Shown: positions 1 to 64,000 of the stretch, piece by piece
Position numbering within the stretch: position 1 is the stretch's first letter
Layout: each line of letters opens with the position of its first letter
DNA from: Streptomyces sp. HB132
GTDB taxonomy: Bacteria > Actinomycetota > Actinomycetes > Streptomycetales > Streptomycetaceae
Direction: 5' to 3'
Length of the DNA stretch: 64,000 bases
Assembly: GCF_016909575.1 (NCBI RefSeq)
Contig: NZ_JAFBGA010000022.1
Coordinates: 1-64,000, forward strand
Translations under genes and position numbers: made by a program
Notes under the pieces: model-generated
What the model saw: only the letters and a program-made list of their open reading frames with translations
Database searches by the model: none
What the model was told of the DNA's origin: nothing

Positions 1-61
1 GTCAGATCGTTCCGGTGGTCGGCTCCGGTACAGGGCCTGACGGACGGCCACCCTTGCGGAT

Positions 62-1432
62 TTAGGCGGTTGGGCCTTGACCTGGCGAGCCGCCGCACGG
101 TGCACCGGATCCAGGGGAGCCGGGCGCGGGCCCGTACGACGGGTACGGGGGCTGCGGTTGCTGCTGGTAGCCATGCGGCGGCTGGTACGGGTGCGGAACG
201 GCTCGGGCGGCGCTTCGGCGGCGGGAGCGGATGGCCATGACTGTCACTACGGCACCGATAAGGGCAGCCGCGCCTACACCCAGGCCGACCCAGAGGGTCG
301 TGCTGCCGCTGTCGGTCGGCGCGGCGACGGGCGGCTTGTCACTCTCCTCGGAGCCGCTCTTGGCCTTGGACGGCTCGGCGGAGGGCGTCGGGGACGCGGC
401 TGCGGCAAGGTCGGGGAGCGGATACTCGTCAGCGGGGCCCGGGTCACCCGGGGTTGTCAGCGCGATGCGGGGGCGGACAGCACCGTATCCCACGTAGTCA
501 TTGCGTTCGGCATCGCTGGTCGGACCGCTGGCGGTGTTGAGCAGGACCCGAAGGACTTGGTTGTTGGTCCAGTCCGGGTACTTGGACCAGATGAGGGCGG
601 CGGACGCGGAAGCGAGGGCGGAGGCGTCACTGGTCCCGTGCGACTCGCAGAACCCGGTATCACCGCCACAGGCGTGAACCATCTCTTCGCCCGGAGCAGA
701 CAAGTCCACCTGAGGACCGAACTGCGATTCATCTGTCTTTCGAAGATCTTTACCGATGGCGCCTACGCCCACGACACCAGGCGTTCCTGCAGGGTATTCA
801 ACAAAGTTTGTTTCGTCACCCGAGTTGCCGGCCGCAGCAAAGATGAGCGATCCCTCGGCTAGCGCGTAGGCGACTGCGTCATTCAATTGGTCCGAGCCAG
901 TACTAGATCCCAACGAGACATTGATGATCTTGGCATCACGGTCCACAGCGTAGCGAATTGCCTTCGAAAGGCTTTCATTGAAGCGCCTTTCCCCCTCAGC
1001 CTGGGTCGCACCCCCTCCCCCCTTCGGCATACGAATAGGAAGAATCTTGGCGCCCGGAGCCAATCCGAAAGCACCGTTCCCTCCAATAGCCTTGCCAGTA
1101 CCGGAGATCAAGCCAGCCATTCCTGTGCCGTGGCCGCTGTAATCGTCAAGTTCGTCACCCGGAAGGGTTTCTTCGAGGTTCAACCCATTGAGGACCCGAC
1201 CGACTAGATCAGCATTGGTCGCGTCTACACCTGAGTCGACAACGGCGACAGTGACTCCCTCGCCGGTACTGTCCCGCCACATCTCCTCAGCCTTCATGGC
1301 ATCGAGATGCCACTGCTCGGAGCGAGCAGAATCGGCTTGAGCAGGTGCGGAGAGACCCACTGCAAGCAATAGGCCTAGCACAAGGGGCAAAGCGACTCGA
1401 CGGGGGGCACCCCCGGTGCTGCTGGTACGCAT
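62..1432 (-). CDS. Mycosin-type S8 serine protease, copy 1 (type VII secretion)
   Basis: The 456-residue product looks like a membrane-anchored mycosin (MycP), the subtilisin-like protease of type VII (ESX) secretion. A signal peptide covers about residues 1-34. The S8 triad is visible as Asp66 (VVDSG), His101 (GHGT) and Ser268 (GTSDAS), with the oxyanion Asn203 (AAGNS). Cys255 and Cys262 could form a disulfide. A Pro/Ser linker leads to one membrane helix (about 379-401), then an Arg-rich stop and a Pro/Gln/Gly-rich cytoplasmic tail. The usual Pro after the GTSxAS motif is Ala. It lies 23 bases after the WXG-like gene and is probably cotranscribed. The tail is almost identical to that of copy 3 but not copy 2, which suggests gene conversion. 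Confidence 0.9.
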   Translation of the reverse strand: MRTSSTGGAPRRVALPLVLGLLLAVGLSAPAQADSARSEQWHLDAMKAEEMWRDSTGEGVTVAVVDSGVDATNADLVGRVLNGLNLEETLPGDELDDYSGHGTGMAGLISGTGKAIGGNGAFGLAPGAKILPIRMPKGGGGATQAEGERRFNESLSKAIRYAVDRDAKIINVSLGSSTGSDQLNDAVAYALAEGSLIFAAAGNSGDETNFVEYPAGTPGVVGVGAIGKDLRKTDESQFGPQVDLSAPGEEMVHACGGDTGFCESHGTSDASALASASAALIWSKYPDWTNNQVLRVLLNTASGPTSDAERNDYVGYGAVRPRIALTTPGDPGPADEYPLPDLAAAASPTPSAEPSKAKSGSEESDKPPVAAPTDSGSTTLWVGLGVGAAALIGAVVTVMAIRSRRRSAARAVPHPYQPPHGYQQQPQPPYPSYGPAPGSPGSGAPCGGSPGQGPTA

Positions 1433-1455
1433 CCGATTCCTCTGTTGTCTACGGC

Positions 1456-2854
1456 TCAGTCAATAACAGGCGGCACAGCCCGCCGACCACCTTGCTGCCA
1501 AGTCTCCTCGTCCTCCACGAGGTAGTCCGGACGCTCGCGGTCCTCACGCCGCGGGTCTCCTGGCGTCTGCGGAGCACTTCCCGCTCCGCGTCCTGCAGCA
1601 CCGGCGCCACGAGTGCCCTCGCCTGCAACTCCCCGAACCAGACCAGTGCCCCCGGGAGTAAAGGGCCGACCGAGCGAGCGTCCAGCCTGCTGAGGACGGC
1701 CGCCTACCACGCCTCCGGCCGCCTGAGCCCCCGCCATGCCCCATGGGCGGTCGGCCGCCAGGTGTTCCTTCGCTACCGATGACATTGCCGCGGGCCAATC
1801 CGTTTGCCGGGTAACCGGTGGATTGTGCAACAGGTCGGCCTCCGACAATTCCTCCATCCTGGGCAGGTCTGCCGACGATACCGCTCCCCAGATTTGCTCC
1901 GCCTGGCGAAAGAATCGGCAGGCGCACATTGCCTGCCGCCCTTCCACTCCTGGTGCTGAGCGGAAGGGCTGTTCCTCCAACTGCAAGGGGACCTGTGAGG
2001 GCAGGAGAGCTATCTGGCTTGCCTCCCACGGCAGAGGCCTGCGGCACAGCAGTTGGCGTGTCGGGCAGCGTGGCTACCCCAGCAATCTCCATGGCCACCG
2101 GCCTCGAAACCGGCGGCCCGGCCACGGTGGGCTGATCCGCCACCACTCGTGTGGCGGTCGTGGTACTGCCAGGACTGTCCACGCCTCTACCCTCGCCCAC
2201 CGGAACATGGGCGGTCGCACCGTCATTCGCCGGCCCGGACGTGAAGTCGCGACTATTGCTTGTGTTCAGCGCCCTATCGTCACGCTCCGGCACGATCGCC
2301 CCCGGCGGAGGCGGGAACGCCGGCTTCTCCAGGCCGTCCAACTGCGAGGCCGACAACGCGTACGACTGCGCCAGCTTCCGCATCTGTGCCGCCGCCTCCT
2401 GGCGGTTCGACTCCTTGGCGGCGAGCAGGGTCTCCAGGGACTTCTTCTCGACCGCCGACGCGTCCGGGTCGTTCCGCGCCTCCTTCGCCGCGTCCAGGTT
2501 CGCCTGTGCGCTCGCGTCCGTACGCGGGATGGACACCTGAGCCGAGGCGAGCGAGTCGGAGGCCTGCGCCAGCCACTTCGACGCGCCTTCGCTGTAATCG
2601 CCGAGGCGCAGCGTCGCGTTGGCCAGGTCCGCGCTCCAGGTACGGAAGGCTGTGGCGCCCTCGCCCTTCCACTCGACCGTCTGCGGACGGACCTTCAACT
2701 CCTCCGCGATCTCGCGGATCTCCTTGGCAGCACTGATCAACCGGTCCGACGCACCCTGGATCGCCCCACTGTTGGCCATGTCCAACCAGGCCAACATGGT
2801 CTCGTGAGTCATGCTGTCGAAGGGTGTGCCCTGTCCCGCTTCCCTGTGGTCCAT
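1456..2854 (-). pseudogene. WXG100-fold secreted-protein-like gene, copy 1 (frameshifted)
   Basis: The N-terminal domain of about 189 residues is helical and has a Trp-Lys-Gly turn at 62-64, as in WXG100 proteins. A Gly/Pro/Ser/Thr-rich middle with GGRP motifs follows. In copies 2 and 3 the protein ends with a conserved tail (RPDYLVEDEETWQQG, then RRxVPPV). Here a G5 run (C5 on the plus strand, 1728-1732) has one base too many, so translation as given ends at 1544 with a foreign Arg-rich tail (436 residues). The proper tail is present in another frame and stops at 1456. Removing one G would restore about 465 residues. This may be a true pseudogene, slippage/phase variation or a sequencing error. 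Confidence 0.8.
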
Positions 2855-2900
2855 CCCCAGCCCCCGTCCGTCCCCCCGTGCAGTACTTGCGTCAGTCGTC

Positions 2901-2928
2901 GTCAGATCGTTCCGGTGGTCGGCTCCGG
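2901..2928 (-). repeat. Array junction carrying a copied gene end
   Basis: This 28-base segment is identical to 1-28, 5704-5731 and 8709-8736. On the minus strand it encodes the last eight codons and TGA of the 168-codon gene. Here it has no gene in front of it: it is fused directly to the 3' flank of mycosin copy 2. This shows where recombination joined one unit to the next. Confidence 0.9.
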
Positions 2929-2961
2929 TACAGGGCCTGACGGACGGCCACCCTTGCGGAT

Positions 2962-4305
2962 TTAGGCGGTTGGGCCTTGACCTGGCGAGCCGCCGTACGG
3001 TGCACCGGATCCAGAAGCACCAGGAGAAGCCCCGGACGACGGATACCGGGGCTGCTGCTGGTACGGGTGCGGGACAGTGGGGGCAGCGCCCCGGCGGCGG
3101 GAGCGGATGGCCACGACGGCCACTGCAGCACCGATGAGAGCGGCCGCACCGATACCCAGACCGACCCAGAGCGTCGTGTTGCCACTCTCCTCGGAGGCCG
3201 GCGCTGCTGCGGCCGGCTTGTCGCTCTCCTCGGAGCCGCCCGCGGCCTTGGTGGGTTCGGCGGAGGGCGTCGGGGACTCGGCCGCCGCGAGGTCGGGGAG
3301 CGGGTACTCGTCGGCGGGGCCCGGGTCGCCAGGGGTCTTCAGGGCGATCCGGGGGCGGACGATGCCGTAGCCGATGTCGTCCACACGCTCCTCACCGGTC
3401 GTGGGGCCACCGGCCGTGTTGAGCAGTACCCGAAGGACCTGGTTGTTGGTCCAGTCCGGGTACTTGGACCAGATGAGGGCGGCGGAGGCGGAAGCGATGG
3501 CTGTCGCATCACTGGTTCCACTGCTCTTACACAACCCAGACCCCCCGCTGCATGCGTGGACCATATCCACCCCAGGTGCAGAGAGATCCACTTGTGGCCC
3601 GTACTGTGAAATCTGCGCCCTCTGCAAATTTTTCCCGACAGAGCCCACGCCGACTACCCCTGGGGTGCCAGCCGGATACTGCACTGCATTACCGCTTTCA
3701 GCACTGTTACCCACAGCCGCAAAAATTAGCGAGCCTTTCGCCAGGGCGTATTTTACGGCATCGTCGAGTTGCCGTGACCCTGATTCGTTCCCCAAGGAAA
3801 CGCTAATGACCCTGGCACCCCGATCTGCCGCATACCGAATGGCCGCCGTCAAATCATCGTTAAAATTCTTACTTCCGGTGGCACCATTCACTTTGCCGGT
3901 GTCATCCCTCATGCGAACCGGGAGAATATTGACGCCCGGAGCTAGCCCGAAAGCCCCGTCTCCAGCCGCAGATTCGCCTGTTCCCGCAATGAGGGCCGCC
4001 ATCCCGGTCCCATGGTTGTCGTAATCTGTGTGTTCATCACCTGGCGAATCCGATGCCAAGTCTTTTCCATCCAGCACACGCCCTTGAAGATCGGGGTTAG
4101 CCGCGTCCACACCTGAGTCGATGACAGCGACCGTAATATTTTCGCCTCTACTTGTCGCCCACATCTGCTCAGCCTGCATGGCATCCAAATGCCACTGCCT
4201 GGAGCGAACCGAATCAGCACAGGCAGGACTGACCGCAGCAAGCAGCAGTGTCACTGCGGCGGTGGCTACGAATCCGCGACGGACAGCCGCCGTGCTGTTA
4301 CTCAT
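2962..4305 (-). CDS. Mycosin-type S8 serine protease, copy 2 (type VII secretion)
   Basis: This 447-residue mycosin homologue has a signal peptide (about 1-30), triad Asp63, His98 and Ser265 and oxyanion Asn200. A Pro/Ser-rich stalk, one membrane helix (TTLWVGLGIGAAALIGAAVA) and a short Pro/Gly cytoplasmic tail follow. The catalytic domain is clearly different from copies 1 and 3, and its codons are unusually AT-rich for Streptomyces (CTA, ATT, TTT, AAT, GTA, AAA occur in a short stretch near 3720-3880). That fits imported sequence set inside native ends. It starts 23 bases after its WXG-like partner gene, so the pair is probably translated from one message. Confidence 0.9.
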   Translation of the reverse strand: MSNSTAAVRRGFVATAAVTLLLAAVSPACADSVRSRQWHLDAMQAEQMWATSRGENITVAVIDSGVDAANPDLQGRVLDGKDLASDSPGDEHTDYDNHGTGMAALIAGTGESAAGDGAFGLAPGVNILPVRMRDDTGKVNGATGSKNFNDDLTAAIRYAADRGARVISVSLGNESGSRQLDDAVKYALAKGSLIFAAVGNSAESGNAVQYPAGTPGVVGVGSVGKNLQRAQISQYGPQVDLSAPGVDMVHACSGGSGLCKSSGTSDATAIASASAALIWSKYPDWTNNQVLRVLLNTAGGPTTGEERVDDIGYGIVRPRIALKTPGDPGPADEYPLPDLAAAESPTPSAEPTKAAGGSEESDKPAAAAPASEESGNTTLWVGLGIGAAALIGAAVAVVAIRSRRRGAAPTVPHPYQQQPRYPSSGASPGASGSGAPYGGSPGQGPTA

Positions 4306-4328
4306 CCTGTTTCCTCTGCCTTTTCTTT

Positions 4329-5657
4329 TTAGCCAACGACAGGTGGCACTACTCGTCGAGCACCCTGCTGCCAGGTCTCCTCGTCTTCGACGAGGTAGTC
4401 AGGCCTCTCACGGTCGTCCCGCCGCGGGTCTGCAGCTCGTTGAGGGGTGGCCGCTGCTCCTCGTCCCAGTTGCTGCCCCGCGCCACTAGCGCCGATGCTG
4501 GTCGGCCCGCCACGTACCAGACCCGTGCCACCTGGAGTGAACGATCGAGCTGCGGCGCGCCCTGCCTGTTGGGGCCGCCCGCCCACCAAGCCACCAGTCT
4601 CCCCGGCGACTCGGCGGCCGCCGATACCGCCCTGGCTGCCGCCTCTAGCTCCACTCATGCCAGCACCCTGACCCACCTGGCCCATGGCGCCGCGGCCGCC
4701 TTGAGTTCCTTCCTCACCGATCACTGTGCCGCGAGCAAGTCCACCGTTCGTTCGGCCGGGCGCCTGAGCAACCGGACGTCCCCCGACAATTCCGCTGTCG
4801 CTGGTCGGTCGGCCGGTCTGTGCTCCGAAGCTCCCGCTGCTGGATGTCATGGAGGGGCGTGACATGCCAGTTGGCTTGCCGCCGGTATGCGGAGCTGAAG
4901 TCGTGGAGCGTCTACCCACACCAGTCGGCAGGATGGGGGCCATCTGGTATCCCCCATCCGCCTTGGTCGGACCTGGCGTCGTAGGCGCCGAGACTGACGG
5001 AGCGGAGTGCGCAGGTGACAACGGAGACGTCCCAGCAATTTCCATACTGACAGGCCGCGACACAACGTTTGTGGACGAGGACGTCACATCCGAACGTCCA
5101 GTAATCGCTGCGTCAACTCTTCTCTCGCTGGGCCCAGATTCGCTTCGCGAGCCGCCGCTCGATCCGTCCGTATCTGCTTGGCGGTCGATATACCCATTAC
5201 CAGCGTCAAGCCCATCAACCTGCTCCGGCACGATCGCCCCCGGCGGAGGCGGGAACGCCGGCTTCTCCAGGCCGTCCAGCTGCGAGGCCGACAACGCGTA
5301 CGACTGCGCCAGCTTCCGCATCTGTGCCGCCGCCTCCTGGCGGTTCGACTCCTTGGCGGCGAGCAGGGTCTCCAGGGACTTCTTCTCGACCGCCGACGCG
5401 TCCGGGTCGTTCCGCGCCGCCTTCGCCGCGTCCAGGTTCGCCTGTGCGCTCGCGTCCGTACGCGGGATGGACACCTGAGCCGAGGCGAGCGAGTCGGAGG
5501 CCTGCGCCAGCCACTTCAACGCGCCTTCGCTGTAATCGCCGAGGCGCAGCGTCGCGTTGGCCAGGTCCGCGCTCCAGGTCGGAAGGCTGTGGCGCCCTCG
5601 CCCTTCCACAGTCATGCTGTCGAAGGGTGTGCCCTGTCCCGCTTCCCTGTGGTCCAT
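4329..5657 (-). CDS. WXG-like secreted-protein homologue, copy 2 (first helix and WXG turn lost)
   Basis: The 442-residue product has the same layout as the other copies: N-terminal helical domain, Gly/Pro/Ser-rich middle with GGRP motifs, and the conserved C-terminal tail with YLVED, which fits the YxxxD/E type VII export motif. Compared with copy 3, residues 17-71 are replaced by ten unrelated residues (VEGRGRHSLP). The DNA shows two changes: a 134-base deletion (equivalent to 2673-2806 of copy 1) and a 1-base deletion about 16 bases away. Together they remove 135 bases and restore the frame. The first helix and Trp-Lys-Gly turn are gone, so normal WXG helical-hairpin folding is unlikely. 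Confidence 0.8.
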   Translation of the reverse strand: MDHREAGQGTPFDSMTVEGRGRHSLPTWSADLANATLRLGDYSEGALKWLAQASDSLASAQVSIPRTDASAQANLDAAKAARNDPDASAVEKKSLETLLAAKESNRQEAAAQMRKLAQSYALSASQLDGLEKPAFPPPPGAIVPEQVDGLDAGNGYIDRQADTDGSSGGSRSESGPSERRVDAAITGRSDVTSSSTNVVSRPVSMEIAGTSPLSPAHSAPSVSAPTTPGPTKADGGYQMAPILPTGVGRRSTTSAPHTGGKPTGMSRPSMTSSSGSFGAQTGRPTSDSGIVGGRPVAQAPGRTNGGLARGTVIGEEGTQGGRGAMGQVGQGAGMSGARGGSQGGIGGRRVAGETGGLVGGRPQQAGRAAARSFTPGGTGLVRGGPTSIGASGAGQQLGRGAAATPQRAADPRRDDRERPDYLVEDEETWQQGARRVVPPVVG

Positions 5658-5703
5658 CCCCAGCCCCCGTCCGTCCCCCCGTGCAGTACTTGCGTCAGTC
5701 GTC

Positions 5704-5731
5704 GTCAGATCGTTCCGGTGGTCGGCTCCGG
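5704..5731 (-). repeat. Array junction carrying a copied gene end
   Basis: This is the same 28-base segment as at 2901-2928, fused to the 3' flank of mycosin copy 3. Downstream of it (minus strand) the sequence continues into the leader of WXG-like gene copy 2, as at the intact locus at 8709. Confidence 0.9.
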
Positions 5732-5764
5732 TACAGGGCCTGACGGACGGCCACCCTTGCGGAT

Positions 5765-7150
5765 TTAGGCGGTTGGGCCTTGACCTGGCGAGCCGCCGTA
5801 CGGTGCACCGGATCCAGGAGAGCCGGGCGCGGGCCCGTACGACGGGTACGGGGGCTGCGGTTGCTGCTGGTAGCCATGCGGCGGCTGGTAAGGGTGCGGA
5901 ACGGCTCGGGCGGCGCTTCGGCGGCGGGAGCGGATGGCCATGACTGTCACTACGGCACCGATAAGGGCAGCCGCGCCTACACCCAGGCCGACCCAGAGGG
6001 TCGTGCTGCCGCTGTCGGTCGGCGCGGCGACGGGCAGCTTGTCACTCTCCTCGGAGCCGCTCTTGGCCTTGGACGGCTCGGCGGAGGGCGTCGGGGACCC
6101 GGCTGCGGCAAGGTCGGGGAGCGGATACTCGTCAGCGGGGCCCGGGTCACCCGGGGTTGTCAGCGCGATGCGGGGGCGGACGATGCCGTAGCCGATGTCA
6201 TCCGCACGCTTCTCCCCGGTCGTGGGGCCACCGGCCGTGTTGAGCAGTACCCGAAGAACCTGGTTGTTGGTCCAGTCCGGGTACTTGGACCAGATGAGGG
6301 CGGCGGACGCGGAAGCGAGGGCTGAAGCGCCACTGGACCCATGCCCTCGACACAGGCCGGTCTCGCCCGCGCACGCATAGACCAGGTTCTCGCCAGGAGC
6401 CGAGAGATCCACCTGCGAACCGTACTGTGACTCCTCGGTCTTCTGGAGATTCTGGCCGATAGCACCCACACCTACGACTCCAGGCGTACCTGCCGGATAC
6501 TCGACCAAATTGGCCTTGTTACCACTGTTTCCCACCGACGCAAAGATCAGCGCGTTCTTTTTCAGCGCATACTCGACAGCATCCGCCAATGCCGACGATT
6601 CTGTCGTATGGCCCAAGGAAATATTGATCACCTTGGCACCCTCATCGGCAGCGAACCGGATGGCAGCAGGAATCTCCGCGTTGAACTTTCTATCCGATTC
6701 CGCCTGGTTTGCAGCCTTTGTGGCGTCAGATAGGCGGATGGGAAGAATTTTCACTCCTGGGGCAAGCCCGAAAGCTCCATCTCCCCCTCCGCTCTTGCCT
6801 GTACCTGCGATGAGACCAGCCATCGAGGTGCCGTGCCCGTCGTAATCCGTGTGCTCGTCCCCAGACGGACCAGTGGCCAGGTCTTTCCCATCGAGAACCT
6901 GGCCGTCAAGGTCCTGATTCGTCTCGACACCAGAGTCGATGACGGCAACAGTGACCCCTCTGCCGGTGGTCATCTGCCACATCTCCTCGGCCTTCATCGC
7001 ATCGAGGTGCCACTGCTTGGACCGCACCGTGTCCGCATAGGCAGGAGCGGTCGGCAGAACTACCAGCAGCAGTCCCAGCAACATGGAAGCCGTCGTCGCC
7101 CCGCGGCGACGACCCACACCTGGGGTGATGCTGGAACTGCTGCTGCGCAT
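5765..7150 (-). CDS. Mycosin-type S8 serine protease, copy 3 (type VII secretion)
   Basis: This is a 461-residue mycosin homologue. I start it at the ATG at 7150, which gives a standard signal peptide (Arg-rich n-region, then a Leu/Val core ending TAPAYA). The open frame continues further upstream only because it runs through the preceding gene. Triad: Asp72, His106 and Ser273 (the motif is GSSGAS, with Ser in place of the usual Thr before the nucleophile); oxyanion Asn208. A stalk, one membrane helix and a Pro/Gln-rich cytoplasmic tail follow, almost identical to copy 1. It is 28 bases downstream of its intact WXG-like partner. Confidence 0.9.
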   Translation of the reverse strand: MRSSSSSITPGVGRRRGATTASMLLGLLLVVLPTAPAYADTVRSKQWHLDAMKAEEMWQMTTGRGVTVAVIDSGVETNQDLDGQVLDGKDLATGPSGDEHTDYDGHGTSMAGLIAGTGKSGGGDGAFGLAPGVKILPIRLSDATKAANQAESDRKFNAEIPAAIRFAADEGAKVINISLGHTTESSALADAVEYALKKNALIFASVGNSGNKANLVEYPAGTPGVVGVGAIGQNLQKTEESQYGSQVDLSAPGENLVYACAGETGLCRGHGSSGASALASASAALIWSKYPDWTNNQVLRVLLNTAGGPTTGEKRADDIGYGIVRPRIALTTPGDPGPADEYPLPDLAAAGSPTPSAEPSKAKSGSEESDKLPVAAPTDSGSTTLWVGLGVGAAALIGAVVTVMAIRSRRRSAARAVPHPYQPPHGYQQQPQPPYPSYGPAPGSPGSGAPYGGSPGQGPTA

Positions 7151-7178
7151 GGAATTCCCTTGCCGAGTTCTCACGGAT

Positions 7179-8663
7179 TTAATCGATAACGGGAGGCACA
7201 ATTCGTCGGCCGCCCTGCTGCCAGGTTTCCTCGTCCTCAACCAGGTAGTCGGGCCGCTCTCCGTCGTCGTCACGCCGGGCTTCGCGTGATCGGGAGTCGA
7301 GGCGCGGGGGCATTCCGCCTCGCACCCCGCTACGCCCGTCAGCCGGAGCAGTTCCCCTGACCAGCCCCGAGCCACCAGGGGTGAACGGTCGTCCGCTCGC
7401 CCGCCCACCCTGCTGGGCCCGGCTGACGAGACCGCCCTGCTCAGTCGCCAACCGACGGCTTCCCGAGATGCCGTTCTGGCCTGCGGGTGCACCTCCCATA
7501 CCCATGCCGGGGCCATGGCTCATCGCGCCGCGCCCCAGGGCTCCGGCCGACTGTGGGTTTTCTCCGCCGATGACTTTGCCCCTGGGGAGGTTACCTGTGG
7601 GGCGACCGAGATTCTGCGGAACTGGACGGCCTCCAGTGATGCCACCATTCGCCGGAGGGCGACCGGCGGGTCCTGATCCAAGCGCGCCCGTCGTGCCTGG
7701 CATCGGGGTACGGCCGATCATGCTCGGCCCACCGCCATCAGCCCTCGCCGGCCTACCAGCGCCCGTAAAAGCAGGCGGGACGAGACCGGTGGGCGAAATG
7801 ATCTGGTCCGCTCTCGGCCCGATCGTGGAGGTCGTCGGAGTGACGGGCTGTGCCGACTGAGTACTCGGCGGCGCCGCCACCGCATCGATTCTCATGTCAA
7901 CGGACGGCGTCACGGAAGCACGCGCCGCCGTGGGCACGTCCACGCTCGCCGAGTGGACAGCCGCACTCCCGGCTGTCTCAACTCGAGGCCTCTCACCGGT
8001 GTAGTGCTGAGCGGGTGCATCGATGCTGCCAGCACCGAAACTGCTCTCTGATCCCCTGCTCAGACTTTCTTCCTGGACACGCCGATCTGAATCAGGCGGC
8101 ACGATCGCCCCCGGCGGAGGCGGGAACGCCGGCTTCTCCAGGCCGTCCAGCTGCGAGGCCGACAACGCGTACGACTGCGCCAGCTTCCGCATCTGTGCCG
8201 CCGCCTCCTGGCGGTTCGACTCCTTGGCGGCGAGCAGGGTCTCCAGGGACTTCTTCTCGACCGCCGACGCGTCCGGGTCGTTCCGCGCCTCCTTCGCCGC
8301 GTCCAGGTTCGCCTGTGCGCTCGCGTCCGTACGCGGGATGGACACCTGGGCCGAGGCGAGCGAGTCGGAGGCCTGCGCCAGCCACTTCGACGCGCCTTCG
8401 CTGTAATCGCCGAGGCGCAGCGTCGCGTTGGCCAGGTCCGCGCTCCAGGTACGGAAGGCTGTGGCGCCCTCGCCCTTCCACTCGACCGTCTGCGGACGGA
8501 CCTTCAACTCCTCCGCGATCTCGCGGATCTCCTTGGCAGCACTGATCAACCGGTCCGACGCACCCTGGATCGCCCCACTGTTGGCCATGTCCAACCAGGC
8601 CAACATGGTCTCGTGAGTCATGCTGTCGAAGGGTGTGCCCTGTCCTGCTTCCCTGTGGTCCAT
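7179..8663 (-). CDS. WXG100-fold secreted-protein-like gene, copy 3 (intact)
   Basis: The 494-residue product is the intact reference copy. Residues 1-189 are helical, with Trp62-Lys63-Gly64 as the likely helix-turn-helix WXG motif, and end in a Pro-rich break (PAFPPPPGAIVP). Residues 190 to about 465 are low-complexity Gly/Pro/Ser/Thr with GGRP motifs and differ from the other copies. The last 26 or so residues are conserved and contain YLVED, which fits the YxxxD/E export motif of type VII substrates, followed by a Trp. It lies between the 168-codon helical-protein gene and its mycosin. I infer that it is a type VII substrate or a PPE/EspA-like partner; no specific activity can be assigned. 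Confidence 0.8.
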   Translation of the reverse strand: MDHREAGQGTPFDSMTHETMLAWLDMANSGAIQGASDRLISAAKEIREIAEELKVRPQTVEWKGEGATAFRTWSADLANATLRLGDYSEGASKWLAQASDSLASAQVSIPRTDASAQANLDAAKEARNDPDASAVEKKSLETLLAAKESNRQEAAAQMRKLAQSYALSASQLDGLEKPAFPPPPGAIVPPDSDRRVQEESLSRGSESSFGAGSIDAPAQHYTGERPRVETAGSAAVHSASVDVPTAARASVTPSVDMRIDAVAAPPSTQSAQPVTPTTSTIGPRADQIISPTGLVPPAFTGAGRPARADGGGPSMIGRTPMPGTTGALGSGPAGRPPANGGITGGRPVPQNLGRPTGNLPRGKVIGGENPQSAGALGRGAMSHGPGMGMGGAPAGQNGISGSRRLATEQGGLVSRAQQGGRASGRPFTPGGSGLVRGTAPADGRSGVRGGMPPRLDSRSREARRDDDGERPDYLVEDEETWQQGGRRIVPPVID

Positions 8664-8709
8664 CCCCAGCCCCCGTCCGTCCCCCGTGCAGTACTTGCGT
8701 CAGTCGTCG

Positions 8710-9216
8710 TCAGATCGTTCCGGTGGTCGGCTCCGGCTTGGGTGTGTCCGGAGTCGTGTCCCCGTTCCGCCGGCCCGTCGGGTCGTACTCGCCCCCGTAC
8801 TGCTCCTTCGCCCCGTCCGAGATCTCGAGCATGCGGCGCCGGATGTCGATGTCCAGGTTCTCGTAGCCGTTGTGCGAGGCCAGGACCGCGATGCTCATGC
8901 CCTCTATGGAGTCCGACAGAGTCTTCGAGAGCGTCTCCAGCTCGGTGATCACCGTCTGGTACGACATGAACAGGCTTGCGGCCTCGGCCCAGTGGTTGTC
9001 GCCGCCGCCGAACTGGGCGCGCTTCATCGGGTCCTGGCCGAGCTGGGTCGCGTCGGCCGGGGACTCCTTTAGTGCGATCAGTATCTCGTCGATGCGATTG
9101 CGGAACTTCTTGAACGACGTGAGCTCGGTGGCCAGTTCGACTGCCGCGGCAGCCGACGTGACACCCATGAACGGCACAGCCGCCATACCCACTACGGAAC
9201 CCTCACTCGGCAGCAC
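8710..9216 (-). CDS. Small helical protein heading the T7SS array (hypothetical)
   Basis: The 168-residue product is not recognised by name. It starts at a GTG (9216) with a good ribosome site (GGGGAG, about 8 bases upstream). The N-terminus has a short hydrophobic Ala/Val-rich stretch; the rest is predicted to be mostly charged helix (about 30-140), then a Pro/Thr-rich end. Its size and context suggest a WXG100-like partner or ESX-type chaperone of the downstream WXG-like protein, but no clear WXG motif is visible. Its last eight codons and stop (PEPTTGTI) are repeated at each unit junction, so it marks the upstream border of the duplication. Confidence 0.7.
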   Translation of the reverse strand: MLPSEGSVVGMAAVPFMGVTSAAAAVELATELTSFKKFRNRIDEILIALKESPADATQLGQDPMKRAQFGGGDNHWAEAASLFMSYQTVITELETLSKTLSDSIEGMSIAVLASHNGYENLDIDIRRRMLEISDGAKEQYGGEYDPTGRRNGDTTPDTPKPEPTTGTI

Positions 9217-9319
9217 AGCACACTCCCCGTATCCGGCCGGCCACTGCTTCAGGGAACACTGTAGTCAGCAACGGTGACACTCCGCATGCACGGGCCACGG
9301 GTGCAACGCGCATCACACG

Positions 9320-11653
9320 TCACGGCCGCGGCGTGGCCACGGCCGCCTGCGGGCGGATCGGGAGGCGGTTGACCGGGCGGCCGGTCGCCGCGCGGACCGC
9401 CGATGCCACCGCCGCCGGGGAGGTCACGACCGGTGCCGCCGACGCCGGTTTGGCCCCGAAGGGGGCCACCACGTCCCGCTCCTCGATCAGTTTCACGATG
9501 CGGATGTCCGGCGCGTCCAGGGCCGTGGGAAGCGCGTACCCGGTGAGGTCCGGGTGCCGGATCACACCGCGGGCGGTACGGAGGTTCTCCGTGAGGGCCG
9601 CGCCGATGCCCTGGGTGACGCCCGCCTCGATGCGGGTCGCCAGTTGGGAGGGGTTGAGGATGCGGCCGACGTCCTGGGCGACGGCCATCTCCACCACCCG
9701 TACCGAGCCGAGTTCGATGTCGACGTCGACCACCGCGCGGACCGCGCAGAAGGCCAGGCCGACGAACGCGTCGCCCTGGCCGGACTCGTCCAGGGGCTCG
9801 GTGGGGTGGGGGCGGCACTGGGCGGTCGCCCAGAGTTCCTTGCCGTCCATCGCCTCACTGACCGTCGTGGACAGCACACCGTCGTACGAGGTGATCTTGC
9901 CGTCGGCGATCTGGAGCAGCTCCGTGGACATCCCGAACTTGTGGGCCAGCGGCTGGAGCAACTGGGTACGGACCATCTTGGCCGCGCGTTCGATCGCGCC
10001 GCCCGAGACCCAGGTGTGGCGGCCGTGCGTCGCCGGGCCCGCCGGGGGCTGGTCGGTGTCCACCGCCGCGACGTGGACCTCTTCGACGCCCAGGGTCTCC
10101 TGGACGATCTGGCGGGCGAGCGTGGTGAAGCCCTGGCCGGTCTCCACGGCGGCGCAGATCACGGTGGCGACACCGTCATGGACACGGACCGTGGCCGTGG
10201 AGACCTCGTCCGCTCCCTCCGCTCCGAGCATGTGGACCATGCCGAGGGCGTAGCCGACGCCCCTGCGGACGGCTCCGGGCTCACCGGCGCCCTCCAGACC
10301 CCCGGGAAGCAGCCAGTCGTCCTCCGGGGCGTCCTTGGGGAGCGCGGGGAGCGGGAAGTCGCGCAGCTCGCCGAGGAGTTCGGCGACGGGGGCAGGGCAG
10401 GTCACGGTCTGGCTGGTGGGGAGGATGTCTCCGGTGGACAGGGCGTTGCGCAGGCGCAGTTCGACCGGGTCGATGCCCAGCTTCGCCGCCAGCTTGTCCA
10501 TCTGGCCCTCGTACGCCGCGCAGACCTGCATCGCACCCTCGCCCCGGACATGTCCGGAGGGCGGGTTGTTCGTGCGGACCGCCCAGCCCTCGATGAAGGC
10601 GTGCGGGACGACGTACGGTCCGCAGGCGAAGGCGACGGCGGCGGCCAGGGATTCGGACGAGGAGTCGGCGTACGCGCCCGCGTCGAGCAGGATCTGCGCC
10701 TCCACCTTGACCAGCCGGCCCTCGCCGTCCGCGTGGTGGCGGTAGCGCAGCAGGGTCGGGTGGCGGTGGGCGTGCCCGAGGAAGGACTCCTCGCGGGTGG
10801 CGGCCAGCTTGACGGGGCAGCCGGTGCGCAGGGCGAGGAGGCCCAGCGGGATCTGGAAGCCCGGGTCCTCCCGGTCGCCGGTCGCCCCGGGGACACCGGT
10901 CACGACGACCTTGACCCGCTCGGGGTCGAGGCCGAAGCAGGCGGCGGCCAGGTCGCGGTCGGTGTGCGGGTCGGTGGACGCGGTGTAGAGCTCGACGCCG
11001 CCGTCGGGGCGGGGCACGGCGAGGCCGGCCTCGGCTCCGATCGGGGCGGGGTCCTGGCGGCCGATGCGGTACAGGCCCTCGACGATGACCTCGCCCACGG
11101 TGTCCGGGTCGCCGTAGCGCAGCGGGATGTGGCGGATGAGGTTGCCGTCGGGGTGCAGGGGTTCGGCGGCGAAGGCCTTCTCGGGGTCGGTGACCGGTTC
11201 GAGGACCTCGTACTCGACGGCGATCGCGGCGGCGGCCAGCCGTGCGGTGTCGGGGTGGTCCGCGGCGACGGCGGCGATCGCCTCGCCGTGGTGGCGCACG
11301 AGATCGGTGGCGAACACGGGGCGGTCGACCACCCGGCGGCCGTACGAGCCGTCCCCGGGGATGTCCTCGTGCGTGACGACCGCGTGGACGCCCGGCATGC
11401 CGACCGCGGCCGTCGTGTCGATCGACAGGATGCGCGCGTGCGGGTGCGGGGAACGCAGCACCGCGGCCCACAACAGGCCCTCGGCCCAGAGGTCGGCCGC
11501 GTACGGGAAGGTGCCCTCGGTCTTGGCGCGGGCGTCGGCGGGCGGCAGCGAGACGCCCAGTCCGAGCGCGGGCGGCTCCTGGCCCGGGTCGGGGCCCTCC
11601 GGCGGCGGTGTCGTGCGCGTGGTGCTGGTCGCGGTGGCTGCGTCGCTGGTCAC
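9320..11653 (-). CDS. Molybdenum-hydroxylase (xanthine dehydrogenase family) large subunit
   Basis: The 777-residue product is the molybdopterin-binding subunit of a xanthine-dehydrogenase-family enzyme. The N-terminal a/b-hammerhead domain (about 40-160) and the long Mo-binding region match the family. Three hallmark sites are altered. The Gly-rich GGGFGGK-type loop reads VPGATGDREDPG (254-265). The RGFGxPQ motif reads RGEGAMQ (370-376). The catalytic-Glu segment GxKxxGEPP reads GAKPASAAP (733-741), placing Ala739 where Glu is expected. It is last in an operon after the FAD and 2Fe-2S subunits. Substrate is unknown; activity on purines should not be assumed. Confidence 0.8.
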   Translation of the reverse strand: MTSDAATATSTTRTTPPPEGPDPGQEPPALGLGVSLPPADARAKTEGTFPYAADLWAEGLLWAAVLRSPHPHARILSIDTTAAVGMPGVHAVVTHEDIPGDGSYGRRVVDRPVFATDLVRHHGEAIAAVAADHPDTARLAAAAIAVEYEVLEPVTDPEKAFAAEPLHPDGNLIRHIPLRYGDPDTVGEVIVEGLYRIGRQDPAPIGAEAGLAVPRPDGGVELYTASTDPHTDRDLAAACFGLDPERVKVVVTGVPGATGDREDPGFQIPLGLLALRTGCPVKLAATREESFLGHAHRHPTLLRYRHHADGEGRLVKVEAQILLDAGAYADSSSESLAAAVAFACGPYVVPHAFIEGWAVRTNNPPSGHVRGEGAMQVCAAYEGQMDKLAAKLGIDPVELRLRNALSTGDILPTSQTVTCPAPVAELLGELRDFPLPALPKDAPEDDWLLPGGLEGAGEPGAVRRGVGYALGMVHMLGAEGADEVSTATVRVHDGVATVICAAVETGQGFTTLARQIVQETLGVEEVHVAAVDTDQPPAGPATHGRHTWVSGGAIERAAKMVRTQLLQPLAHKFGMSTELLQIADGKITSYDGVLSTTVSEAMDGKELWATAQCRPHPTEPLDESGQGDAFVGLAFCAVRAVVDVDIELGSVRVVEMAVAQDVGRILNPSQLATRIEAGVTQGIGAALTENLRTARGVIRHPDLTGYALPTALDAPDIRIVKLIEERDVVAPFGAKPASAAPVVTSPAAVASAVRAATGRPVNRLPIRPQAAVATPRP

Positions 11654-11732
11654 GCCGCCTCCTTGTCGTTCGCTCCGCTGCGGTGGCGGCTGGTGGTGGG
11701 GATGACCGGTGGTGCGGGGGACGACGCGGTGT

Positions 11733-13379
11733 TCACCGGACGTCTCCCTCGTGCTCGGGTGAATGGGCGCCGCCCTCGCCGGGCGGGGCCTGGTGCGGGA
11801 TGCGCGGTTCGGCGTCGTCCGGTGCGGTGGGCGGCGCTTCCGCGATCGCCTCCCGGCCCTCGACGACGTCCCGTACGGCGTCGAGCACGCCCCGGTAGCC
11901 GGAGCACCGGCAGAGGTTGCCGCACAAGGCCTGCCGGGTCTCCAGCTCGCTGGGGGCGTGGTTGCCCTCCAGGAGGTCGTGGACGGTCATCGCCATCCCC
12001 GGGATGCAGAAGCCGCACTGGACGGCCCCGCACTCGGCCAGGGCCCGCTGGACGTCGGACGGTTCGCCGTTCACGGCGAGGCCCTCGACGGTGCGGACCT
12101 CGCTGCCCGCCGTCGTGGCGGCGGGCACCAGGCAGGAAGCCACGAGGCGGCCGTCGACCTGGACGTTGCAGGCACCGCACTCGCCCTGCGAGCAGCCGTC
12201 CTTGGCACCGGCGAGGCCGAGGCGCTCCCGGAGCACGTACAGGAGAGACTCGCCGATCCAGGCGTCGCTGACCGGGCGGTCCACGCCGTTGACGTGGAGG
12301 ACGTACGCGGCCGAGGGGTGTTCGCTGGGACCGCCGGAGAGGACGGGGGCGGCGGGCTCCTCCGGGGGCACGAGCCCGTGCGCGTGCTCCTGCTCGTACC
12401 CTGGCCCGGCTTCGGGCCCGGCTTCTGGCCCGGACACGGCACCGAGGCCGGCCTCGACACCGGCTTCGGCTTCGGCTTCGGCTTCGGCTTCTGGGCCGGC
12501 TTCGGCTTGGACTTCTGGACCGGCTTCTGCTTCCGCTCCTGGAGAGACATCGGCTTCGGCTTCGGGGGCATCGACCGGCGGGTTCCCCGGAGCCTCCTCC
12601 GGCTCACCGGCGGCCCCTGTGACGGCCTCCGGGGCCGCCTCCGCCTCTCCGTGCCCTTCGGGGGCCGCTACGGGCTCCGAAGGATCAAAGGCGGTCTCCT
12701 CGAACCTGACCTCGGGCTCGGGCTGGGGCTCAGGCTCGGGCTCGGGCTGGGGCTCGGGAGCCTGCTCCTGCGTCGCCCACGGCGCGGGAGCCCCGCCCGG
12801 CAGCGTGGCCGGCGGCGAGTCCGCGTACCACGGGGAGGCCGCCGCCGCGAACTCGCCGGACTCCTCCGGGAGGTCGCTGTCCGTCACCGGGATCGTCCAC
12901 TCGCCGGTGTGGCCGGCGGGCTCGGGAGCCGGTTCGGGCTCGGCGTGCACGGCCTCGGTGAAGTTCCACTGGGCCGTCGTGGACGACGTCTGCGCGTACT
13001 GCGACGTGTCCGGGTACGGCTGCTGGTACGGATCCTGGTGCTGGTTCGGGTCGGGCCAGTGCACCGCGTCCGGTGCGGCCTCCGTGGCCGCGGAGTGACC
13101 GGAGGCCCGTTCCTGCTGGCTCTGCGTCTGCACGACCCAGCTGCCCGTCGCCGCGGGGTCGAGCCCGGCGGCCGGGGTCAGCGGCAGGATCATCGGCGGG
13201 ACGTAGCTGTGACCGGGGGCGGCCAGCGGGTCGTTCCCCAGGGCGGCGAGGTCCTCCGGGGCCAGGTGCACGAAGGCGGTCGCCTCGGCGTCGTACTCAC
13301 CGCCCTGAGGGGTCGGCTCCCAGCCGGCGTACGGGTCGGGCCGGCCTTGCCGCTGCTCGGGGTTCTCTTCATTGCTCAC
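11733..13379 (-). CDS. 2Fe-2S subunit of molybdenum hydroxylase with long acidic N-terminal extension
   Basis: The 548-residue product ends in a standard small subunit of the xanthine dehydrogenase family: a plant-type ferredoxin motif (CSQGECGAC with a later Cys) followed by a second cluster domain (CGFC and CRC motifs). It transfers electrons from the Mo site to FAD. The family is normally about 150-200 residues; here about 360 N-terminal residues are added, rich in Glu, Pro, Ala and Gln with EP and AE runs, probably disordered. Start is GTG at 13379, overlapping the FAD-subunit stop by four bases (GTGA), so the two are translationally coupled. Confidence 0.85.
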   Translation of the reverse strand: MSNEENPEQRQGRPDPYAGWEPTPQGGEYDAEATAFVHLAPEDLAALGNDPLAAPGHSYVPPMILPLTPAAGLDPAATGSWVVQTQSQQERASGHSAATEAAPDAVHWPDPNQHQDPYQQPYPDTSQYAQTSSTTAQWNFTEAVHAEPEPAPEPAGHTGEWTIPVTDSDLPEESGEFAAAASPWYADSPPATLPGGAPAPWATQEQAPEPQPEPEPEPQPEPEVRFEETAFDPSEPVAAPEGHGEAEAAPEAVTGAAGEPEEAPGNPPVDAPEAEADVSPGAEAEAGPEVQAEAGPEAEAEAEAEAGVEAGLGAVSGPEAGPEAGPGYEQEHAHGLVPPEEPAAPVLSGGPSEHPSAAYVLHVNGVDRPVSDAWIGESLLYVLRERLGLAGAKDGCSQGECGACNVQVDGRLVASCLVPAATTAGSEVRTVEGLAVNGEPSDVQRALAECGAVQCGFCIPGMAMTVHDLLEGNHAPSELETRQALCGNLCRCSGYRGVLDAVRDVVEGREAIAEAPPTAPDDAEPRIPHQAPPGEGGAHSPEHEGDVR

Positions 13380-14272
13380 GACAGTGCCCTCCCCAGCGCG
13401 CGTCGGGCGAGCGCGGCGACGGTGCGCCGCAGGTGCAGGACGGCGGGCGACAGAGGGGGCGCCTCTCCCCCGTCCTGCGGTGGTTCGTGGTCCGGGATAC
13501 AGGCCGCGGCGACGTACTCGCCGAACGCGGCGAGCGCGTCGGGGGCCAGACCGCGTTCGCCGTCCCAGTCGATCAGGGAGGCGATCCAGTGTTCGGCCTC
13601 CAGCGGCCGCAGGGGCATCGGGGCGATCGCGCCCACCGCGCAGCGCACACCGCGCCGGGCGGGGTCGAGGACGATCGCGACGGAGGCGGTGGCGCGGCCG
13701 GGACCGGTGCGGCCGGTCGCCTTGAGGAAGACCTGGGGGGCGTGCAGCAGCGGTACGCGAACGAAGCCGATCAGCTCGGCGGGCTCGAGCATCTCGCGGC
13801 CCGCCAGGAGGTGTGAGACGGGAATCTCACGCCGGGAGCCGTCGGCGCCCGCGATGACCAGATCCGCCTCCAGGGCGGCCAGGACCGGCAGGGCGTCGCC
13901 GGTCGGGGCAGCGGTGGCGATGTTCCCGCCGAGCGTCCCGGCGTTACGGATCTGGGGCGGACCCGCGGCGCGCGCGGAGGCGGCCAGCGCGGGGATGAGC
14001 GCGGCGAAGTCGGGCCGTCCCATGCGCGCGTGGGTGAGTCCGGCGCCGAGCAGGGCGTGGCCGTCCTGGTAGTGCCAGCCGCGCAGCTCGCTGATCCGGC
14101 CGAGGCCGACCAGCCCCGCCGGCCGCAGGAGGCCCTTGTTGACGGCCGACATGAGGTCCGTGCCGCCCGCCACGGGGACGGCGGCGGGCATGGCGCCGAG
14201 AGCTGCCACGGCCTCGTCGAGCGAGGCCGGGAGCGTCACCGACTGCGTCGCCTTCGGTGCGTGCGTGGTCAA
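13376..14272 (-). CDS. FAD subunit of molybdenum hydroxylase
   Basis: The 298-residue product is the medium (FAD-binding) subunit of a xanthine-dehydrogenase-family enzyme. Two FAD-loop motifs are visible, AGGTDL near the start and TLGGN in the middle. I use the TTG at 14272: the protein homology begins there (TTHAPKATQSVTLPASLDEA) and a GGGG-rich ribosome site lies upstream; the open frame continues to 14452 but that part looks non-coding. It is the first gene of a three-gene operon (FAD, 2Fe-2S, Mo). Confidence 0.8.
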   Translation of the reverse strand: MTTHAPKATQSVTLPASLDEAVAALGAMPAAVPVAGGTDLMSAVNKGLLRPAGLVGLGRISELRGWHYQDGHALLGAGLTHARMGRPDFAALIPALAASARAAGPPQIRNAGTLGGNIATAAPTGDALPVLAALEADLVIAGADGSRREIPVSHLLAGREMLEPAELIGFVRVPLLHAPQVFLKATGRTGPGRATASVAIVLDPARRGVRCAVGAIAPMPLRPLEAEHWIASLIDWDGERGLAPDALAAFGEYVAAACIPDHEPPQDGGEAPPLSPAVLHLRRTVAALARRALGRALS

Positions 14273-14521
14273 CCCAGCTGCCCCTTCCCGGTGTCCCGGC
14301 AGTCCCGCCTGTCCGCCGTACGGTACGTGCTCACGGCCGGGACGTGGCAACTCTGGCACATCTTCCGGACTGTCCGACGCGAGGGTCCACGAAGGGTGTT
14401 TCCGTCCCCGGCCAGGGGAAAAGTCACCTTTGGCAGACCTTCTGCCGAGCATACGAATTGCCGCTCTTCAGAGGGTTCGTGCGACTTGTTCAGTTCCCCC
14501 GGCCAGGACGCGGGGCGGCGG

Positions 14522-16162
14522 TCACATGGTCGGGGGCGGTCCCTCGATCGGGCGACCCGGAACGCCTGGCCGGCGTTGCCACGGCCGCGGTCCGGCGGGC
14601 GGCCGGTAGCCGACACCCAGGGCGTCGAGCCGGGCGTAGTGGGCGTTCATCCGTCGCTCGAACCCCGCGAAGTCCCGCTCACCGGGCGCCGGAAGCCGTG
14701 ACCAGGCGACCTCGGCGAAGGCCGCGAGCCTCGGGAACACCTGGTAGTCGACACGGTCCTGGTTCTGCATGACCTCCGTCCAGACGTTGGCCTGGGTGCC
14801 CATGACGTGTGCGGCCGCTTCCTCGGAGAGGCCGGGGGGAACGGGCTCGAAGCGGTAGACGTCCTCCAGGGTGCGGACGTAGCCGATGGGCATGGGCTCG
14901 CCGGGGCCGCCGTCCTGACGGTGGTCCAGATAGACCTGCTGCTCCGGGCACATCACCACGTCGTGCCCGGCCTCCGCCGCGGCGATCCCGCCCGCGTATC
15001 CGCGCCACGACGAGACGGCGGCTCCCTCGGCGAGGCCGCCCTCCAGAATCTCGTCCCACCCGATGAGGCGGCGGCCCCGGTCGGTGAGCCAGCGGTCGAA
15101 GTGGCGGATGAACCAGGACTGCAGCCCGTCCTCGTCCGTCAGGCCGAGTTCGGCCATGCGGGCCTGTGCCGCGGCCGACTGCTTCCACTGGTCCTTGAGG
15201 CATTCGTCGCCGCCGACGTGGATGAACGGCGAGGTCTCCGCCGGGAACAGGTCGAGCAGTTCCTCGAAAACGCCCTCGAAGAACCGCAGGGTGTTGTCGG
15301 TGGGGGCGAGTACGTTCGGGTTGATGCCCCAGGTGTCCCACACGGAGAGCGCGGTGGTGTCGACGACATCGGTGTTGCCGAGCTCCGGATACGCGCTGAT
15401 GGCTGCCTGCGAGTGGCCCGGAATGTCGATCTCGGGGACGACGCGGATGTGCCGCTCGGCGGCGTACGCGACGATCTCACGGATGTCGTCCTGCGTGTAG
15501 AAGCCGCCGTGCGGCGTCTCGTCCCAGAGTTCGGAGGCCCGGTGGCCGTGCTTGGTGCGTGCGCGCCAGGCGCCGACCTCGGTGAGCCTGGGGTGGCGCT
15601 TGATCTCGACCCGCCAGCCCTGGTCGTCGGTGAGGTGGAAGTGGAAGACGTTCAGCTTGTGTGCGGCGAGCAGGTCGAGCATGCGCAGCACGCCGTCCTT
15701 CGGCGTGAAGTGCCGTGCCACGTCGAACATCAGGCCGCGCCAGCCGAAGCGCGGGCCGTCCTCGATCTCCGTGGCGGGGACGCGCCTCTCGGCACCGGGG
15801 CTCACCGGTGCGCGGCGGAACGCCTCGGGACCGAGGAGCTGCCGGAGGGTCTGAGCCCCCCAGAACACCCCGGCCGCGCTTCCACCGGTGATCCGTACGC
15901 CCCGGACGGGCTCCACGCCCAGCCGGTAGCCCTCGGGTTCAAGCGAGGGGTCGACGCGCAGCTCGATGGTGTTGCCGACGTCCGCCGCGTCCGTGGGGCC
16001 CGGAGCGAGCGGCAGGCCGAAGGCGGCCCCGAGCGTGGTGCGCAGCCAGCGTTCGGTGCTCTCGGTCCCGGGTCCCGCGGCCAGGGTCGTGGCACCGTCG
16101 AGGATGAATGCGCGGCCGTCGTCCCCGCCGGTGCGCACCGGCGCCGGAATCAGGTTGTCCAT
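14522..16162 (-). CDS. GH20 beta-N-acetylhexosaminidase
   Basis: The 546-residue product belongs to glycoside hydrolase family 20, which releases terminal N-acetylhexosamine from chito-oligosaccharides by substrate-assisted catalysis. An N-terminal GH20b domain (about 5-130) is followed by the barrel. The catalytic pair is Asp319-Glu320 in HVGGDE, and HFHLTDDQGWR and GWDEI motifs are present. No signal peptide is seen, so it probably acts in the cytoplasm on imported sugars. It is the last gene of an ABC-transporter operon, one base after the second permease, which fits uptake and processing of chitobiose-type sugars. Confidence 0.92.
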   Translation of the reverse strand: MDNLIPAPVRTGGDDGRAFILDGATTLAAGPGTESTERWLRTTLGAAFGLPLAPGPTDAADVGNTIELRVDPSLEPEGYRLGVEPVRGVRITGGSAAGVFWGAQTLRQLLGPEAFRRAPVSPGAERRVPATEIEDGPRFGWRGLMFDVARHFTPKDGVLRMLDLLAAHKLNVFHFHLTDDQGWRVEIKRHPRLTEVGAWRARTKHGHRASELWDETPHGGFYTQDDIREIVAYAAERHIRVVPEIDIPGHSQAAISAYPELGNTDVVDTTALSVWDTWGINPNVLAPTDNTLRFFEGVFEELLDLFPAETSPFIHVGGDECLKDQWKQSAAAQARMAELGLTDEDGLQSWFIRHFDRWLTDRGRRLIGWDEILEGGLAEGAAVSSWRGYAGGIAAAEAGHDVVMCPEQQVYLDHRQDGGPGEPMPIGYVRTLEDVYRFEPVPPGLSEEAAAHVMGTQANVWTEVMQNQDRVDYQVFPRLAAFAEVAWSRLPAPGERDFAGFERRMNAHYARLDALGVGYRPPAGPRPWQRRPGVPGRPIEGPPPTM

Positions 16163-16163
16163 G

Positions 16164-17012
16164 TCAGTCCTTCACGGCTCCGCCGAGTCCGGAGACCAGC
16201 CGCCGTTGTACGAGGACGAAGAAGACCAGGACGGGAATGGTCATCACCGTCGAGGCCGCCATGATCCCTCCCCAGTCGTTCTCGTCGGGCTTGAAGAAGA
16301 CCAGCAGCGCCATGGGGAGCGTCGACTGGGAGGTGTCGCTGATGATGAACGACTTCGCGAACAGGAAGTCGTTCCAGGTCGAGATGAAGGAGAAGACGCT
16401 GGTCGCCACGAGTCCCGGGAAGACGAGCGGGAAGAGGATCTGCCAGAGGAAGCGGGTGCGGCTCGCGCCGTCGATGTAGGCGGCCTCCTCCAGTGCCTCG
16501 GGGACGGCCTTGACGAAGCCGCGCAGCATCCAGATCGCGAACGGCAGCGAGAAGGCGAGGTGCGGCAGGATGAGCGAGCCCAGCGTGTTCAGCTGGCCGA
16601 AGTCCCGCATCATGAAGAACAGCGGGATGGTCAGCGCTTCGACCGGCACCATCTGCGCGACCAGGAACATGATCAGCAGGGTCGTACGGAATTTGAAACG
16701 GAACCGGGTCACGGCCGTCGCCGCGAGGAAGGCGATCAGCGCGGAGGCGATGACGACCGTGCCGGCGACGAGCAGGCTGTTGAGGAAGTAACGGCCGAAT
16801 TCCTGCTGTTCGAAGACCCGGCGGAACGAGTCGAGGGACGGGGCCAGTGTCCAGGGCCGGGCCTCGGTGGACTGGATCTCTCCCGCCGGCTTGAGCGCGG
16901 AGAGCACCATCCAGTACAGCGGGAAGGCGACCGCGGCGGCGATGACGAGGGCGGCGGCCTCCGCCGCCAGCCTTCCGGGCCTGCGGACGCGCAGAAGCGC
17001 ACGTGCGCTCAC
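16164..17012 (-). CDS. Sugar ABC transporter permease (MalG type)
   Basis: The 282-residue product is an inner-membrane permease with about six helices and the EAA loop (EEAAYIDGASRTRFLWQILFP), where the ATPase docks. I start it at GTG 17012, which overlaps the stop of the first permease by four bases (GTGA); the open frame extends further only inside that gene. It pairs with 17009-17980 and the binding protein 17983-19287. No ATPase gene is present in the operon, as is usual for Streptomyces sugar transporters that share the MsiK ATPase. Confidence 0.9.
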   Translation of the reverse strand: MSARALLRVRRPGRLAAEAAALVIAAAVAFPLYWMVLSALKPAGEIQSTEARPWTLAPSLDSFRRVFEQQEFGRYFLNSLLVAGTVVIASALIAFLAATAVTRFRFKFRTTLLIMFLVAQMVPVEALTIPLFFMMRDFGQLNTLGSLILPHLAFSLPFAIWMLRGFVKAVPEALEEAAYIDGASRTRFLWQILFPLVFPGLVATSVFSFISTWNDFLFAKSFIISDTSQSTLPMALLVFFKPDENDWGGIMAASTVMTIPVLVFFVLVQRRLVSGLGGAVKD

Positions 17013-17980
17013 AGTTCCTCCCCCTGGCGCCGCACCAGGCGCAGATAGACCAGCGTCACGGCCAGCAGGATCACCAGCATCACGACGCCGATCGCCGATC
17101 CGAGGCTGTACTGCGAGGACGCGAACGCCTTCTGGTACGCGTACACGTTGAGCACCAGGTTCTGACCGGCGATGCCGCCGCCGTTGGTCATGACGTAGAT
17201 CTGGGTGAAGACCTTGAAGTCCCAGATGATCGACTGGATGGTGACGACGATCAGGATCGGCCGCAGCATCGGCGCCATGACCGACCGCCAGATGCGCCAC
17301 TGCGAGGCACCGTCCAGCGAGGCCGCCTCCAGCACCTCGGTGGGGATCGCGCGGATGCCCGCGTACACGGTCACCATCACGAACGGGAACGAGCACCAGA
17401 GCACTTCGAGGAGCACCAGGGCGAAGGCGCTGTAACGGCCGTACGTCCAGGAGAAGTCGCCGAGTCCCAGCACCTTGTTGACCGGGCCGAAGTCCGGGTC
17501 GAAGAGGAAGACCCAGACGGTCGATCCGGTGATCGCGGGTGTCGCCCAGGCGCCCAGCGCCGCCATCATGAGCGCGAGCCGCGGCAGGGCGCGGACGCGG
17601 GTCAGCAGGACGGCCAGGGCGCAGCCGACGAACAGGGTGGCGAGCACACAGGCCGCGGCGAAGACCACGGTCGCCAGGAGCACCTGCCAGAACTGGCTGT
17701 CGCCGAAGAGCGTGGCGTAGTTGCCGAAGCCCTGGAAGGTGGTCGGTTCGCCGCCGCTGACCTGGGCCTGGGTGTACTCCAGGAAGGAGATCAGGCCCAG
17801 TTGGTAGATCGGGTAGACGAGGAGCCCGCCGAGCAGGACGAGCGCGGGCAACAGGTAGAGCCAGGGGGTCCAGCCGGAGCGCCGCGCGGGTGAGGCCGGG
17901 CGGCGCCGGGGCGGGCGGGCGGGTGACCCGCCCGCCCCACCCCGGGCGGGCACCTTGCGCAGTGCGGTGTTCGCGGTCAT
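17009..17980 (-). CDS. Sugar ABC transporter permease (MalF type)
   Basis: The 323-residue product is the first permease of the transporter. A basic, Pro/Gly/Arg-rich cytoplasmic N-terminus (about 1-35) is followed by about six membrane helices and the EAA loop (LEAASLDGASQWRIWRSVMAPML). The start codon lies two bases after the stop of the binding-protein gene, indicating tight coupling. Substrate is inferred from the hexosaminidase downstream and the DasR-like site upstream: N-acetylglucosamine oligomers are most likely. Confidence 0.9.
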   Translation of the reverse strand: MTANTALRKVPARGGAGGSPARPPRRRPASPARRSGWTPWLYLLPALVLLGGLLVYPIYQLGLISFLEYTQAQVSGGEPTTFQGFGNYATLFGDSQFWQVLLATVVFAAACVLATLFVGCALAVLLTRVRALPRLALMMAALGAWATPAITGSTVWVFLFDPDFGPVNKVLGLGDFSWTYGRYSAFALVLLEVLWCSFPFVMVTVYAGIRAIPTEVLEAASLDGASQWRIWRSVMAPMLRPILIVVTIQSIIWDFKVFTQIYVMTNGGGIAGQNLVLNVYAYQKAFASSQYSLGSAIGVVMLVILLAVTLVYLRLVRRQGEEL

Positions 17981-17982
17981 CG

Positions 17983-19287
17983 TCAGCCCGCGTCGGCGAA
18001 CGCCGCGTCCATCTTCTTCGCCGCGTCGTCCGAGGCGGCCGCCACGTCCTTACGGCCGCTGACGATCTCCTGGAACATCGTCGGCAGGACCAGCGAGGCG
18101 TCGATCTGGCCCCAGGCCGGGGAGGCGGGGACGAACTTGGCGCCCGCGCCGAGCGTGTCGACGAACGGTCCGACGAACGGCTGTTCCTCGGCGAGCGCGT
18201 CCCGCACGTCCGTGTAGGTCGGCAGGAAGCCCATGGCGTCGAACATCTCCGCCTGGGTCTTCTTCCCGGTCAGCGACTTCATCAGGTCGACCGCGAGAGT
18301 GCGGTGCGAACTGCTCTTGAGCACACCGATGTTGTTGCCTCCGGCGAACGCGGGGGCGATCGAGCCCTGCTTCACACCGGGCAGCGGGACGACCGCGTAC
18401 TTGCCCTTCACGCTGCCCGCCTCGACGGCCGCGTGGCTGAAGTCGCCGCCGATCGCCATGGCCGCCTTGCCGGACGCGAAGGCGGTGACGGTGGCGTTGC
18501 CTCCCATGGCCGCGCACTTGGCCGCCGGGCAGTTGTCGTCCCCGAAGAGCGAGGTGTAGGCCTCGATGCCCTTGCGGGCCTTCGCGCTGTTGATGGCCGA
18601 CGCGTAGCTCACACCGGTCTCGTCGGCCAGTTCGCCGCCGTGTGCCCAGATGAAGGGCATCGCGCCGTAGGTGTAGGCACCACCCACCGCGAGGCCGTAC
18701 AGGTCCGGCTTCTCCTGGTGGATCTTCTTCGCGGTGGAGATCAGCTCGTCCTGGGACTTCGGGGGCTCGATCCCGAGGTCCTCGAAGACGTCGGTGCGGT
18801 AGTACAGAGCCCTTACGCCGACGAAGAGCGGAGCCCCGTACACCTGGCCGCCGACCGTCACCGACTGCTTGGCGGTCGGGTCGGTGTCCTTGGCCTCGTC
18901 CCAGGCCGCGAACTCCTTGCTGACATCGGCCAGCCCGCCGTCCTTCACGTAGCCGGCGGTGTCGGTGTTGCCGTACTCGATGAGGTCGGGAGCGCTCTCC
19001 GGGTCGTTGAAGGCGGCCTTGATGCGCTGGGCCCGAGTGTCGACGGGTATGTACTCGACCTCGACCTCGGCCCCTTCGTGGGACTTCTCGAAGTCGGCGA
19101 TCGCGGCGTCGACGACCTTCTCCTTGGGCTTGTTCCCGACCTCCTGGAAGAGCCAGACGCGGAGCGTTCCCGTCTTCTCGTCGCCCCCGGCGCTGGTGTC
19201 GGAGGTCTGCGGCGCGCAGGCGGTGGCGGTGAGACCGGCCAGCACAAGAGCCGCGGCGGGAGCGGCAATTCGGGCAGAAAGCTTCAT
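17983..19287 (-). CDS. Sugar ABC transporter substrate-binding lipoprotein
   Basis: This 434-residue solute-binding protein of the MalE/family-1 type is exported as a lipoprotein: the signal peptide ends in a lipobox with Cys24 (TATAC). It would capture the sugar outside the membrane and deliver it to the two permeases downstream. It is the first gene of a four-gene operon with a GH20 hexosaminidase. Upstream lie a 19-base perfect palindrome (19309-19327) and a DasR-type site (19383-19398), pointing to control by sugar-responsive repressors. Confidence 0.9.
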   Translation of the reverse strand: MKLSARIAAPAAALVLAGLTATACAPQTSDTSAGGDEKTGTLRVWLFQEVGNKPKEKVVDAAIADFEKSHEGAEVEVEYIPVDTRAQRIKAAFNDPESAPDLIEYGNTDTAGYVKDGGLADVSKEFAAWDEAKDTDPTAKQSVTVGGQVYGAPLFVGVRALYYRTDVFEDLGIEPPKSQDELISTAKKIHQEKPDLYGLAVGGAYTYGAMPFIWAHGGELADETGVSYASAINSAKARKGIEAYTSLFGDDNCPAAKCAAMGGNATVTAFASGKAAMAIGGDFSHAAVEAGSVKGKYAVVPLPGVKQGSIAPAFAGGNNIGVLKSSSHRTLAVDLMKSLTGKKTQAEMFDAMGFLPTYTDVRDALAEEQPFVGPFVDTLGAGAKFVPASPAWGQIDASLVLPTMFQEIVSGRKDVAAASDDAAKKMDAAFADAG

Positions 19288-19308
19288 CCGGGACCCCTAC
19301 CGGTCAAT

Positions 19309-19327
19309 CGTTGCATTCCATGCAACG
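19309..19327. promoter_or_regulatory. Perfect palindrome, probable operator
   Basis: CGTTGCATTCCATGCAACG has perfect 8-base arms around a 3-base spacer, 22 bases upstream of the binding-protein start codon. TTGCAT/ATGCAA arms resemble operators of LacI- or ROK-type sugar regulators, but no such regulator gene is in the window. Position close to the start suits a repressor site. Confidence 0.6.
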
Positions 19328-19382
19328 TGCGTTTCGTTCTGCACAACTGGCAGGAGACTAAGGGGGCCTCAGCATGCCGACA

Positions 19383-19398
19383 AGTGGTCTCAACCACT
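19383..19398. promoter_or_regulatory. DasR-responsive element (dre)-like site
   Basis: AGTGGTCTCAACCACT matches 14 of 16 positions of the palindromic DasR consensus as I recall it (AGTGGTCTAGACCACT), with intact 6-base outer arms. It is about 96 bases upstream of the ABC-transporter operon that ends in a hexosaminidase. DasR is the GntR-family repressor of GlcNAc and chitin use in Streptomyces. A further 10-base palindrome, ACCACGTGGT, follows at 19404-19413. Confidence 0.65.
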
Positions 19399-19570
19399 CT
19401 GTGACCACGTGGTGCAGCCCGTGCAACGCACCCCGTGCGCCCCTCGCGCCCCTCCACGGCGCACGCATCGGTGCCCGGACACGCGAACGGTCCCCGGGGC
19501 ACGCGTCACCGCGCGCCCCGGGGACCGGAGTCAGGGATCGGTACGGAAGAAGGACCGGAAGTCCGGTGGG

Positions 19571-19888
19571 CTACTTCTTGCCGCCGTCCTTGCCGCCCTT
19601 GCCGCCCTTGCCCTTGTCCTTGTCGCCACCGGCGCCCATGGACTCGTAGATCTCCTTGCACATGGGACAGACCGGATACTTCTTGGGGTCGCGCCCCGGA
19701 ACCCAGACCTTGCCGCACAGTGCCACCACGGGAGTGCCCTCCAGGGCACTCGCCATGATCTTGTCCTTCTGGACGTAATGGGCGTAGCGCTCGTGGTCAC
19801 CGTCGCCGTTCGACACCTGTGGCGTCGGCTCCACGAGGGTCCCCGTACCTGCCCCGCGTTCGGGCTCAAGAGTGCTCATAACTGCCAA
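19571..19888 (-). CDS. DUF3039-family protein
   Basis: The 105-residue product is of the DUF3039 type, common in actinobacteria. The core (about 30-80) contains VALCGKVW and a CPMCK motif, so three cysteines could bind a metal such as zinc. The C-terminus is a Lys/Gly/Asp-rich tail. No function is known. It stands alone between the ABC operon and the YqgE-like gene, on the same strand as both. Confidence 0.8.
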   Translation of the reverse strand: MAVMSTLEPERGAGTGTLVEPTPQVSNGDGDHERYAHYVQKDKIMASALEGTPVVALCGKVWVPGRDPKKYPVCPMCKEIYESMGAGGDKDKGKGGKGGKDGGKK

Positions 19889-19909
19889 GCGTACTGAAAG
19901 CTCCGAGCA

Positions 19910-20524
19910 TCAGTTCAGCGAAGGGTCGTCCGGATACGTGGCGATCATCGCCAGTTCGCTGCGCTGCCGCCGAAGAACGGCACGCCAGAGGTTCTCCGGG
20001 TGCGGCGAGGAGACGTCGCCGGGCTCCGACTCGACGACGTACCAGGCGCCGTCCGCCAGCTCCCCCTCCAGCTGGCCGGGACCCCAGCCCGCGTATCCGG
20101 CGAAGATCCGCAGCGAGCCGAGCGCCGCCGCCAGCAGCTCGGGCGGCGTGTCCAGGTCCACCAGGCAGATCGCCCCGTGCACCCGGCGCCAGCCGATGGG
20201 GACACCCGCGCCCGGGCGGAGCGGAGGGCCCGGAGAAGGGCCCCCCGGGTCGAGCCCCTCGTCCCCGGGGATCACCGCCACGCCCAGCGCCGAGTCGAGC
20301 GAGACCGGTCCGCCCTGGAAGACCACGTCCGGCTCACCGGCCAGGCCGGCCCAGGACGCCAGCACGTCCCCGACGCCGACGGGGGTCGGGCGGTTCAGGA
20401 CCACGCCGAGCGAACCCTCCTCGTCGTGGTCGAGGAGCAGCACCACCGCGCGGTCGAAATTCGGGTCCGCCAGGGCCGGCGCGGCCACGAGCAGCCGTCC
20501 TGTGAGCGAGGACACCTCCGTCAT
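19910..20524 (-). CDS. YqgE/AlgH-family protein
   Basis: The 204-residue product matches the YqgE/AlgH family: GRLLVAAPALADPNFDRAVVLLLDHDEEGSLGVVLNRP at the start, a GGPV motif, and a GYAGWGPGQLEGEL motif in the second half. The biochemical role of this cytoplasmic family is not settled. I start it at ATG 20524, where family homology begins; the open frame extends upstream without homology. A Pro/Gly-rich insertion (about 115-130) is specific to this version. It is divergent from murA across about 300 bases. Confidence 0.88.
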   Translation of the reverse strand: MTEVSSLTGRLLVAAPALADPNFDRAVVLLLDHDEEGSLGVVLNRPTPVGVGDVLASWAGLAGEPDVVFQGGPVSLDSALGVAVIPGDEGLDPGGPSPGPPLRPGAGVPIGWRRVHGAICLVDLDTPPELLAAALGSLRIFAGYAGWGPGQLEGELADGAWYVVESEPGDVSSPHPENLWRAVLRRQRSELAMIATYPDDPSLN

Positions 20525-20820
20525 GGCAGAGATGATCCCGCATCTTCGCCCTCCGTGGGGGACAAGTGGCCCGCCCGGTCCCACCGGGCGCCCGTCCGCA
20601 GCTCAGGGCGTACGGGCGCCTCCCGGGCCCGGCGGGGGCACCGGGGCGCGGGGAGGCGGGGCACACCGTGCGGACGGTGACCCTCCGCAAGGCCCGGGGA
20701 GCAGAACGTGTCGGGTCGGATCCATGACGGCCCTGTGCCCCCGGTGCCTTACTGAAGGAGGGCCGGGGGCCATTACCCTTTTGATGGCCCCCTGCCCGAC
20801 CACTCCGGAACGCGAGATAC
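20525..20820. promoter_or_regulatory. Divergent intergenic region upstream of murA, with a hairpin
   Basis: No gene is seen here. A 9-base inverted repeat (GGGGGCCAT at 20765-20773, ATGGCCCCC at 20784-20792, loop of 10) lies 28 bases before the murA start. It could be an operator or a leader hairpin. No clear promoter boxes stand out. Confidence 0.35.
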
Positions 20821-22161
20821 ATGACCGGCACAGACGATGTCCTGCTTGTCCACGGCGGCACCCCGCTGGAGGGCGAGATCCGCGTCCGAGGCGCCAAGAA
20901 CCTGGTGCCGAAGGCAATGGTCGCCGCGCTGCTCGGCAGCGGGCCCAGCCGGCTCCGCAACGTGCCCGACATCCGCGATGTGCGGGTGGTCCGGGGACTG
21001 CTGCAGCTGCACGGCGTGACCGTCCGCCCCGGCGACGAGCCGGGCGAACTCATCCTCGACCCGTCGCACGTCGAGAGCGCGAACGTCGCCGACATCGACG
21101 CCCACGCGGGCTCGTCGCGCATCCCGATCCTCTTCTGCGGCCCGCTGCTGCACCGGCTGGGCCACGCGTTCATCCCGGGTCTCGGCGGCTGCGACATCGG
21201 CGGACGGCCGATCGACTTCCACTTCGAGGTGCTCCGCCAGTTCGGCGCGACCATCGAGAAGCGGGCGGACGGCCAGTACCTGGAGGCCCCGCAGCGGCTG
21301 CGCGGCACCAAGATCCGGCTGCCGTACCCGTCGGTGGGCTCCACCGAGCAGGTGCTGCTGACCGCCGTCCTCGCCGAGGGCGTCACCGAACTGTCCAACG
21401 CGGCCGTCGAGCCGGAGATCGAGGACCTCATCTGCGTACTGCAGAAGATGGGCGCGATCATCTCCATGGACACCGACCGGACCATCCGGATCACGGGTGT
21501 CGACAGGCTCGACGGTTACACCCACCGGGCGATCCCGGACCGTCTGGAGGCTGCCTCCTGGGCTTCCGCGGCCCTGGCGACCGAGGGCAACATCTACGTG
21601 CGCGGCGCCCAGCAGCGCTCGATGATGACCTTCCTCAACACCTTCCGCCGTGTCGGGGGCGCCTTCGAGATCGACGACGAGGGCATCCGCTTCTGGCACC
21701 CGGGCGGCGCGCTGAACGCCATCGCCCTGGAGACGGACGTGCACCCCGGTTTCCAGACCGACTGGCAGCAGCCGCTGGTCGTGGCCCTGACGCAGGCCGC
21801 CGGCCTGTCGATCGTCCACGAGACGGTCTACGAGTCCCGGCTCGGCTTCACCTCGGCGCTCAACCAGATGGGTGCTCACATCCAGCTGTACCGCGAGTGC
21901 CTCGGGGGCTCCGACTGCCGCTTCGGGCAGCGGAACTTCCTGCACTCCGCGGTCGTGTCCGGGCCCACGAAGCTCCAGGGCGCGGATCTTGTCATCCCCG
22001 ACCTGCGCGGCGGGTTCTCGTACCTGATCGCCGCCCTGGCGGCCCAGGGGACGTCCCGGGTGCACGGCATCGACCTGATCAACCGCGGCTACGAGAACTT
22101 CATGGACAAGCTGGAGAAGCTCGGCGCGAAGGTCGAACTCCCCGGCGGCGCACTCGTCTGA
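20821..22161 (+). CDS. murA: UDP-N-acetylglucosamine 1-carboxyvinyltransferase
   Basis: The 446-residue MurA/MurZ enzyme transfers enolpyruvate from PEP to UDP-GlcNAc, the first committed step of peptidoglycan synthesis in the cytoplasm. Key residues are visible: Lys26-Asn27 (RGAKN) and the catalytic-loop Cys124 in GGCDIGGRP. The presence of Cys (not Asp) predicts fosfomycin sensitivity at this residue. Length is normal, with a modest insertion near 295-330. It is the only plus-strand gene in this stretch and is followed by a strong hairpin terminator (22230-22273). Confidence 0.95.
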   Translation: MTGTDDVLLVHGGTPLEGEIRVRGAKNLVPKAMVAALLGSGPSRLRNVPDIRDVRVVRGLLQLHGVTVRPGDEPGELILDPSHVESANVADIDAHAGSSRIPILFCGPLLHRLGHAFIPGLGGCDIGGRPIDFHFEVLRQFGATIEKRADGQYLEAPQRLRGTKIRLPYPSVGSTEQVLLTAVLAEGVTELSNAAVEPEIEDLICVLQKMGAIISMDTDRTIRITGVDRLDGYTHRAIPDRLEAASWASAALATEGNIYVRGAQQRSMMTFLNTFRRVGGAFEIDDEGIRFWHPGGALNAIALETDVHPGFQTDWQQPLVVALTQAAGLSIVHETVYESRLGFTSALNQMGAHIQLYRECLGGSDCRFGQRNFLHSAVVSGPTKLQGADLVIPDLRGGFSYLIAALAAQGTSRVHGIDLINRGYENFMDKLEKLGAKVELPGGALV

Positions 22162-22229
22162 CGCTCCGCCCGGTGCGCTCCGGCGCACGCACAGTGCTGC
22201 CGCACACAGCATTGCGCACCCGCGCACCA

Positions 22230-22273
22230 CAGTCCGCCGCCCCGGCCCCGCGAGGGACCGGGGCGGCGGACTG
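22230..22273 (+). terminator. Hairpin terminator after murA
   Basis: A perfect 16-base inverted repeat (22230-22245 and 22258-22273) with a 12-base loop lies 68 bases after the murA stop. There is no clear T-run, which is common for Streptomyces terminators. Confidence 0.75.
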
Positions 22274-22499
22274 TCGCGTTCCCGCCCGGAACCCGGCACC
22301 GGCCGCGTGGGCCCCAGATGCCGCCACCCGGGCCACCCTCCCCACAAGGGCCGCAGAACGCCCGTACAGCGCCGAACGGGGCGGAAGCCTCCCTCCGGGG
22401 CCGCCGGGGGGTGCCGTGGCGCCCCAGGCCGCCTCACGGCGCCGCACGGGCGATGTACGCGGAGGCGGGGGGCTCCCCGACAGGCTTCCGGATATGCCG

Positions 22500-22533
22500 A
22501 AGGGCGGCCGTCCCGGTCGGGACGGCCGCCCTT
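22500..22533 (-). terminator. Hairpin terminator after the HU gene
   Basis: A perfect 15-base inverted repeat (22500-22514 and 22519-22533) with a 4-base loop GGTC lies 17 bases after the HU stop codon on the minus strand. It probably also stops read-through from murA. Confidence 0.8.
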
Positions 22534-22550
22534 CTTGATGCCTCTGGGCC

Positions 22551-22832
22551 TTACTTGCCCTTGGCGGCTTCCTTGAGCTTCGAGCCCGCGGAGACCTTCA
22601 CGCTGTAGCCGGCCGGGATGTTGATCGGGTCGCCGGTCTGCGGGTTACGAGCGGTGCGAGCGGCACGGTGGGTGCGCTCGAAGGTCAGGAAGCCGGGGAT
22701 GGTGACCTTCTCGTCGCCCTTGGCGACGATCTCGCCGACGGTCTCGGCGAGCGCGGCCAGAACGGCGTCGGCGTCCTTGCGGGTCACCTCGGCACGGTCG
22801 GCCAGGGCGGCCACCAGCTCACTGCGGTTCAT
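22551..22832 (-). CDS. hupA: HU-family nucleoid protein
   Basis: The 93-residue HU-type DNA-binding protein bends and compacts DNA as a dimer. The helical N-terminus (NRSELVAALADRAEVTRKDADAVL), the GFLTFERTHRAARTARNPQTG arm region and the GYSVKVSAGSKLK C-terminus are all family hallmarks. Length is that of the short HupA form; it lacks the Lys-rich tail of HupS. A GGGAG ribosome site sits 8-9 bases before the ATG. It is monocistronic, with a terminator just after it. Confidence 0.93.
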   Translation of the reverse strand: MNRSELVAALADRAEVTRKDADAVLAALAETVGEIVAKGDEKVTIPGFLTFERTHRAARTARNPQTGDPINIPAGYSVKVSAGSKLKEAAKGK

Positions 22833-23233
22833 GTTTGTACTCCCGTGTTCTTCTTGCCTGTGAGGCGTGAGATCGAAGCCGATGCTGCCAGGGCCCTCTG
22901 ACAGTCCCCGGACCCGGGTCTGCTGTCAGACCCTCGCGCCCGAATACGCATCCTGCCCCCACCTGCGGCGCTAACGCCAATCCGAACCCCTCTGCGCCGG
23001 TACGAAAAGCACCACCGCGTGGCCGTGATGACGTTCCGTCGACTTGTTGGAGCGGTCCGCAGCGGGTGCCGGGCCTGTGGGGCTCGCTGCCCGCCCACCC
23101 TAAAGGGGCGTTTGGGACGCCGCGACCCGCGACGCGCCGGACGGGCCGCCCGGACGTGAGCTGCGGCACCGTCCGCAGGAGCCGTGGCCGACCCCCGCGG
23201 ACGGCGTGTGAGGGGCCGTCCGGAGATACGTTC
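22833..23233. promoter_or_regulatory. Intergenic region upstream of hupA
   Basis: No gene is supported in these 400 bases. An inverted repeat, TCTGACAG (22897-22904) and CTGTCAGA (22923-22930), lies about 65 bases upstream of hupA. It surrounds a GC-rich loop and may form part of the promoter or an operator. The rest has no visible signal. Confidence 0.4.
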
Positions 23234-24667
23234 CTACGCGGGATCGGCGGGCGCCCCGGCGAGTCCGGCGGCCTTCGCGGCCTCCCGGACGGCACCGGCC
23301 ACGGCACCCGCGACCTTGTCGTTGAAGACCGACGGGATGATGTAGTTCGCGTTCACCTCGTCCTCCGCGACGACGTCGGCGAGGGCGCGCGCGGCGGCCA
23401 GCATCATCCCGGTGTCGACGGTGCGGGACTGGGCGTCCAGCAGGCCGCGGAAGACACCCGGGAAGACCAGCACGTTGTTGATCTGGTTCGGGAAGTCCGA
23501 GCGGCCGGTGGCGACGACCGCCGCCGTCTCACGGGCGACCGCCGGGTCCACCTCGGGGTCCGGGTTGGCGAGTGCGAAGACGATCGCGCCCTCCGCCATG
23601 GCCGCCACGTCGGCGCCGTCCAGGACGTTGGGTGCGGAGACCCCGATGAAGACGTCGGAGCCGGCCACGGCCTCCTTCAGGGTCCCGGTGACGCCCTCGG
23701 GGTTGGTGTTGTCGGCGATCCAGCGCAGCGGCGAGTCGGGGGTGGCGTCCACCAGGTCCGCACGGCCCGCGTGCACCACACCGTGGATGTCCGCGACGAC
23801 CGCGTGCTTGACGCCCGCCGCGATCAGCAGCTTCAGGATGGCCGTACCGGCCGCACCGGCACCGGACATGACGACCCGTACGTCACCGATCGACTTGCCC
23901 ACCACGCGCAGCGCGTTCGTCAAGGCCGCCAGGACCACGATCGCGGTGCCGTGCTGGTCGTCGTGGAAGACGGGGATGTCCAGGGCCTCGCGCAGTCGTG
24001 CCTCGATCTCGAAGCAGCGGGGGGCGGAGATGTCCTCCAGATTGATCCCGGCGAAGCCGGGGGCGATCGCCTTGACGATGGAGACGATCTCGTCGGTGTC
24101 CTGCGTGTCCAGGCAGATCGGCCAGGCGTCGATCCCCGCGAAACGCTTGAACAGGGCGGCCTTGCCCTCCATCACCGGGAGCGAGGCCATCGGGCCGATG
24201 TTGCCGAGCCCGAGCACCGCGGAGCCGTCCGTGACCACCGCGACGGAGTTCCGCTTGATGGTGAGACGACGCGCGTCCTCGGGGTTCTCGGCGATCGCCA
24301 TGCACACCCGCGCCACACCCGGGGTGTAGATCATCGACAGGTCGTCACGGCTGCGGATGGGGTGCTTGGACGCCATCTCGATCTTGCCGCCGAGGTGCAT
24401 CAGGAACGTACGGTCGGAGACCTTGCCCAGGATGACACCGTCGATGTCACGCAGGCCTTCGACGATCTCGTCCGCGTGCGAGGTCGAGGAAGCCGCGATC
24501 GTGACGTCGATCCGGAGCTTCTCGTGGCCGGAAGCGGTCACGTCGAGGCCGGTGACCGAGCCTCCGGAGGACTCCACGGCCGTGGTGAGCTGGGAGACCG
24601 CTGTGCCGCTCGCGGGCACCTCCAGCCTGACCGTCATCGAGTACGAGACGCTGGGCGCCGTTGCCAT
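23234..24667 (-). CDS. NAD(P)-dependent malic enzyme with ACT domain
   Basis: The 477-residue malic enzyme oxidatively decarboxylates malate to pyruvate. An N-terminal ACT domain (about 8-85) suggests allosteric control by a small ligand. The catalytic part has YTPGVA, GLGNIG, FHDDQHGTA (metal and substrate binding) and a Rossmann motif (SGAGAAGTA). I chose ATG 24667, where the ACT domain begins; the open frame continues to 24748 without homology. It stands alone, with a promoter probably in 24668-24930. Confidence 0.92.
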   Translation of the reverse strand: MATAPSVSYSMTVRLEVPASGTAVSQLTTAVESSGGSVTGLDVTASGHEKLRIDVTIAASSTSHADEIVEGLRDIDGVILGKVSDRTFLMHLGGKIEMASKHPIRSRDDLSMIYTPGVARVCMAIAENPEDARRLTIKRNSVAVVTDGSAVLGLGNIGPMASLPVMEGKAALFKRFAGIDAWPICLDTQDTDEIVSIVKAIAPGFAGINLEDISAPRCFEIEARLREALDIPVFHDDQHGTAIVVLAALTNALRVVGKSIGDVRVVMSGAGAAGTAILKLLIAAGVKHAVVADIHGVVHAGRADLVDATPDSPLRWIADNTNPEGVTGTLKEAVAGSDVFIGVSAPNVLDGADVAAMAEGAIVFALANPDPEVDPAVARETAAVVATGRSDFPNQINNVLVFPGVFRGLLDAQSRTVDTGMMLAAARALADVVAEDEVNANYIIPSVFNDKVAGAVAGAVREAAKAAGLAGAPADPA

Positions 24668-25225
24668 GGCCGAGTCCTTCGCTTTTCTGAGCTTCGTTGC
24701 CGCACGCGAATGGGGCTCGGCCCCGCACGTGCGTTCCGATCGTCGCACCTACCGGCCGGTAGCAGGTAATGACTGCCACCTTTCGGAAAGTTTTTTCCAC
24801 CATACGAGAAACGATCGTCCTGCGTAACCCCGGTGGACCGCGCGACGCGATGAGTCGGCAGGCCCCGGAACGCCGGTCACCCACGGCACGCTCCGCCACT
24901 CCCCCGGCCCCGCGAAACTCCGTGAAAACGAACAGACCCGCGCCACCATCAGGTGACGCGGGTCTGTCTTCTTCGGGTCAGGTGACACCGGCCCGCCATG
25001 CTCGCCTCGCGGCAAGTGGTCGCTCGTAGCGACGAAGGTTGGGCCCGGGGGCTTGGATCGAGCCGGTGCCGACACCAGGCTAACAAACACCCCGGAAAAG
25101 TGATTCCTGTGCGACGGGTTGACTCGGAAAGGGCCTCCGGACATCACGGGAGATCCCTTCCCGAGCGGGCGTCGGCCCCGCCCCTTCGATCCCCCAGTAC
25201 CTCAGCCTCTCAGCCCCTCAGTCCC
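24668..25225. other. Intergenic region between malic enzyme and HelD genes
   Basis: No gene is supported in these 558 bases. It holds the terminator of the HelD gene (24932-24967), the presumed promoter of the malic-enzyme gene closer to 24668 (an AT-rich patch near 24780-24815 stands out), and a short CTCAG-type direct repeat next to the HelD stop (25198-25237). Confidence 0.6.
24932..24967 (-). terminator. Hairpin terminator downstream of the HelD-family gene
   Basis: ACAGACCCGCG (24932-24942) pairs with CGCGGGTCTGT (24957-24967); CACC/GGTG extends the stem inside the loop after one mismatch. It is 259 bases after the HelD stop and precedes the malic-enzyme promoter region. Confidence 0.65.
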
Positions 25226-25237
25226 TCAGTCCCTCAG
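25198..25237. repeat. Short CTCAG-type direct repeats at the end of the HelD gene
   Basis: About six imperfect copies of CTCAG separated by short C-rich spacers run across the HelD stop codon (25226-25228). The repeats use TGA in one register, so copy-number changes could add or remove a few C-terminal residues. Confidence 0.6.
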
Positions 25238-27595
25238 CAGGTCCGGTACACCCGCCCCGTCCGGCATGTCCCGCTCGCCGGAGACGACGGTGAGCTGCTG
25301 CGTCGCACGGGTGAGTGCCACGTACAGCACCCGCAGACCCGCCGGGGACTCGTCGGCGATCTCCGCGGGAGAGACCACCACCGTGGCGTCGTACTCCAGG
25401 CCCTTCGCCTCCAGGCTCCCCAGGGCCACGACGCGCTCGCCGAGCTCCTCCAGCCAGTCACGGGCCTCGGCGCGTCGATTCATAGCGACGACCACACCGA
25501 CGGTGCCGTCCACCTCCGCGAGCAGCCTGCGGGCCTCCTCACGGACGGTCGAGGCGAGGTCCCCGCCCCGCACCGTCTCGAAGCGCGGCTCGACACCCGT
25601 CGAACGGACGGCCGCCGGGGACTCCATCCCCGGCATGGCCAGCGCCAGCACCTTGGCCGCCAGCTCGGCGATCTCCGCCGGGTTGCGGTAGTTCACCGTG
25701 AGCGTGAAGTGACGGCGCGGCCGGTTGCCCAGCGCCTCGTCACGGGCGGCGGACGCCTCGTCCGGGTCCGACCAGGACGACTGCGCCGCGTCTCCGACGA
25801 TCGTCCAGGTGGCGTGCCGGCCACGGCGGCCGACCATCCGCCACTGCATCGGCGTCAGGTCCTGGGCCTCGTCGACGATGACGTGGGCGTACTCGGTGCG
25901 CTCCGCCGCCAGCCGCTCGGCCCGCTCGCGCTGCGTCTCCTCACGCTGCGGCATGAGCTCCTCCAGCCCCGTCAGCTGGTCCAGCGGATCGGCCTCCCGC
26001 CTCCGCTTCGGACGGGCCGGGGTGCCCAGCAGGGTCTGCAGCTCGTCCAGGAGCGCCACGTCGTGGACGGACAGCGGGCCCTTGCCGTCCTCGTCCAGCC
26101 GCCTCAGCGAACGGGCCAGACGCCGCACCTCGCCCTGGTTGAGGATCCGGCGTGCCCATCTGTTCAGGCGTCGCTCGTCGGACATGGCGGCCAGCACCCG
26201 GCGGGGGGTGAGTTCCGGCCACCAGGCGTCCAGGAAGGTGAGGAACGGAGTCTCCGTGGACACGTCCTCGTCGAACGAGGAACGCAGCTCGGCGACCAGT
26301 TCGGGGTCGGTGTAGCGGCCCCGGCCCGAGGACTTGTTCCACAGGGCGTCCAGGAGCAGTTTGCGGGCACGCGGGCGCAGCAGGTTGACCGGTGCCGTGC
26401 CACCGAGCACGTTGTGCCGGATCCGCCGGAGCTCGTCCGCCTCCAGCTCCACGCGGGCGCCGAACGCCACCACCCTCAGCCGGGTGGGGGTGCCCGCCTC
26501 GGCGGGGCTCTCCCCGAACTCCAGCTGCCCTTCCTGGGCGGCGGGCCTGGGCGCGGGCTGCTCCAGCGCCCCGCGGGCCACCTTGCGCAGCACGTGGAGC
26601 ATCCTGGACGAGCCCTTGATCCGGGCGACGGCGGGCTCGTCGTACGTGGTCGCCCCCTCCACCCCCGCGGCCTCGTCGGACAGCGAACCGACCGCGCGGA
26701 TCGCGACCTGGCCCTCCTCGCCGAGCGAGGGCAGCACCCCTTCGGTGTACGCGACCAGGAGCGGGGTCGGCGAGACGACGAGGATGCCGCCCGCGTAGCG
26801 CCGCCGGTCCTGGTAGAGGAGGTACGCGGCCCGGTGCAGGGCCACGGCCGTCTTGCCGGTGCCGGGTCCGCCGGACACCTCGGTGACGGAGGCGGCGGGG
26901 GCACGGATCACGAGGTCCTGCTCGGCCTGGATCGACGAGACGATGTCCCGCATCGTGTGGCTGCGTGCCTGGCCCAGTGCCGCCATCAGGGCGCCGTCGC
27001 CGATGACGGGCAGATCGTCGCCCTTCAGCCTGGCGGCCAGCTCCGGGCGCATCAGGTCGTCCTCGACCCCGAGGACCCTGCGGCCCTTCGAGCGGATGAC
27101 CCGACGGCGCACGACCCGGCCCGGATCCTTGGGCGTCGAACGGTAGAACGGCGCTGCGGCGGGCGCCCTCCAGTCGATGACCAGCGGCGCGTAGTCGGAG
27201 TCGAGCACTCCGATACGGCCGATGTGGAGGATCTCGGCGATCTCGGCGGTGCCGTCCTCCCCCACCGCGTCGTCGGCGGCCTCCACCGAGGTGAAGGCGC
27301 CGTCCGGGCCGCGTTCGCCGTCCTTGCCGCGCAGCAGGTCGATCCGCCCGAAGAGGAAGTCCTCGAACTCGCTGTTGAGCCGGTTGAGATGGACGCCGGC
27401 ACGGAAGACCTGCGCATCCCGTTCGGCGAGTGCCCCGGGGGTGCCTACCTGGCCCCGCTTGTTGGCGTCCTGCATGAGAAACTCCGCCTCGTCGATCTTC
27501 TCTTCGAGACGGCGGTAGACCCGGTCCAGATGTTCTTGTTCGACACCGATCTCCCGGTCCCGCAACGAATCGACAGCGGCATCCTGCGCGGCCAC
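25226..27595 (-). CDS. HelD-family RNA-polymerase-recycling ATPase (UvrD-like)
   Basis: The 789-residue product is a superfamily-1 ATPase of the HelD/HelR group, which binds stalled RNA polymerase and releases it from DNA. An N-terminal coiled coil (about 10-80) is the polymerase-inserting arm. Walker A GGPGTGKT is at 242-249; DEAQD (motif II), GDAAQSSW (motif III) and VALTRATQQL (motif VI) are present. HelR members in Streptomyces protect against rifamycins. I saw no rifamycin-associated element upstream, so plain HelD is the safer name. A 9-base inverted repeat (27599-27607 and 27643-27651) lies just before the start. Confidence 0.88.
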   Translation of the reverse strand: MAAQDAAVDSLRDREIGVEQEHLDRVYRRLEEKIDEAEFLMQDANKRGQVGTPGALAERDAQVFRAGVHLNRLNSEFEDFLFGRIDLLRGKDGERGPDGAFTSVEAADDAVGEDGTAEIAEILHIGRIGVLDSDYAPLVIDWRAPAAAPFYRSTPKDPGRVVRRRVIRSKGRRVLGVEDDLMRPELAARLKGDDLPVIGDGALMAALGQARSHTMRDIVSSIQAEQDLVIRAPAASVTEVSGGPGTGKTAVALHRAAYLLYQDRRRYAGGILVVSPTPLLVAYTEGVLPSLGEEGQVAIRAVGSLSDEAAGVEGATTYDEPAVARIKGSSRMLHVLRKVARGALEQPAPRPAAQEGQLEFGESPAEAGTPTRLRVVAFGARVELEADELRRIRHNVLGGTAPVNLLRPRARKLLLDALWNKSSGRGRYTDPELVAELRSSFDEDVSTETPFLTFLDAWWPELTPRRVLAAMSDERRLNRWARRILNQGEVRRLARSLRRLDEDGKGPLSVHDVALLDELQTLLGTPARPKRRREADPLDQLTGLEELMPQREETQRERAERLAAERTEYAHVIVDEAQDLTPMQWRMVGRRGRHATWTIVGDAAQSSWSDPDEASAARDEALGNRPRRHFTLTVNYRNPAEIAELAAKVLALAMPGMESPAAVRSTGVEPRFETVRGGDLASTVREEARRLLAEVDGTVGVVVAMNRRAEARDWLEELGERVVALGSLEAKGLEYDATVVVSPAEIADESPAGLRVLYVALTRATQQLTVVSGERDMPDGAGVPDLLRD

Positions 27596-27778
27596 CGAGG
27601 CCCCCTTCTGACGTGCATCAAGCAGCCGTCAACCGTACGCGAAAGGGGGCCCCGAGCGCACCTGCCGCTCCGGTTGCGATCAGGCGTCGATCTCCACCAG
27701 CCGTTCGCCGTCGAAGGTACGGCCCTCGTGCGGGGTCGGCGCCGGGCCGCCCGCGCCCGGTTGCCGGAGCGCCGACGG

Positions 27779-28342
27779 TCAGCCCTGCGGCGGGCCGTCG
27801 TGCAGGATCCGCTGGAACATCCGGTGGTCCTGCCACGCACCGTTGATGTGGAGATAGCGCGGCGCCGTCCCGTACAGCTCGAACCCGCACTTGGCCAGGA
27901 CGCGCTGCGATGCGATGTTGTCCAGGACCGTCCCGGCTGCGATCCGGTGCAGTCCGAGCCCGTCCCGGGCCAGCTCGCAGACCCGGGTGACGGCGGCCGT
28001 GGCCAGGCCCCGGCCCGCCCGGTCGACGTCGATCCAGTAACCGAGCCGGGCGTTGCGGAAGGGCCCGCGCTCGATGGAGGCCAGCGTCATCGCCCCCACG
28101 ACCCGGTCCTGGTCGTCGGCCAGCGCCCAGGACATCGCACGCCCCGCGTCCCGGTCGGCCAGCAGCCCGGTGAGCCGCTGGACCTGGCCGGCGACGGTGT
28201 AGAAGGCGTCGGGGCGCACGGGTTCCCAGCGCCGCATGTACGCGCGACTGCGGGTCAGGGCCTCGGCGAAGGACTCCGCGTCGCCGAGGGTCACGGGCCT
28301 CAGCGCGACGCCGTCGGTCAGGGGGTGGACGTCATAGGTCAT
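27779..28342 (-). CDS. GNAT-family N-acetyltransferase
   Basis: The 187-residue RimJ/RimL-like GNAT protein uses acetyl-CoA to acetylate an amine. It has the LRPVTLGDAESFAEAL start, the GYWIDVDRAGRGLATAAV acetyl-CoA loop and the N-x-ASxRVLxKxGF motif (NIASQRVLAKCGF). The target may be a ribosomal-protein N-terminus or an antibiotic; this cannot be told from sequence. It lies downstream of nnaR. After its TGA (followed by C) the same frame stays open for 32 more codons (see findings). Confidence 0.88.
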   Translation of the reverse strand: MTYDVHPLTDGVALRPVTLGDAESFAEALTRSRAYMRRWEPVRPDAFYTVAGQVQRLTGLLADRDAGRAMSWALADDQDRVVGAMTLASIERGPFRNARLGYWIDVDRAGRGLATAAVTRVCELARDGLGLHRIAAGTVLDNIASQRVLAKCGFELYGTAPRYLHINGAWQDHRMFQRILHDGPPQG

Positions 28343-28363
28343 CCCCGCACGCTAACGGCCGGG

Positions 28364-29509
28364 TCAGGAACCGTCGTACTTGGTGTCCGCGGAGGGGTCC
28401 AGCGCCAGCCGGTAGCCCCTTTTGACGACCGTCTGGATCAGCCGCGGCACCCCGAGTGCCGTACGCAGCCGGGCCATCGCCGTCTCCACCGCGTGCTCGT
28501 CGGTACCGCTGCCGGGCAGTGCCCGCAGCAGGTCGGCGCGGGAGACCACCCAGCCCGGCCTGCGGGCCAGGGTGTGCAGAAGGGCCATACCGGCAGGGGG
28601 AACGGGGCGCAGGGCGCCGTCGACCAGCACGGCGTGGCCCCGGATCTCGACCAGGTGGCCGGCGACCGGGAGCGTACGGGCCCGGGCGGGCAGTTGGGCG
28701 CAGAGCACCTGGACGAGCGGGCCCAGCCGGAAGCGCTCCGGCTGGACGGTGTCGATGCCCTTGGCCTGCAGGGGAAGGGCGGTGACCGGGCCCACACAGG
28801 CCGTCAGGACGTCGTGGCTCAGGGCGTCCAGTACCTCCGGGAGCATGCCGCGGGCCTCCGCCCGGTTCAGGAAGGAGGCGGCGGCGGGAGCGCTGGTGAA
28901 GGTCAGGGCGTCCAGGCCACGGGCCACGGTGCCGTCGAGCATCCGGTCGAGCGGGGTGATGTCCTCCGGGGGCATCCACCGGTAGACGGGTACGCCGACG
29001 ACCTCGGCGCCCGCCGCCCTGAGCGACTCGACGAAACCGGGCAGCGGTTCGCCGTGCAGCTGGAGTGCGACCCGGCGGCCCGAGACACCCTCGTCCAGCA
29101 GCCGGTCCAGGACCTCGGCCATCGACTCCGACTGAGGTGACCACGCCTCGGTCAGCCCGGCCGCCCGGATGGCGCCCTTGACCTTGGGTCCACGGGCGAG
29201 CAGCTCGATGCCGCGCAGCAGTTCGAGGAGCCCGTCACCGATGCCCCACCCGTCGGCGGCCTCCACCCAGCCCCTGAAGCCGATGGCGGTGGTCGCGATC
29301 ACGACGTCGGGTGCGTTGTCGATCAGTTCCCTGGTCGCGGCCAGGAGTTCGCTGTCGTCCGCGAGCGGCACGATCCGCAGTGCGGGCGCGTGCAGGACCG
29401 CGGCGCCCCTGCGCGTGAGGAGCGTCCCGAGCTCCTCGGCGCGACGGGCTGCGGTCACCCCGACCGTGAAGCCCGCCAGGGGCCCGTGCTGTGCGTCGTC
29501 GTCGTGCAT
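28364..29509 (-). CDS. nnaR: NnaR-type regulator: uroporphyrinogen-III-synthase-like domain plus winged helix
   Basis: The 381-residue two-domain protein has residues about 10-265 resembling HemD and about 285-370 forming an OmpR/PhoB-type winged-helix DNA-binding domain (VSRADLLRALPG, VETAMARLRTALG, VVKRGYRLA). In S. coelicolor this architecture is NnaR, a regulator of nitrate/nitrite assimilation working with GlnR. The adjacent narK supports that assignment. Upstream is a 15-base perfect inverted repeat with an embedded TTGACA that may be its -35 box. Confidence 0.85.
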   Translation of the reverse strand: MHDDDAQHGPLAGFTVGVTAARRAEELGTLLTRRGAAVLHAPALRIVPLADDSELLAATRELIDNAPDVVIATTAIGFRGWVEAADGWGIGDGLLELLRGIELLARGPKVKGAIRAAGLTEAWSPQSESMAEVLDRLLDEGVSGRRVALQLHGEPLPGFVESLRAAGAEVVGVPVYRWMPPEDITPLDRMLDGTVARGLDALTFTSAPAAASFLNRAEARGMLPEVLDALSHDVLTACVGPVTALPLQAKGIDTVQPERFRLGPLVQVLCAQLPARARTLPVAGHLVEIRGHAVLVDGALRPVPPAGMALLHTLARRPGWVVSRADLLRALPGSGTDEHAVETAMARLRTALGVPRLIQTVVKRGYRLALDPSADTKYDGS

Positions 29510-29554
29510 GGCGTGATACCCGGCTCTCGTCCCGCTGTTGCTCGATGATGCGGA

Positions 29555-29592
29555 GGACCGAGACTGTCAACCCTGCGTGACAGTCTCGGTCC
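29555..29592 (-). terminator. Perfect inverted repeat between narK and nnaR
   Basis: The arms 29555-29569 and 29578-29592 are 15 bases and perfectly complementary, with an 8-base loop. It lies 48 bases after the narK stop and 46 bases before the nnaR start, so it may terminate narK. The minus-strand right arm contains TTGACA, so it may also act as a promoter/operator of nnaR. Confidence 0.65.
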
Positions 29593-29639
29593 CTTCGTAT
29601 TTCCCGCCCGTTACGTCCTGCGACGCGCTGAGGTCATCC

Positions 29640-30974
29640 TCACACCTCGGCATAGCTGAGCTGGGGCTTCGCGGCCACCGCTTCGGTGCGCCGAAGGTAT
29701 ACCGCCCACGTGAGGCCGAAGCAGACGGCGTAGAAGCCGAGGAAGCACCAGAAGGCGGCCGTCCCGGTGCCCGAGCTCGCGAAGGACTGGCGGAACGCGA
29801 GGTTGATCGCGAGACCGCCCAGGGCCCCGACCGCCCCGATGAGTCCCATGGCCGCGCCGGAGAGCCGCCGGCCGTATGCCGCGGCCTCCTCGCCGCGCAG
29901 CCCCTTGGCGATGCCCTGCGCGTGGAAGATGCCCGGGATCATCTTGAACGTGGAGCCGTTGCCGAGCCCCGTCAGCATGAACAGCGCGATGAAGCCGACG
30001 AGGAACACCGTCAGCGACTCGATGCCCGAGGCGTATACGACGACACCGGTCGCGACGGCCATGGCCGCGAAGTTCCACAGGGTGATCCGGGCGCCACCGA
30101 ACCGGTCGGCGAGCCAGCCGCCCGCCGGCCGGATCAGGGAGCCCAGCAGCGGTCCGATGAAGGTGAGCGAGGCGGCCTGCAGCGGGGTCCGGCCGAACTG
30201 GGTCTGCAGGACGAGCCCGAAGGCGAAGCTGTAGCCGATGAACGAGCCGAAGGTACCGATGTAGAGCACCGACATGATCCAGGTGTGCGGCTGACGAACG
30301 GCCTGGAGCGCCGCCCCCGTGTCGTTCTGGACGGGCCGGAGGTTGTCCATCCTGAGCGCGGCGGCGAGTGCGGCGACGATGATCAGCGGGATGTACGCGC
30401 CGAGGACGATCCGCGGGTGCGCCGCGCCCGCCAGGCCGATGACCAGCAGGCCGACGAGCTGGACGACCGGGACGCCGATGTTGCCGCCGCCGGCGTTGAG
30501 CCCGAGCGCCCAGCCCTTCTTGCGCAGTGGGAAGAAGGCGTTGATGTTCGTCATCGACGAGGCGAAGTTGCCGCCTCCGATGCCGGTGAGCGCGGCGACG
30601 ACGAGGAACGTGGCGTACGAGGTGCCGGGCTCCATCACCCAGAAGGCGGCGAGGGTCGGCACCAGCAGTGACAGGGCACTGAAGATCGTCCAGTTGCGCC
30701 CGCCGAACAGCGCGACCGCGAAGGTGTACGGCACCCGGACGACGGCGCCGACGAGGGTGGCCGTGGAGATCAGGAAGAACTTCCCGGCCGGGTCGACGCC
30801 GTACTCCGGTCCCATGAACAGGACCATGACGGACCACAGGGACCAGATCGAGAACCCGATGTGCTCCGAGAGCACGGAGAACCACAGGTTCCTGCGGGCG
30901 ACCTTCTCTCCCGTCTCCCGCCAGAAGGTCTCGTCCTCCGGCTCCCATTGCTCGATCCAACGACCGGCCATCAC
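29640..30974 (-). CDS. narK: Nitrate/nitrite transporter, NarK family (MFS)
   Basis: The 444-residue membrane protein has about 12 helices. The two nitrate-signature segments are clear: GGGNFASSMTNINAFFP and NAGGGNIGVP in the first half, GNGSTFKMIPGIF in the second. It moves nitrate or nitrite across the cytoplasmic membrane. Two ATG codons stand in tandem at the start, and either could be used. It lies next to nnaR on the same strand, which suggests a role in nitrogen assimilation. Confidence 0.93.
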   Translation of the reverse strand: MMAGRWIEQWEPEDETFWRETGEKVARRNLWFSVLSEHIGFSIWSLWSVMVLFMGPEYGVDPAGKFFLISTATLVGAVVRVPYTFAVALFGGRNWTIFSALSLLVPTLAAFWVMEPGTSYATFLVVAALTGIGGGNFASSMTNINAFFPLRKKGWALGLNAGGGNIGVPVVQLVGLLVIGLAGAAHPRIVLGAYIPLIIVAALAAALRMDNLRPVQNDTGAALQAVRQPHTWIMSVLYIGTFGSFIGYSFAFGLVLQTQFGRTPLQAASLTFIGPLLGSLIRPAGGWLADRFGGARITLWNFAAMAVATGVVVYASGIESLTVFLVGFIALFMLTGLGNGSTFKMIPGIFHAQGIAKGLRGEEAAAYGRRLSGAAMGLIGAVGALGGLAINLAFRQSFASSGTGTAAFWCFLGFYAVCFGLTWAVYLRRTEAVAAKPQLSYAEV

Positions 30975-31090
30975 GCGCCTCCACAGGGTCGGGGTGTTGT
31001 GCTGATGACCCTAGGCAGTCCGCGTTTCGGCGCGGTGCCGTGAGGTGACCGGTGCGCAACCTTGCTCTCACTCGGCCGCCGGGGGTGCGG

Positions 31091-31150
31091 TGAGCCGGGC
31101 AGCGAGCGGGTGAGCCGGGCAGCGAGCGGGTGAGCCGGGCAGCGAGCGGG
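31091..31150. repeat. Three perfect 20-base tandem repeats
   Basis: The 20-base unit TGAGCCGGGCAGCGAGCGGG is repeated three times without change, then decays into a similar GC-rich stretch up to about 31180. It lies in the gap between narK and the acyltransferase gene. No gene is seen here. Confidence 0.9.
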
Positions 31151-31231
31151 TGGGGCAGGCCGGGCAGCGGGCGGGTGCGGCGGGCGGCCCCGGGCGCGGT
31201 GAACCGGCCGGCCGCACCCCCCGTCGGCCGG

Positions 31232-32578
31232 TCAGGCCCGGCGCGTCCGGTCCGCCCCGTTCGGCCACAGGCGTGGCCGGCGCTTGGCGGCGATGTCCTC
31301 GACCCAGCCGAACGCCAGGATCGCGAGCCCGATCAGCGGCCAGATCGCGATCAGGACCAGCACCTCGTACGACCGCTCCATGTACGTACCGAACGTGTCA
31401 CCGAACCACGGTACGGACCAGAGCTGGTCCACGAGATGCGCGGCCGCGATGAACAGCGGGTTGTGCCACAGGTAGATCGTCACGGCTCTGTTGTTGGCCA
31501 GCGTGACCAGGCGGTCCCACCCGGCGAGCCTGCCGGGCAGCTTCTGCCAGGACGGGGCGTGGACCAGCAGGATCGCGCAGAAGCCGAGGGACCAGGTGGC
31601 CTGGGCGAGCGGGATCTCGTCCAGGTTCCAGCCCTCCTCCGTGAGGTGCCCGGACGCCCACCAGAGGCCGAAGCCCATGACGATCGCGGCGGACGACACC
31701 ACGAGGTAGCGCGGGACCTCCTTCAGCAGCCCGTCGTTGTGGGCGAAGCCCAGGATCCAGCAGGAGGCGAAGACCGCGAAGTCGACGAGGCCCTCGCCGA
31801 ACGTTCCGGGCACGGTCACCAGGCCCGTGCCGATCACGGCCGTGAGTCCGATCGGGGCGAGCAGCGTGACCCACGGCAGCCTGCGGAACGCCTTGAGCAG
31901 CAGGGGCGAGGCGAGCACGAACCAGAGGTAGGCGCGGATGTACCAGAGCGGTCCCGCAGCCTGGTCCGCCCAGCTCAGCTCCAGCCATCCGCCGTCGAAG
32001 CCGCTCTCCTCGGGATACGGGGGCGAGCCGAGGGGGAACACGTAGTTGCCGAGTTCGATGAACCACCACAGCCCCTCCTCCCGGACGGGCTTCCAGCTCA
32101 GCGCGAACATCACCGGCACCACGACGAGCGAGAACGCCCACATCGGGGGGAGCAGCCTGCGCAGCCGGCCGCGGATGACGCTTCCCGCCGGCCGGGCCAG
32201 TGAGCGGGCGATCAGCGAACCGGCCAGGGCGAACATCACGCCCATGGACGGGAAGAGGATCGTCAGCCAGGCCCAGCCGAAGAGGTGGAAGAGGACGACA
32301 CGGACCAGGGCCACGGCCCTGAGCAGGTCGAGATAGCGGTCGCGTGCCGGCCCGGCGCGGGGCGCCGGGGTCTCCGCGTCGAGGGCCGGGGCTGCGGTTG
32401 CCCGCCCCGGGTACCGCGTCGGCACGGGCGCGTACGGAGCGGGAACGGTGGGCGCGGCGCGCGCGTGTGCCGGAAGGGCGTCGCCCTGCTGCGGCGGTGC
32501 CCAGGAGGCCTCGGGGTACGGCCACGCGTGGTCGTCGCGTCCGGCGCCGTCCCGTTGTGGCCGGTCGGGGTGGGTCAT
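31232..32578 (-). CDS. Acyltransferase-3 family membrane protein
   Basis: The 448-residue integral membrane O-acyltransferase starts with a Pro/Ala-rich cytoplasmic N-terminus (about 1-80), followed by about ten helices. RDRYLDLLRAVALVRVVLFHLFGW carries the catalytic-type His and Arg of the family. It starts at ATG 32578, overlapping the deacetylase/synthase gene by four bases (ATGA). I infer that it adds an acyl group (acetyl or succinyl) to the exopolysaccharide made by that neighbour. Confidence 0.85.
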   Translation of the reverse strand: MTHPDRPQRDGAGRDDHAWPYPEASWAPPQQGDALPAHARAAPTVPAPYAPVPTRYPGRATAAPALDAETPAPRAGPARDRYLDLLRAVALVRVVLFHLFGWAWLTILFPSMGVMFALAGSLIARSLARPAGSVIRGRLRRLLPPMWAFSLVVVPVMFALSWKPVREEGLWWFIELGNYVFPLGSPPYPEESGFDGGWLELSWADQAAGPLWYIRAYLWFVLASPLLLKAFRRLPWVTLLAPIGLTAVIGTGLVTVPGTFGEGLVDFAVFASCWILGFAHNDGLLKEVPRYLVVSSAAIVMGFGLWWASGHLTEEGWNLDEIPLAQATWSLGFCAILLVHAPSWQKLPGRLAGWDRLVTLANNRAVTIYLWHNPLFIAAAHLVDQLWSVPWFGDTFGTYMERSYEVLVLIAIWPLIGLAILAFGWVEDIAAKRRPRLWPNGADRTRRA

Positions 32579-34773
32579 GCGACCGGCCTCCGGTCCCTGT
32601 CCGTGTCCTTGCGACGGTTCGGTGTCCCGCCGGGCGCTTCCACCACGCCCGTGCGCCGCAGCTTCTGCCAGCGCAGCCGGCCACCGGTGAGAGCGGTGAT
32701 CCAGGACTGGAGCAGCACGACGTACATCAGCTGCCGGTAGAGGATCTGCTGGAGCGGCAGGGAGATCAGATGGGTCATGCGCTCGCGGTCGAGCCGGAAG
32801 GCGTACGCGGCGCAGACGGCCTGCACCAGCAGCACCCCGAACCAGGCCGCGACCGTCTTCCCCGTCGGGCCGAAGACCAGTCCGTACAGCAGGAAGACGT
32901 CGATGAGGGGCGCCAGCAGAGGGGCGACGACCATGAACAGCGAGACGAACGGCAGTCCCACACGTCCGAAGCGGCCCGACGGTCCGCGCTCGACGACGGC
33001 GCGGCGGTGCTTCCAGATGGCCTGCATCGTGCCGTACGACCACCGGTAGCGCTGCGACCACAGCTGCTGCACCGACTCCGGCGCCTCGGTCCAGGCCCGG
33101 GCGTTCTCGGCGTAGACGACGCGCCAGCCGTCGCGGTGCAGCGCCATGGTGATGTCGGTGTCCTCGGCGAGGGTGTCCTCGCTCATGCCCCCGACCCGGT
33201 CCAGCGCCTCCCGGCGGAAGGCGCCGACCGCACCGGGGATGGTGGGCATGCAGCCCAGGAGGTCGTACATCCTGCGGTCGAGGTTGAAGCCCATCACGTA
33301 CTCGATGTGCTGCCAGGCGCCGATCAGCGAGTCGCGGTTGCCGACCTTGGCGTTGCCCGCGACCGCTCCGACCCGGGGGTCGGCGAACGGCTGCACGAGT
33401 TCGCGCACGGTGGACGGTTCGAAGACCGTGTCGCCGTCCATCATCACGACGATGTCGTAACGGGCTTTCCTGATGCCGTTGTTGAGGGCCGCGGGCTTGC
33501 CCGCGTTGCGCTGGCGGACGACCCGGACGTTGGGGATCCACATCGCTTCGACGAGGTCGGCCGTGCCGTCCGTCGAGCCGTCGTCGATGACGACGACCTC
33601 GATCGGGTAGTCGCTGGCCACCAACGACCGCACGGTCGCCTCGATGCACTCGCGCTCGTTGTACGCGGGCACGAGGACCGACACCGGTCGGGTGAACTCC
33701 CGGCCCCAGCTGAAGTCCTCGCGTCGCACCTTCCTGGCGTGCAGGAAGGAGAGCAGCAGCATCAGTCCGAAGCGGGCCATCACCAGGACGCCGATGACCG
33801 CGAGGCCGACCACCAGGACTCCGGTGACGTGCTCGGAGATCTCCACCGCCCCGACGAACGCCCTGCCCTTCCAGAGCGCGAAGCCGGTGACCGGGGTGTG
33901 TGCGCTGGGGGCACCGAGCGCCGAGGTCAGGTCGGTGAATTCGTAGCCCCGCCCCTGCATCTGCGGCAGGAACTTCCCCAGGGCGGCCACGGTCTGGGAC
34001 CGGTCGCCTCCGGAGTCGTGCATCAGGACGACGGCACCCCTGCCGTGCTTCGGCGTCGCGCGCTCGATGATCGCGTCGACACCGGGGCGCTTCCAGTCCT
34101 CGCTGTCGGTGTTGTTCACCACGGTGAGGTAGCCGCGGCTGCCGACGTACCGCGTGACCGGCCAGGAGTTGTCGTCCATGGCGTCGGAGAACGAGGAGTA
34201 CGGGGGCCGGAAGAGGGACGTACGGATGCCGGCCGCGCCCGCCAGTACCAGCTGGTTCTGGGAGAGCTCCCAGTCGATGCGGGCGGTGGACTGGAAGGAG
34301 AGGTCGGGGTGGTTGAAGGTGTGCAGCCCGACCTCGTGCCCCTCGTCGACCATTCGCTTCACGAGGTCCGGGTAGCGCGAGGCCATGGTGCCGGTGACGA
34401 AGAAGACGCCGTGCGCGTGATGCTTCCTGAGCTCGTCCAGGACGCGCGGGGTCCAGACCGGGTCGGGGCCGTCGTCGAAGGTCAGGACGATCTTGCGATC
34501 GGGTAAGCGGAGCGTCTCGGCGCCCTCGCCCCCCTTGCGGGCGTCGATGACCGGACCGCCTTCGAGCACCCCGTCCGGCACCTGTGTGGTGGCGGCGGGG
34601 GCCTGGACCCGGTGGTCGGCGAGGATCTCGCTGTGCACGTATCCGCGCAGCATGAGCATGGCGAGCAGGACCATCAGAAGGACCGAGGGCAGCAGATAGC
34701 GCATGGGAAGCCTGCGCCGGACGGTCCGCTTCTTCTTCCGGTTGTGCCTGCCCCGCGAAACGGGGGTCGTCAT
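32575..34773 (-). CDS. matB: Fused polysaccharide deacetylase / GT2 synthase (MatB-like)
   Basis: This is a 732-residue bifunctional membrane protein. After a basic N-terminus and one helix (about 25-45) comes a NodB/CE4 deacetylase domain: TFDDGPD at 98-104, HxxxH at His151/His155 and RPPYSSF. Two helices later lies a processive GT2 domain with VLVPAYNE, VVIDDGSTDG, MMDGDT, EDTDI and QRYRW, as in PgaC/cellulose-type synthases, followed by C-terminal helices. This fusion matches MatB of Streptomyces, which makes poly-N-acetylglucosamine for mycelial aggregation. It follows the small membrane-protein gene directly and overlaps the acyltransferase gene. Confidence 0.85.
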   Translation of the reverse strand: MTTPVSRGRHNRKKKRTVRRRLPMRYLLPSVLLMVLLAMLMLRGYVHSEILADHRVQAPAATTQVPDGVLEGGPVIDARKGGEGAETLRLPDRKIVLTFDDGPDPVWTPRVLDELRKHHAHGVFFVTGTMASRYPDLVKRMVDEGHEVGLHTFNHPDLSFQSTARIDWELSQNQLVLAGAAGIRTSLFRPPYSSFSDAMDDNSWPVTRYVGSRGYLTVVNNTDSEDWKRPGVDAIIERATPKHGRGAVVLMHDSGGDRSQTVAALGKFLPQMQGRGYEFTDLTSALGAPSAHTPVTGFALWKGRAFVGAVEISEHVTGVLVVGLAVIGVLVMARFGLMLLLSFLHARKVRREDFSWGREFTRPVSVLVPAYNERECIEATVRSLVASDYPIEVVVIDDGSTDGTADLVEAMWIPNVRVVRQRNAGKPAALNNGIRKARYDIVVMMDGDTVFEPSTVRELVQPFADPRVGAVAGNAKVGNRDSLIGAWQHIEYVMGFNLDRRMYDLLGCMPTIPGAVGAFRREALDRVGGMSEDTLAEDTDITMALHRDGWRVVYAENARAWTEAPESVQQLWSQRYRWSYGTMQAIWKHRRAVVERGPSGRFGRVGLPFVSLFMVVAPLLAPLIDVFLLYGLVFGPTGKTVAAWFGVLLVQAVCAAYAFRLDRERMTHLISLPLQQILYRQLMYVVLLQSWITALTGGRLRWQKLRRTGVVEAPGGTPNRRKDTDRDRRPVA

Positions 34774-35448
34774 CTACTGAACGCCTTCTTGTGGTTGCAC
34801 CGGTGATTCCGAGGGCTCCGGGGACGCCGGCGGACTCTCCTCGACGGGCGGGACGGGGTCCACCGACGCGGACGGCTCACGGCTCGGCTGTCGTGACGCG
34901 GAGCCGGCCGGGGCGGGGGCCGGGGAGGGCTCGCCCTTCGGGGGCCTGCTCGGCCTGGAGGCCGAGGCGCTCGCGCTCGGCTCGGCCCGGCCGGCCGCGG
35001 AGGCGCCCTTCGACGGGGAGGCCGTGGCGGCGCCGGACGGCGAGGCGGAGACGCCGGGTGTGGCTCCAGGGCTCCGGGACACGACGTCGCCACTCGGGGC
35101 CGGCCGCACCTCGACCTCTTCAGCGTGTTTCTCGTCGTCCTGACGGGAGAGCGGCAGCCAGGGTGCACTGGAGTTGCCGCCGAGCACGGCGACCACGAGC
35201 GTCACCGCGTACACGGCGCAGATCGTGGCGAGCACCCAGCCCGCACGCCGGTACGTCTTGCTGCGGCGGCCGCTCTCGTCGACGAACACAGGGCCGTCCG
35301 AAGGATCAGGAGGGCTCGGTTCGACAGGTAATTCGGAGAGCTGACGCCCCAGTCCGTCCAGTTGGACGGTCACGTCGTTCGACTCATGCGTGTGCCCGGT
35401 TCGGGTACCTTCGCGCCAATTTTCCACAGGTGTTCGCACTTCCCCCAC
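34774..35448 (-). CDS. Single-pass membrane protein with Pro/Ser-rich exterior (possibly MatA)
   Basis: The product is up to 224 residues: a charged cytoplasmic part, one membrane helix (about 68-90) and a low-complexity Ser/Pro/Ala/Glu-rich outer part. The start is uncertain. GTG 35448 gives the longest form; GTG 35373 (199 residues, beginning VTVQLDGLGRQL) is also reasonable, and neither has a strong ribosome site. The stop abuts the matB-like start, so the genes are coupled. Position suggests the MatA partner of the exopolysaccharide synthase, but sequence alone does not prove this. Confidence 0.65.
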   Translation of the reverse strand: MGEVRTPVENWREGTRTGHTHESNDVTVQLDGLGRQLSELPVEPSPPDPSDGPVFVDESGRRSKTYRRAGWVLATICAVYAVTLVVAVLGGNSSAPWLPLSRQDDEKHAEEVEVRPAPSGDVVSRSPGATPGVSASPSGAATASPSKGASAAGRAEPSASASASRPSRPPKGEPSPAPAPAGSASRQPSREPSASVDPVPPVEESPPASPEPSESPVQPQEGVQ

Positions 35449-35594
35449 TCAATGAACCAGGCGCGCGAGAAATGACCGAAAACGTGCCAACGAACTGGGC
35501 CCCCACCCCGTCCGCGTGTCACCTGTCACCGCGCACCCGAAGCCCTGAATGTAGCGCACGACGGCCACGCACGAAGGGAAATGTCACCGGTTGC

Positions 35595-36566
35595 TCATGA
35601 GCGGTTACTCATCAGTGACAGATCGGCTTCGGGCAGCCATGATGCGGGTGGTCTCGCCATCCACCCTTCCGCCCGGGCGAGTTCGGCCGCCGCGGCACGC
35701 AGTGCGGCAAGGCCGGGATGACCGATCCCTTTGCGCCACACCATCAGCAGCGGCGACAGGGGCACCGGCCGCACGAGCGGGCGCAACACCGTCCCGGGCA
35801 GCGGCGGGAAACCGGCGACGGCCAGCACCGGGTTCCCCGTCTTCGCCATGATCCGCTGGAATTCGGCCACACCGACGGCCAGCGGAGCCGGCGGAGCGAG
35901 GACGACGCCCCACTCCGCGAAGAGCGCGGACGCGAGATCCGTCCACTCCAGCGTGCGCATATTGCCCGCCCCGGCGTAGACGGATTCACCGGCGAGATCA
36001 CTCATGGCGACCTCCGCACGCCCGGCCAGAGGGTGACCTCCAGGCAGGAGGACGGCCATCGGCTCGTAACGCACCGGCTGTACGGAGAGCTGGGCGAGCA
36101 CCGCGGGATCGAGCCCGGCGGCCCGCCCGAAGGAGACGTCGAGCCGTCCCGCGAGCACCTCCCCCGCCGCCCAGGTCAGCCCACTCTCGAAGCGGGCCAT
36201 CAGCTCGCACCCGGGCGCGAGTTCACGCGCCCGGGCGAGCACCCTGGCCGCAGTCATCCCGTCCGTGTTCAGGTCGACCAGCAACGGTCGCTCCGCCGGG
36301 TCCACGAAGGCGGCGGAGAGCGCGGCGTGCGCCCCGAGCACCCGTCGGGCGTACGGCAGGAGACGTTCCCCGTCCTGGGTGAGCGAGACCTGCCGGGTGG
36401 TGCGGACGAAGAGCTCCCGGCCCAGCTCGCGCTCCAGCCGGCGGATGTCCCGGCTCAGCGCCTGCTGGGCGAGGTAGAGCCGGGCGGCGGCCCGGGTGAA
36501 GTGCAGTTCCTCGGCCACGGCGACGAAGGCGCGGAGGAGCCGGGGATCGATGTCGGATGCGGCCAC
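35595..36566 (-). CDS. LysR-family transcriptional regulator
   Basis: The 323-residue product has an N-terminal winged helix-turn-helix (about 5-65, LRAFVAVAEELHFTRAAARLYLAQQALSRDIRRLE) and a substrate-binding-like effector domain (about 90-300). It is divergent from an MFS exporter gene across about 80 bases. The usual LysR pattern would be control of its own gene and of that exporter. The effector is unknown. Confidence 0.92.
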   Translation of the reverse strand: MAASDIDPRLLRAFVAVAEELHFTRAAARLYLAQQALSRDIRRLERELGRELFVRTTRQVSLTQDGERLLPYARRVLGAHAALSAAFVDPAERPLLVDLNTDGMTAARVLARARELAPGCELMARFESGLTWAAGEVLAGRLDVSFGRAAGLDPAVLAQLSVQPVRYEPMAVLLPGGHPLAGRAEVAMSDLAGESVYAGAGNMRTLEWTDLASALFAEWGVVLAPPAPLAVGVAEFQRIMAKTGNPVLAVAGFPPLPGTVLRPLVRPVPLSPLLMVWRKGIGHPGLAALRAAAAELARAEGWMARPPASWLPEADLSLMSNRS

Positions 36567-36649
36567 CGGACCAATTTACAACGAAAGTGCGTCAATGGGA
36601 CCGGATCAGGTGTTGGACGCCACGGCTGCCGCGATTCGAAGCTGGACCG

Positions 36650-37888
36650 GTGCCTCACGAAACCACCGCTCCGACCCCAGCCGCCACCCCTCCCGCACCG
36701 GCCCCGGTCACACCCGTCCGGCCCGTCACCGCTCCGTCCAACCCTTACCTCCGACTGCTCGCCACCCCCGGCGCACGCGCGTTCACCGCGGGCAATCTCC
36801 TCGCCAGGCTGCCGATGGGGATGTTCAGCGTCAGCGCCGTCATCATGATCGCCGGGGCGCACGGCTCGCATGCCCTCGCGGGAGCCGTCACCGCGACCGG
36901 ACTGGCGGCGACCGCCCTGGTCGCCCCCTGGACCGCGCGTCTCGTCGACCGGTACGGCCAGGCGAGGATCGCGGTGCCCGCCACCGCGGTCGCGGTGCTC
37001 GGCTCGCTGGCCCTGGTGCTCTGCGTGCACTACGACGCTCCGGTCTGGACCCTCTTCGCCGCCTACGCCGCGACGGCCACCACCCCCAACACCGGCGGCA
37101 TGTCCCGGGCACGCTGGGCCCATCTGCACAGGGGCGACCCGGCGGCCCTGCACACCGCGAACTCCTTCGAACAGGCCGCCGACGAACTGTGCTTCATGCT
37201 CGGCCCCGTTCTCGCCGCTTCCCTGTGCGGAGCACTCTTCCCCGAGGCGGGCACCCTCACCGGTGCGATCCTGCTCATGACCGGCGTGCTGATCTTCGCC
37301 GCGCAACGTGCGACCGAACCACCGGTGACCCCCGGCACACGAGCCGCATCCCCCCTGCGCGCCCCGGGCATGATCGCCCTGCTCACCGTCTTCCTCGCGA
37401 CGGGGGCGGTCTTCGGAGCGATGGAGGTCGTCTCCATCGCCCACGCCGGAGGCGCGATCCTCGCACTCCAGGCGGGCGGCTCCTGCGTGGCCGGTCTGCT
37501 TTACGGATCGTTGCGCCCCGCCGCACGTCCCGGGCGCAGGCTGCTGCTGTGCCTGACGGGGATGACCACACTGATGTCCCTCCCCCTGATCGCGGCGGCC
37601 ACGACCGATTCGCTGTTCGTCCTGGCGGGCTGCCTGCTCCTGGCGGGGGCGGCCACCGCGCCCACCATGGTCACCGGCATGACCCTGGTCCAGCGGCTCA
37701 CCCCGCAGGCGCAGCTCAACGAGGGCATGACGCTCGCCGTCACGGCCCTGCTGGGCGGCATAGCCGCGGGTTCGGCAGGGGGCGGCTGGATGGTGGAGCA
37801 CGCCGGCACGGTGACCGGCTACGCGGTGCCGATGTGCGCGGCGGCCCTCGCCCTGGCCGTCGCGGCCGCGGGAACCCGCCGAAGCTGA
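36650..37888 (+). CDS. MFS transporter
   Basis: The 412-residue product has about 12 membrane helices. I start it at GTG 36650 (then PHETTAPTPAATPPAP); the open frame reaches further upstream only inside the LysR gene. A Pro/Thr-rich cytoplasmic N-terminus precedes ARAFTAGNLLARLPMGMFSV, typical of the small-molecule exporter branch of MFS. Divergence from the LysR gene suggests that it is induced by its own cargo. Substrate is unknown. Confidence 0.85.
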   Translation: MPHETTAPTPAATPPAPAPVTPVRPVTAPSNPYLRLLATPGARAFTAGNLLARLPMGMFSVSAVIMIAGAHGSHALAGAVTATGLAATALVAPWTARLVDRYGQARIAVPATAVAVLGSLALVLCVHYDAPVWTLFAAYAATATTPNTGGMSRARWAHLHRGDPAALHTANSFEQAADELCFMLGPVLAASLCGALFPEAGTLTGAILLMTGVLIFAAQRATEPPVTPGTRAASPLRAPGMIALLTVFLATGAVFGAMEVVSIAHAGGAILALQAGGSCVAGLLYGSLRPAARPGRRLLLCLTGMTTLMSLPLIAAATTDSLFVLAGCLLLAGAATAPTMVTGMTLVQRLTPQAQLNEGMTLAVTALLGGIAAGSAGGGWMVEHAGTVTGYAVPMCAAALALAVAAAGTRRS

Positions 37889-37916
37889 ACGGACTCCGGA
37901 GGGGGCACACGCAAAA

Positions 37917-37955
37917 AACGAGGACCCCGCTGCCAGGGGCAACGGGGTCCTCGTT
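37917..37955 (-). terminator. Intrinsic terminator of ssrA
   Basis: The 13-base arms (37917-37929 and 37943-37955) form a strong stem. On the minus strand it is followed by a run of T (plus-strand A6 at 37913-37918). This is a classic rho-independent terminator just after the tmRNA 3' end. It may also serve the convergent MFS gene. Confidence 0.9.
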
Positions 37956-37968
37956 CACATGGGAATTG

Positions 37969-38353
37969 TGGAGATGGCGGGAATCGAACCCGCGTCCAAC
38001 GGTGCGGAACCAGGGCTTCTCCGAGTGCAGTTCGCTGCGCTTTTCTTGGCCCCGGAGGTCACGCGAACAAGCCTCCGACAGGCCCAGTCACTGTTTGATT
38101 TCCTTCCAGGCCCCGTGACCGGGCTTAGAAGTTTAGATCCCTAGTTGATGCCAGGATCCGGGTCGGGATCACCCCCGGGCTGACACTCCGCAGAGTCTTC
38201 GCTTAGCTGCTAATTAGGCAGCGAGGGCGAAGGCGGAGGAATCGCGCTTGGAATTGGCGATTATTGTTTGCGACATATGGTTTACGAGATCATTGCCGCT
38301 TCCTCGACTCGCTTCCCCTGCTTCGACATCCGCTGTCGAAACCGATCATCCCC
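37969..38353 (-). ncRNA. ssrA: tmRNA
   Basis: This transfer-messenger RNA of about 385 nt rescues stalled ribosomes. The 5' end GGGGAUG pairs with CAUCUCC near the 3' end to form the tRNA-like acceptor stem, and the T-arm (GGUUCGAUUCC) lies next to it. The 3' CCA is not fully encoded (CAA follows the discriminator A). The tag frame runs from a GCC resume codon (38258-38256) to UAA (38216-38214) and reads ANSKRDSSAFALAA. The tag ends in the protease-recognised ALAA. smpB, its protein partner, lies 122 bases upstream. Confidence 0.95.
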
Positions 38354-38475
38354 ATGTTGTTTTTTCAAATGCTCGCACCCGCTGTGAGGTGCAAGGCCCA
38401 TCGTACGTGACCAACGCACGCGGATGCCACCGTATTCCGGTGGCTCCGGGGCGCGGGCCCCGGGCCGGGTGGCGG

Positions 38476-38964
38476 CTACGCGCTGCGCTGGCGGCGGCGG
38501 GCCGCCGAGATCGCACGGTTCGTCTCCCGCGTGTCCTGCTTCTCGCGCAGCGTCTGACGCTTGTCGTACTCCTTCTTGCCCTTCGCGAGCGCGATCTCGA
38601 CCTTGACGCGGCTGTCCTTGAAGTACAGCGCGAGCGGCACGATCGTGTGGCCCGTCTCCTGCGACTTGGCCTGGAGCTTGTCGATCTCGGCCCGGTGCAG
38701 GAGCAGCTTGCGCTTGCGCTTGGCCGAGTGGTTGGTCCAGGTGCCCTGCACGTACTCCGGGACGTGGATGTTGTGCAGCCACGCCTCTCCGTTGTCGATC
38801 TGGACGAAGCCGTCGACCAGCGACGCCCTGCCCATCCGCAGCGACTTGACCTCCGTACCCATGAGTACGAGACCGCACTCGTAGGTGTCGAGGACGTGGT
38901 AGTCGTGCCGCGCCTTCTTGTTCTGCGCAATCATCTTGCGCCCGGTGTCTTTTTCCTTGGCCAT
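38476..38964 (-). CDS. smpB: SsrA-binding protein
   Basis: The 162-residue SmpB binds the tRNA-like domain of tmRNA and brings it to stalled ribosomes. Family hallmarks: [32 protein letters not shown], the [13 protein letters not shown] segment and a basic helical C-terminus ([18 protein letters not shown]...). Length is normal. ssrA follows on the same strand, the classical arrangement, and the S41 protease gene precedes it by 18 bases. Confidence 0.97.
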
Positions 38965-38982
38965 AGTGCGGTCATTTTCGCA

Positions 38983-40170
38983 CTACGACCCACCCCCGAG
39001 GCCACTCAATACCGTTTCGGCCCGCTGCTGGGCCTCCGGGCCCGCCCCGACGTCCGGCGTGATGCCGCTTCCCTCGACGCTCCGGCCCGCCGGAGTGCGG
39101 TACTGCCCGACGGTCAGCTCGGCCACCGAGCCGCCCGGGAGCTTGCTGGGCATCTGCACGGATCCCTTGCCGAAGGTGCGTGACCCGACGGTCACGGCCC
39201 TCCCCCGGTCCTGCAGGGCGCCGGTCAGCAGCTCGGCGGCGCTCATCGTGCCGCCGTCCACCATGACGACCACGGGCCGGTCGGTGTCGCCCCCGGGGTC
39301 GGCGTAGAGGGCGCGCTGGTCACCGTGCACGTCGTAGGTGGCGACGAGCCCGCCGTCCAGGAAGGCGGAGGACGCGGTGACGGCCTCGGTGACCAGACCG
39401 CCCGCGTTGGACCGGAGGTCCAGCAGGATCCCGGCGTCAGCGGGCACCTCGTCGACGGCGTCGCGGACCGCGGCGCCGGCGCCCTTGGTGAACGCGGCGA
39501 CCCTGATCAGCACGGCGGAGGAGGGGTCCCGCCCGAGCCGCCGGACGCTCACCGGGTCGGTGCTGAGCCGGGCCCTGCGCAGGGTCGTGGTCCACGAGTG
39601 GGCGCCGCGGCTCAGCCCGAGGACGACGGAGGAGCCCTCGGGCGCCTTCGTCCGGTCCCCGCGCAGCAGCGCGACCACGTCGGCGACGGGACGCCTCTCG
39701 ACCGGACGGCCGTCCACGGTGCGCAGCAGGTCGCCCTTGCGCACGCCCGCCCCGGCAGCCGGTCCACCTTCCTGGACCCCGGTCACGGTCACCTCGCCGC
39801 GGGCCGAGCGACGGGCGGAGATCCCCACCCCGGTGTACGAACCGTCGAGGGCCTGCTCGAACTCCTCGTACTCCCGCTCGTCGTACACCGCACCCCAGCG
39901 GTCCCCGCTGCGGCTGACGACCTCCTCGGCGGCGTCGGTGCCGGACTTCCCGTCCGCCTCCGCGTCGGCGACCGCGTCCTCGATCTCCTCACGGTCCACC
40001 GGACCCACCGTGGAGGACACCGAACGCGTCTTTATCTCCGTACCCCCGTCGTCCTCCCGGGGCAGGGACCCGGTGGCCGCGGCGGTGGCCAGCACGCTCG
40101 CGAACACCAACGTCAGGGCCGCCCCGCGGCAGATGCCCCGGGGTTTCAAATGGTACGTATGGCCCAGCAT
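38983..40170 (-). CDS. S41-family C-terminal processing protease with PDZ domain
   Basis: The 395-residue secreted or anchored protease has a signal/anchor helix at about 12-33. A PDZ domain (about 95-175, GVGISARR...GGPAAGAGVRKGDLLRTVDGRPV) precedes the S41 core. The catalytic Ser is in GGTMSAAE and the Lys in FGKGSVQ. I start it at ATG 40170 because the signal peptide begins there; the open frame extends further upstream without homology. It sits between ftsX and smpB, a conserved actinobacterial position. Confidence 0.9.
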   Translation of the reverse strand: MLGHTYHLKPRGICRGAALTLVFASVLATAAATGSLPREDDGGTEIKTRSVSSTVGPVDREEIEDAVADAEADGKSGTDAAEEVVSRSGDRWGAVYDEREYEEFEQALDGSYTGVGISARRSARGEVTVTGVQEGGPAAGAGVRKGDLLRTVDGRPVERRPVADVVALLRGDRTKAPEGSSVVLGLSRGAHSWTTTLRRARLSTDPVSVRRLGRDPSSAVLIRVAAFTKGAGAAVRDAVDEVPADAGILLDLRSNAGGLVTEAVTASSAFLDGGLVATYDVHGDQRALYADPGGDTDRPVVVMVDGGTMSAAELLTGALQDRGRAVTVGSRTFGKGSVQMPSKLPGGSVAELTVGQYRTPAGRSVEGSGITPDVGAGPEAQQRAETVLSGLGGGS

Positions 40171-40238
40171 GTGGCCGAGTGTAGGACAACGCCCCGTCCG
40201 CACACGGCTCCTTGGCCGCTTGCGGGACGGGGCGCTCG

Positions 40239-41159
40239 TCACACCTTGAGGTACTTGCGCAACGCGAAGAGAGCGGCAACGGCGGGCATCAGCAGCCCGA
40301 TCGCGACGACCAGCGGAAGCTTCGTGAGCACCGCGTCCCAGCCGATGAAGTCGATCAGGTTCAGCTTCTCCTGGAGCGCGAGACCGCCGTCGATCAGGAA
40401 GTACCGCGCGGCGATCAGGATCACGCAGGCGAGCAGTCCGCCGATGAGTCCCGCGAACGCGGCCTCCATGATGAACGGCATCTGGATGTAGAAGCCCGAG
40501 GCCCCCACCAGCCGCATGATGCCCGTCTCACGTCTCCGGCTGAACGCCGAGACGCGGACGGTGTTGACGATGAGCATCAGCGCAATGACCAGCATCAGCC
40601 CCATCAGGAAGATCGCGGCCACGTTCATGCCGTTCATGAGCCCGAAGAGGTTGTCCAGGATGCTCCGTTGGTCCTGGACGGACTGCACCCCGTCCCGGCC
40701 CGCGAAGGCCGTCGCGACCACCTTGTACTTCTGCGGGTCCTTCAGCTTGACCCGGAACGACTCCTGCATCTGGTCCGGCGTGATGTTGCCGGCCATCGGC
40801 GAGTCGCCGAACTGCTCCTGGTAGTGCTTGTAGGCCTGGTCGACCGTCTCGAAGAGGACCGGCTTCTCGACGGCGTCCATCTTCTCGAGGTCGGCCTTGA
40901 TCTCCTTCTTCTGCTCCGCCGTGACGGCACCCTTGGCGCACTTGGGTACGTCCTTGGCGTCGTTCTTGTTGCAGAGGAAGATCGAGACGTTGACCTTGTC
41001 GTACCAGTAGGTCTTCATCGAGCTGACCTGCTCGCGCATCAACAGCGCACCGCCGAACAGGGCGAGCGAGAGGGCGACGGAGACCACGACCGCGAAGGTC
41101 ATCGTGAGGTTACGACGAAGACCGACGCCGATCTCCGACAGGACGAACTGGGCGCGCAT
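40239..41159 (-). CDS. ftsX: Cell-division ABC-transporter-like permease FtsX
   Basis: The 306-residue product has four membrane helices: one near the N-terminus (about 22-42), a large extracellular domain (about 45-185) and three helices at the C-terminal end. The extracellular domain has two Cys residues (CNKNDAKDVPKCAKG). With FtsE it transmits signals that activate peptidoglycan hydrolases outside the cell. The ftsE gene is 54 bases upstream on the same strand. Confidence 0.95.
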   Translation of the reverse strand: MRAQFVLSEIGVGLRRNLTMTFAVVVSVALSLALFGGALLMREQVSSMKTYWYDKVNVSIFLCNKNDAKDVPKCAKGAVTAEQKKEIKADLEKMDAVEKPVLFETVDQAYKHYQEQFGDSPMAGNITPDQMQESFRVKLKDPQKYKVVATAFAGRDGVQSVQDQRSILDNLFGLMNGMNVAAIFLMGLMLVIALMLIVNTVRVSAFSRRRETGIMRLVGASGFYIQMPFIMEAAFAGLIGGLLACVILIAARYFLIDGGLALQEKLNLIDFIGWDAVLTKLPLVVAIGLLMPAVAALFALRKYLKV

Positions 41160-41213
41160 GGCGTCCTTTCAGTACTCGATGCTCGTGCGGGGGCTCAGAG
41201 GGGACGGCCCCTC

Positions 41214-41903
41214 TCAGTGCTGGTAGCCGTAGACGCCACGCGCCTGGTCACGGACTAGACGGCCCTGCTCGAGCTCGATGACGCGCTTGCGCATCTGGTC
41301 GACGATGTTCTGGTCGTGGGTCGCCATGATCACGGTGGTGCCGGTCCGGTTGATCCGGTCCAGCAGCTTCATGATGCCCACGGAGGTCTGCGGGTCGAGG
41401 TTGCCGGTCGGCTCGTCCGCGATCAGCAGCATGGGGCGGTTGACGAACGCCCGCGCGATCGCGACACGTTGCTGCTCACCACCGGAGAGCTGGCCGGGCA
41501 TCCGGTCCTCCTTGCCCCCCAGACCCACGAGGTCCAGAACCTGCGGCACGGCCTTGCGGATCTCGCCGCGCGGCTTACCGATGACCTCCTGCGCGAAGGC
41601 CACGTTCTCGGCGACGGTCTTGTTGGGGAGGAGCCGGAAGTCCTGGAAGACGGTGCCCAGCTGGCGGCGCATCTGCGGCACCTTCCAGTTGGACAGCCGC
41701 GCGAGGTCCTTGCCGAGCACGTGGACCATGCCCTGACTGGCGCGCTCCTCCCGGAGGATGAGCCGCATGAAGGTGGACTTGCCGGAGCCGGAGGAGCCCA
41801 CGAGGAAGACGAACTCGCCCTTCTCGATGTCGAGTGAGACGTCCCGGAGAGCTGGGCGGCTCTGCTTCGGGTAGGTCTTGGAGACGTTGTCGAATCGGAT
41901 CAC
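41214..41903 (-). CDS. ftsE: Cell-division ATP-binding protein FtsE
   Basis: The 229-residue ABC-type ATPase pairs with FtsX. Walker [10 protein letters not shown] is at 36-44; the signature LSGGEQQR and Walker [13 protein letters not shown] are intact. I use GTG 41903 ([13 protein letters not shown]), where family homology starts; the open frame extends upstream to 42164 but has no homology there. It powers the FtsEX complex in the cytoplasm. Confidence 0.95.
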
Positions 41904-42162
41904 GGATGCACCACGGTCGGCCGGGGGTAGGTGAGCGTGACCATACGCGAAGCGGGTGAGCGCGTGCAGTCGGCGTCCAGCAATGAGGGATTTGTGACGG
42001 AAAGCGGTATGGAACGAAACGGGGCGGGCCGGACCTCGTCCTGCGGGCCGCGCCGAAACGGGCGTGAGCTGGCACAGTGGTAGGGGGAACGGTTGCGTTT
42101 CCCTGAGCGTTGTGCGGAGAGAACGTGAAGGCGGCTCCCGCCGCGCGGGAGGAGGACTGCGC

Positions 42163-42354
42163 ATGACCTATGACCGACTGGTGTGCGCGAACTGCGCGGC
42201 GCCCGTGAGCGAGGGCCGTTGCCGTGTCTGCCGGGCGAGCCGGGAGCGGATGCAGGAGCAGGGGCCGTTCGCGGGGCTCAATCCGGCGATGCTGATAGCG
42301 CTGATGGTGATCCTCGTGGCCGCACTCGCACTGCTGGCGCACCAGGCCATCTGA
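42163..42354 (+). CDS. Small zinc-ribbon membrane protein
   Basis: The 63-residue product is not recognised. Two CxxC pairs (CANC and CRVC, about residues 8-24) form a likely zinc ribbon. A linker then leads to one C-terminal membrane helix (about 41-61, [20 protein letters not shown]). The start ATG 42163 has a strong GGAGGA ribosome site 8-9 bases upstream. It is divergent from ftsE. Confidence 0.75.
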
Positions 42355-42427
42355 GCCGAAGGCGGCATCCCGCCGCCCGGCGGGGCTGAGACGTGGGCGT
42401 ACGGCCGCTGGAGCGGCTCGGAACGCC

Positions 42428-42468
42428 GAAGGGCCCGGGAAGGCCGTAACGGCTCTCCCGGGCCCTTC
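42428..42468. terminator. Bidirectional hairpin terminator
   Basis: The 13-base arms (42428-42440 and 42456-42468) lie between the convergent zinc-ribbon gene and the surface-protein gene. They probably end transcription from both sides. Confidence 0.75.
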
Positions 42469-42486
42469 TGCGTGCGCTTACGGGCG

Positions 42487-43302
42487 TCAGGCGGTCGTGC
42501 GACCGCCGCCGGCCAGACGCGGCAGGATGCGGAAGCCGATGCCGCCGGCGATCATCGTCGCTGCGCCGATCAGCAGGAACGTGGTCTCGGCCGCACCGGT
42601 CTCGGCGAGCTCGTCCTTGCCCTTGCCCTGCTCGACCGGCTGGTTGCCGACGCTGTCCGTGTCGGTGTTGTCACCGGCGTCCGGGTAGACGGGGTCCGGC
42701 GACCCGGTGGATCCGCCGTCGGTACCGCCGTTGCCGCCGGTGGATCCGCCGTCGGTACCGCCGTCAGTGCCACCATCGGTGCCACCGTCAGTGCCGCCGT
42801 CAGTGCCACCGTCAGTACCGCCATCGGTGCCACCGTCAGTACCGCCATCGGTGCCACCGTCAGTACCACCGTCAGTACCGCCATCGGTGCCACCGTCAGT
42901 ACCACCGTCAGTACCGCCATCGGTGCCACCGTCAGTACCGCCGTCAGCGCCACCATCGGTACCGCCGTCAGCGCCACCATCGGTGCCACCATCGGCCCCG
43001 CCGATTACGCCACCGATCACGCCACCGATGACGCCACCGTCAGTACCGCCGTCAGTACCGCCATCGGCACCGCCGTCGACGCCGCCGGCACCGCTGTCGC
43101 CCCCGCCGTCCACACCACCGGCACCGCTGTCGCCGTCGTCGCCGTCGACCGAGGCCTGGGCGCTGACCTCGGCCTCGTCCACGCCGATGTTGAGACCGAG
43201 GCCAACGGCCTGCGCGGCGCCTGCTGCGGTGAGCGAGGCACCCGCTGCGATAACCGCACCAGCGGCTATACGCGCGACGCGGATTCGCGTCTTCTTCGTC
43301 AT
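42487..43302 (-). CDS. Repeat-rich surface protein with LAETG sorting signal
   Basis: The 271-residue product has a signal peptide (about 1-32, ending AAQA) and a conserved-looking start of the mature part (VGLGLNIGVDEAEVSAQASV). A long Gly/Asp-rich repeat follows, mostly TDGG tetrapeptides with some ADGG and VIGG. Near the end, LAETG (232-236), a hydrophobic helix and an Arg-containing tail form a sortase signal of the LAxTG type used by class E sortases in Streptomyces. It is probably covalently attached to the cell wall. The acidic repeat could bind calcium or act as a spacer. Confidence 0.85.
   Translation of the reverse strand: MTKKTRIRVARIAAGAVIAAGASLTAAGAAQAVGLGLNIGVDEAEVSAQASVDGDDGDSGAGGVDGGGDSGAGGVDGGADGGTDGGTDGGVIGGVIGGVIGGADGGTDGGADGGTDGGADGGTDGGTDGGTDGGTDGGTDGGTDGGTDGGTDGGTDGGTDGGTDGGTDGGTDGGTDGGTDGGTDGGSTGGNGGTDGGSTGSPDPVYPDAGDNTDTDSVGNQPVEQGKGKDELAETGAAETTFLLIGAATMIAGGIGFRILPRLAGGGRTTA
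42720..43110. repeat. 12-base coding tandem repeat in the surface-protein gene
   Basis: About 25-30 imperfect 12-base units encode xDGG tetrapeptides. Two synonymous unit types (containing CCATCGGT or CCGTCAGT on the plus strand) alternate and form higher-order 24- and 36-base periods. This shows recent block expansion and likely length variation between strains. Confidence 0.9.
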
Positions 43303-43675
43303 CTGTTGCTACCCCCAGTAGCTGATCTCGTCGATGGAGCAGCCATATGTGGTCCACGGCCCTGCGGGGTCACATGCTCTGCAGGGCCACGCCGTACCGT
43401 GGTCATCCCGCCCGTCCCCGTTCACACCTGTCCCAGACATACGCGTGCTGCTCTAGCACCCTGTCCAGAGTTAAGGATTACGTCAAGGCGGTTCCGGGGG
43501 GATTAGGGCTGCTATGAGGGCTCTTGACGGCTATTCGGAATCACGACTGTGACTCACCCACCACATCTTCACCTCAACTGCCCTGCACCCCCGGCAGGGT
43601 GAAGACCCGGGGCCTGAAACGTGAGCGGGCCCGGACAGGAGAACCTGTCCGGGCCCGACAGCCATGAGGCCGAGG
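43303..43675. other. Intergenic region between the surface-protein gene and prfB
   Basis: No gene is seen. It holds the terminator of prfB (43626-43657) and, nearer 43303, the promoter region of the surface-protein gene. A GGGGG ribosome site lies 9 or so bases before that ATG. Confidence 0.6.
43626..43657 (-). terminator. Hairpin terminator after prfB
   Basis: A perfect 14-base inverted repeat (43626-43639 and 43644-43657) with an AGAA loop starts 18 bases after the prfB stop. Confidence 0.85.
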
Positions 43676-44782
43676 CTACTTCTCGCTCTGCTTGCGCCAG
43701 CGGATACCGGCTTCGATGAAACCGTCGATCTCGCCGCCGAAGACTGCTTCCGGGTTGCCCATCTCGAACTCCGTACGCAGGTCCTTGACCATCTGGTACG
43801 GGTGGAGGACGTAGGAACGCATCTGGTTGCCCCAGGAGTTGCCGCCGTCGCCCTTGAGCGCGTTCATCTTCGCCTGCTCCTCCTGGCGGCGGCGCTCGAG
43901 GAGCTTCGCCTGGAGGACGTTCATCGCGGACGCCTTGTTCTGGATCTGCGAGCGCTCGTTCTGACAGGAGACGACGATGCCGGTGGGCAGGTGGGTCAGC
44001 CGCACCGCGGAGTCCGTGGTGTTGACCCCCTGGCCGCCGGGTCCCGAGGAGCGGTACACGTCGACGCGCAGCTCGGACTCGTCGATCTCGACGTGGTCCG
44101 TCTGCTCGACCACGGGCAGCACCTCGACGCCCGCGAAGGACGTCTGGCGGCGGCCCTGGTTGTCGAACGGCGAGATGCGGACGAGCCGGTGCGTGCCCTG
44201 CTCGACGGAGAGCGTTCCGTAGGCGTACGGCACCTCCACCGCGAAGGTGGTCGACTTGATGCCGGCCTCCTCGGCGTACGCCGTCTCGTAGACCTCGGTC
44301 TTGTAGTTGTGCCGCTCCGCCCAGCGGAGGTACATGCGCTGGAGCTTCTCGGCGAAGTCGGCGGCGTCAACGCCACCGGCCTCGGCGCGGATGGTGACCA
44401 GGGCCTCGCGCGCGTCGTACTCACCGGAGAGGAGCGTGCGGACCTCCATCTCGTCCAGGGCCTTGCGGACGGACTCCAGCTCGGTCTCCGCCTCGGCGCG
44501 GGCGTCTGCGTCACCCTCGTCCTCGGCGAGCTCGAAGAGGACCTCGAGGTCGTCGATGCGGCCGCGCAGGGCTTCGGTCTTGCGGACCTCGGCCTGGAGG
44601 TGCGAAAGCTTGCTGGTGATCTTCTGCGCCGCCTCCGGGTCGTCCCAGAGGGACGGCGCCGCCGCCTGCTCCTCGAGCACGGCGATATCGGCCCTCAGCG
44701 AATCCAGGTCCAGGACGGCCTCGATCGACCCCATGGTGGAGGAGAGGGACTTCAGCTCTTCGGAAATATCGACGACTGCCAC
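43676..44782 (-). CDS. prfB: Peptide chain release factor 2
   Basis: The 368-residue RF2 reads UGA and UAA stop codons. The SPF anticodon-like tripeptide is at 204-206, which marks RF2 rather than RF1, and the catalytic GGQ is at 249-251. The reading frame is continuous from the start, so the programmed frameshift known in E. coli prfB is absent. Length is standard. It is followed by a strong terminator. Confidence 0.96.
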
Positions 44783-44851
44783 GGGTCCAGCGTAACGGCT
44801 GGACGGGTGAACCAGCCCATCCCCCGGATCACGGCCCTTCCGGGACGCCTC

Positions 44852-46090
44852 TCAGGGGGCCGTCGGCGCCGAGTTCCGGGTGTCCTCGGGAGCGGTGCCG
44901 GGGTCGTCACCGCTCGTCGCGAACCAGCCGCCCACTCCTATCGCCGCACACAGGGCGATCGCCGCCACACCCAGGGTGATCCGGCGCTTGCGGATCGCCG
45001 CCGACTTGTTCCGTGCCGAACCGGGACGAGGCCGTCCGGGGGCGCGCGGGGCACGGGCCGTGCCGAGGGGGCCTCCAGAGAGCTCGTCGGGGGCGGGCAC
45101 GCGCATGCTCGTATGGGTGTCGCGGTTGGAGTCCGGGGAGGACCCGGGCACCAGCGGGACCGCGCCACGGCGGCGGGGCTCCTCGGGGGCCGGGGTGTAC
45201 TGCTGCTCGTCGTACGCCTGCGGTTCGGCCTCGCCGTCCGGCTCGTCGACGTCGAGCGGGGGTATCCCCGCCAGGAGCGGGAGCAGCTCCCGCAGCCGGG
45301 CCGCCAGCTCGGAGGCGCGCAGCCGGGAGGCCGGGGCCTTGGCCAGGCACTGGACCAGGAGCTGCCAGAGCTCCTCGGGGATGCCCGGGAGCGGGACGAC
45401 CGTCTCGGTCACGTGGCGGCGCAGGACGGCACCGGGATGGCCCCCGCCGAAGGGGGTGAAGCCGGCGAGGAGCTCGTAGAGCACCGTCGCGAGGGCGTAG
45501 ATGTCCACGGCCGCGCGCGGCGGGAGACCTTCGACGATCTCGGGGGCCAGGTAGTCGGGCGTGCCGATGATCTTGGTGGCCTTGGTGCGGCGCGGGGTGT
45601 CGATCAGCTTGGCGACGCCGAAGTCGGTGAGCAGCGCGGGGTGCGAACCGCCGGGGCCGAGCGGGCCCTCCACGTCGAGCAGGATGTTCTCCGGCTTGAC
45701 GTCGCGGTGGACCACTCCGGCGCGGTGCGCGGCGGCGAGCCCGTCGGCGACGTCGGCGACGACCGCCGCGGCGGCCTCGGGCGCGAGCCTGCGCTCCCGG
45801 TCCAGACGGGTGCGCAGATCGGTGCCCCGCACGAGGTCCATCACCAGCGCCAGGTCGGTGCCGTCCACCACGAGGTCGCGGACGGCGACGACGTGCGGAT
45901 GACTGAGCCCGAGCAGCGCGGTGCGTTCCTGTACGAAGCGGCCCACGAGCTCCTGGTCGGACGCGAGGTCCTCGCGGAGCAGCTTGATGGCGACCGGGCC
46001 CTCGGGCCCCTCACCGAGCCACACCGTGCCGGCGCTGCCGCGCCCCAGGATCTGGTGGGCGGTGTACCGGCTGCCGATATTCCGTGCCAA
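44852..46090 (-). CDS. pkaB: Transmembrane Ser/Thr protein kinase (PkaB-like)
   Basis: The 412-residue kinase domain (about 8-270) has a Gly-loop (GRGSAGTVW), VAIK lysine, HRDVKPEN catalytic loop, DFG and an APE-type segment (DYLAPEIVEG). A Pro/Glu-rich linker leads to one membrane helix (about 368-388) and a short outer tail. It phosphorylates Ser/Thr on cytoplasmic targets. The order beside prfB matches the pkaB/pkaA pair of S. coelicolor, from memory. The neighbouring FHA protein is a plausible reader of its phosphorylations. Confidence 0.88.
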   Translation of the reverse strand: MARNIGSRYTAHQILGRGSAGTVWLGEGPEGPVAIKLLREDLASDQELVGRFVQERTALLGLSHPHVVAVRDLVVDGTDLALVMDLVRGTDLRTRLDRERRLAPEAAAAVVADVADGLAAAHRAGVVHRDVKPENILLDVEGPLGPGGSHPALLTDFGVAKLIDTPRRTKATKIIGTPDYLAPEIVEGLPPRAAVDIYALATVLYELLAGFTPFGGGHPGAVLRRHVTETVVPLPGIPEELWQLLVQCLAKAPASRLRASELAARLRELLPLLAGIPPLDVDEPDGEAEPQAYDEQQYTPAPEEPRRRGAVPLVPGSSPDSNRDTHTSMRVPAPDELSGGPLGTARAPRAPGRPRPGSARNKSAAIRKRRITLGVAAIALCAAIGVGGWFATSGDDPGTAPEDTRNSAPTAP

Positions 46091-46177
46091 GACTGCTCCC
46101 TCAGCGGCTGGCGTTGACCCCCGGTCGACAAAGTTACGCGTCGAACGGGGCGTTGCGTGCCCGGGATGGCGCCAACC

Positions 46178-46214
46178 TCGACTTCTGCGGGCGAATTGAG
46201 CCCGCAGAAGTCGA
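46178..46214 (-). terminator. Hairpin between the two kinase genes
   Basis: A perfect 15-base inverted repeat (46178-46192 and 46200-46214) with a 7-base loop starts 22 bases after the pkaA-like stop codon. It probably separates transcription of the two kinase genes. Confidence 0.8.
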
Positions 46215-46236
46215 CAAAGAAACAGAGTGGGGGCTT

Positions 46237-47877
46237 CTACTGACCGGTAGAGGCGCCCGGGTCGCTTTCGCCGAGGTCCTTGAACCAGTCGGTCACGTTA
46301 CCGATGCCGTCCCCTATGGCGTCCCAGAAGCTCTGGCCCTGGGCGATCCAGTCCTGGAGCGGGGTCAGTTCCCAGATGAGCCAGGCGGCGACGACCAGCA
46401 GCACCACCGAGAAGAGACAGCCCTTGAGGCAGCCCAGACCGGGGATGCGCATCGGGTTGGCGCTGCGCTGCCTCGGCTGGCGCGGGGCCGGCGGCTGGGG
46501 CGCCGGCTGCTGCGGGGGCGCGTACTGCTGCCGCTGCTGCGGCTGCTGCCTCTGCGGCTGCCTCTGGGGCTGCCTCTGGGGCTGCTGCTGCGGTTCGTAG
46601 CGCTGGGGCTGCTGCTGCGGCTGGTACTGCTGGGCGCGCTGGGGCTGCTGCTGCGGCGGCTGCTGGCGCTGGGGCCGACGGCGCAGCGGGTCCTGGCTCG
46701 GGTCGAGGTACTGGACCTGCGTCTGCTCGTTGCGGTCCCGGGCCGCCCTGAGCTGGGACTGCCAGGGGTGTGGTTCGTCGGGCTGCGGGGCCCCGTCGGG
46801 GCGCGGCGGTACGGGCGGCATCATCGCGGTCGGGTCGGCCTGGCCACCCCCTCCCGGCGTCTGCTGCATCACGCTGGTCGCGGCCGAGGGGTCGTACGAT
46901 CCCGCGTTGCTCGGCAGCACCTGCGTCGGGTCGGCCGCGCCCGGGGTTTCCGGGACGGCGGCGGGCGCCGGGTCGGGCGCGAGCAGGGCGCCCACCCCCT
47001 CGGCGGCCGCGATCTGCGCCGAGTTCGCGTGCACACCGATGCCCGCACCGACGGTACGCAGCGCACGGGCCAGGTTCACGGCGCTGGGCCGCTGGTCCGG
47101 GTCCTTGCGCAGGCAGCGCTCCATGACCGTCCACAGCGGCTCGGGGACGGTGCTGGGGCGCCGGGGCTCCTCGCTGAGGTGCCGGTGCAGGACCTCGAGA
47201 GCGGTGCCCCCGGCGAACGGCGGACGGCCGGTGACCAGCTCGTACAGCAGGATGCCCGCGCCGTAGACGTCCACGGCGGAGGTCTGCGGGCGGCCTTCGG
47301 CGGACTCGGGCGCCACATAGGCGGGCGTGCCGACGAACTCATGGGTCCGGGTCAGGCCCGGGGAGTCCGCGAGGCGCGCGATGCCGAAGTCGGTGAGCAT
47401 CGGGTGCATCTCGCCGTCGCGCTCGTCGAGCAGCACGTTGGCGGGCTTCAGGTCGCGGTGCACGACACCGTCGGCATGGCTGGCGGCCAGCGCGTCCGCG
47501 ATCTGCGCGGTGAGCAGCGCGGCCGCGACCGGGGTGAGCGGTCCGTTCTCGCGGAGGTAGCGGTGCAGGTCGGGACCGTCGACCAGGTCCATCACCAGGG
47601 CGAGGAGATCGCCCTCGACGACGAGGTCGCGGGTGCGCACGATGTTCGCGTGGGTGAGCCGCAACAGCACGGAGCGCTCACGCAGGAACCGCATCACGAC
47701 ATCCGCGTCGTTGGCGAGCTCCTCCTTGAGCACCTTGATCGCGACGGTCTCGCCGGGCTGCCCGGCGACTGCCGCCTCGGCGCCCGCGGTCTCCCGCTGG
47801 CGGGCTCGCCAGACGGTGCCCGTGGCGCCGCGTCCGAGCGGCTCCTCGAGCAGGTACTTGCTGCCTACCGGCCGCAC
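46237..47877 (-). CDS. pkaA: Transmembrane Ser/Thr protein kinase (PkaA-like)
   Basis: The 546-residue product has a kinase domain (about 5-275) with GRGATGTVW, VAIK, HRDLKPAN and DFG motifs. A long Gln/Pro-rich linker (about 345-475, with runs of QQPQ) is followed by a Cys-containing membrane helix near the C-terminus (CLKGCLFSVVLLVVAAWLIW) and a short outer tail. I start it at GTG 47877, with GGGAG about 8 bases upstream; the open frame continues to 48090 without homology. It is divergent from the FHA/ATPase gene. Confidence 0.88.
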   Translation of the reverse strand: MRPVGSKYLLEEPLGRGATGTVWRARQRETAGAEAAVAGQPGETVAIKVLKEELANDADVVMRFLRERSVLLRLTHANIVRTRDLVVEGDLLALVMDLVDGPDLHRYLRENGPLTPVAAALLTAQIADALAASHADGVVHRDLKPANVLLDERDGEMHPMLTDFGIARLADSPGLTRTHEFVGTPAYVAPESAEGRPQTSAVDVYGAGILLYELVTGRPPFAGGTALEVLHRHLSEEPRRPSTVPEPLWTVMERCLRKDPDQRPSAVNLARALRTVGAGIGVHANSAQIAAAEGVGALLAPDPAPAAVPETPGAADPTQVLPSNAGSYDPSAATSVMQQTPGGGGQADPTAMMPPVPPRPDGAPQPDEPHPWQSQLRAARDRNEQTQVQYLDPSQDPLRRRPQRQQPPQQQPQRAQQYQPQQQPQRYEPQQQPQRQPQRQPQRQQPQQRQQYAPPQQPAPQPPAPRQPRQRSANPMRIPGLGCLKGCLFSVVLLVVAAWLIWELTPLQDWIAQGQSFWDAIGDGIGNVTDWFKDLGESDPGASTGQ

Positions 47878-48295
47878 GTCATGCGCTCCCTGCTGATCGT
47901 TGTGCTTCGCGGTCCCCCGGGCCCGCCCGGATGTTCCGGCCCACTCTAATGCCGCCGCACGGGGCACAGGCCGGTCGTCCTCCGGTCGTTCCCTCTGTGT
48001 CAGCGGGAAGACGCACACACGGAAGAGTTGGTTGCCGAACGAGTGTGCAGCACACCTCCGGCAGGACCAAGCAGGCTCTTTTGCACCCACACTCGGCCAT
48101 TCAAGATCACTAAGCGGTCACCCCCGGGCGTGTTGTCGGTGGCAGGTGCGAGGATGCCTCCAGCACGGAACCGTGAGGTCGCGAGCCTCACACTCCGTGA
48201 CGACCTGTACCGGACGACGCGTCCGTGCCGGGTGGGGGGAATCACAGGGCGTCTCCCCTGCCGGGCACCCCGCGCAGAAGGGACCGCTGACGGCG
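47878..48295. promoter_or_regulatory. Divergent promoter region between pkaA and the FHA/ATPase gene
   Basis: No gene is supported in these 418 bases. It must hold promoters for both divergent genes. I see no strong inverted repeat or clear -35/-10 pair. Confidence 0.5.
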
Positions 48296-51200
48296 ATGCA
48301 GATCCGCCTGACCGTCCTCGCGCCGCGCAGCGGCCAGACCCCGGCGCGCGCCTGCGACGTGCTCGTGACCGCCCCCGCGGGGACGGCCCTGGCGGCCGTG
48401 GCCTCCGGCCTGGCCGCCGCGGTGTCGGGCCCGGAGGGCTCCCTGGGCGGCGGCGCCACCGTGCTGTACGCCGGGCGTGAGCGGCTCGACCCGCAGCGCT
48501 GCTCCCTCGGAGAGCCTCCCCTGGTGGACGGCACGGTGCTCTCGCTCCAGGTACCCGGCGACGACGAGGCCACCGACGACGCCGTCCCGGCACGGCTCCA
48601 CGTGATCGCGGGACCGGATGCCGGCGGGGTCCATCTGCTGCACGGCGGCCAGATCCGCATCGGCCGCTCGGCCGAGGCGGACGTGCCGCTCGACGACCCG
48701 GACGTGTCACGGCTGCACTGCGCGGTGACGGTCTCCGAGGACGGCCGTGTCTCCGTCGCCGACCTGGGCTCCACCAACGGCACCTCGCTCGACGGCACGG
48801 ACGTCCACGACCGCCCGGTCCGGCTGGCCCCGGGCGCCCTGCTGCGGCTCGGCGAGTCCACACTGCGGCTCACGCCCGGCGACCGGACGCCCGCGCTGAC
48901 GACGACGCCGGACGGCGAGGGACATCTGCGGGTGACCCGCGCGGAGGCGGCGGGCAGCGCCACCGGGCCGGCCGCCGAACCCGAGGCCGTGCCCACACCC
49001 GCAGGACGGGGCACCCACGCGGTGTACGACGACGGCCCCTCGGGCCACGACACGCACCCCGGCGAACCGCTCGGGCAGGTGGCTCCCTCCCGTGCCCCGC
49101 TCCCCCACGAGGAGGCCCCCCGACGCGGTGGCATAGGCGCCTGGGCCCGGCGCCTCACGGGCAGCAGGGGTGAACAGACACACGGGGCGCCGACAGGCGG
49201 CTCACCGGCGCACGGGCCGGATTCGGCGGCCGCCCCGCACGCCCCCTCTTCCACCCTCCATGCCTCCTCCGCCCCGGCCGGCACCTGGCCGGACCCCGCG
49301 ACCGTGCTCCTCACCGCGCTCGGTCCCGGCCCCCGCCTGTGGGAGCGCGACGCCACCCACCCCGAGAGCCTGGTCGTACGGCTGGGGACGACGGAGCGGG
49401 CCGACCTGCCCGCCGTGCCGGTCACCGTGGGACTGCGGGAGGCCGGATCGCTCGGGCTCGCGGGTCCGCGGGCCAGGCTGTCCGGGCTCGCCCGTTCGGC
49501 AGTGGCACAGCTCGCCGCGCTGCACTCCCCGTTCGACCTCGAGATCGTGCTGATCAGCACGGACCGGGCCCGGAGCCCGGAGGAGCGTCGGCGCGAGTGG
49601 TCGTGGCTCGGCTGGCTGCCCCATCTGCGCCCCATGCACGGCCAGGACTGCCGACTGCTCCTCGCCTACGACCGTGACCAGGCTGGCGCCCGCGCGGCGG
49701 AACTGGTGCGTCGTATGGAGGAGGGGCCGCTGGGGCCGGGCTGGGCCAGCGCCGACCGGTCCTCCGTCGCAGAGGCGGCCGCCCGCCACACGGGGCCGTA
49801 CACCGTGGTGATCGTGGACGGAGATCCCGGCTCCGCGGCCCTGCGCGAGACCACGGCCGGGCTGGCCGGTGCGGGTGCGGCGGCCGGGATCCATCTGATC
49901 TGCCTGGCCGAGACCCCGGCCGCCTCCCCGACGTCCCCCGTCGCCGCGACCTACGACACCGCGTGCCGGGCCTCGATCGCCTTCCGCGAGTGCGGTGCGG
50001 TCGCCATGCTGAGCGGCGACGTGGCGACCGCGCTGCGGCTGCTGCGCACCGCGGGTGGCCAGGCGGCGGGCCACGGCACCGTCGCCGCGGTGGACGCCGT
50101 GTCGGCGGCCTGGGCCGAGCGGTTCGGCCGCGCCCTCGCCCCGCTGCGCGACGAGGGGACGGCCGCTCTGCCCGGCCGGCCCATGGCGGCCGCGCTGCCC
50201 CCGTCCGCCCGCCTGCTGGACGAACTGGGTCTCGCCAGGGCCACCCCGGCCTCCCTGATGGCGCGCTGGGCCTCCACCGCCGAGGACCAGCCGGGCGCCA
50301 CGGTGCGCACGGCCCGCCCCGGAGCGGCGGACCTGGACACGACGGGCTCCGGCCGCACCCTGAGCACCGGACAGCCCCGGGTGCTCGCGCAGCGCGAGTC
50401 CCCCGATGCCGGACACACCCCCTTCCGGAGCAGTGGGCCCACCAGCTCGGGCTCGGGCCGCTCCGCCTACTCCCACGCGGCCGGCAGCGGCGGCTCCCCC
50501 CGGATCGGCGCCCAGCGACGTGACAGCGGGGCCACGGAGCCGGGGAGCACAGGGGCGTCCTCCTGCTACCCGGGACGCCCCGTGATCGTGCTCGGCGCCG
50601 GCCCCCGCGGCCCCCTCTCCGTCGATCTGGCCGACGAGGGACCGCATCTGCTGGTCGAGGGCCCCGCGGGCAGCGGCCGTACGGAACTGCTGCGCGCCGT
50701 CGCCGCCTCACTGGCCTCGGCAGCACGCCCCGACAGGCTCGGCATCCTCCTCATCGACGGGGCGGGCGGCGAGCACGGGGAGCGTGGCGAGGGGCTGCGC
50801 CCCTGCACCGAACTGCCGCACGTCTTCACCCACCTGGTGGCCTCGGACCCCGTACGCATGCGGGAGTTCGCCCAGGCCCTGGCCGGGGAGCTGAAGCGCA
50901 GGGCGGAGCTGCTCGGCACGCTGGACTTCTCCGAGTGGCACGCCCGGTACGAGGAATCACAGGGGCTCACCGGCCGTCGCACCACCGACGCCGCCGAACA
51001 GCGCGGTGACCTCGAACCGCCCGCCGGCGGCACCCTGCGGCTGCGGACCACCTCGGCCCGTCCGGTGGAGCCCGGCCCCTCCCCCCTGCCCCGGCTGGTC
51101 GTCCTGGCCGACGACTTCGACGCCCTGGTCGCCCCGGCGCTCGGCAGCCCCGGCCGCCCCTCCGCCGGGTCCGTGGTCCGGGTGCTGGAGGCCGTGGCCA

Positions 51201-51604
51201 GGGACGGCGGGCGTCTCGGCGTCCACCTGGTCGCCACGTCCGCCCGCCCGGACCGCACCGAGGACACGGAGCTGGCCCGTGGCGCGCGGCTGCGCATCGT
51301 GCTCGACCCGCCCGTCGTCCCGCCGTCACCCGACGAAGCGGCGCCGGGCCGGGGGCGGCTGGGCCATCCGGACGGGCGGGTGACCCCCTTCCAGGGCGGC
51401 AGGGTCACCGGCCGTATCCCGCGCACAGCGACCCAGCGGCCCACCGTGGTGCCGCTGGACTGGGAGCGGATGGGGGATCCGCCGACCCGCCGGCCGGTCC
51501 GCGAACTGGGCAACGGACCCACGGACCTGGCCCTGCTGGCCAGCGCCCTGGAGAGGGCGGCCCGTTCGGTGAACGCGGAGCCGCTGCCTCCGCTGATTCC
51601 GTAG
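48296..51604 (+). CDS. FHA-domain protein with EssC/EccC-like ATPase modules
   Basis: The product has 1102 residues. Residues 1-90 look like a ubiquitin-type fold; an FHA phosphothreonine-binding domain follows (about 100-195) with GR (123-124), SRLH (138-141) and NG (161-162). After a low-complexity linker, about 350-660 resembles the segment before the motor of EssC/EccC (PVTVGLREAGSLGLAGPR...). An FtsK-type ATPase has a Walker A of GPAGSGRT (789-796), with Arg795 instead of Lys, and an acidic Walker B (Asp939-Asp940). No membrane helix is visible, unlike EssC. I start it at ATG 48296. Two kinases lie next door. Confidence 0.8.
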   Translation: MQIRLTVLAPRSGQTPARACDVLVTAPAGTALAAVASGLAAAVSGPEGSLGGGATVLYAGRERLDPQRCSLGEPPLVDGTVLSLQVPGDDEATDDAVPARLHVIAGPDAGGVHLLHGGQIRIGRSAEADVPLDDPDVSRLHCAVTVSEDGRVSVADLGSTNGTSLDGTDVHDRPVRLAPGALLRLGESTLRLTPGDRTPALTTTPDGEGHLRVTRAEAAGSATGPAAEPEAVPTPAGRGTHAVYDDGPSGHDTHPGEPLGQVAPSRAPLPHEEAPRRGGIGAWARRLTGSRGEQTHGAPTGGSPAHGPDSAAAPHAPSSTLHASSAPAGTWPDPATVLLTALGPGPRLWERDATHPESLVVRLGTTERADLPAVPVTVGLREAGSLGLAGPRARLSGLARSAVAQLAALHSPFDLEIVLISTDRARSPEERRREWSWLGWLPHLRPMHGQDCRLLLAYDRDQAGARAAELVRRMEEGPLGPGWASADRSSVAEAAARHTGPYTVVIVDGDPGSAALRETTAGLAGAGAAAGIHLICLAETPAASPTSPVAATYDTACRASIAFRECGAVAMLSGDVATALRLLRTAGGQAAGHGTVAAVDAVSAAWAERFGRALAPLRDEGTAALPGRPMAAALPPSARLLDELGLARATPASLMARWASTAEDQPGATVRTARPGAADLDTTGSGRTLSTGQPRVLAQRESPDAGHTPFRSSGPTSSGSGRSAYSHAAGSGGSPRIGAQRRDSGATEPGSTGASSCYPGRPVIVLGAGPRGPLSVDLADEGPHLLVEGPAGSGRTELLRAVAASLASAARPDRLGILLIDGAGGEHGERGEGLRPCTELPHVFTHLVASDPVRMREFAQALAGELKRRAELLGTLDFSEWHARYEESQGLTGRRTTDAAEQRGDLEPPAGGTLRLRTTSARPVEPGPSPLPRLVVLADDFDALVAPALGSPGRPSAGSVVRVLEAVARDGGRLGVHLVATSARPDRTEDTELARGARLRIVLDPPVVPPSPDEAAPGRGRLGHPDGRVTPFQGGRVTGRIPRTATQRPTVVPLDWERMGDPPTRRPVRELGNGPTDLALLASALERAARSVNAEPLPPLIP

Positions 51605-51844
51605 CCCTCTCCGCCCCTCGCCCCGGTACGGGCGAACGCGACCGTCCTGTCCTGGTTCGACGTCACGAGCCCATCACGATCGCCGAGTTGGCGCCTGCGA
51701 CGGTATTGCTACTCCGGTGTGACGGGCATAGGACTGTCCGCACGGACGACGTGAACCGCACGATGTGAGACGCGAGCGGCAGCAGCGGGAGACCCCTGCT
51801 GCGCTGCCCGTTCCTCACGCGCGCGCAGGAGAGACGGGGCAGGA
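51605..51844 (+). promoter_or_regulatory. Upstream region of the second sugar ABC operon
   Basis: No gene is seen. A 7-base inverted repeat (GCAGCAG at 51779-51785, CTGCTGC at 51796-51802) lies about 45 bases before the start codon and may be an operator. Confidence is low because such GC-rich repeats arise by chance. Confidence 0.3.
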
Positions 51845-53209
51845 ATGCGCACAACCCTTCGCATGCGTAGGGCCGCACTGGTGTTCACCGCGATCGGGGC
51901 GCTGGCACTCACCGGATGTGGTGACGACGGCGCCGGTAAGGACAAGCCGGGCGACGACGCCGGCAAGGGCGAAGGCAGTGCGCCGAGCGTCACTCTGCCG
52001 AAGCTCGACGGCGAGAAGATATCGGTGGCCGCGGTCTGGACCGGACCCGAGCAGGCCAACTTCACCAAGGTCCTCGACGAGTTCGAGGCACGGACGGGTG
52101 CCACGGTCACCTTCGTCCCGGCACAGGACCCGATCGTCAACTTCCTCGGTACGAAGATCGCGGGCGGTCAGCCCCCGGACGTGGCGATGATCCCGCAGGT
52201 GGGCGCGATCCAGCAGGCCGTGGCCAAGAAGTGGGCCAAGCCGGTCGGCAACGAGGCGCGGGCCCAGCTGGGCCAGAACTACTCGAAGGTCTGGCAGGAC
52301 CTCGGCGCGGTCGACGGCACCCAGTACGGCGTCTACTTCAAGGCCGCCAACAAGTCCCTGATCTGGTACAACGCCAAGGCGTTCGAGAACGCTGGCGCGA
52401 GCGAGCCGAAGACCTGGAAGGACTTCATCGCCACCGCCGAGACGGTCTCCGCCTCCGGCGTCACCCCGGTCTCGGTCGGCGGTGCCGACGGCTGGACCCT
52501 CACCGACTGGTTCGAGAACGTCTACCTCTCCCAGGCCGGCCCGGAGAAGTACGACCAGCTGGCCAAGCACGAGATCAAGTGGACGGACCCGTCCGTCAAG
52601 GACGCCCTGACCACGCTCGCCGAGCTCTTCGGCAAGCCGAGCCTGATCGCCGGCGGGGCCGACGGGGCTCTGCAGACCGAGTTCCCGGCGTCCGTCACCC
52701 AGACGTTCACCGGCGGCGACCAGCCCAAGGGCGCCATGGTCTTCGAGGGCGACTTCGTCTCCATCAACATCGCGCAGACCGAGGCGAAGATCGGCACCGA
52801 CGCGAAGGTGTTCCCGTTCCCGGCGGTCGGCGCGGACTCCCCGGTGGTGACGGGCGGCGACGCGGCGGTGGCGCTCAAGGACACCAAGGGCGCCCAGGCC
52901 CTGCTGACGTGGCTGGCCTCCAAGGACTCGGCGAAGATCTGGGCCGAGGCGGGCGGGTTCATCTCGCCCAACAAGTCGCTGGACACGGCGGCGTACCCGA
53001 ACGACGTGCAGCGCACGATGGCGGAGGCGCTGATCGACGCCGGCGACGACGTCCGGTTCGACATGTCCGACCAGGCCCCGCAGTCGTTCGGCGGGACGCC
53101 CGGCAAGGGTGAGTGGAAGACGCTCCAGGACTTCCTGAAGAACCCGAAGGACATCGCGGGGGCTCAAGCGAAGCTGGAGTCCGACGCGGCCAAGGCGTAC
53201 AAGAGCTGA
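51845..53209 (+). CDS. Sugar ABC transporter substrate-binding lipoprotein
   Basis: The 454-residue family-1 solute-binding protein has a signal peptide ending in a lipobox with Cys25 (ALTGC). A charged linker and a two-lobed binding domain follow (AVWTGPEQANFTKVLDEFEARTGATV start, EGDFVSIN in the C-lobe). It belongs to the alpha-glucoside/sugar type, but the substrate cannot be read. It is the first gene of a transporter operon and, as usual in Streptomyces, has no dedicated ATPase. Confidence 0.92.
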   Translation: MRTTLRMRRAALVFTAIGALALTGCGDDGAGKDKPGDDAGKGEGSAPSVTLPKLDGEKISVAAVWTGPEQANFTKVLDEFEARTGATVTFVPAQDPIVNFLGTKIAGGQPPDVAMIPQVGAIQQAVAKKWAKPVGNEARAQLGQNYSKVWQDLGAVDGTQYGVYFKAANKSLIWYNAKAFENAGASEPKTWKDFIATAETVSASGVTPVSVGGADGWTLTDWFENVYLSQAGPEKYDQLAKHEIKWTDPSVKDALTTLAELFGKPSLIAGGADGALQTEFPASVTQTFTGGDQPKGAMVFEGDFVSINIAQTEAKIGTDAKVFPFPAVGADSPVVTGGDAAVALKDTKGAQALLTWLASKDSAKIWAEAGGFISPNKSLDTAAYPNDVQRTMAEALIDAGDDVRFDMSDQAPQSFGGTPGKGEWKTLQDFLKNPKDIAGAQAKLESDAAKAYKS

Positions 53210-53213
53210 CGGG

Positions 53214-54593
53214 GTGACCACAGCGACAGCGGGGGGCGCCGGAACCGCGCCCCCCGCCGACAAGCGTCCCGACACGGGTACGAGCACGGGCAAGCACCCG
53301 CGCGGGAAGGTGACCGGTACCCGGAGGGCCGTCGCGGCGGCGTTCCTGCTGCCGGCCCTGGTGCTGCTCGGCTCCCTCGTCGTCTATCCGATCGTCTACT
53401 CCGTCTACCGCTCGTTCCTGGACCAGTCCGGAACCGGCTTCGCGGGCCTGGACAACTACAAGGCGCTGTTCACGGACGACACCATCCGGACAGCGGTCAA
53501 GAACAACGCGATCTGGGTCGTGTTCGCGCCGACCGTCGCCACCGTGCTGGGACTGATCTTCGCGGTGCTCACCGAGCGGATCCGGTGGGGGACGGCGTTC
53601 AAGCTGATCGTCTTCATGCCGATGGCCATCTCCATGCTGGCCGCCGGCATCATCTTCCGGCTCGTGTACGAGCAGGCGCCGGAGCGCGGTGTCGCCAACG
53701 CCGTGGCGGTGGGGGTGCACGACACGTTCGCCCAGTCGTCCGGCTTCCCCAAGGCGCATCCGCTGCCCGTCCATCCGCTGAAGGCGGGCGGGGGCGGTTC
53801 CTTCGTGACGAAGGAGACCGTGCGTGCCGGTGAGCCGGTGAGCCTGCCGCTGGTCGGCGTGGCCCCGGCGAAGATGCCGGGCGACGCGAAGCCCGCGAAG
53901 GCGGCCACCGCGTCCGGCGAGGGGATCACGGGCACGGCCTGGCTCGACTTCACCAAGGGCGGCGGCGGCAAGCCGAACCTCGTCGATCCGAAGGAACTCG
54001 GTCTCAAGGGCATCACCGTCGAGGCGGTGAAGGACGGCAAGGTCGTCGCCAGGGCCACGGCGGGCGCGGACGGGGTGTTCACCCTGCCCGCGTCGGCGGA
54101 CGGGAGCCTGCTTCGGCTCCCGGCGGACAACTTCCGCGAGCCCTACAACGGCGTCGACTGGCTCGGGCCCTCCCTCGTGACGCCGGGGATCATCGGCAGC
54201 TACGTCTGGATGTGGGCCGGATTCGCGATGGTGCTGATCGCGGCCGGCCTGGCGGGACTGCCGCGCGAACTCCTCGAGGCCGCCAGGGTGGACGGCGCGA
54301 ACGAGTGGCAGGTCTTCCGTCGGATCACGGTGCCGCTGCTGGCCCCCGTGCTCGCGGTGGTGCTGGTCACCTTGATGATCAACGTCCTGAAGATCTTCGA
54401 CCTGGTCTTCATCATCGCGCCGGGATCCTCCCAGGACGACGCGAACGTCCTCGCCCTCCAGCTGTACCGCTCCTCGTTCGGCACGGACGCGGATCTCGGG
54501 ATCGGCAGCGCCATCGCCGTACTCCTGTTGCTGCTGGTGATCCCGGTGATGCTGTTCAACATCCGCCGCATGCGGAGGGAGGGGCGCCGATGA
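53214..54593 (+). CDS. Sugar ABC transporter permease with inserted extracytoplasmic domain
   Basis: The 459-residue permease is about 150 residues longer than usual. Helices cover about 40-65, 98-120 and 128-150; then an insertion of about 145 residues (170-315) contains a Gly/Lys-rich part and a beta-rich segment (GTAWLDF, KGITVEAVKDGKVVARATAGADGVFTLPA). Three more helices and the EAA loop (EAARVDGANEWQVFRRITVPLL, about 355-375) follow. The insertion position recalls the P2 loop of E. coli MalF, which contacts the binding protein. It starts at GTG 53214, four bases after the previous stop. Confidence 0.88.
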   Translation: MTTATAGGAGTAPPADKRPDTGTSTGKHPRGKVTGTRRAVAAAFLLPALVLLGSLVVYPIVYSVYRSFLDQSGTGFAGLDNYKALFTDDTIRTAVKNNAIWVVFAPTVATVLGLIFAVLTERIRWGTAFKLIVFMPMAISMLAAGIIFRLVYEQAPERGVANAVAVGVHDTFAQSSGFPKAHPLPVHPLKAGGGGSFVTKETVRAGEPVSLPLVGVAPAKMPGDAKPAKAATASGEGITGTAWLDFTKGGGGKPNLVDPKELGLKGITVEAVKDGKVVARATAGADGVFTLPASADGSLLRLPADNFREPYNGVDWLGPSLVTPGIIGSYVWMWAGFAMVLIAAGLAGLPRELLEAARVDGANEWQVFRRITVPLLAPVLAVVLVTLMINVLKIFDLVFIIAPGSSQDDANVLALQLYRSSFGTDADLGIGSAIAVLLLLLVIPVMLFNIRRMRREGRR

Positions 54594-54697
54594 CCACTCG
54601 GGACCGGACCGCACCATCCCCCCGCCGGGGGTCCGGGGCGCGCTCCCCGGAACGACCCAGCGACAACCGCCGTACGCGGAAGGAGGGGCGCCGATGA
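54590..54697 (+). CDS. Possible 35-residue peptide between the two permease genes
   Basis: A small open frame starts at the ATG overlapping the first permease stop (ATGA) and ends in a TGA overlapping the second permease start (ATGA). The product is Arg/Pro/Ser-rich. Its first codons (ATG ACC AC) copy the second permease start, and its last residues (EGRR) copy the end of the first permease. The shared GGAGGGGCGCCGATGACCAC-like block, about 104 bases apart, shows a local duplication. It may be translated for coupling rather than function. Confidence 0.35.
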   Translation: MTTRDRTAPSPRRGSGARSPERPSDNRRTRKEGRR

Positions 54698-55617
54698 CCA
54701 CGGCCAAGGCCGCACAGGCCGAACAGGTCCCACGGGTCGAGAAGGCCGAGAGGACCGGGAAGGCCGAGCGGCCCCTCGGCGCGCGGATCGCCGCCCGGGC
54801 GGGCGGCGGCGCCATGCGGGTCTTCCTCGTCCTGGTGGGCCTGTTCTGGCTGATGCCGACCATCGGGCTGCTGCTCTCCTCGCTGCGCGGACCCGAGGAC
54901 ATCGCGGCGACCGGCTGGTGGAAGGTCCTCACCGCCCCCTCCGAGCTCACCTTCTCCAACTACCAGCGTCTGCTGGACAATTCGACCATCACCGATTCCC
55001 TGTTCAGTACGGTGCTGATCACCGTCCCGACCACCGTCCTCGTGGTCGTCATCGGCTCGCTCGCCGGTTACGCCTTCGCCTGGATGGAGTTCCCCGGCCG
55101 CGACTGGTGGTTCCTGGTGGTCGTGGGACTGCTGGTGGTCCCCGTGCAGGTCGCCCTGATCCCGGTGTCCGAGCTCTTCGGCACCATCGGGATCTTCGAG
55201 ACGACCTTCGGCGTGATCATGTTCCACACGGCGTTCGGCCTGCCGTTCGCCATCTTCCTGCTGAGGAACTTCTTCGCCGAGATCCCGCGCGAACTGCTGG
55301 AGGCCGCACGGCTGGACGGTGCGGGCGAGATCCGGTTGTTCACCCGGGTCGTCATGCCCCTCGGCGGGCCCGCGATCGCCTCGCTCGGGATCTTCCAGTT
55401 CCTCTGGGTGTGGAACGACATGCTGGTCGCGCTGATCTTCGCGGACTCGGATTCCCCGCCGATCACCGTGGCCCTGCAGCAGCAGGTGCGGCAGTTCGGC
55501 AACAACATCGACGTGCTCGCACCCGGCGCCTTCGTGTCCATGGTGATCCCGCTGGCGGTCTTCTTCGCCTTCCAGCGGCAGTTCGTCTCCGGCGTGATGG
55601 CGGGCGCCGTCAAGTAG
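54694..55617 (+). CDS. Sugar ABC transporter permease (MalG type)
   Basis: The 307-residue product has a charged cytoplasmic N-terminus (about 1-35), about six helices and the EAA loop (LEAARLDGAGEIRLFTRVVMPLGGP). It forms the channel with the preceding permease. A GGAGG ribosome site is directly upstream. The operon ends here, with a strong hairpin at 55652-55685. Confidence 0.92.
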   Translation: MTTAKAAQAEQVPRVEKAERTGKAERPLGARIAARAGGGAMRVFLVLVGLFWLMPTIGLLLSSLRGPEDIAATGWWKVLTAPSELTFSNYQRLLDNSTITDSLFSTVLITVPTTVLVVVIGSLAGYAFAWMEFPGRDWWFLVVVGLLVVPVQVALIPVSELFGTIGIFETTFGVIMFHTAFGLPFAIFLLRNFFAEIPRELLEAARLDGAGEIRLFTRVVMPLGGPAIASLGIFQFLWVWNDMLVALIFADSDSPPITVALQQQVRQFGNNIDVLAPGAFVSMVIPLAVFFAFQRQFVSGVMAGAVK

Positions 55618-55651
55618 GGAAGCCGGTCCAGTACACACGTTCGTCAACACC

Positions 55652-55685
55652 AGGGCGGCCCGTTCACTCGCGAACGGGCCGCCCT
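55652..55685 (+). terminator. Hairpin terminator after the sugar ABC operon
   Basis: A perfect 14-base inverted repeat (55652-55665 and 55672-55685) with a 6-base loop lies 34 bases after the permease stop. Confidence 0.85.
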
Positions 55686-55785
55686 ACCTCGTCTTTCCCC
55701 CGGATGCCACATCCCGCGTAACCAAGTCACTCCTTCGGCCGTTTGCGGGCCACCTGCCCGCCCGCGAGCGACCCCTGGATGTGTT

Positions 55786-58020
55786 GTGCCCCGGTTCAGT
55801 GTCATCGTGCCCGCGTACCGGGTCCAGGCGTATCTGCACGCGTGTCTCGACTCCGTGCTGAACCAGTCCTTCAAGGACTACGAAGTCATCGTGGTCGACG
55901 ACTGTTCACCGGACGCCTGTGGCCCGATCGCCGATGAGTACGCCGTCCGCGACCCCCGGGTCAGCGCAGTCCACCTGCCCCGCAACTCCGGACTGGGGCC
56001 CGCCCGCAACGCCGGGGTCTCCAGGGCGACCGGAGACTATCTGCTCTTCCTCGACGGTGACGACACCTTCGCCCCCGAGGCGCTCCAGACCATCGCCGAC
56101 CGGCTGGAGGCCACCGGCGGCCCCGACGTGCTGGTCTACGACTACGCCCGCACGTACTGGTCGGGCGAGAGCGTGCGCAACACCTTCGCCGAGCACCTCG
56201 CGGAGACCGGCCCCGCGTCCTTCGGGCTCGCGGAGCGGCCCGAGCTGCTCAAGGTCCTGATGGTCGTGTGGAACAAGGCGTACCGCCGCGAGTTCATCGA
56301 GGCCGAGGGCTTCACCTTCCCGCCCGGCTACTACGAGGACACCCCCTGGACCTACCCGGTGCTGATGGCCGCCGGGTCGATCGCGGTGCTGGACACCGTC
56401 TGCGTGGGCTACCGCCAGCGGCGTCGTGGCAACATCCTGTCCACCACCACCCACCGGCACTTCGACGTCTTCGACCAGTACGACCGCGTCTTCGCCTTCA
56501 TCGACGCCCGGCCCGAACTCGCCGTCTGGCGACCGGTGATGTTCCGCAGGATGCTCGACCACTTCTCGACGCTCTTCACCTCCCGGGGCCGGCTGCCGCG
56601 CGGGACCCGGGCCCTGTTCTTCCGCCGCGCCCGGGCCCACTGCCGCCGCTACCGCACCCCGGGCTCCCCCGTGCCCCGTCGCACCCGGCTGCGGCACGCG
56701 CTGTTCCGGCTGGGCGCGCACCGCACCTACCGCGCCCTGTGGGCCGCGCAGCGGCTGCGCGCGAGGCTCGGACGCGCGGCGGCGACGGTGCGCCGGGCGG
56801 TGCGCGGAGCCGCGCTCCAGCTGCACTACCGCGTCCAGCTGCGCCTGCCCGTCCGGACCACGGACGCGGTCTTCGCCGCCTACTGGCACCGCGGCTACAC
56901 CTGCAGCCCCGCGGCGCTGGAGGCCACGGCCAGAGCCCTCGTACCCGGGTTGCGCACCCACTGGATCTGCCGCCCGCAGGACGCGCACACGGTGCCGGAC
57001 GCGACCCGCGTGCTGCACCCGGGGACCGCCGCGTACTGGACGGCTCTGGCGCGCTCCAAGTACCTCGTGAACAACGTCAACTTCGACCGCAGACTCGTGA
57101 AGAGACGCGGGCAGGTGCTCCTGCAGACCCATCACGGCACCCCGCTGAAGACCATGGGCACCGACCTCGTACACCGGCCCGCGGCGGCCGGCTCCATGGA
57201 CTTCGACCAGCTGCTGCGCAACATCGACAAGTGGGACTTCTCGCTCTCGGCCAACCAGCACTCCACCCTCGTGTGGGAACGCACCTACCCGTCCGGCTAC
57301 ACCACGCTGGAGTACGGCAGCCCGCGCAACGACGTCTTCCGCCGCACGGGCCCCGAGGAGACCGCGCGGCTGCGCGTGCGCCTGGGCGTCCCCGACGGCA
57401 GCACCGCCCTGCTGTACGCGCCGACCCACCGCGACTACCGGCGTACCCAGCAGCACTCCCTGGACCTGGAGCGGCTGGTCCGCGTCCTGGGGCCCCGCTT
57501 CGTGATCCTGGCCCGCTCGCACTACCTGGACGCGACGGCCCGGGCCACCGCCGGCCACACCCGGCACCCGCGGATCATCGACGTCAGCGCCCACCCGTCG
57601 GTCGAGGAACTCTGCCTCGCCTCCGACGGGCTGATCACGGACTACTCGTCGCTGATGTTCGACTACGTCAACCTCGACCGGCCGGTCGTCCTCCACCTGG
57701 AGGACGCCCAGGCGTACGACGGTGCGCGCGGCACGTACTTCGATCCGGCGGCCTTCCCTCCCGGGGCGGTCGCCCGTGACCAGGAGGAGCTGCACGAGAT
57801 CTTCGCCACGGACCACTGGCGCGGGCCGCGGTCGGCGCAGCGCCGCGCCGCGTTCCGGGCCCGGTTCTGCCCGTACGACGACGGCCACGCGGCGGAGCGG
57901 GTGGTGCGCAGGGTCTTCCTGGGCGACACCTCCGGCATGCCGCTGCCCGTCCCGCTGACGAGTCGTGGGCCGACCGGGGTGCCGCGTCAGGTACCGGTAC
58001 GGGAGTACACGAGCGGGTGA
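55786..58020 (+). CDS. GT2 glycosyltransferase fused to CDP-glycerol glycerophosphotransferase-like domain
   Basis: The 744-residue product has an N-terminal GT2 domain (about 3-230) with VIVPAYRVQAYL, VVDDCSPD and DGDDT. The C-terminal half resembles TagB/TagF teichoic-acid polymerases: QTHHGTPLKTMG, LLYAPTHRDY, SHYLD and ITDYSSLMFDY. It probably transfers a sugar and then a glycerol- or ribitol-phosphate unit during wall-polymer synthesis at the membrane. Start is GTG 55786 with a weak ribosome site. It is convergent with three related minus-strand genes. Confidence 0.88.
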   Translation: MPRFSVIVPAYRVQAYLHACLDSVLNQSFKDYEVIVVDDCSPDACGPIADEYAVRDPRVSAVHLPRNSGLGPARNAGVSRATGDYLLFLDGDDTFAPEALQTIADRLEATGGPDVLVYDYARTYWSGESVRNTFAEHLAETGPASFGLAERPELLKVLMVVWNKAYRREFIEAEGFTFPPGYYEDTPWTYPVLMAAGSIAVLDTVCVGYRQRRRGNILSTTTHRHFDVFDQYDRVFAFIDARPELAVWRPVMFRRMLDHFSTLFTSRGRLPRGTRALFFRRARAHCRRYRTPGSPVPRRTRLRHALFRLGAHRTYRALWAAQRLRARLGRAAATVRRAVRGAALQLHYRVQLRLPVRTTDAVFAAYWHRGYTCSPAALEATARALVPGLRTHWICRPQDAHTVPDATRVLHPGTAAYWTALARSKYLVNNVNFDRRLVKRRGQVLLQTHHGTPLKTMGTDLVHRPAAAGSMDFDQLLRNIDKWDFSLSANQHSTLVWERTYPSGYTTLEYGSPRNDVFRRTGPEETARLRVRLGVPDGSTALLYAPTHRDYRRTQQHSLDLERLVRVLGPRFVILARSHYLDATARATAGHTRHPRIIDVSAHPSVEELCLASDGLITDYSSLMFDYVNLDRPVVLHLEDAQAYDGARGTYFDPAAFPPGAVARDQEELHEIFATDHWRGPRSAQRRAAFRARFCPYDDGHAAERVVRRVFLGDTSGMPLPVPLTSRGPTGVPRQVPVREYTSG

Positions 58021-58028
58021 GGGCCGCG

Positions 58029-58057
58029 GAGCCCGGGGCGCCGGACGCCCCGGGCTC
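58029..58057. terminator. Bidirectional hairpin between convergent glycosyltransferase genes
   Basis: The 12-base arms (58029-58040 and 58046-58057) with a CCGGA loop fill the gap between the two convergent stop codons. Confidence 0.8.
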
Positions 58058-59206
58058 TCAGCGCTCCAGGAACGCGAACAGCTCTTCCCAGCGCTCCATG
58101 GCCTCCGCCTCGGAGAACCGCTGGACACCGGCCCGCGCCCGGTCGCCCATCGCGTCCCGCATCCGGGGGTTGCCGGTGAGCCTCAGCAGCCGGTCGGCGA
58201 GCGCGGTGATGTCGCCCGCCGGCGCGAGCAGTCCGTCCTCACCGTCACGCACGATCTCCCGCACACCCGGCGCACAGTCGAAGGCGGCACACGGCACGCC
58301 GCTCGCCATGGCCTCCAGCAGTGCCAGCGGGAAGCCTTCGCCGCGTGAGGACTGGACGAAGACCGAGGACGTGGCGAGCGCGGCGGGGACGTCGTCCGTG
58401 CGTCCCCGCCAGTGGACCGAGGAGTCCAGCCCGAGGGCGGTGCACTGCGCCCTCAGGGCCGCCTCGTCCTCGCCCGTCCCGTAGACGTCCAGCCGCCAGT
58501 CCGGGCGCTGCGGAGCCACCAGCGCCCAGGTGTCCAGGAGCATGTCGAGGCCCTTCTGGTCGGTGAGCCGGCCGATGCTCGCCACCGACTTACCCAAACG
58601 CGGGGAGGGCACATCGGGCAGCGCGGCCAGGGCGTTGGGCATGAAACCCACGTTGTTCATCCCGTCACCCGCCCACTTGTCCGCGTCCTCCTCCGTGAGG
58701 ACGAGCCAGTGGTCGAGCGGCGGGTAGTGGTTCCTGATCCAGCGGTAGCGGTGGCTCGCCCGGGAGTAGTCGTAGGACTCGTGACTCATCCCGATGACCC
58801 GCAGCCCGACGGTGTCCGCCTCGCCGACCCACTCCATCGCCCAGACCTGGCTGACGATCACCACCCCGCCGGGCCGGGCGGCCCGGAAGATCTCCGAGAG
58901 CCGTTCGACGGCCAGCCGCTTGCGGGCCGCACGCGCTGCCTCGGCGCGCCTGGCGGGCACACGGAAGCGGTCCCGCAGGCCCTTGGGCGCCCAGGGCGTC
59001 GGAGGGTGCGCCGGATACAGCGCGGTCACCGGGTAGCCGCACGGCTCCGGCAGGGCCATCTTCCGCTCGGCGGCGTGGATACCGACCGTGTGCACCCGGT
59101 GGCCCGCCTCCTGGAACAGCTGGGCGGTCCGGTGCATCCAGCCGGTGACACCGCCGAGTTCGTCGGTGCTGTTGGAGACGATGAAGACATCACGGCTGCG
59201 GCTCAT
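58058..59206 (-). CDS. GT4-type glycosyltransferase
   Basis: The 382-residue GT-B fold transferase starts with VSNSTDELGGVTGWMHRTAQLFQEAGH (acceptor lobe). Its donor lobe contains SIGRLTDQKGLDMLLDTW, VQSSRGEGFPLALLEAMASG and ALADRLLRL, as in GT4. It probably adds a sugar to the wall polymer made by the neighbouring TagF-like proteins. Its start overlaps the stop of the gene upstream by four bases (ATGA), so the three minus-strand genes form one operon. Confidence 0.9.
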   Translation of the reverse strand: MSRSRDVFIVSNSTDELGGVTGWMHRTAQLFQEAGHRVHTVGIHAAERKMALPEPCGYPVTALYPAHPPTPWAPKGLRDRFRVPARRAEAARAARKRLAVERLSEIFRAARPGGVVIVSQVWAMEWVGEADTVGLRVIGMSHESYDYSRASHRYRWIRNHYPPLDHWLVLTEEDADKWAGDGMNNVGFMPNALAALPDVPSPRLGKSVASIGRLTDQKGLDMLLDTWALVAPQRPDWRLDVYGTGEDEAALRAQCTALGLDSSVHWRGRTDDVPAALATSSVFVQSSRGEGFPLALLEAMASGVPCAAFDCAPGVREIVRDGEDGLLAPAGDITALADRLLRLTGNPRMRDAMGDRARAGVQRFSEAEAMERWEELFAFLER

Positions 59207-62049
59207 CGGCCGGCCTCCCCGGTAGGGACGGTGGGGGACGGGACGAGGTGCCGGGCGAACACGGTGTCGACGACGGCGCGTGCCGCCTCTCCGCGGTCGT
59301 AGCCGCCGAACTCGGAAGCGAAGGCGGCCCGTTGCTCCTGATAGCCGGTGTCCGCGGTCTTCAGCCGGGCCAAAACGGCGAACAGCTCCTCCTCGGTGGC
59401 CGTCACCGGGCCCGGTGCCTTCTCCCGCAGATCGAAGTAGCTGCCCCGCTCGGCAACGTAGGAGTCGAGATCGGGGGCGAAGAGGATGATCGGGCGGTCC
59501 AGGAGCGCGTAGTCGAACATGATCGACGAGTAGTCGGTGACCAGGACGTCGGTGAGCGCCAGCAGTTCACTCACGTCGTGGTGGCCCGAGACGTCCACGA
59601 CCGTCCCGGGCGGGCAGGCGGGCAGGCTCGCCGCCTCCAGGTAGTGACTCCGCACCAGCAGCGTGTACGTGTCACCGAAGCGTTCCGCGAAGCGCGCCGC
59701 GTCCAGCAGCAGCCGCTGCCGCCCGCGCTTGCCGGGGCCGCCCCGGAAGGTCGGCGCGTACAGCACGACCTTGCGGTGGTCGGGCAGGCCGAGTGCGGCC
59801 GCGAGAGCCGGACGGGGCAGCCTGCCCTCCGCCTCGTCCCTGGCGCGCGCGGCGAGCAGCACGTCGTTGCGCGGGTAGCCGGTGCGCAGCAGCGTCTCCT
59901 CCGGCAGCCGGTAGGCGCGGGCCAGGGTGCGCTCGTCGTGCTCGGACCGTACGAGGAAGTGGTCGAACCGGCCCACGGACTGCCGGAGCCGCTCGCGCTG
60001 CGGGGCGTTCTGCATGCGCACCCGCGTCTCGTCGAAGCCCATGCGCTTGTACGCCGAGCCGTGCCAGGTCTGGAGGTAGGTCGTGCCGGAGGGCTTGTCG
60101 AGGTGCTGCGGGAACCCCTGGTTGTCGACCCAGTACTCGGCCCGGGCCAGGGCCCACAGATAGCGCCAGGACCATCGGGGCACCAGCGCGGCGTCCGCGG
60201 GGAAACCGTCCGGGGAGCCGGCGTACGACCAGACGCAGCGCAGCCGCAGCCCCCTGGCCCGCACCTCCTCGTGGACGGCGCGGGGGCTGTCGCCGTAGCA
60301 GGTGCCCATGTGGCTCTCGAAGACCACGGAGCCCTTGCGTACGGGCAGCCGCAGCAGCCAGGAGCGGTAGACGGAGACCTTGAAGCCCCTGGCGTGCAGC
60401 CGGTCCCGTCGTCGGCGCAGGGCCCGGGCCAGGAGCCTGGCCCGGCGGGCGGGGCGGAAGTGGGTGGCGTAGTGGACCAGTCGGCGGGCCGTGCGGGCGG
60501 GCCGCAGGCGGGCTTCGAGCCGGAGCGCCAGGTGGTCCCGGAGCGTGATGTAGGGCTGCCAGGTGTCCCCGGCCGCCCTGCCCAGCCGGGGCAGGGCGGG
60601 GGAGCGGTCCGCCGGGCCGACGAGGTCGTGTGCGGCGAAGAGGTCGCTCACCGAGCGGTTCCGGCCGTCCTCCACCACCATCCGCACGTCCCACACCGTG
60701 TCGCGGGGCCCCAGGGGGCGCAGCAGCCGGGTGACGTCGACGCGGGTGGACCAGCTGATTCCGGTGGCGTCGGGCCGCAGCGTGGCGACCGGCGCGTGGA
60801 AGGCGCGGGAGCCGTCCCGGACACGGAACTCCAGCCGGGCCGTCAGCGGGCCGCCCGGGTCGGGCCCGGTGTGCGCGGGCAGGACGAGTCTGCCCGCGAG
60901 CAGGACCCGGCCGCCGTCGGCCTCGTAGCGGGTGAGCCTGTTCATCAGCTTCAGCTCGCCGAACGACCGGTACTGGTGGCCGAGTCCGGTGACGTCGAAC
61001 ACGGGGTCAAGATCGCCTTTCCAGCACACCCTCCCGTCGTCCGCCACGGACAGGGGCGCGGCCACCACGCCCCTCCTGCGCAGGGCGTACGCCGCGGTGA
61101 GCGCCCCGTCCGCGTCGCCCCGCTCCAGCAGCCGGACTCCGACGCGCTCGACGGGAGCGAGACTCAGCAGGACCGTCTCCGGTACGCAGCCGGGCAGCAC
61201 CCGGGCCGCCGTCTCCGCGATGCGTTCGCGGTCGGCGACGGGCAGCTCCGGCAGGGTGCGCACCAGCGGCACGACGGTGTCCAGCAGGAAGGCCCGGTCC
61301 CGCTCCGCACGCAGCTCCGTCAGCCCCTGGGCCACGAGCACGTGGCACACCCGCCGGTGCGCCTCGACCACCCCGGCGAGGTCCCGGCCGGCGTCCGGAA
61401 CGGCCCGCCCCGAGACGATCCGGCGGCGTACGAGGGCGATCCGGCCGACCACGGCCGCCGCCAGGGCACCGAACAGGACCCCGCTGTGGGTGAGGTCCTC
61501 GTCGTAGCGCAGCGCATGCCGCTCCAGCGCCGCCCGCCGCAGGCAGAAACCCGTCACCAGGGCGTCGTGCACGGCCAGTTCGGGGGCTTCGGTGAATCGG
61601 GCGACCGTGCGGGAACGCAGGAACAGCGGGTGCTGCCAGGAGGGTTCCCGCTCCTTCGCCCCCTCCCCGGTGAGCCTGCTCCAGCGCCCCGCGACCAGAT
61701 CGGCACGGGTGCGCGTACCGGCCTGCCAGAGGTTGCGGCAGGCGTGCCGCTCGAGCCGTTCGCCGACGTCGAGCACGAGGACGTAGGTGCCGCGCGCCGC
61801 GTCCAGGCCGGCGTTGCGCAGCGAGGCGACCGAGTCCGTACCGGGGTCGAGGACGCGGACCTCGCCCGGGGAGCGTCCGGCGAGCACTCCGGCGGCCTGC
61901 CGCAGGGCGGGGGGTGCGCCGACTGGAAGGACGACGAGTGCCTCGACCGCCCGCAGACTCTGGCCGAGCACGGACTCCACGGACGCGGCCAGCGCCTCCT
62001 CGCCGCCCTCCGCGGCGGTGATCACACAGCTGAAGTCGGGGGTGCTCAT
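59203..62049 (-). CDS. GT2-like plus CDP-glycerol glycerophosphotransferase (TagF-type)
   Basis: The 948-residue product has an N-terminal GT2-like domain (about 1-200) whose acidic motifs are weaker than usual. A middle region of unclear fold (about 330-500) looks beta-rich. The C-terminal TagB/TagF-like glycerophosphotransferase (about 560-930) has TYLQTWHGSAYKRMG, VVLYAPTFRG, RSHYLEA and VTDYSSIMFDY. It probably polymerises or primes a teichoic-acid-type chain. Its start overlaps the stop of the upstream gene (ATGA). Confidence 0.88.
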   Translation of the reverse strand: MSTPDFSCVITAAEGGEEALAASVESVLGQSLRAVEALVVLPVGAPPALRQAAGVLAGRSPGEVRVLDPGTDSVASLRNAGLDAARGTYVLVLDVGERLERHACRNLWQAGTRTRADLVAGRWSRLTGEGAKEREPSWQHPLFLRSRTVARFTEAPELAVHDALVTGFCLRRAALERHALRYDEDLTHSGVLFGALAAAVVGRIALVRRRIVSGRAVPDAGRDLAGVVEAHRRVCHVLVAQGLTELRAERDRAFLLDTVVPLVRTLPELPVADRERIAETAARVLPGCVPETVLLSLAPVERVGVRLLERGDADGALTAAYALRRRGVVAAPLSVADDGRVCWKGDLDPVFDVTGLGHQYRSFGELKLMNRLTRYEADGGRVLLAGRLVLPAHTGPDPGGPLTARLEFRVRDGSRAFHAPVATLRPDATGISWSTRVDVTRLLRPLGPRDTVWDVRMVVEDGRNRSVSDLFAAHDLVGPADRSPALPRLGRAAGDTWQPYITLRDHLALRLEARLRPARTARRLVHYATHFRPARRARLLARALRRRRDRLHARGFKVSVYRSWLLRLPVRKGSVVFESHMGTCYGDSPRAVHEEVRARGLRLRCVWSYAGSPDGFPADAALVPRWSWRYLWALARAEYWVDNQGFPQHLDKPSGTTYLQTWHGSAYKRMGFDETRVRMQNAPQRERLRQSVGRFDHFLVRSEHDERTLARAYRLPEETLLRTGYPRNDVLLAARARDEAEGRLPRPALAAALGLPDHRKVVLYAPTFRGGPGKRGRQRLLLDAARFAERFGDTYTLLVRSHYLEAASLPACPPGTVVDVSGHHDVSELLALTDVLVTDYSSIMFDYALLDRPIILFAPDLDSYVAERGSYFDLREKAPGPVTATEEELFAVLARLKTADTGYQEQRAAFASEFGGYDRGEAARAVVDTVFARHLVPSPTVPTGEAGR

Positions 62050-64000
62050 GCCTGCTCCCCCTTCAGCATCCGGTCCACGACCTGGGCGGCCGCCGTCCCG
62101 TCGTCGAGATCGCAGAACGACTCACAAAAGCCCGCGTACGCCGCGCGGTGGCCGGCGGTGGCGGCGTCCGGATCGCGCAACGCCTCGACGACGGCGGCCG
62201 AGTCGGTGATCAGCGGGCCGGGTGCCCGGTTCTCGAAGTCGAAGCAGAAACCGCGCAGGGTGTCGCGGTAGTGCTCCAGGTCATAGGTGTGGAAGAGCAT
62301 CGGCCGGCCCGTCTGCGCGAAGTCGAACATCAGGGACGAGTAGTCCGTGACCAGCACATCGCTGATCAGCATCAGCTCGGCGACATCGGGATGCCGGGAC
62401 ACGTCGCGGACGAAGTCGTTCTCCGGGATGCTCCCGCCGACCAGGTAGTGGCGGCGCACCAGCAGGACATGGTCGTCACCGAGCGCCTTCCGGGCCTGCT
62501 CCAGGTCCAGTTGGAGATCGAGCCCGTACCGCCCGCCCCGCCTGGGCCGGTCCTCGCGCCAGGTCGGGGCGTACAGGACGACCCGCTTGCCGTCGGGAAC
62601 GGCGAGCGCCTGCCGGACGGCGTCGGCGAGCTTCGCCCGGTCGGGGGCGTACAGCAGGTCGTTGCGCGGATAGCCGCTCTCGAGCACCTCTCCCGTGTGG
62701 CCGAACGCGCGGCGCAGGACGGGTGTCGAGAAGCGGTTCGGTGAGACGAGCACGCTCCACTGGGCGGCCCGCCGTGGCATGGAATCCATGTAGGCGCTGT
62801 CCGCGAAGGCGGTGCCCGAGAGGTCCCGGCCGATGCACTTGAGCGGGGTGCCGTGCCAGGTCTGGACGACGAACTGCCCCTCCGACCGCTCGAACCACTC
62901 GGGCAGCTGGGTGTTGGTGACGATCCACCGGCTGCGCGCCAGGGCGTCGTGCCACTCGGCGCTGTGCAGGGCGACGGCGCGGACTCCGGCGGGCACGGCG
63001 GCCTGCTGGTCCCGCACCACCCAGAGATGCTCGACGCCGGTGCCCCGCCGGGCCAGCTCCTGGTGGACGGCGCGGGGTGAGTCCGAGTACTGGCGCCCGT
63101 CGAAGCTGGAGTACAGCACGGTGTCCCACAGCTCACGGCCGCGCAGGTCCGCGTACCGCTCGCGCAGCCGGCGCTGCCCGTACGCGCCTCTGTCGCCCGG
63201 TGGCAGGGCGCTTCCCGATCTCAGGGAGAGCCGGTCGTGGGAGCGCCGTTCCAGGGTGAAGCCGCGCCCTCGCGACTCCCGGCCCTGCGGGAGTTCCGCG
63301 TGCAGCTGGTGCACCACGCGCAGCGGGAGATAGCGATCCGGGTCGGTCTCGCCCCGGTCGCGGAGGAACGGGTGCCACCGGCCCTCGGCGAGCGGCAGCG
63401 CCCCGCCGGCCCCGTCGACGGCCCCGGGGGACAGCGCCGTACGGAAACCGGCGCCCGTGCGCTCCACGGCGAAGATGTGCTCCTCCTGATGGCCGCCGTG
63501 GCGCAGGACGAGCTCGACCGGGCGGTCCCGTACGGCCGGGAAGGTCCCCTCCAGTGCCAGGTGTGTGTCGTCCGTCCAGGACACGCGGGTGACGACGGGC
63601 CGCACGTCCCGGTCGGTCAGCACGAGGTCCCCGGAGGGGTTGGCGGCGGCGTAGAGCTCACGGCCGCCGGGCAGCGCGTACCGTGCGGCGTCGGTCTCCG
63701 GGCGGGCCGCGACCGTCAGCCGGCGCGGCCCGCCCGCCAGCTGGACACCCCAGTCGCCGTCGGAGCCCCGGAAGGTCACCAGCGGCACCTCGGCGACGAC
63801 GGTGCGGCCGTCCGTGCCCTCTTCCGCGGCCAGGGGGAATTCGCGGGTCTCCTTCGTACGCCACTCCTGGATGCGCAGTGCCGTCGGAGCGTCCCCGCCC
63901 AGCAGGCGCACCGCGATCCGGATGCCGTCGCCGGTCCGTGTCGGCCCGTGCCCGGCGAGCACCGCGTCGACCCGCTCGGCGCGCAGTTCCAGCTTGTTCC
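62046..64000 (-). CDS. CDP-glycerol glycerophosphotransferase (TagB/TagF-type), 5' end outside window
   Basis: At least 650 residues are present. The frame stays open to the right edge without a stop, and residues before the GTG at 63962 (NKLELRAERVDA) look coding, so the start lies outside the window. The left half of the protein is beta-rich and unassigned. The C-terminal half has the TagF-type motifs FVVQTWHGTPLKCIG, VVLYAPTWREDR, RRHYL and VTDYSSLMFDF. It is the first of three coupled genes for a wall polymer. Confidence 0.87.
   Translation of the reverse strand, partial: NKLELRAERVDAVLAGHGPTRTGDGIRIAVRLLGGDAPTALRIQEWRTKETREFPLAAEEGTDGRTVVAEVPLVTFRGSDGDWGVQLAGGPRRLTVAARPETDAARYALPGGRELYAAANPSGDLVLTDRDVRPVVTRVSWTDDTHLALEGTFPAVRDRPVELVLRHGGHQEEHIFAVERTGAGFRTALSPGAVDGAGGALPLAEGRWHPFLRDRGETDPDRYLPLRVVHQLHAELPQGRESRGRGFTLERRSHDRLSLRSGSALPPGDRGAYGQRRLRERYADLRGRELWDTVLYSSFDGRQYSDSPRAVHQELARRGTGVEHLWVVRDQQAAVPAGVRAVALHSAEWHDALARSRWIVTNTQLPEWFERSEGQFVVQTWHGTPLKCIGRDLSGTAFADSAYMDSMPRRAAQWSVLVSPNRFSTPVLRRAFGHTGEVLESGYPRNDLLYAPDRAKLADAVRQALAVPDGKRVVLYAPTWREDRPRRGGRYGLDLQLDLEQARKALGDDHVLLVRRHYLVGGSIPENDFVRDVSRHPDVAELMLISDVLVTDYSSLMFDFAQTGRPMLFHTYDLEHYRDTLRGFCFDFENRAPGPLITDSAAVVEALRDPDAATAGHRAAYAGFCESFCDLDDGTAAAQVVDRMLKGEQA

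What the first reader, a model, noticed from the sequence alone, without database searches (positions are those of the whole stretch)
1..8708. Conserved ends, divergent core that crosses the gene boundary
In every unit the first 190 or so residues of the WXG-like protein and the last 130 or so residues of the mycosin are nearly the same. The contiguous core between them (substrate middle plus protease catalytic domain) is different. The core of unit 2 uses AT-rich codons foreign to Streptomyces. This is the pattern expected if substrate tail and protease domain are exchanged as one cassette by recombination in flanking homology, keeping cognate pairs together.
Basis: partly seen in the sequence, partly recalled or inferred. 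Interest (0 to 1): 0.85.

Follow-up and report, generated by a model that had tools for sequence, protein, structure and literature searches.

The report
Tandem mycosin-substrate pairs with swapped cores
A soil Streptomyces carries a row of at least four secreted-protein and protease gene pairs whose outer ends are almost identical while the middle, spanning both genes, belongs to old and distinct types that are also found in other species, as if the secreted tail and its protease were inherited together as one matched set.

Summary
Three tandem units in the window (a fourth starts contig C4 of the same genome) each encode a substrate with a PPE-like N-terminal domain and a mycosin. U1 and U3 are 99% identical (DNA) over the first ~189 substrate codons, 48-65% through substrate tail and protease catalytic domain, and 94% over the protease end; U2 is less regular. 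Substrate tail plus protease domain thus behaves as one unit of evolution between recombining ends. Corrections: low GC3 marks every core compared, so it is not foreign; no recent cross-species import is seen, so cores look like old types kept while ends are homogenised; protease cores sometimes change alone. Unexpectedly, 13 of 80 related loci have more proteases than substrates and none the reverse. Cognate processing at the T7SS is inferred.

The parts
8710..9216 (-). esx168: small helical protein, one copy at the head of the array; presumed PE/Esx-like partner of the substrate N domain
   Evidence: A paralogue (31% identical) heads the same trio at the T7SS locus C13; one hit in 74 of the 75 loci that have any, two in L079; AF2 helices 5-37 and 62-102, mean pLDDT only 63; no Pfam family for this member
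8097..8663 (-). U3 substrate, conserved N part (189 codons): PPE-like helical domain with WXG
   Evidence: 99% DNA identity to U1; AF2 helices 17-173, 10-residue pLDDT means 74-96; best folds PPE15/PPE41, Z 13.1-12.7; W62 and G64 invariant in 60
7179..8096 (-). U3 substrate core (predicted disordered, Pro/Gly-rich) and C-terminal ERPDYLVEDEETW tail
   Evidence: 36-39% aa identity of the core to other units; closest CB02058 56%; pLDDT mostly below 50 after residue 203
6323..7150 (-). U3 mycosin signal region and catalytic domain (core)
   Evidence: 63-67% aa to the other units, 89% to the S. mutomycini second protease; D/H/N/S catalytic columns intact
5765..6322 (-). U3 mycosin conserved end: end of catalytic domain, linker, TM anchor, tail
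   Evidence: 94% DNA to U1; hydropathy peak 2.2; in U1/U3/S. mutomycini the genealogy switches near RPRIALTTPG
4329..5657 (-). U2 substrate; lacks 134+1 nt of the conserved start, WXG turn included
2962..4305 (-). U2 mycosin; catalytic core closest to S. clavifer L081 (79% aa)
   Evidence: TIGR03921 317.5 bits, cut-off 278.75
1456..2854 (-). U1 substrate; reading frame changes in the core (ORF 2854-1544; tail in another frame)
   Evidence: core 82% aa to S. mutomycini unit 1
62..1432 (-). U1 mycosin; catalytic core 94% aa to the S. mutomycini first protease
   Evidence: TIGR03921 315.3 bits
1..61 (-). spacer after U1, contig edge; array presumably continues as U0 at G000:C4:1-2522 (substrate cut at its start by the contig end, mycosin open)

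Best explanation
This is a locus of type VII secretion (T7SS) substrate-protease pairs, single in most related Streptomyces and expanded here to at least four tandem units. Shown from sequence: one contiguous block (disordered substrate tail, spacer, mycosin signal region and catalytic domain) is a unit of evolution with old, distinct types shared between species, while the substrate's folded N domain and the mycosin's membrane anchor and tail follow the genome or species they sit in. Homologous recombination or gene conversion through the near-identical ends is the only process I found that gives this. Inferred: the conserved ends are the parts that face common machinery (substrate N domain with its Esx-like partner for export; mycosin anchor for the T7SS membrane complex), and the variable block is the part that works outside the cell, where the anchored mycosin cuts the exported tail. 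The two halves tend to stay together because a tail and the groove that cuts it must match, and also because adjacent DNA with little homology inside it can recombine only at its ends. Types persist because something outside the cell (phage, rival or kin) favours rare types.
For: Identity profile and segments. Core trees and AU tests: U1+S. mutomycini unit 1 100/100 in both cores, rejected in substrate N part (p 0.0008); U3+S. mutomycini protease 2 100/99 in protease core, rejected in protease end (p 2e-7); SM10+S. atroolivaceus 100/100 in both cores, rejected in substrate N part (p 0.02) but not in protease end (p 0.42); {U0-U3} rejected in cores (p 0.0013, 8.7e-5), not in ends (0.20, 0.39). 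Site patterns for U1, U3, S. mutomycini unit 1, as U1=U3: U1=mut: substrate N 35:0, substrate core 24:321, protease core 21:221, protease end 69:25, with 19 of those 25 in one stretch next to the catalytic domain. Pairs with protease core 80% or more: 26 of 3240 pairs of 81 units, substrate core median 69% against 33-36% in the bins where the protease core is 50-70%. Partial Mantel substrate core-protease core given xdh and substrate N, 30 loci, r=0.26 p=0.005. The 5' boundary lies near the end of the folded domain. The same genome has two EccC loci, and near the C13 one are EccB, EccE, a mycosin and the same esx-substrate-mycosin trio. EspB precedent: PE/PPE fold, C-terminal domain cut by MycP1 (PMC9811218, passages read).
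Against: Cutting, export and cognate specificity are not shown by any search. Pairing is not strict (L078/L086, L048/L057/L070, ADI95-17). No recent core transfer between species is seen. In other arrays the protease ends are mostly not more alike than the catalytic domains, e.g. L044 65/66, L055 69/63, L075 62/63; clearly closer ends only in L040 (64/82), L079 (56/67) and one pair of L112 (75/89). In the best substrate-N tree S. mutomycini sits beside U0, so the four units are not a clean clade there, and in the protease end U1 with S. mutomycini is weakly present (45/90). Substrate N part and protease core are themselves correlated given xdh (r=0.53). In mycobacteria MycP protease activity is dispensable for secretion (PMC5082899, abstract).
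Confidence: 0.62

Rival explanations
1. Linkage only: the core block moves or is kept as one piece because recombination can start only in the conserved ends; substrate and protease need not match.
For: Little homology inside the core for crossover (48-69% DNA between units); protease core seems to change alone in L078/L086 and others; extra proteases sit without substrates.
Against: Does not explain why both halves diversify, or why the 5' border of the core lies near a domain border.
Confidence: 0.3
2. Old types with differential loss: several ancient paralogous pairs existed in the ancestor, each species kept one or a few, and only the ends were homogenised by gene conversion inside each genome; cores do not move.
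For: No protease pair of 1935 is closer in its core than in the xdh flank at third positions; within-genome ends are closer than orthologous ends (U1/U3 99 and 94 against U1/S. mutomycini 93 and 86).
Against: 64 of 80 related loci hold a single pair at my thresholds, so many-unit ancestors must be assumed often. In both accounts the core is one unit and the ends recombine, so this is a variant of the best explanation more than its opposite.
Confidence: 0.35
3. Fast divergence after recent tandem duplication, with no recombination between histories (relaxed or positive selection on the core).
For: The substrate core is predicted disordered, which tolerates change.
Against: U1's cores are 89 and 93% identical to S. 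mutomycini's and 48 and 65% to U3's, while its ends show the reverse; AU tests.
Confidence: 0.03
4. Assembly artefact: repeats collapsed or chimaeric in a draft genome.
For: The array breaks the assembly (contig end inside the repeat); two of three substrates carry deletions or a frame change.
Against: Related core types occur in independent assemblies (S. mutomycini 94 and 89%, CB02058 82%, S. clavifer 79% aa in the protease core), and the single-unit locus is in records such as NC_015953.1. The cores are different sequences, which collapse cannot create. The damage and the copy number remain open.
Confidence: 0.05

Closest known systems
agr and comQXP quorum-sensing specificity loci
   Same: Divergent middle crossing gene borders, flanked by conserved parts (layout of both loci recalled), in discrete types whose members match each other; comQ 65-70% identical between clusters and not congruent with gyrA (PMC4408185, passages read).
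   Different: Those hold a peptide signal and a receptor kinase with shown specificity; here a secreted protein and a protease, no kinase in the unit, no function shown.
Tandem-paralogue clusters recombining through homology blocks (S. aureus esaG, lpl; Streptococcus tipC)
   Same: Conserved blocks, variable parts between, and recombination between paralogues; copy-number change for esaG; both tied to T7SS toxins (PMC9484751, abstract and passages read). [quoted passage not shown] that paper is not held.
   Different: Those are immunity genes or lipoproteins; here the block joins a secreted substrate to its putative protease, and types are shared across species.
Mycosin MycP1 and EspB of ESX-1
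   Same: Membrane-anchored subtilisin-like protease and a PE/PPE-fold substrate with WXG and YxxxD motifs and a C-terminal domain cut by the protease (PMC9811218, passages read).
   Different: To my recollection single-copy and not described as polymorphic pairs; there PE and PPE parts are one chain, here the small partner is a separate gene; the Y-L-V-E-D motif sits at the far C-terminus.
S. pratensis Sfla_1620/Sfla_1621 (mycosin and ESX-1-like protein)
   Same: Adjacent pair listed among 59 unusually divergent core genes inside one species (PMC4239341, section 11 read).
   Different: By gene order (near bldB/DUF397, as at C13 here) probably the T7SS-locus paralogue; conserved ends and a core crossing the gene border are not described in the section read.

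Membership tests
T7SS mycosin (TIGR03921) | Profile score over curated cut-off 278.75 bits | tested here: met
   U1 315.3, U2 317.5, U3 328.9 bits; U0 not scanned
T7SS mycosin (TIGR03921) | Subtilase catalytic D, H, N, S present | tested here: met
   97 of 100 aligned proteases, U0-U3 included; motif roles recalled
T7SS mycosin (TIGR03921) | C-terminal membrane anchor | tested here: met
   19-residue hydropathy maxima 2.2-2.4 in the last 130 residues of U0-U3
T7SS mycosin (TIGR03921) | Association with the EccBCDE complex | not testable with these tools
   EccB, EccE and EccC are encoded elsewhere in the genome
PPE / EspB-like substrate | PPE fold | tested here: inconclusive
   Top six rows are PPE proteins, Z 13.1-12.4 within residues 8-184, then BAR-type domains from Z 11.2 down and EspB at about 10; helical bundles reach such Z without kinship at times; Foldseek's best E is 0.0036
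PPE / EspB-like substrate | WXG turn | tested here: met
   W62 and G64 invariant in 60 aligned substrates; lost in U2
PPE / EspB-like substrate | YxxxD/E secretion motif | tested here: met
   PDYLxED in the consensus of 60, but at the far C-terminus
PPE / EspB-like substrate | Match to the Pfam PPE family | tested here: not met
   no PPE match at E 0.1 for U1, U2 or U3 substrate
WXG100 (TIGR03930) | Score over cut-off 44.85 | tested here: not met
   15.6 bits (U1) and 15.3 bits (U3), no match for U2
agr/comQXP-type specificity locus | Divergent core crossing gene border between conserved ends | tested here: met
agr/comQXP-type specificity locus | Signal and receptor kinase in the unit | tested here: not met
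   Each unit holds only substrate and protease; no kinase match
Polymorphic toxin-immunity locus | Toxin domain in the variable tail | tested here: inconclusive
   no Pfam or NCBIfam domain in the tails of U1-U3 and none of PADLOC in U3; U3 tail predicted disordered
Recombining tandem-paralogue cluster | Homology blocks at both ends and mosaic histories | tested here: met

The most novel reading that the evidence does not exclude
The locus is a self/non-self type system built on T7SS: each mycosin handles only tails of its own type, and proteases of other types are kept behind the resident pair, without their substrates, as protection against tails of other strains, the way orphan immunity genes are kept. 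Support: at my thresholds 13 of 80 loci have more proteases than substrates and none has more substrates; 12 of 15 extra proteases keep D/H/N/S; in this genome's array four of four proteases are intact but only one of the three fully visible substrates is; tail-only substrate remnants precede extra proteases in L044 and L112; S. mutomycini keeps a U3-type protease with no substrate behind a U1-type pair.
Probability: 0.14. Interest if true: 0.88.

Novelty: new variant of a known kind. Interest (0 to 1): 0.62.

Why it matters
Mycosins are required for T7SS in mycobacteria, yet why they are proteases is open (their activity is dispensable for secretion, PMC5082899 abstract). A natural panel of many matched and a few mismatched tail-protease pairs in soil bacteria would let one ask directly whether mycosin specificity follows its neighbour's tail. 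It also gives a bacterial case of a unit of evolution that ignores the gene border and lies close to domain borders, with types older than species.

Tried and rejected
Foreign, AT-rich core of unit 2: rejected, GC3 is low in all cores tabulated. Recent horizontal import of cores: not found. Plasmid donor: 7 Streptomyces plasmid records match at 1e-30, best places all under 50% identity over at most 71% of the protein. Toxin or defence domain in the substrate: none in Pfam and NCBIfam (U1-U3) or PADLOC (U3); the mycosin itself matches PADLOC's general subtilase and IetS models weakly. Sequence match of the substrate profile to a solved structure: one chance-level match (E 0.66); the PPE resemblance is by fold only, and Foldseek had no match at E 0.001 or better. 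The fold of esx168 came out at mean pLDDT 63 and was not searched further. The 48-locus distance comparison was uninformative because everything correlates with depth, so the 30 closer loci were used; the limit (xdh protein distance to the window of 0.115 or less) was chosen by me. The groups given to the AU tests were chosen after seeing the identity table. hmmalign output was dropped for MAFFT. Ends homogenised in every array: not so. Searches in print for mycosin-substrate arrays or polymorphism (listings seen): nothing beyond PMC4239341; only open-licence papers are held, so this is weak.
Full report
WHAT IS THERE. The window is the first 64 kb of contig C22 of a 7.75-Mb draft genome in 44 contigs. 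I take it to be a Streptomyces close to S. mutomycini: the xanthine dehydrogenase large subunit beside the array is 98% identical to that species'. On the - strand, in order of transcription, come a small helical protein (esx168, 9216-8710), then U3 (substrate 8663-7179, mycosin 7150-5765), U2 (5657-4329, 4305-2962) and U1 (2854-~1456, 1432-62). A fourth unit, U0, begins contig C4 inside its substrate; the two contig ends do not overlap, so adjacency is inferred. The three window mycosins pass the TIGR03921 cut-off. More distant mycosin-like proteins of this genome are on C13 (two), C9 and C8 (45% identity or less).

THE OBSERVATION. Over the first ~500 nt of the substrate the units are 98-100% identical where both have sequence, and identity falls to 40-76% in the core. 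By segment (DNA) U1/U3 read 99, 48, 65, 94 for substrate N part, substrate core, protease catalytic part, protease end; U0/U3 read 96, 48, 69, 84. U2 lacks 134+1 nt of the conserved start, and U1's substrate lacks 41 nt relative to the S. mutomycini counterpart and loses frame. The 5' border of the core, about codon 185, falls near the end of the folded domain: the AlphaFold model of the U3 substrate has helices over residues 17-173 (10-residue pLDDT means 74-96) and is mostly below 50 after residue 203. That domain matches PPE proteins best (Z 13.1-12.4), before BAR domains at 11.2 and below, so PPE-like is likely but not certain. The 3' border, for U1/U3 against S. mutomycini, is near the end of the catalytic domain, before linker and membrane anchor.

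RELATED LOCI. A scan of named genomes gave 80 Streptomyces loci; the tool kept the best 80 of 189. Flanking genes are shared by about half: xdh large subunit in 48 of 80, esx168 in 66 of 80, an MFS gene in 36 of 80, some loci being cut by contig ends. With my thresholds, 64 of 80 hold one substrate and one protease, 11 one and two, L044 one and three, L112 none and three (cut by its contig end), L079 two and two, and L083 and L092 none and one (cut). In a sample of 121 genomes, this one included, 22 have a match at 1e-130 or better, so the locus is not universal at that level of identity.

THE TEST ASKED FOR. Seventeen to nineteen units gave DNA trees of four segments. U1 joins S. mutomycini unit 1 at 100/100 in both cores; U3 joins CB02058 in the substrate core (100/100), and S. 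mutomycini protease 2 (100/99), then CB02058, in the protease core; U2 joins S. clavifer in the substrate core (98/93) and S. clavifer with WC-3549 protease b in the protease core (90/89); SM10 joins S. atroolivaceus at 100/100 in both. ADI95-17 disagrees: with NBC_00154 in the substrate core, near U2 in the protease core. Forcing U1 with S. mutomycini in the substrate N part is rejected (p 0.0008), as is U3 with S. mutomycini protease 2 in the protease end (p 2e-7) and SM10 with S. atroolivaceus in the substrate N part (p 0.02); in the protease end the last is not rejected (p 0.42) and U1 with S. mutomycini is weakly present (45/90). Forcing U0-U3 together is rejected in both cores (p 0.0013, 8.7e-5) and not in the ends (0.20, 0.39). 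The groups tested were chosen after seeing the identity table, so these p values are somewhat generous. In 30 loci close to the window, counted in protein trees, the two cores share 8 of 27 splits, esx168 and substrate N part 11, xdh and protease end 9, protease core and protease end 2, protease core and xdh 1; label permutation gives means of 0.15-0.24 for the six comparisons permuted. Substrate N part shares 6 with the protease core and 5 with the substrate core, so decoupling there is partial. Single-site patterns for U1, U3 and S. mutomycini unit 1 flip from 35:0 to 24:321 and 21:221 and back to 69:25.

HOW TO READ IT. The block from substrate tail to protease catalytic domain has its own history; the ends follow the genome more closely. 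That needs recombination. It does not need recent transfer: of 1935 between-locus protease pairs none has a core closer than its xdh flank at third positions. The simplest account is old types kept for a long time, with ends overwritten inside each genome and species. This homogenising of ends is clear in the window and S. mutomycini, and in two other arrays, but not in most arrays elsewhere. Low GC3 of all cores fits sequence that seldom recombines, an idea of mine that was not tested. Among 81 paired units, protease cores of 80% or more go with substrate cores of median 69%, against 33-36% where the protease core is 50-70%; L097/L088 is the main exception (81% and 42%). The reverse mismatch, substrate core kept and protease core changed, is seen in L078/L086, L048/L070, L057/L070 and others. 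So the pair is a strong tendency, not a rule. The most variable stretch of the catalytic domain, residues 97-120, with window entropies of 2.0 and 2.7 against a mean of 1.26, aligns after the ILPIR strand of subtilases; that this stretch lines the substrate groove is recalled.

MECHANISM. The genome has two EccC loci (C13 and C8); C13 also has EccB, EccE, a mycosin, and an esx-substrate-mycosin trio of the same build (the trio's mycosin scores 263.5, just under the TIGR03921 cut-off). In ESX-1, EspB has a PE/PPE fold and its C-terminal domain is cut by MycP1 (PMC9811218, passages read); MycP is needed for complex stability while its protease activity is dispensable for secretion (PMC5082899, abstract). 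By analogy I infer that the tail is exported and cut by the anchored mycosin next to it. Nothing here shows export or cutting.

AN UNEXPECTED PATTERN. Proteases outnumber substrates in 13 of 80 loci and never the reverse, at my thresholds; 12 of the 15 extra proteases keep the catalytic residues. In this genome's array all four proteases are intact and two of the three fully visible substrates are damaged. S. mutomycini has a U1-type pair followed, 141 nt on, by a U3-type protease with no substrate between. This looks like orphan immunity genes, and is the basis of the novel case. Extra proteases may instead assist processing or secretion, and draft assemblies may hide units.

LIMITS. Draft assemblies; one genome per species; substrate cores align poorly; functional steps are inferred. 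Earlier print: S. pratensis Sfla_1620/1621, a mycosin and its neighbour, are listed as unusually divergent core genes (PMC4239341, section 11 read); by gene order probably the C13-type copy (DUF397 gene near EccE).

Noticed in passing
80 related loci, e.g. L040:4736-6094, L075:4815-6188, L055:4897-6225: Extra mycosins without a substrate in front: 13 of 80 loci have more proteases than substrates, none the reverse.
   Followed up: partly
L044:13171-14409 and L052:12527-13789: Two related extra mycosins have lost three of the four catalytic residues in the alignment (DRDA, DYDG at the D/H/N/S columns), so pseudoproteases may exist in this family.
   Followed up: no
L018:2853-3476 and 8802-11090; L040:7284-9629: Large (762-781 aa) proteins downstream of the array with a W-x-G near the start; in the window's genome the copy next to the array looks like a C-terminal remnant. 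No NCBIfam match for the two large ones.
   Followed up: partly
G000:C13 (L019) and G000:C8: Two EccC loci in the genome, each with a mycosin-like protein nearby; C13 carries a second esx-substrate-mycosin trio.
   Followed up: partly
window 62-8663 and 15 other tabulated units: Third-position GC of the core is low in every unit compared (protease core 0.53-0.76) against 0.79-0.97 in the substrate start, an odd and steady drop inside two genes.
   Followed up: partly
window 8710-9216 and related loci: esx168 and the substrate N part have the most similar trees of all segments compared (11 of 27 splits; partial Mantel 0.66 given xdh), as expected of partners or of close linkage.
   Followed up: partly
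L078 and L086: Two species with xdh protein at 100% identity but protease catalytic domains only 74% alike, while the substrate core is 81%: the protease core seems replaced alone.
   Followed up: no
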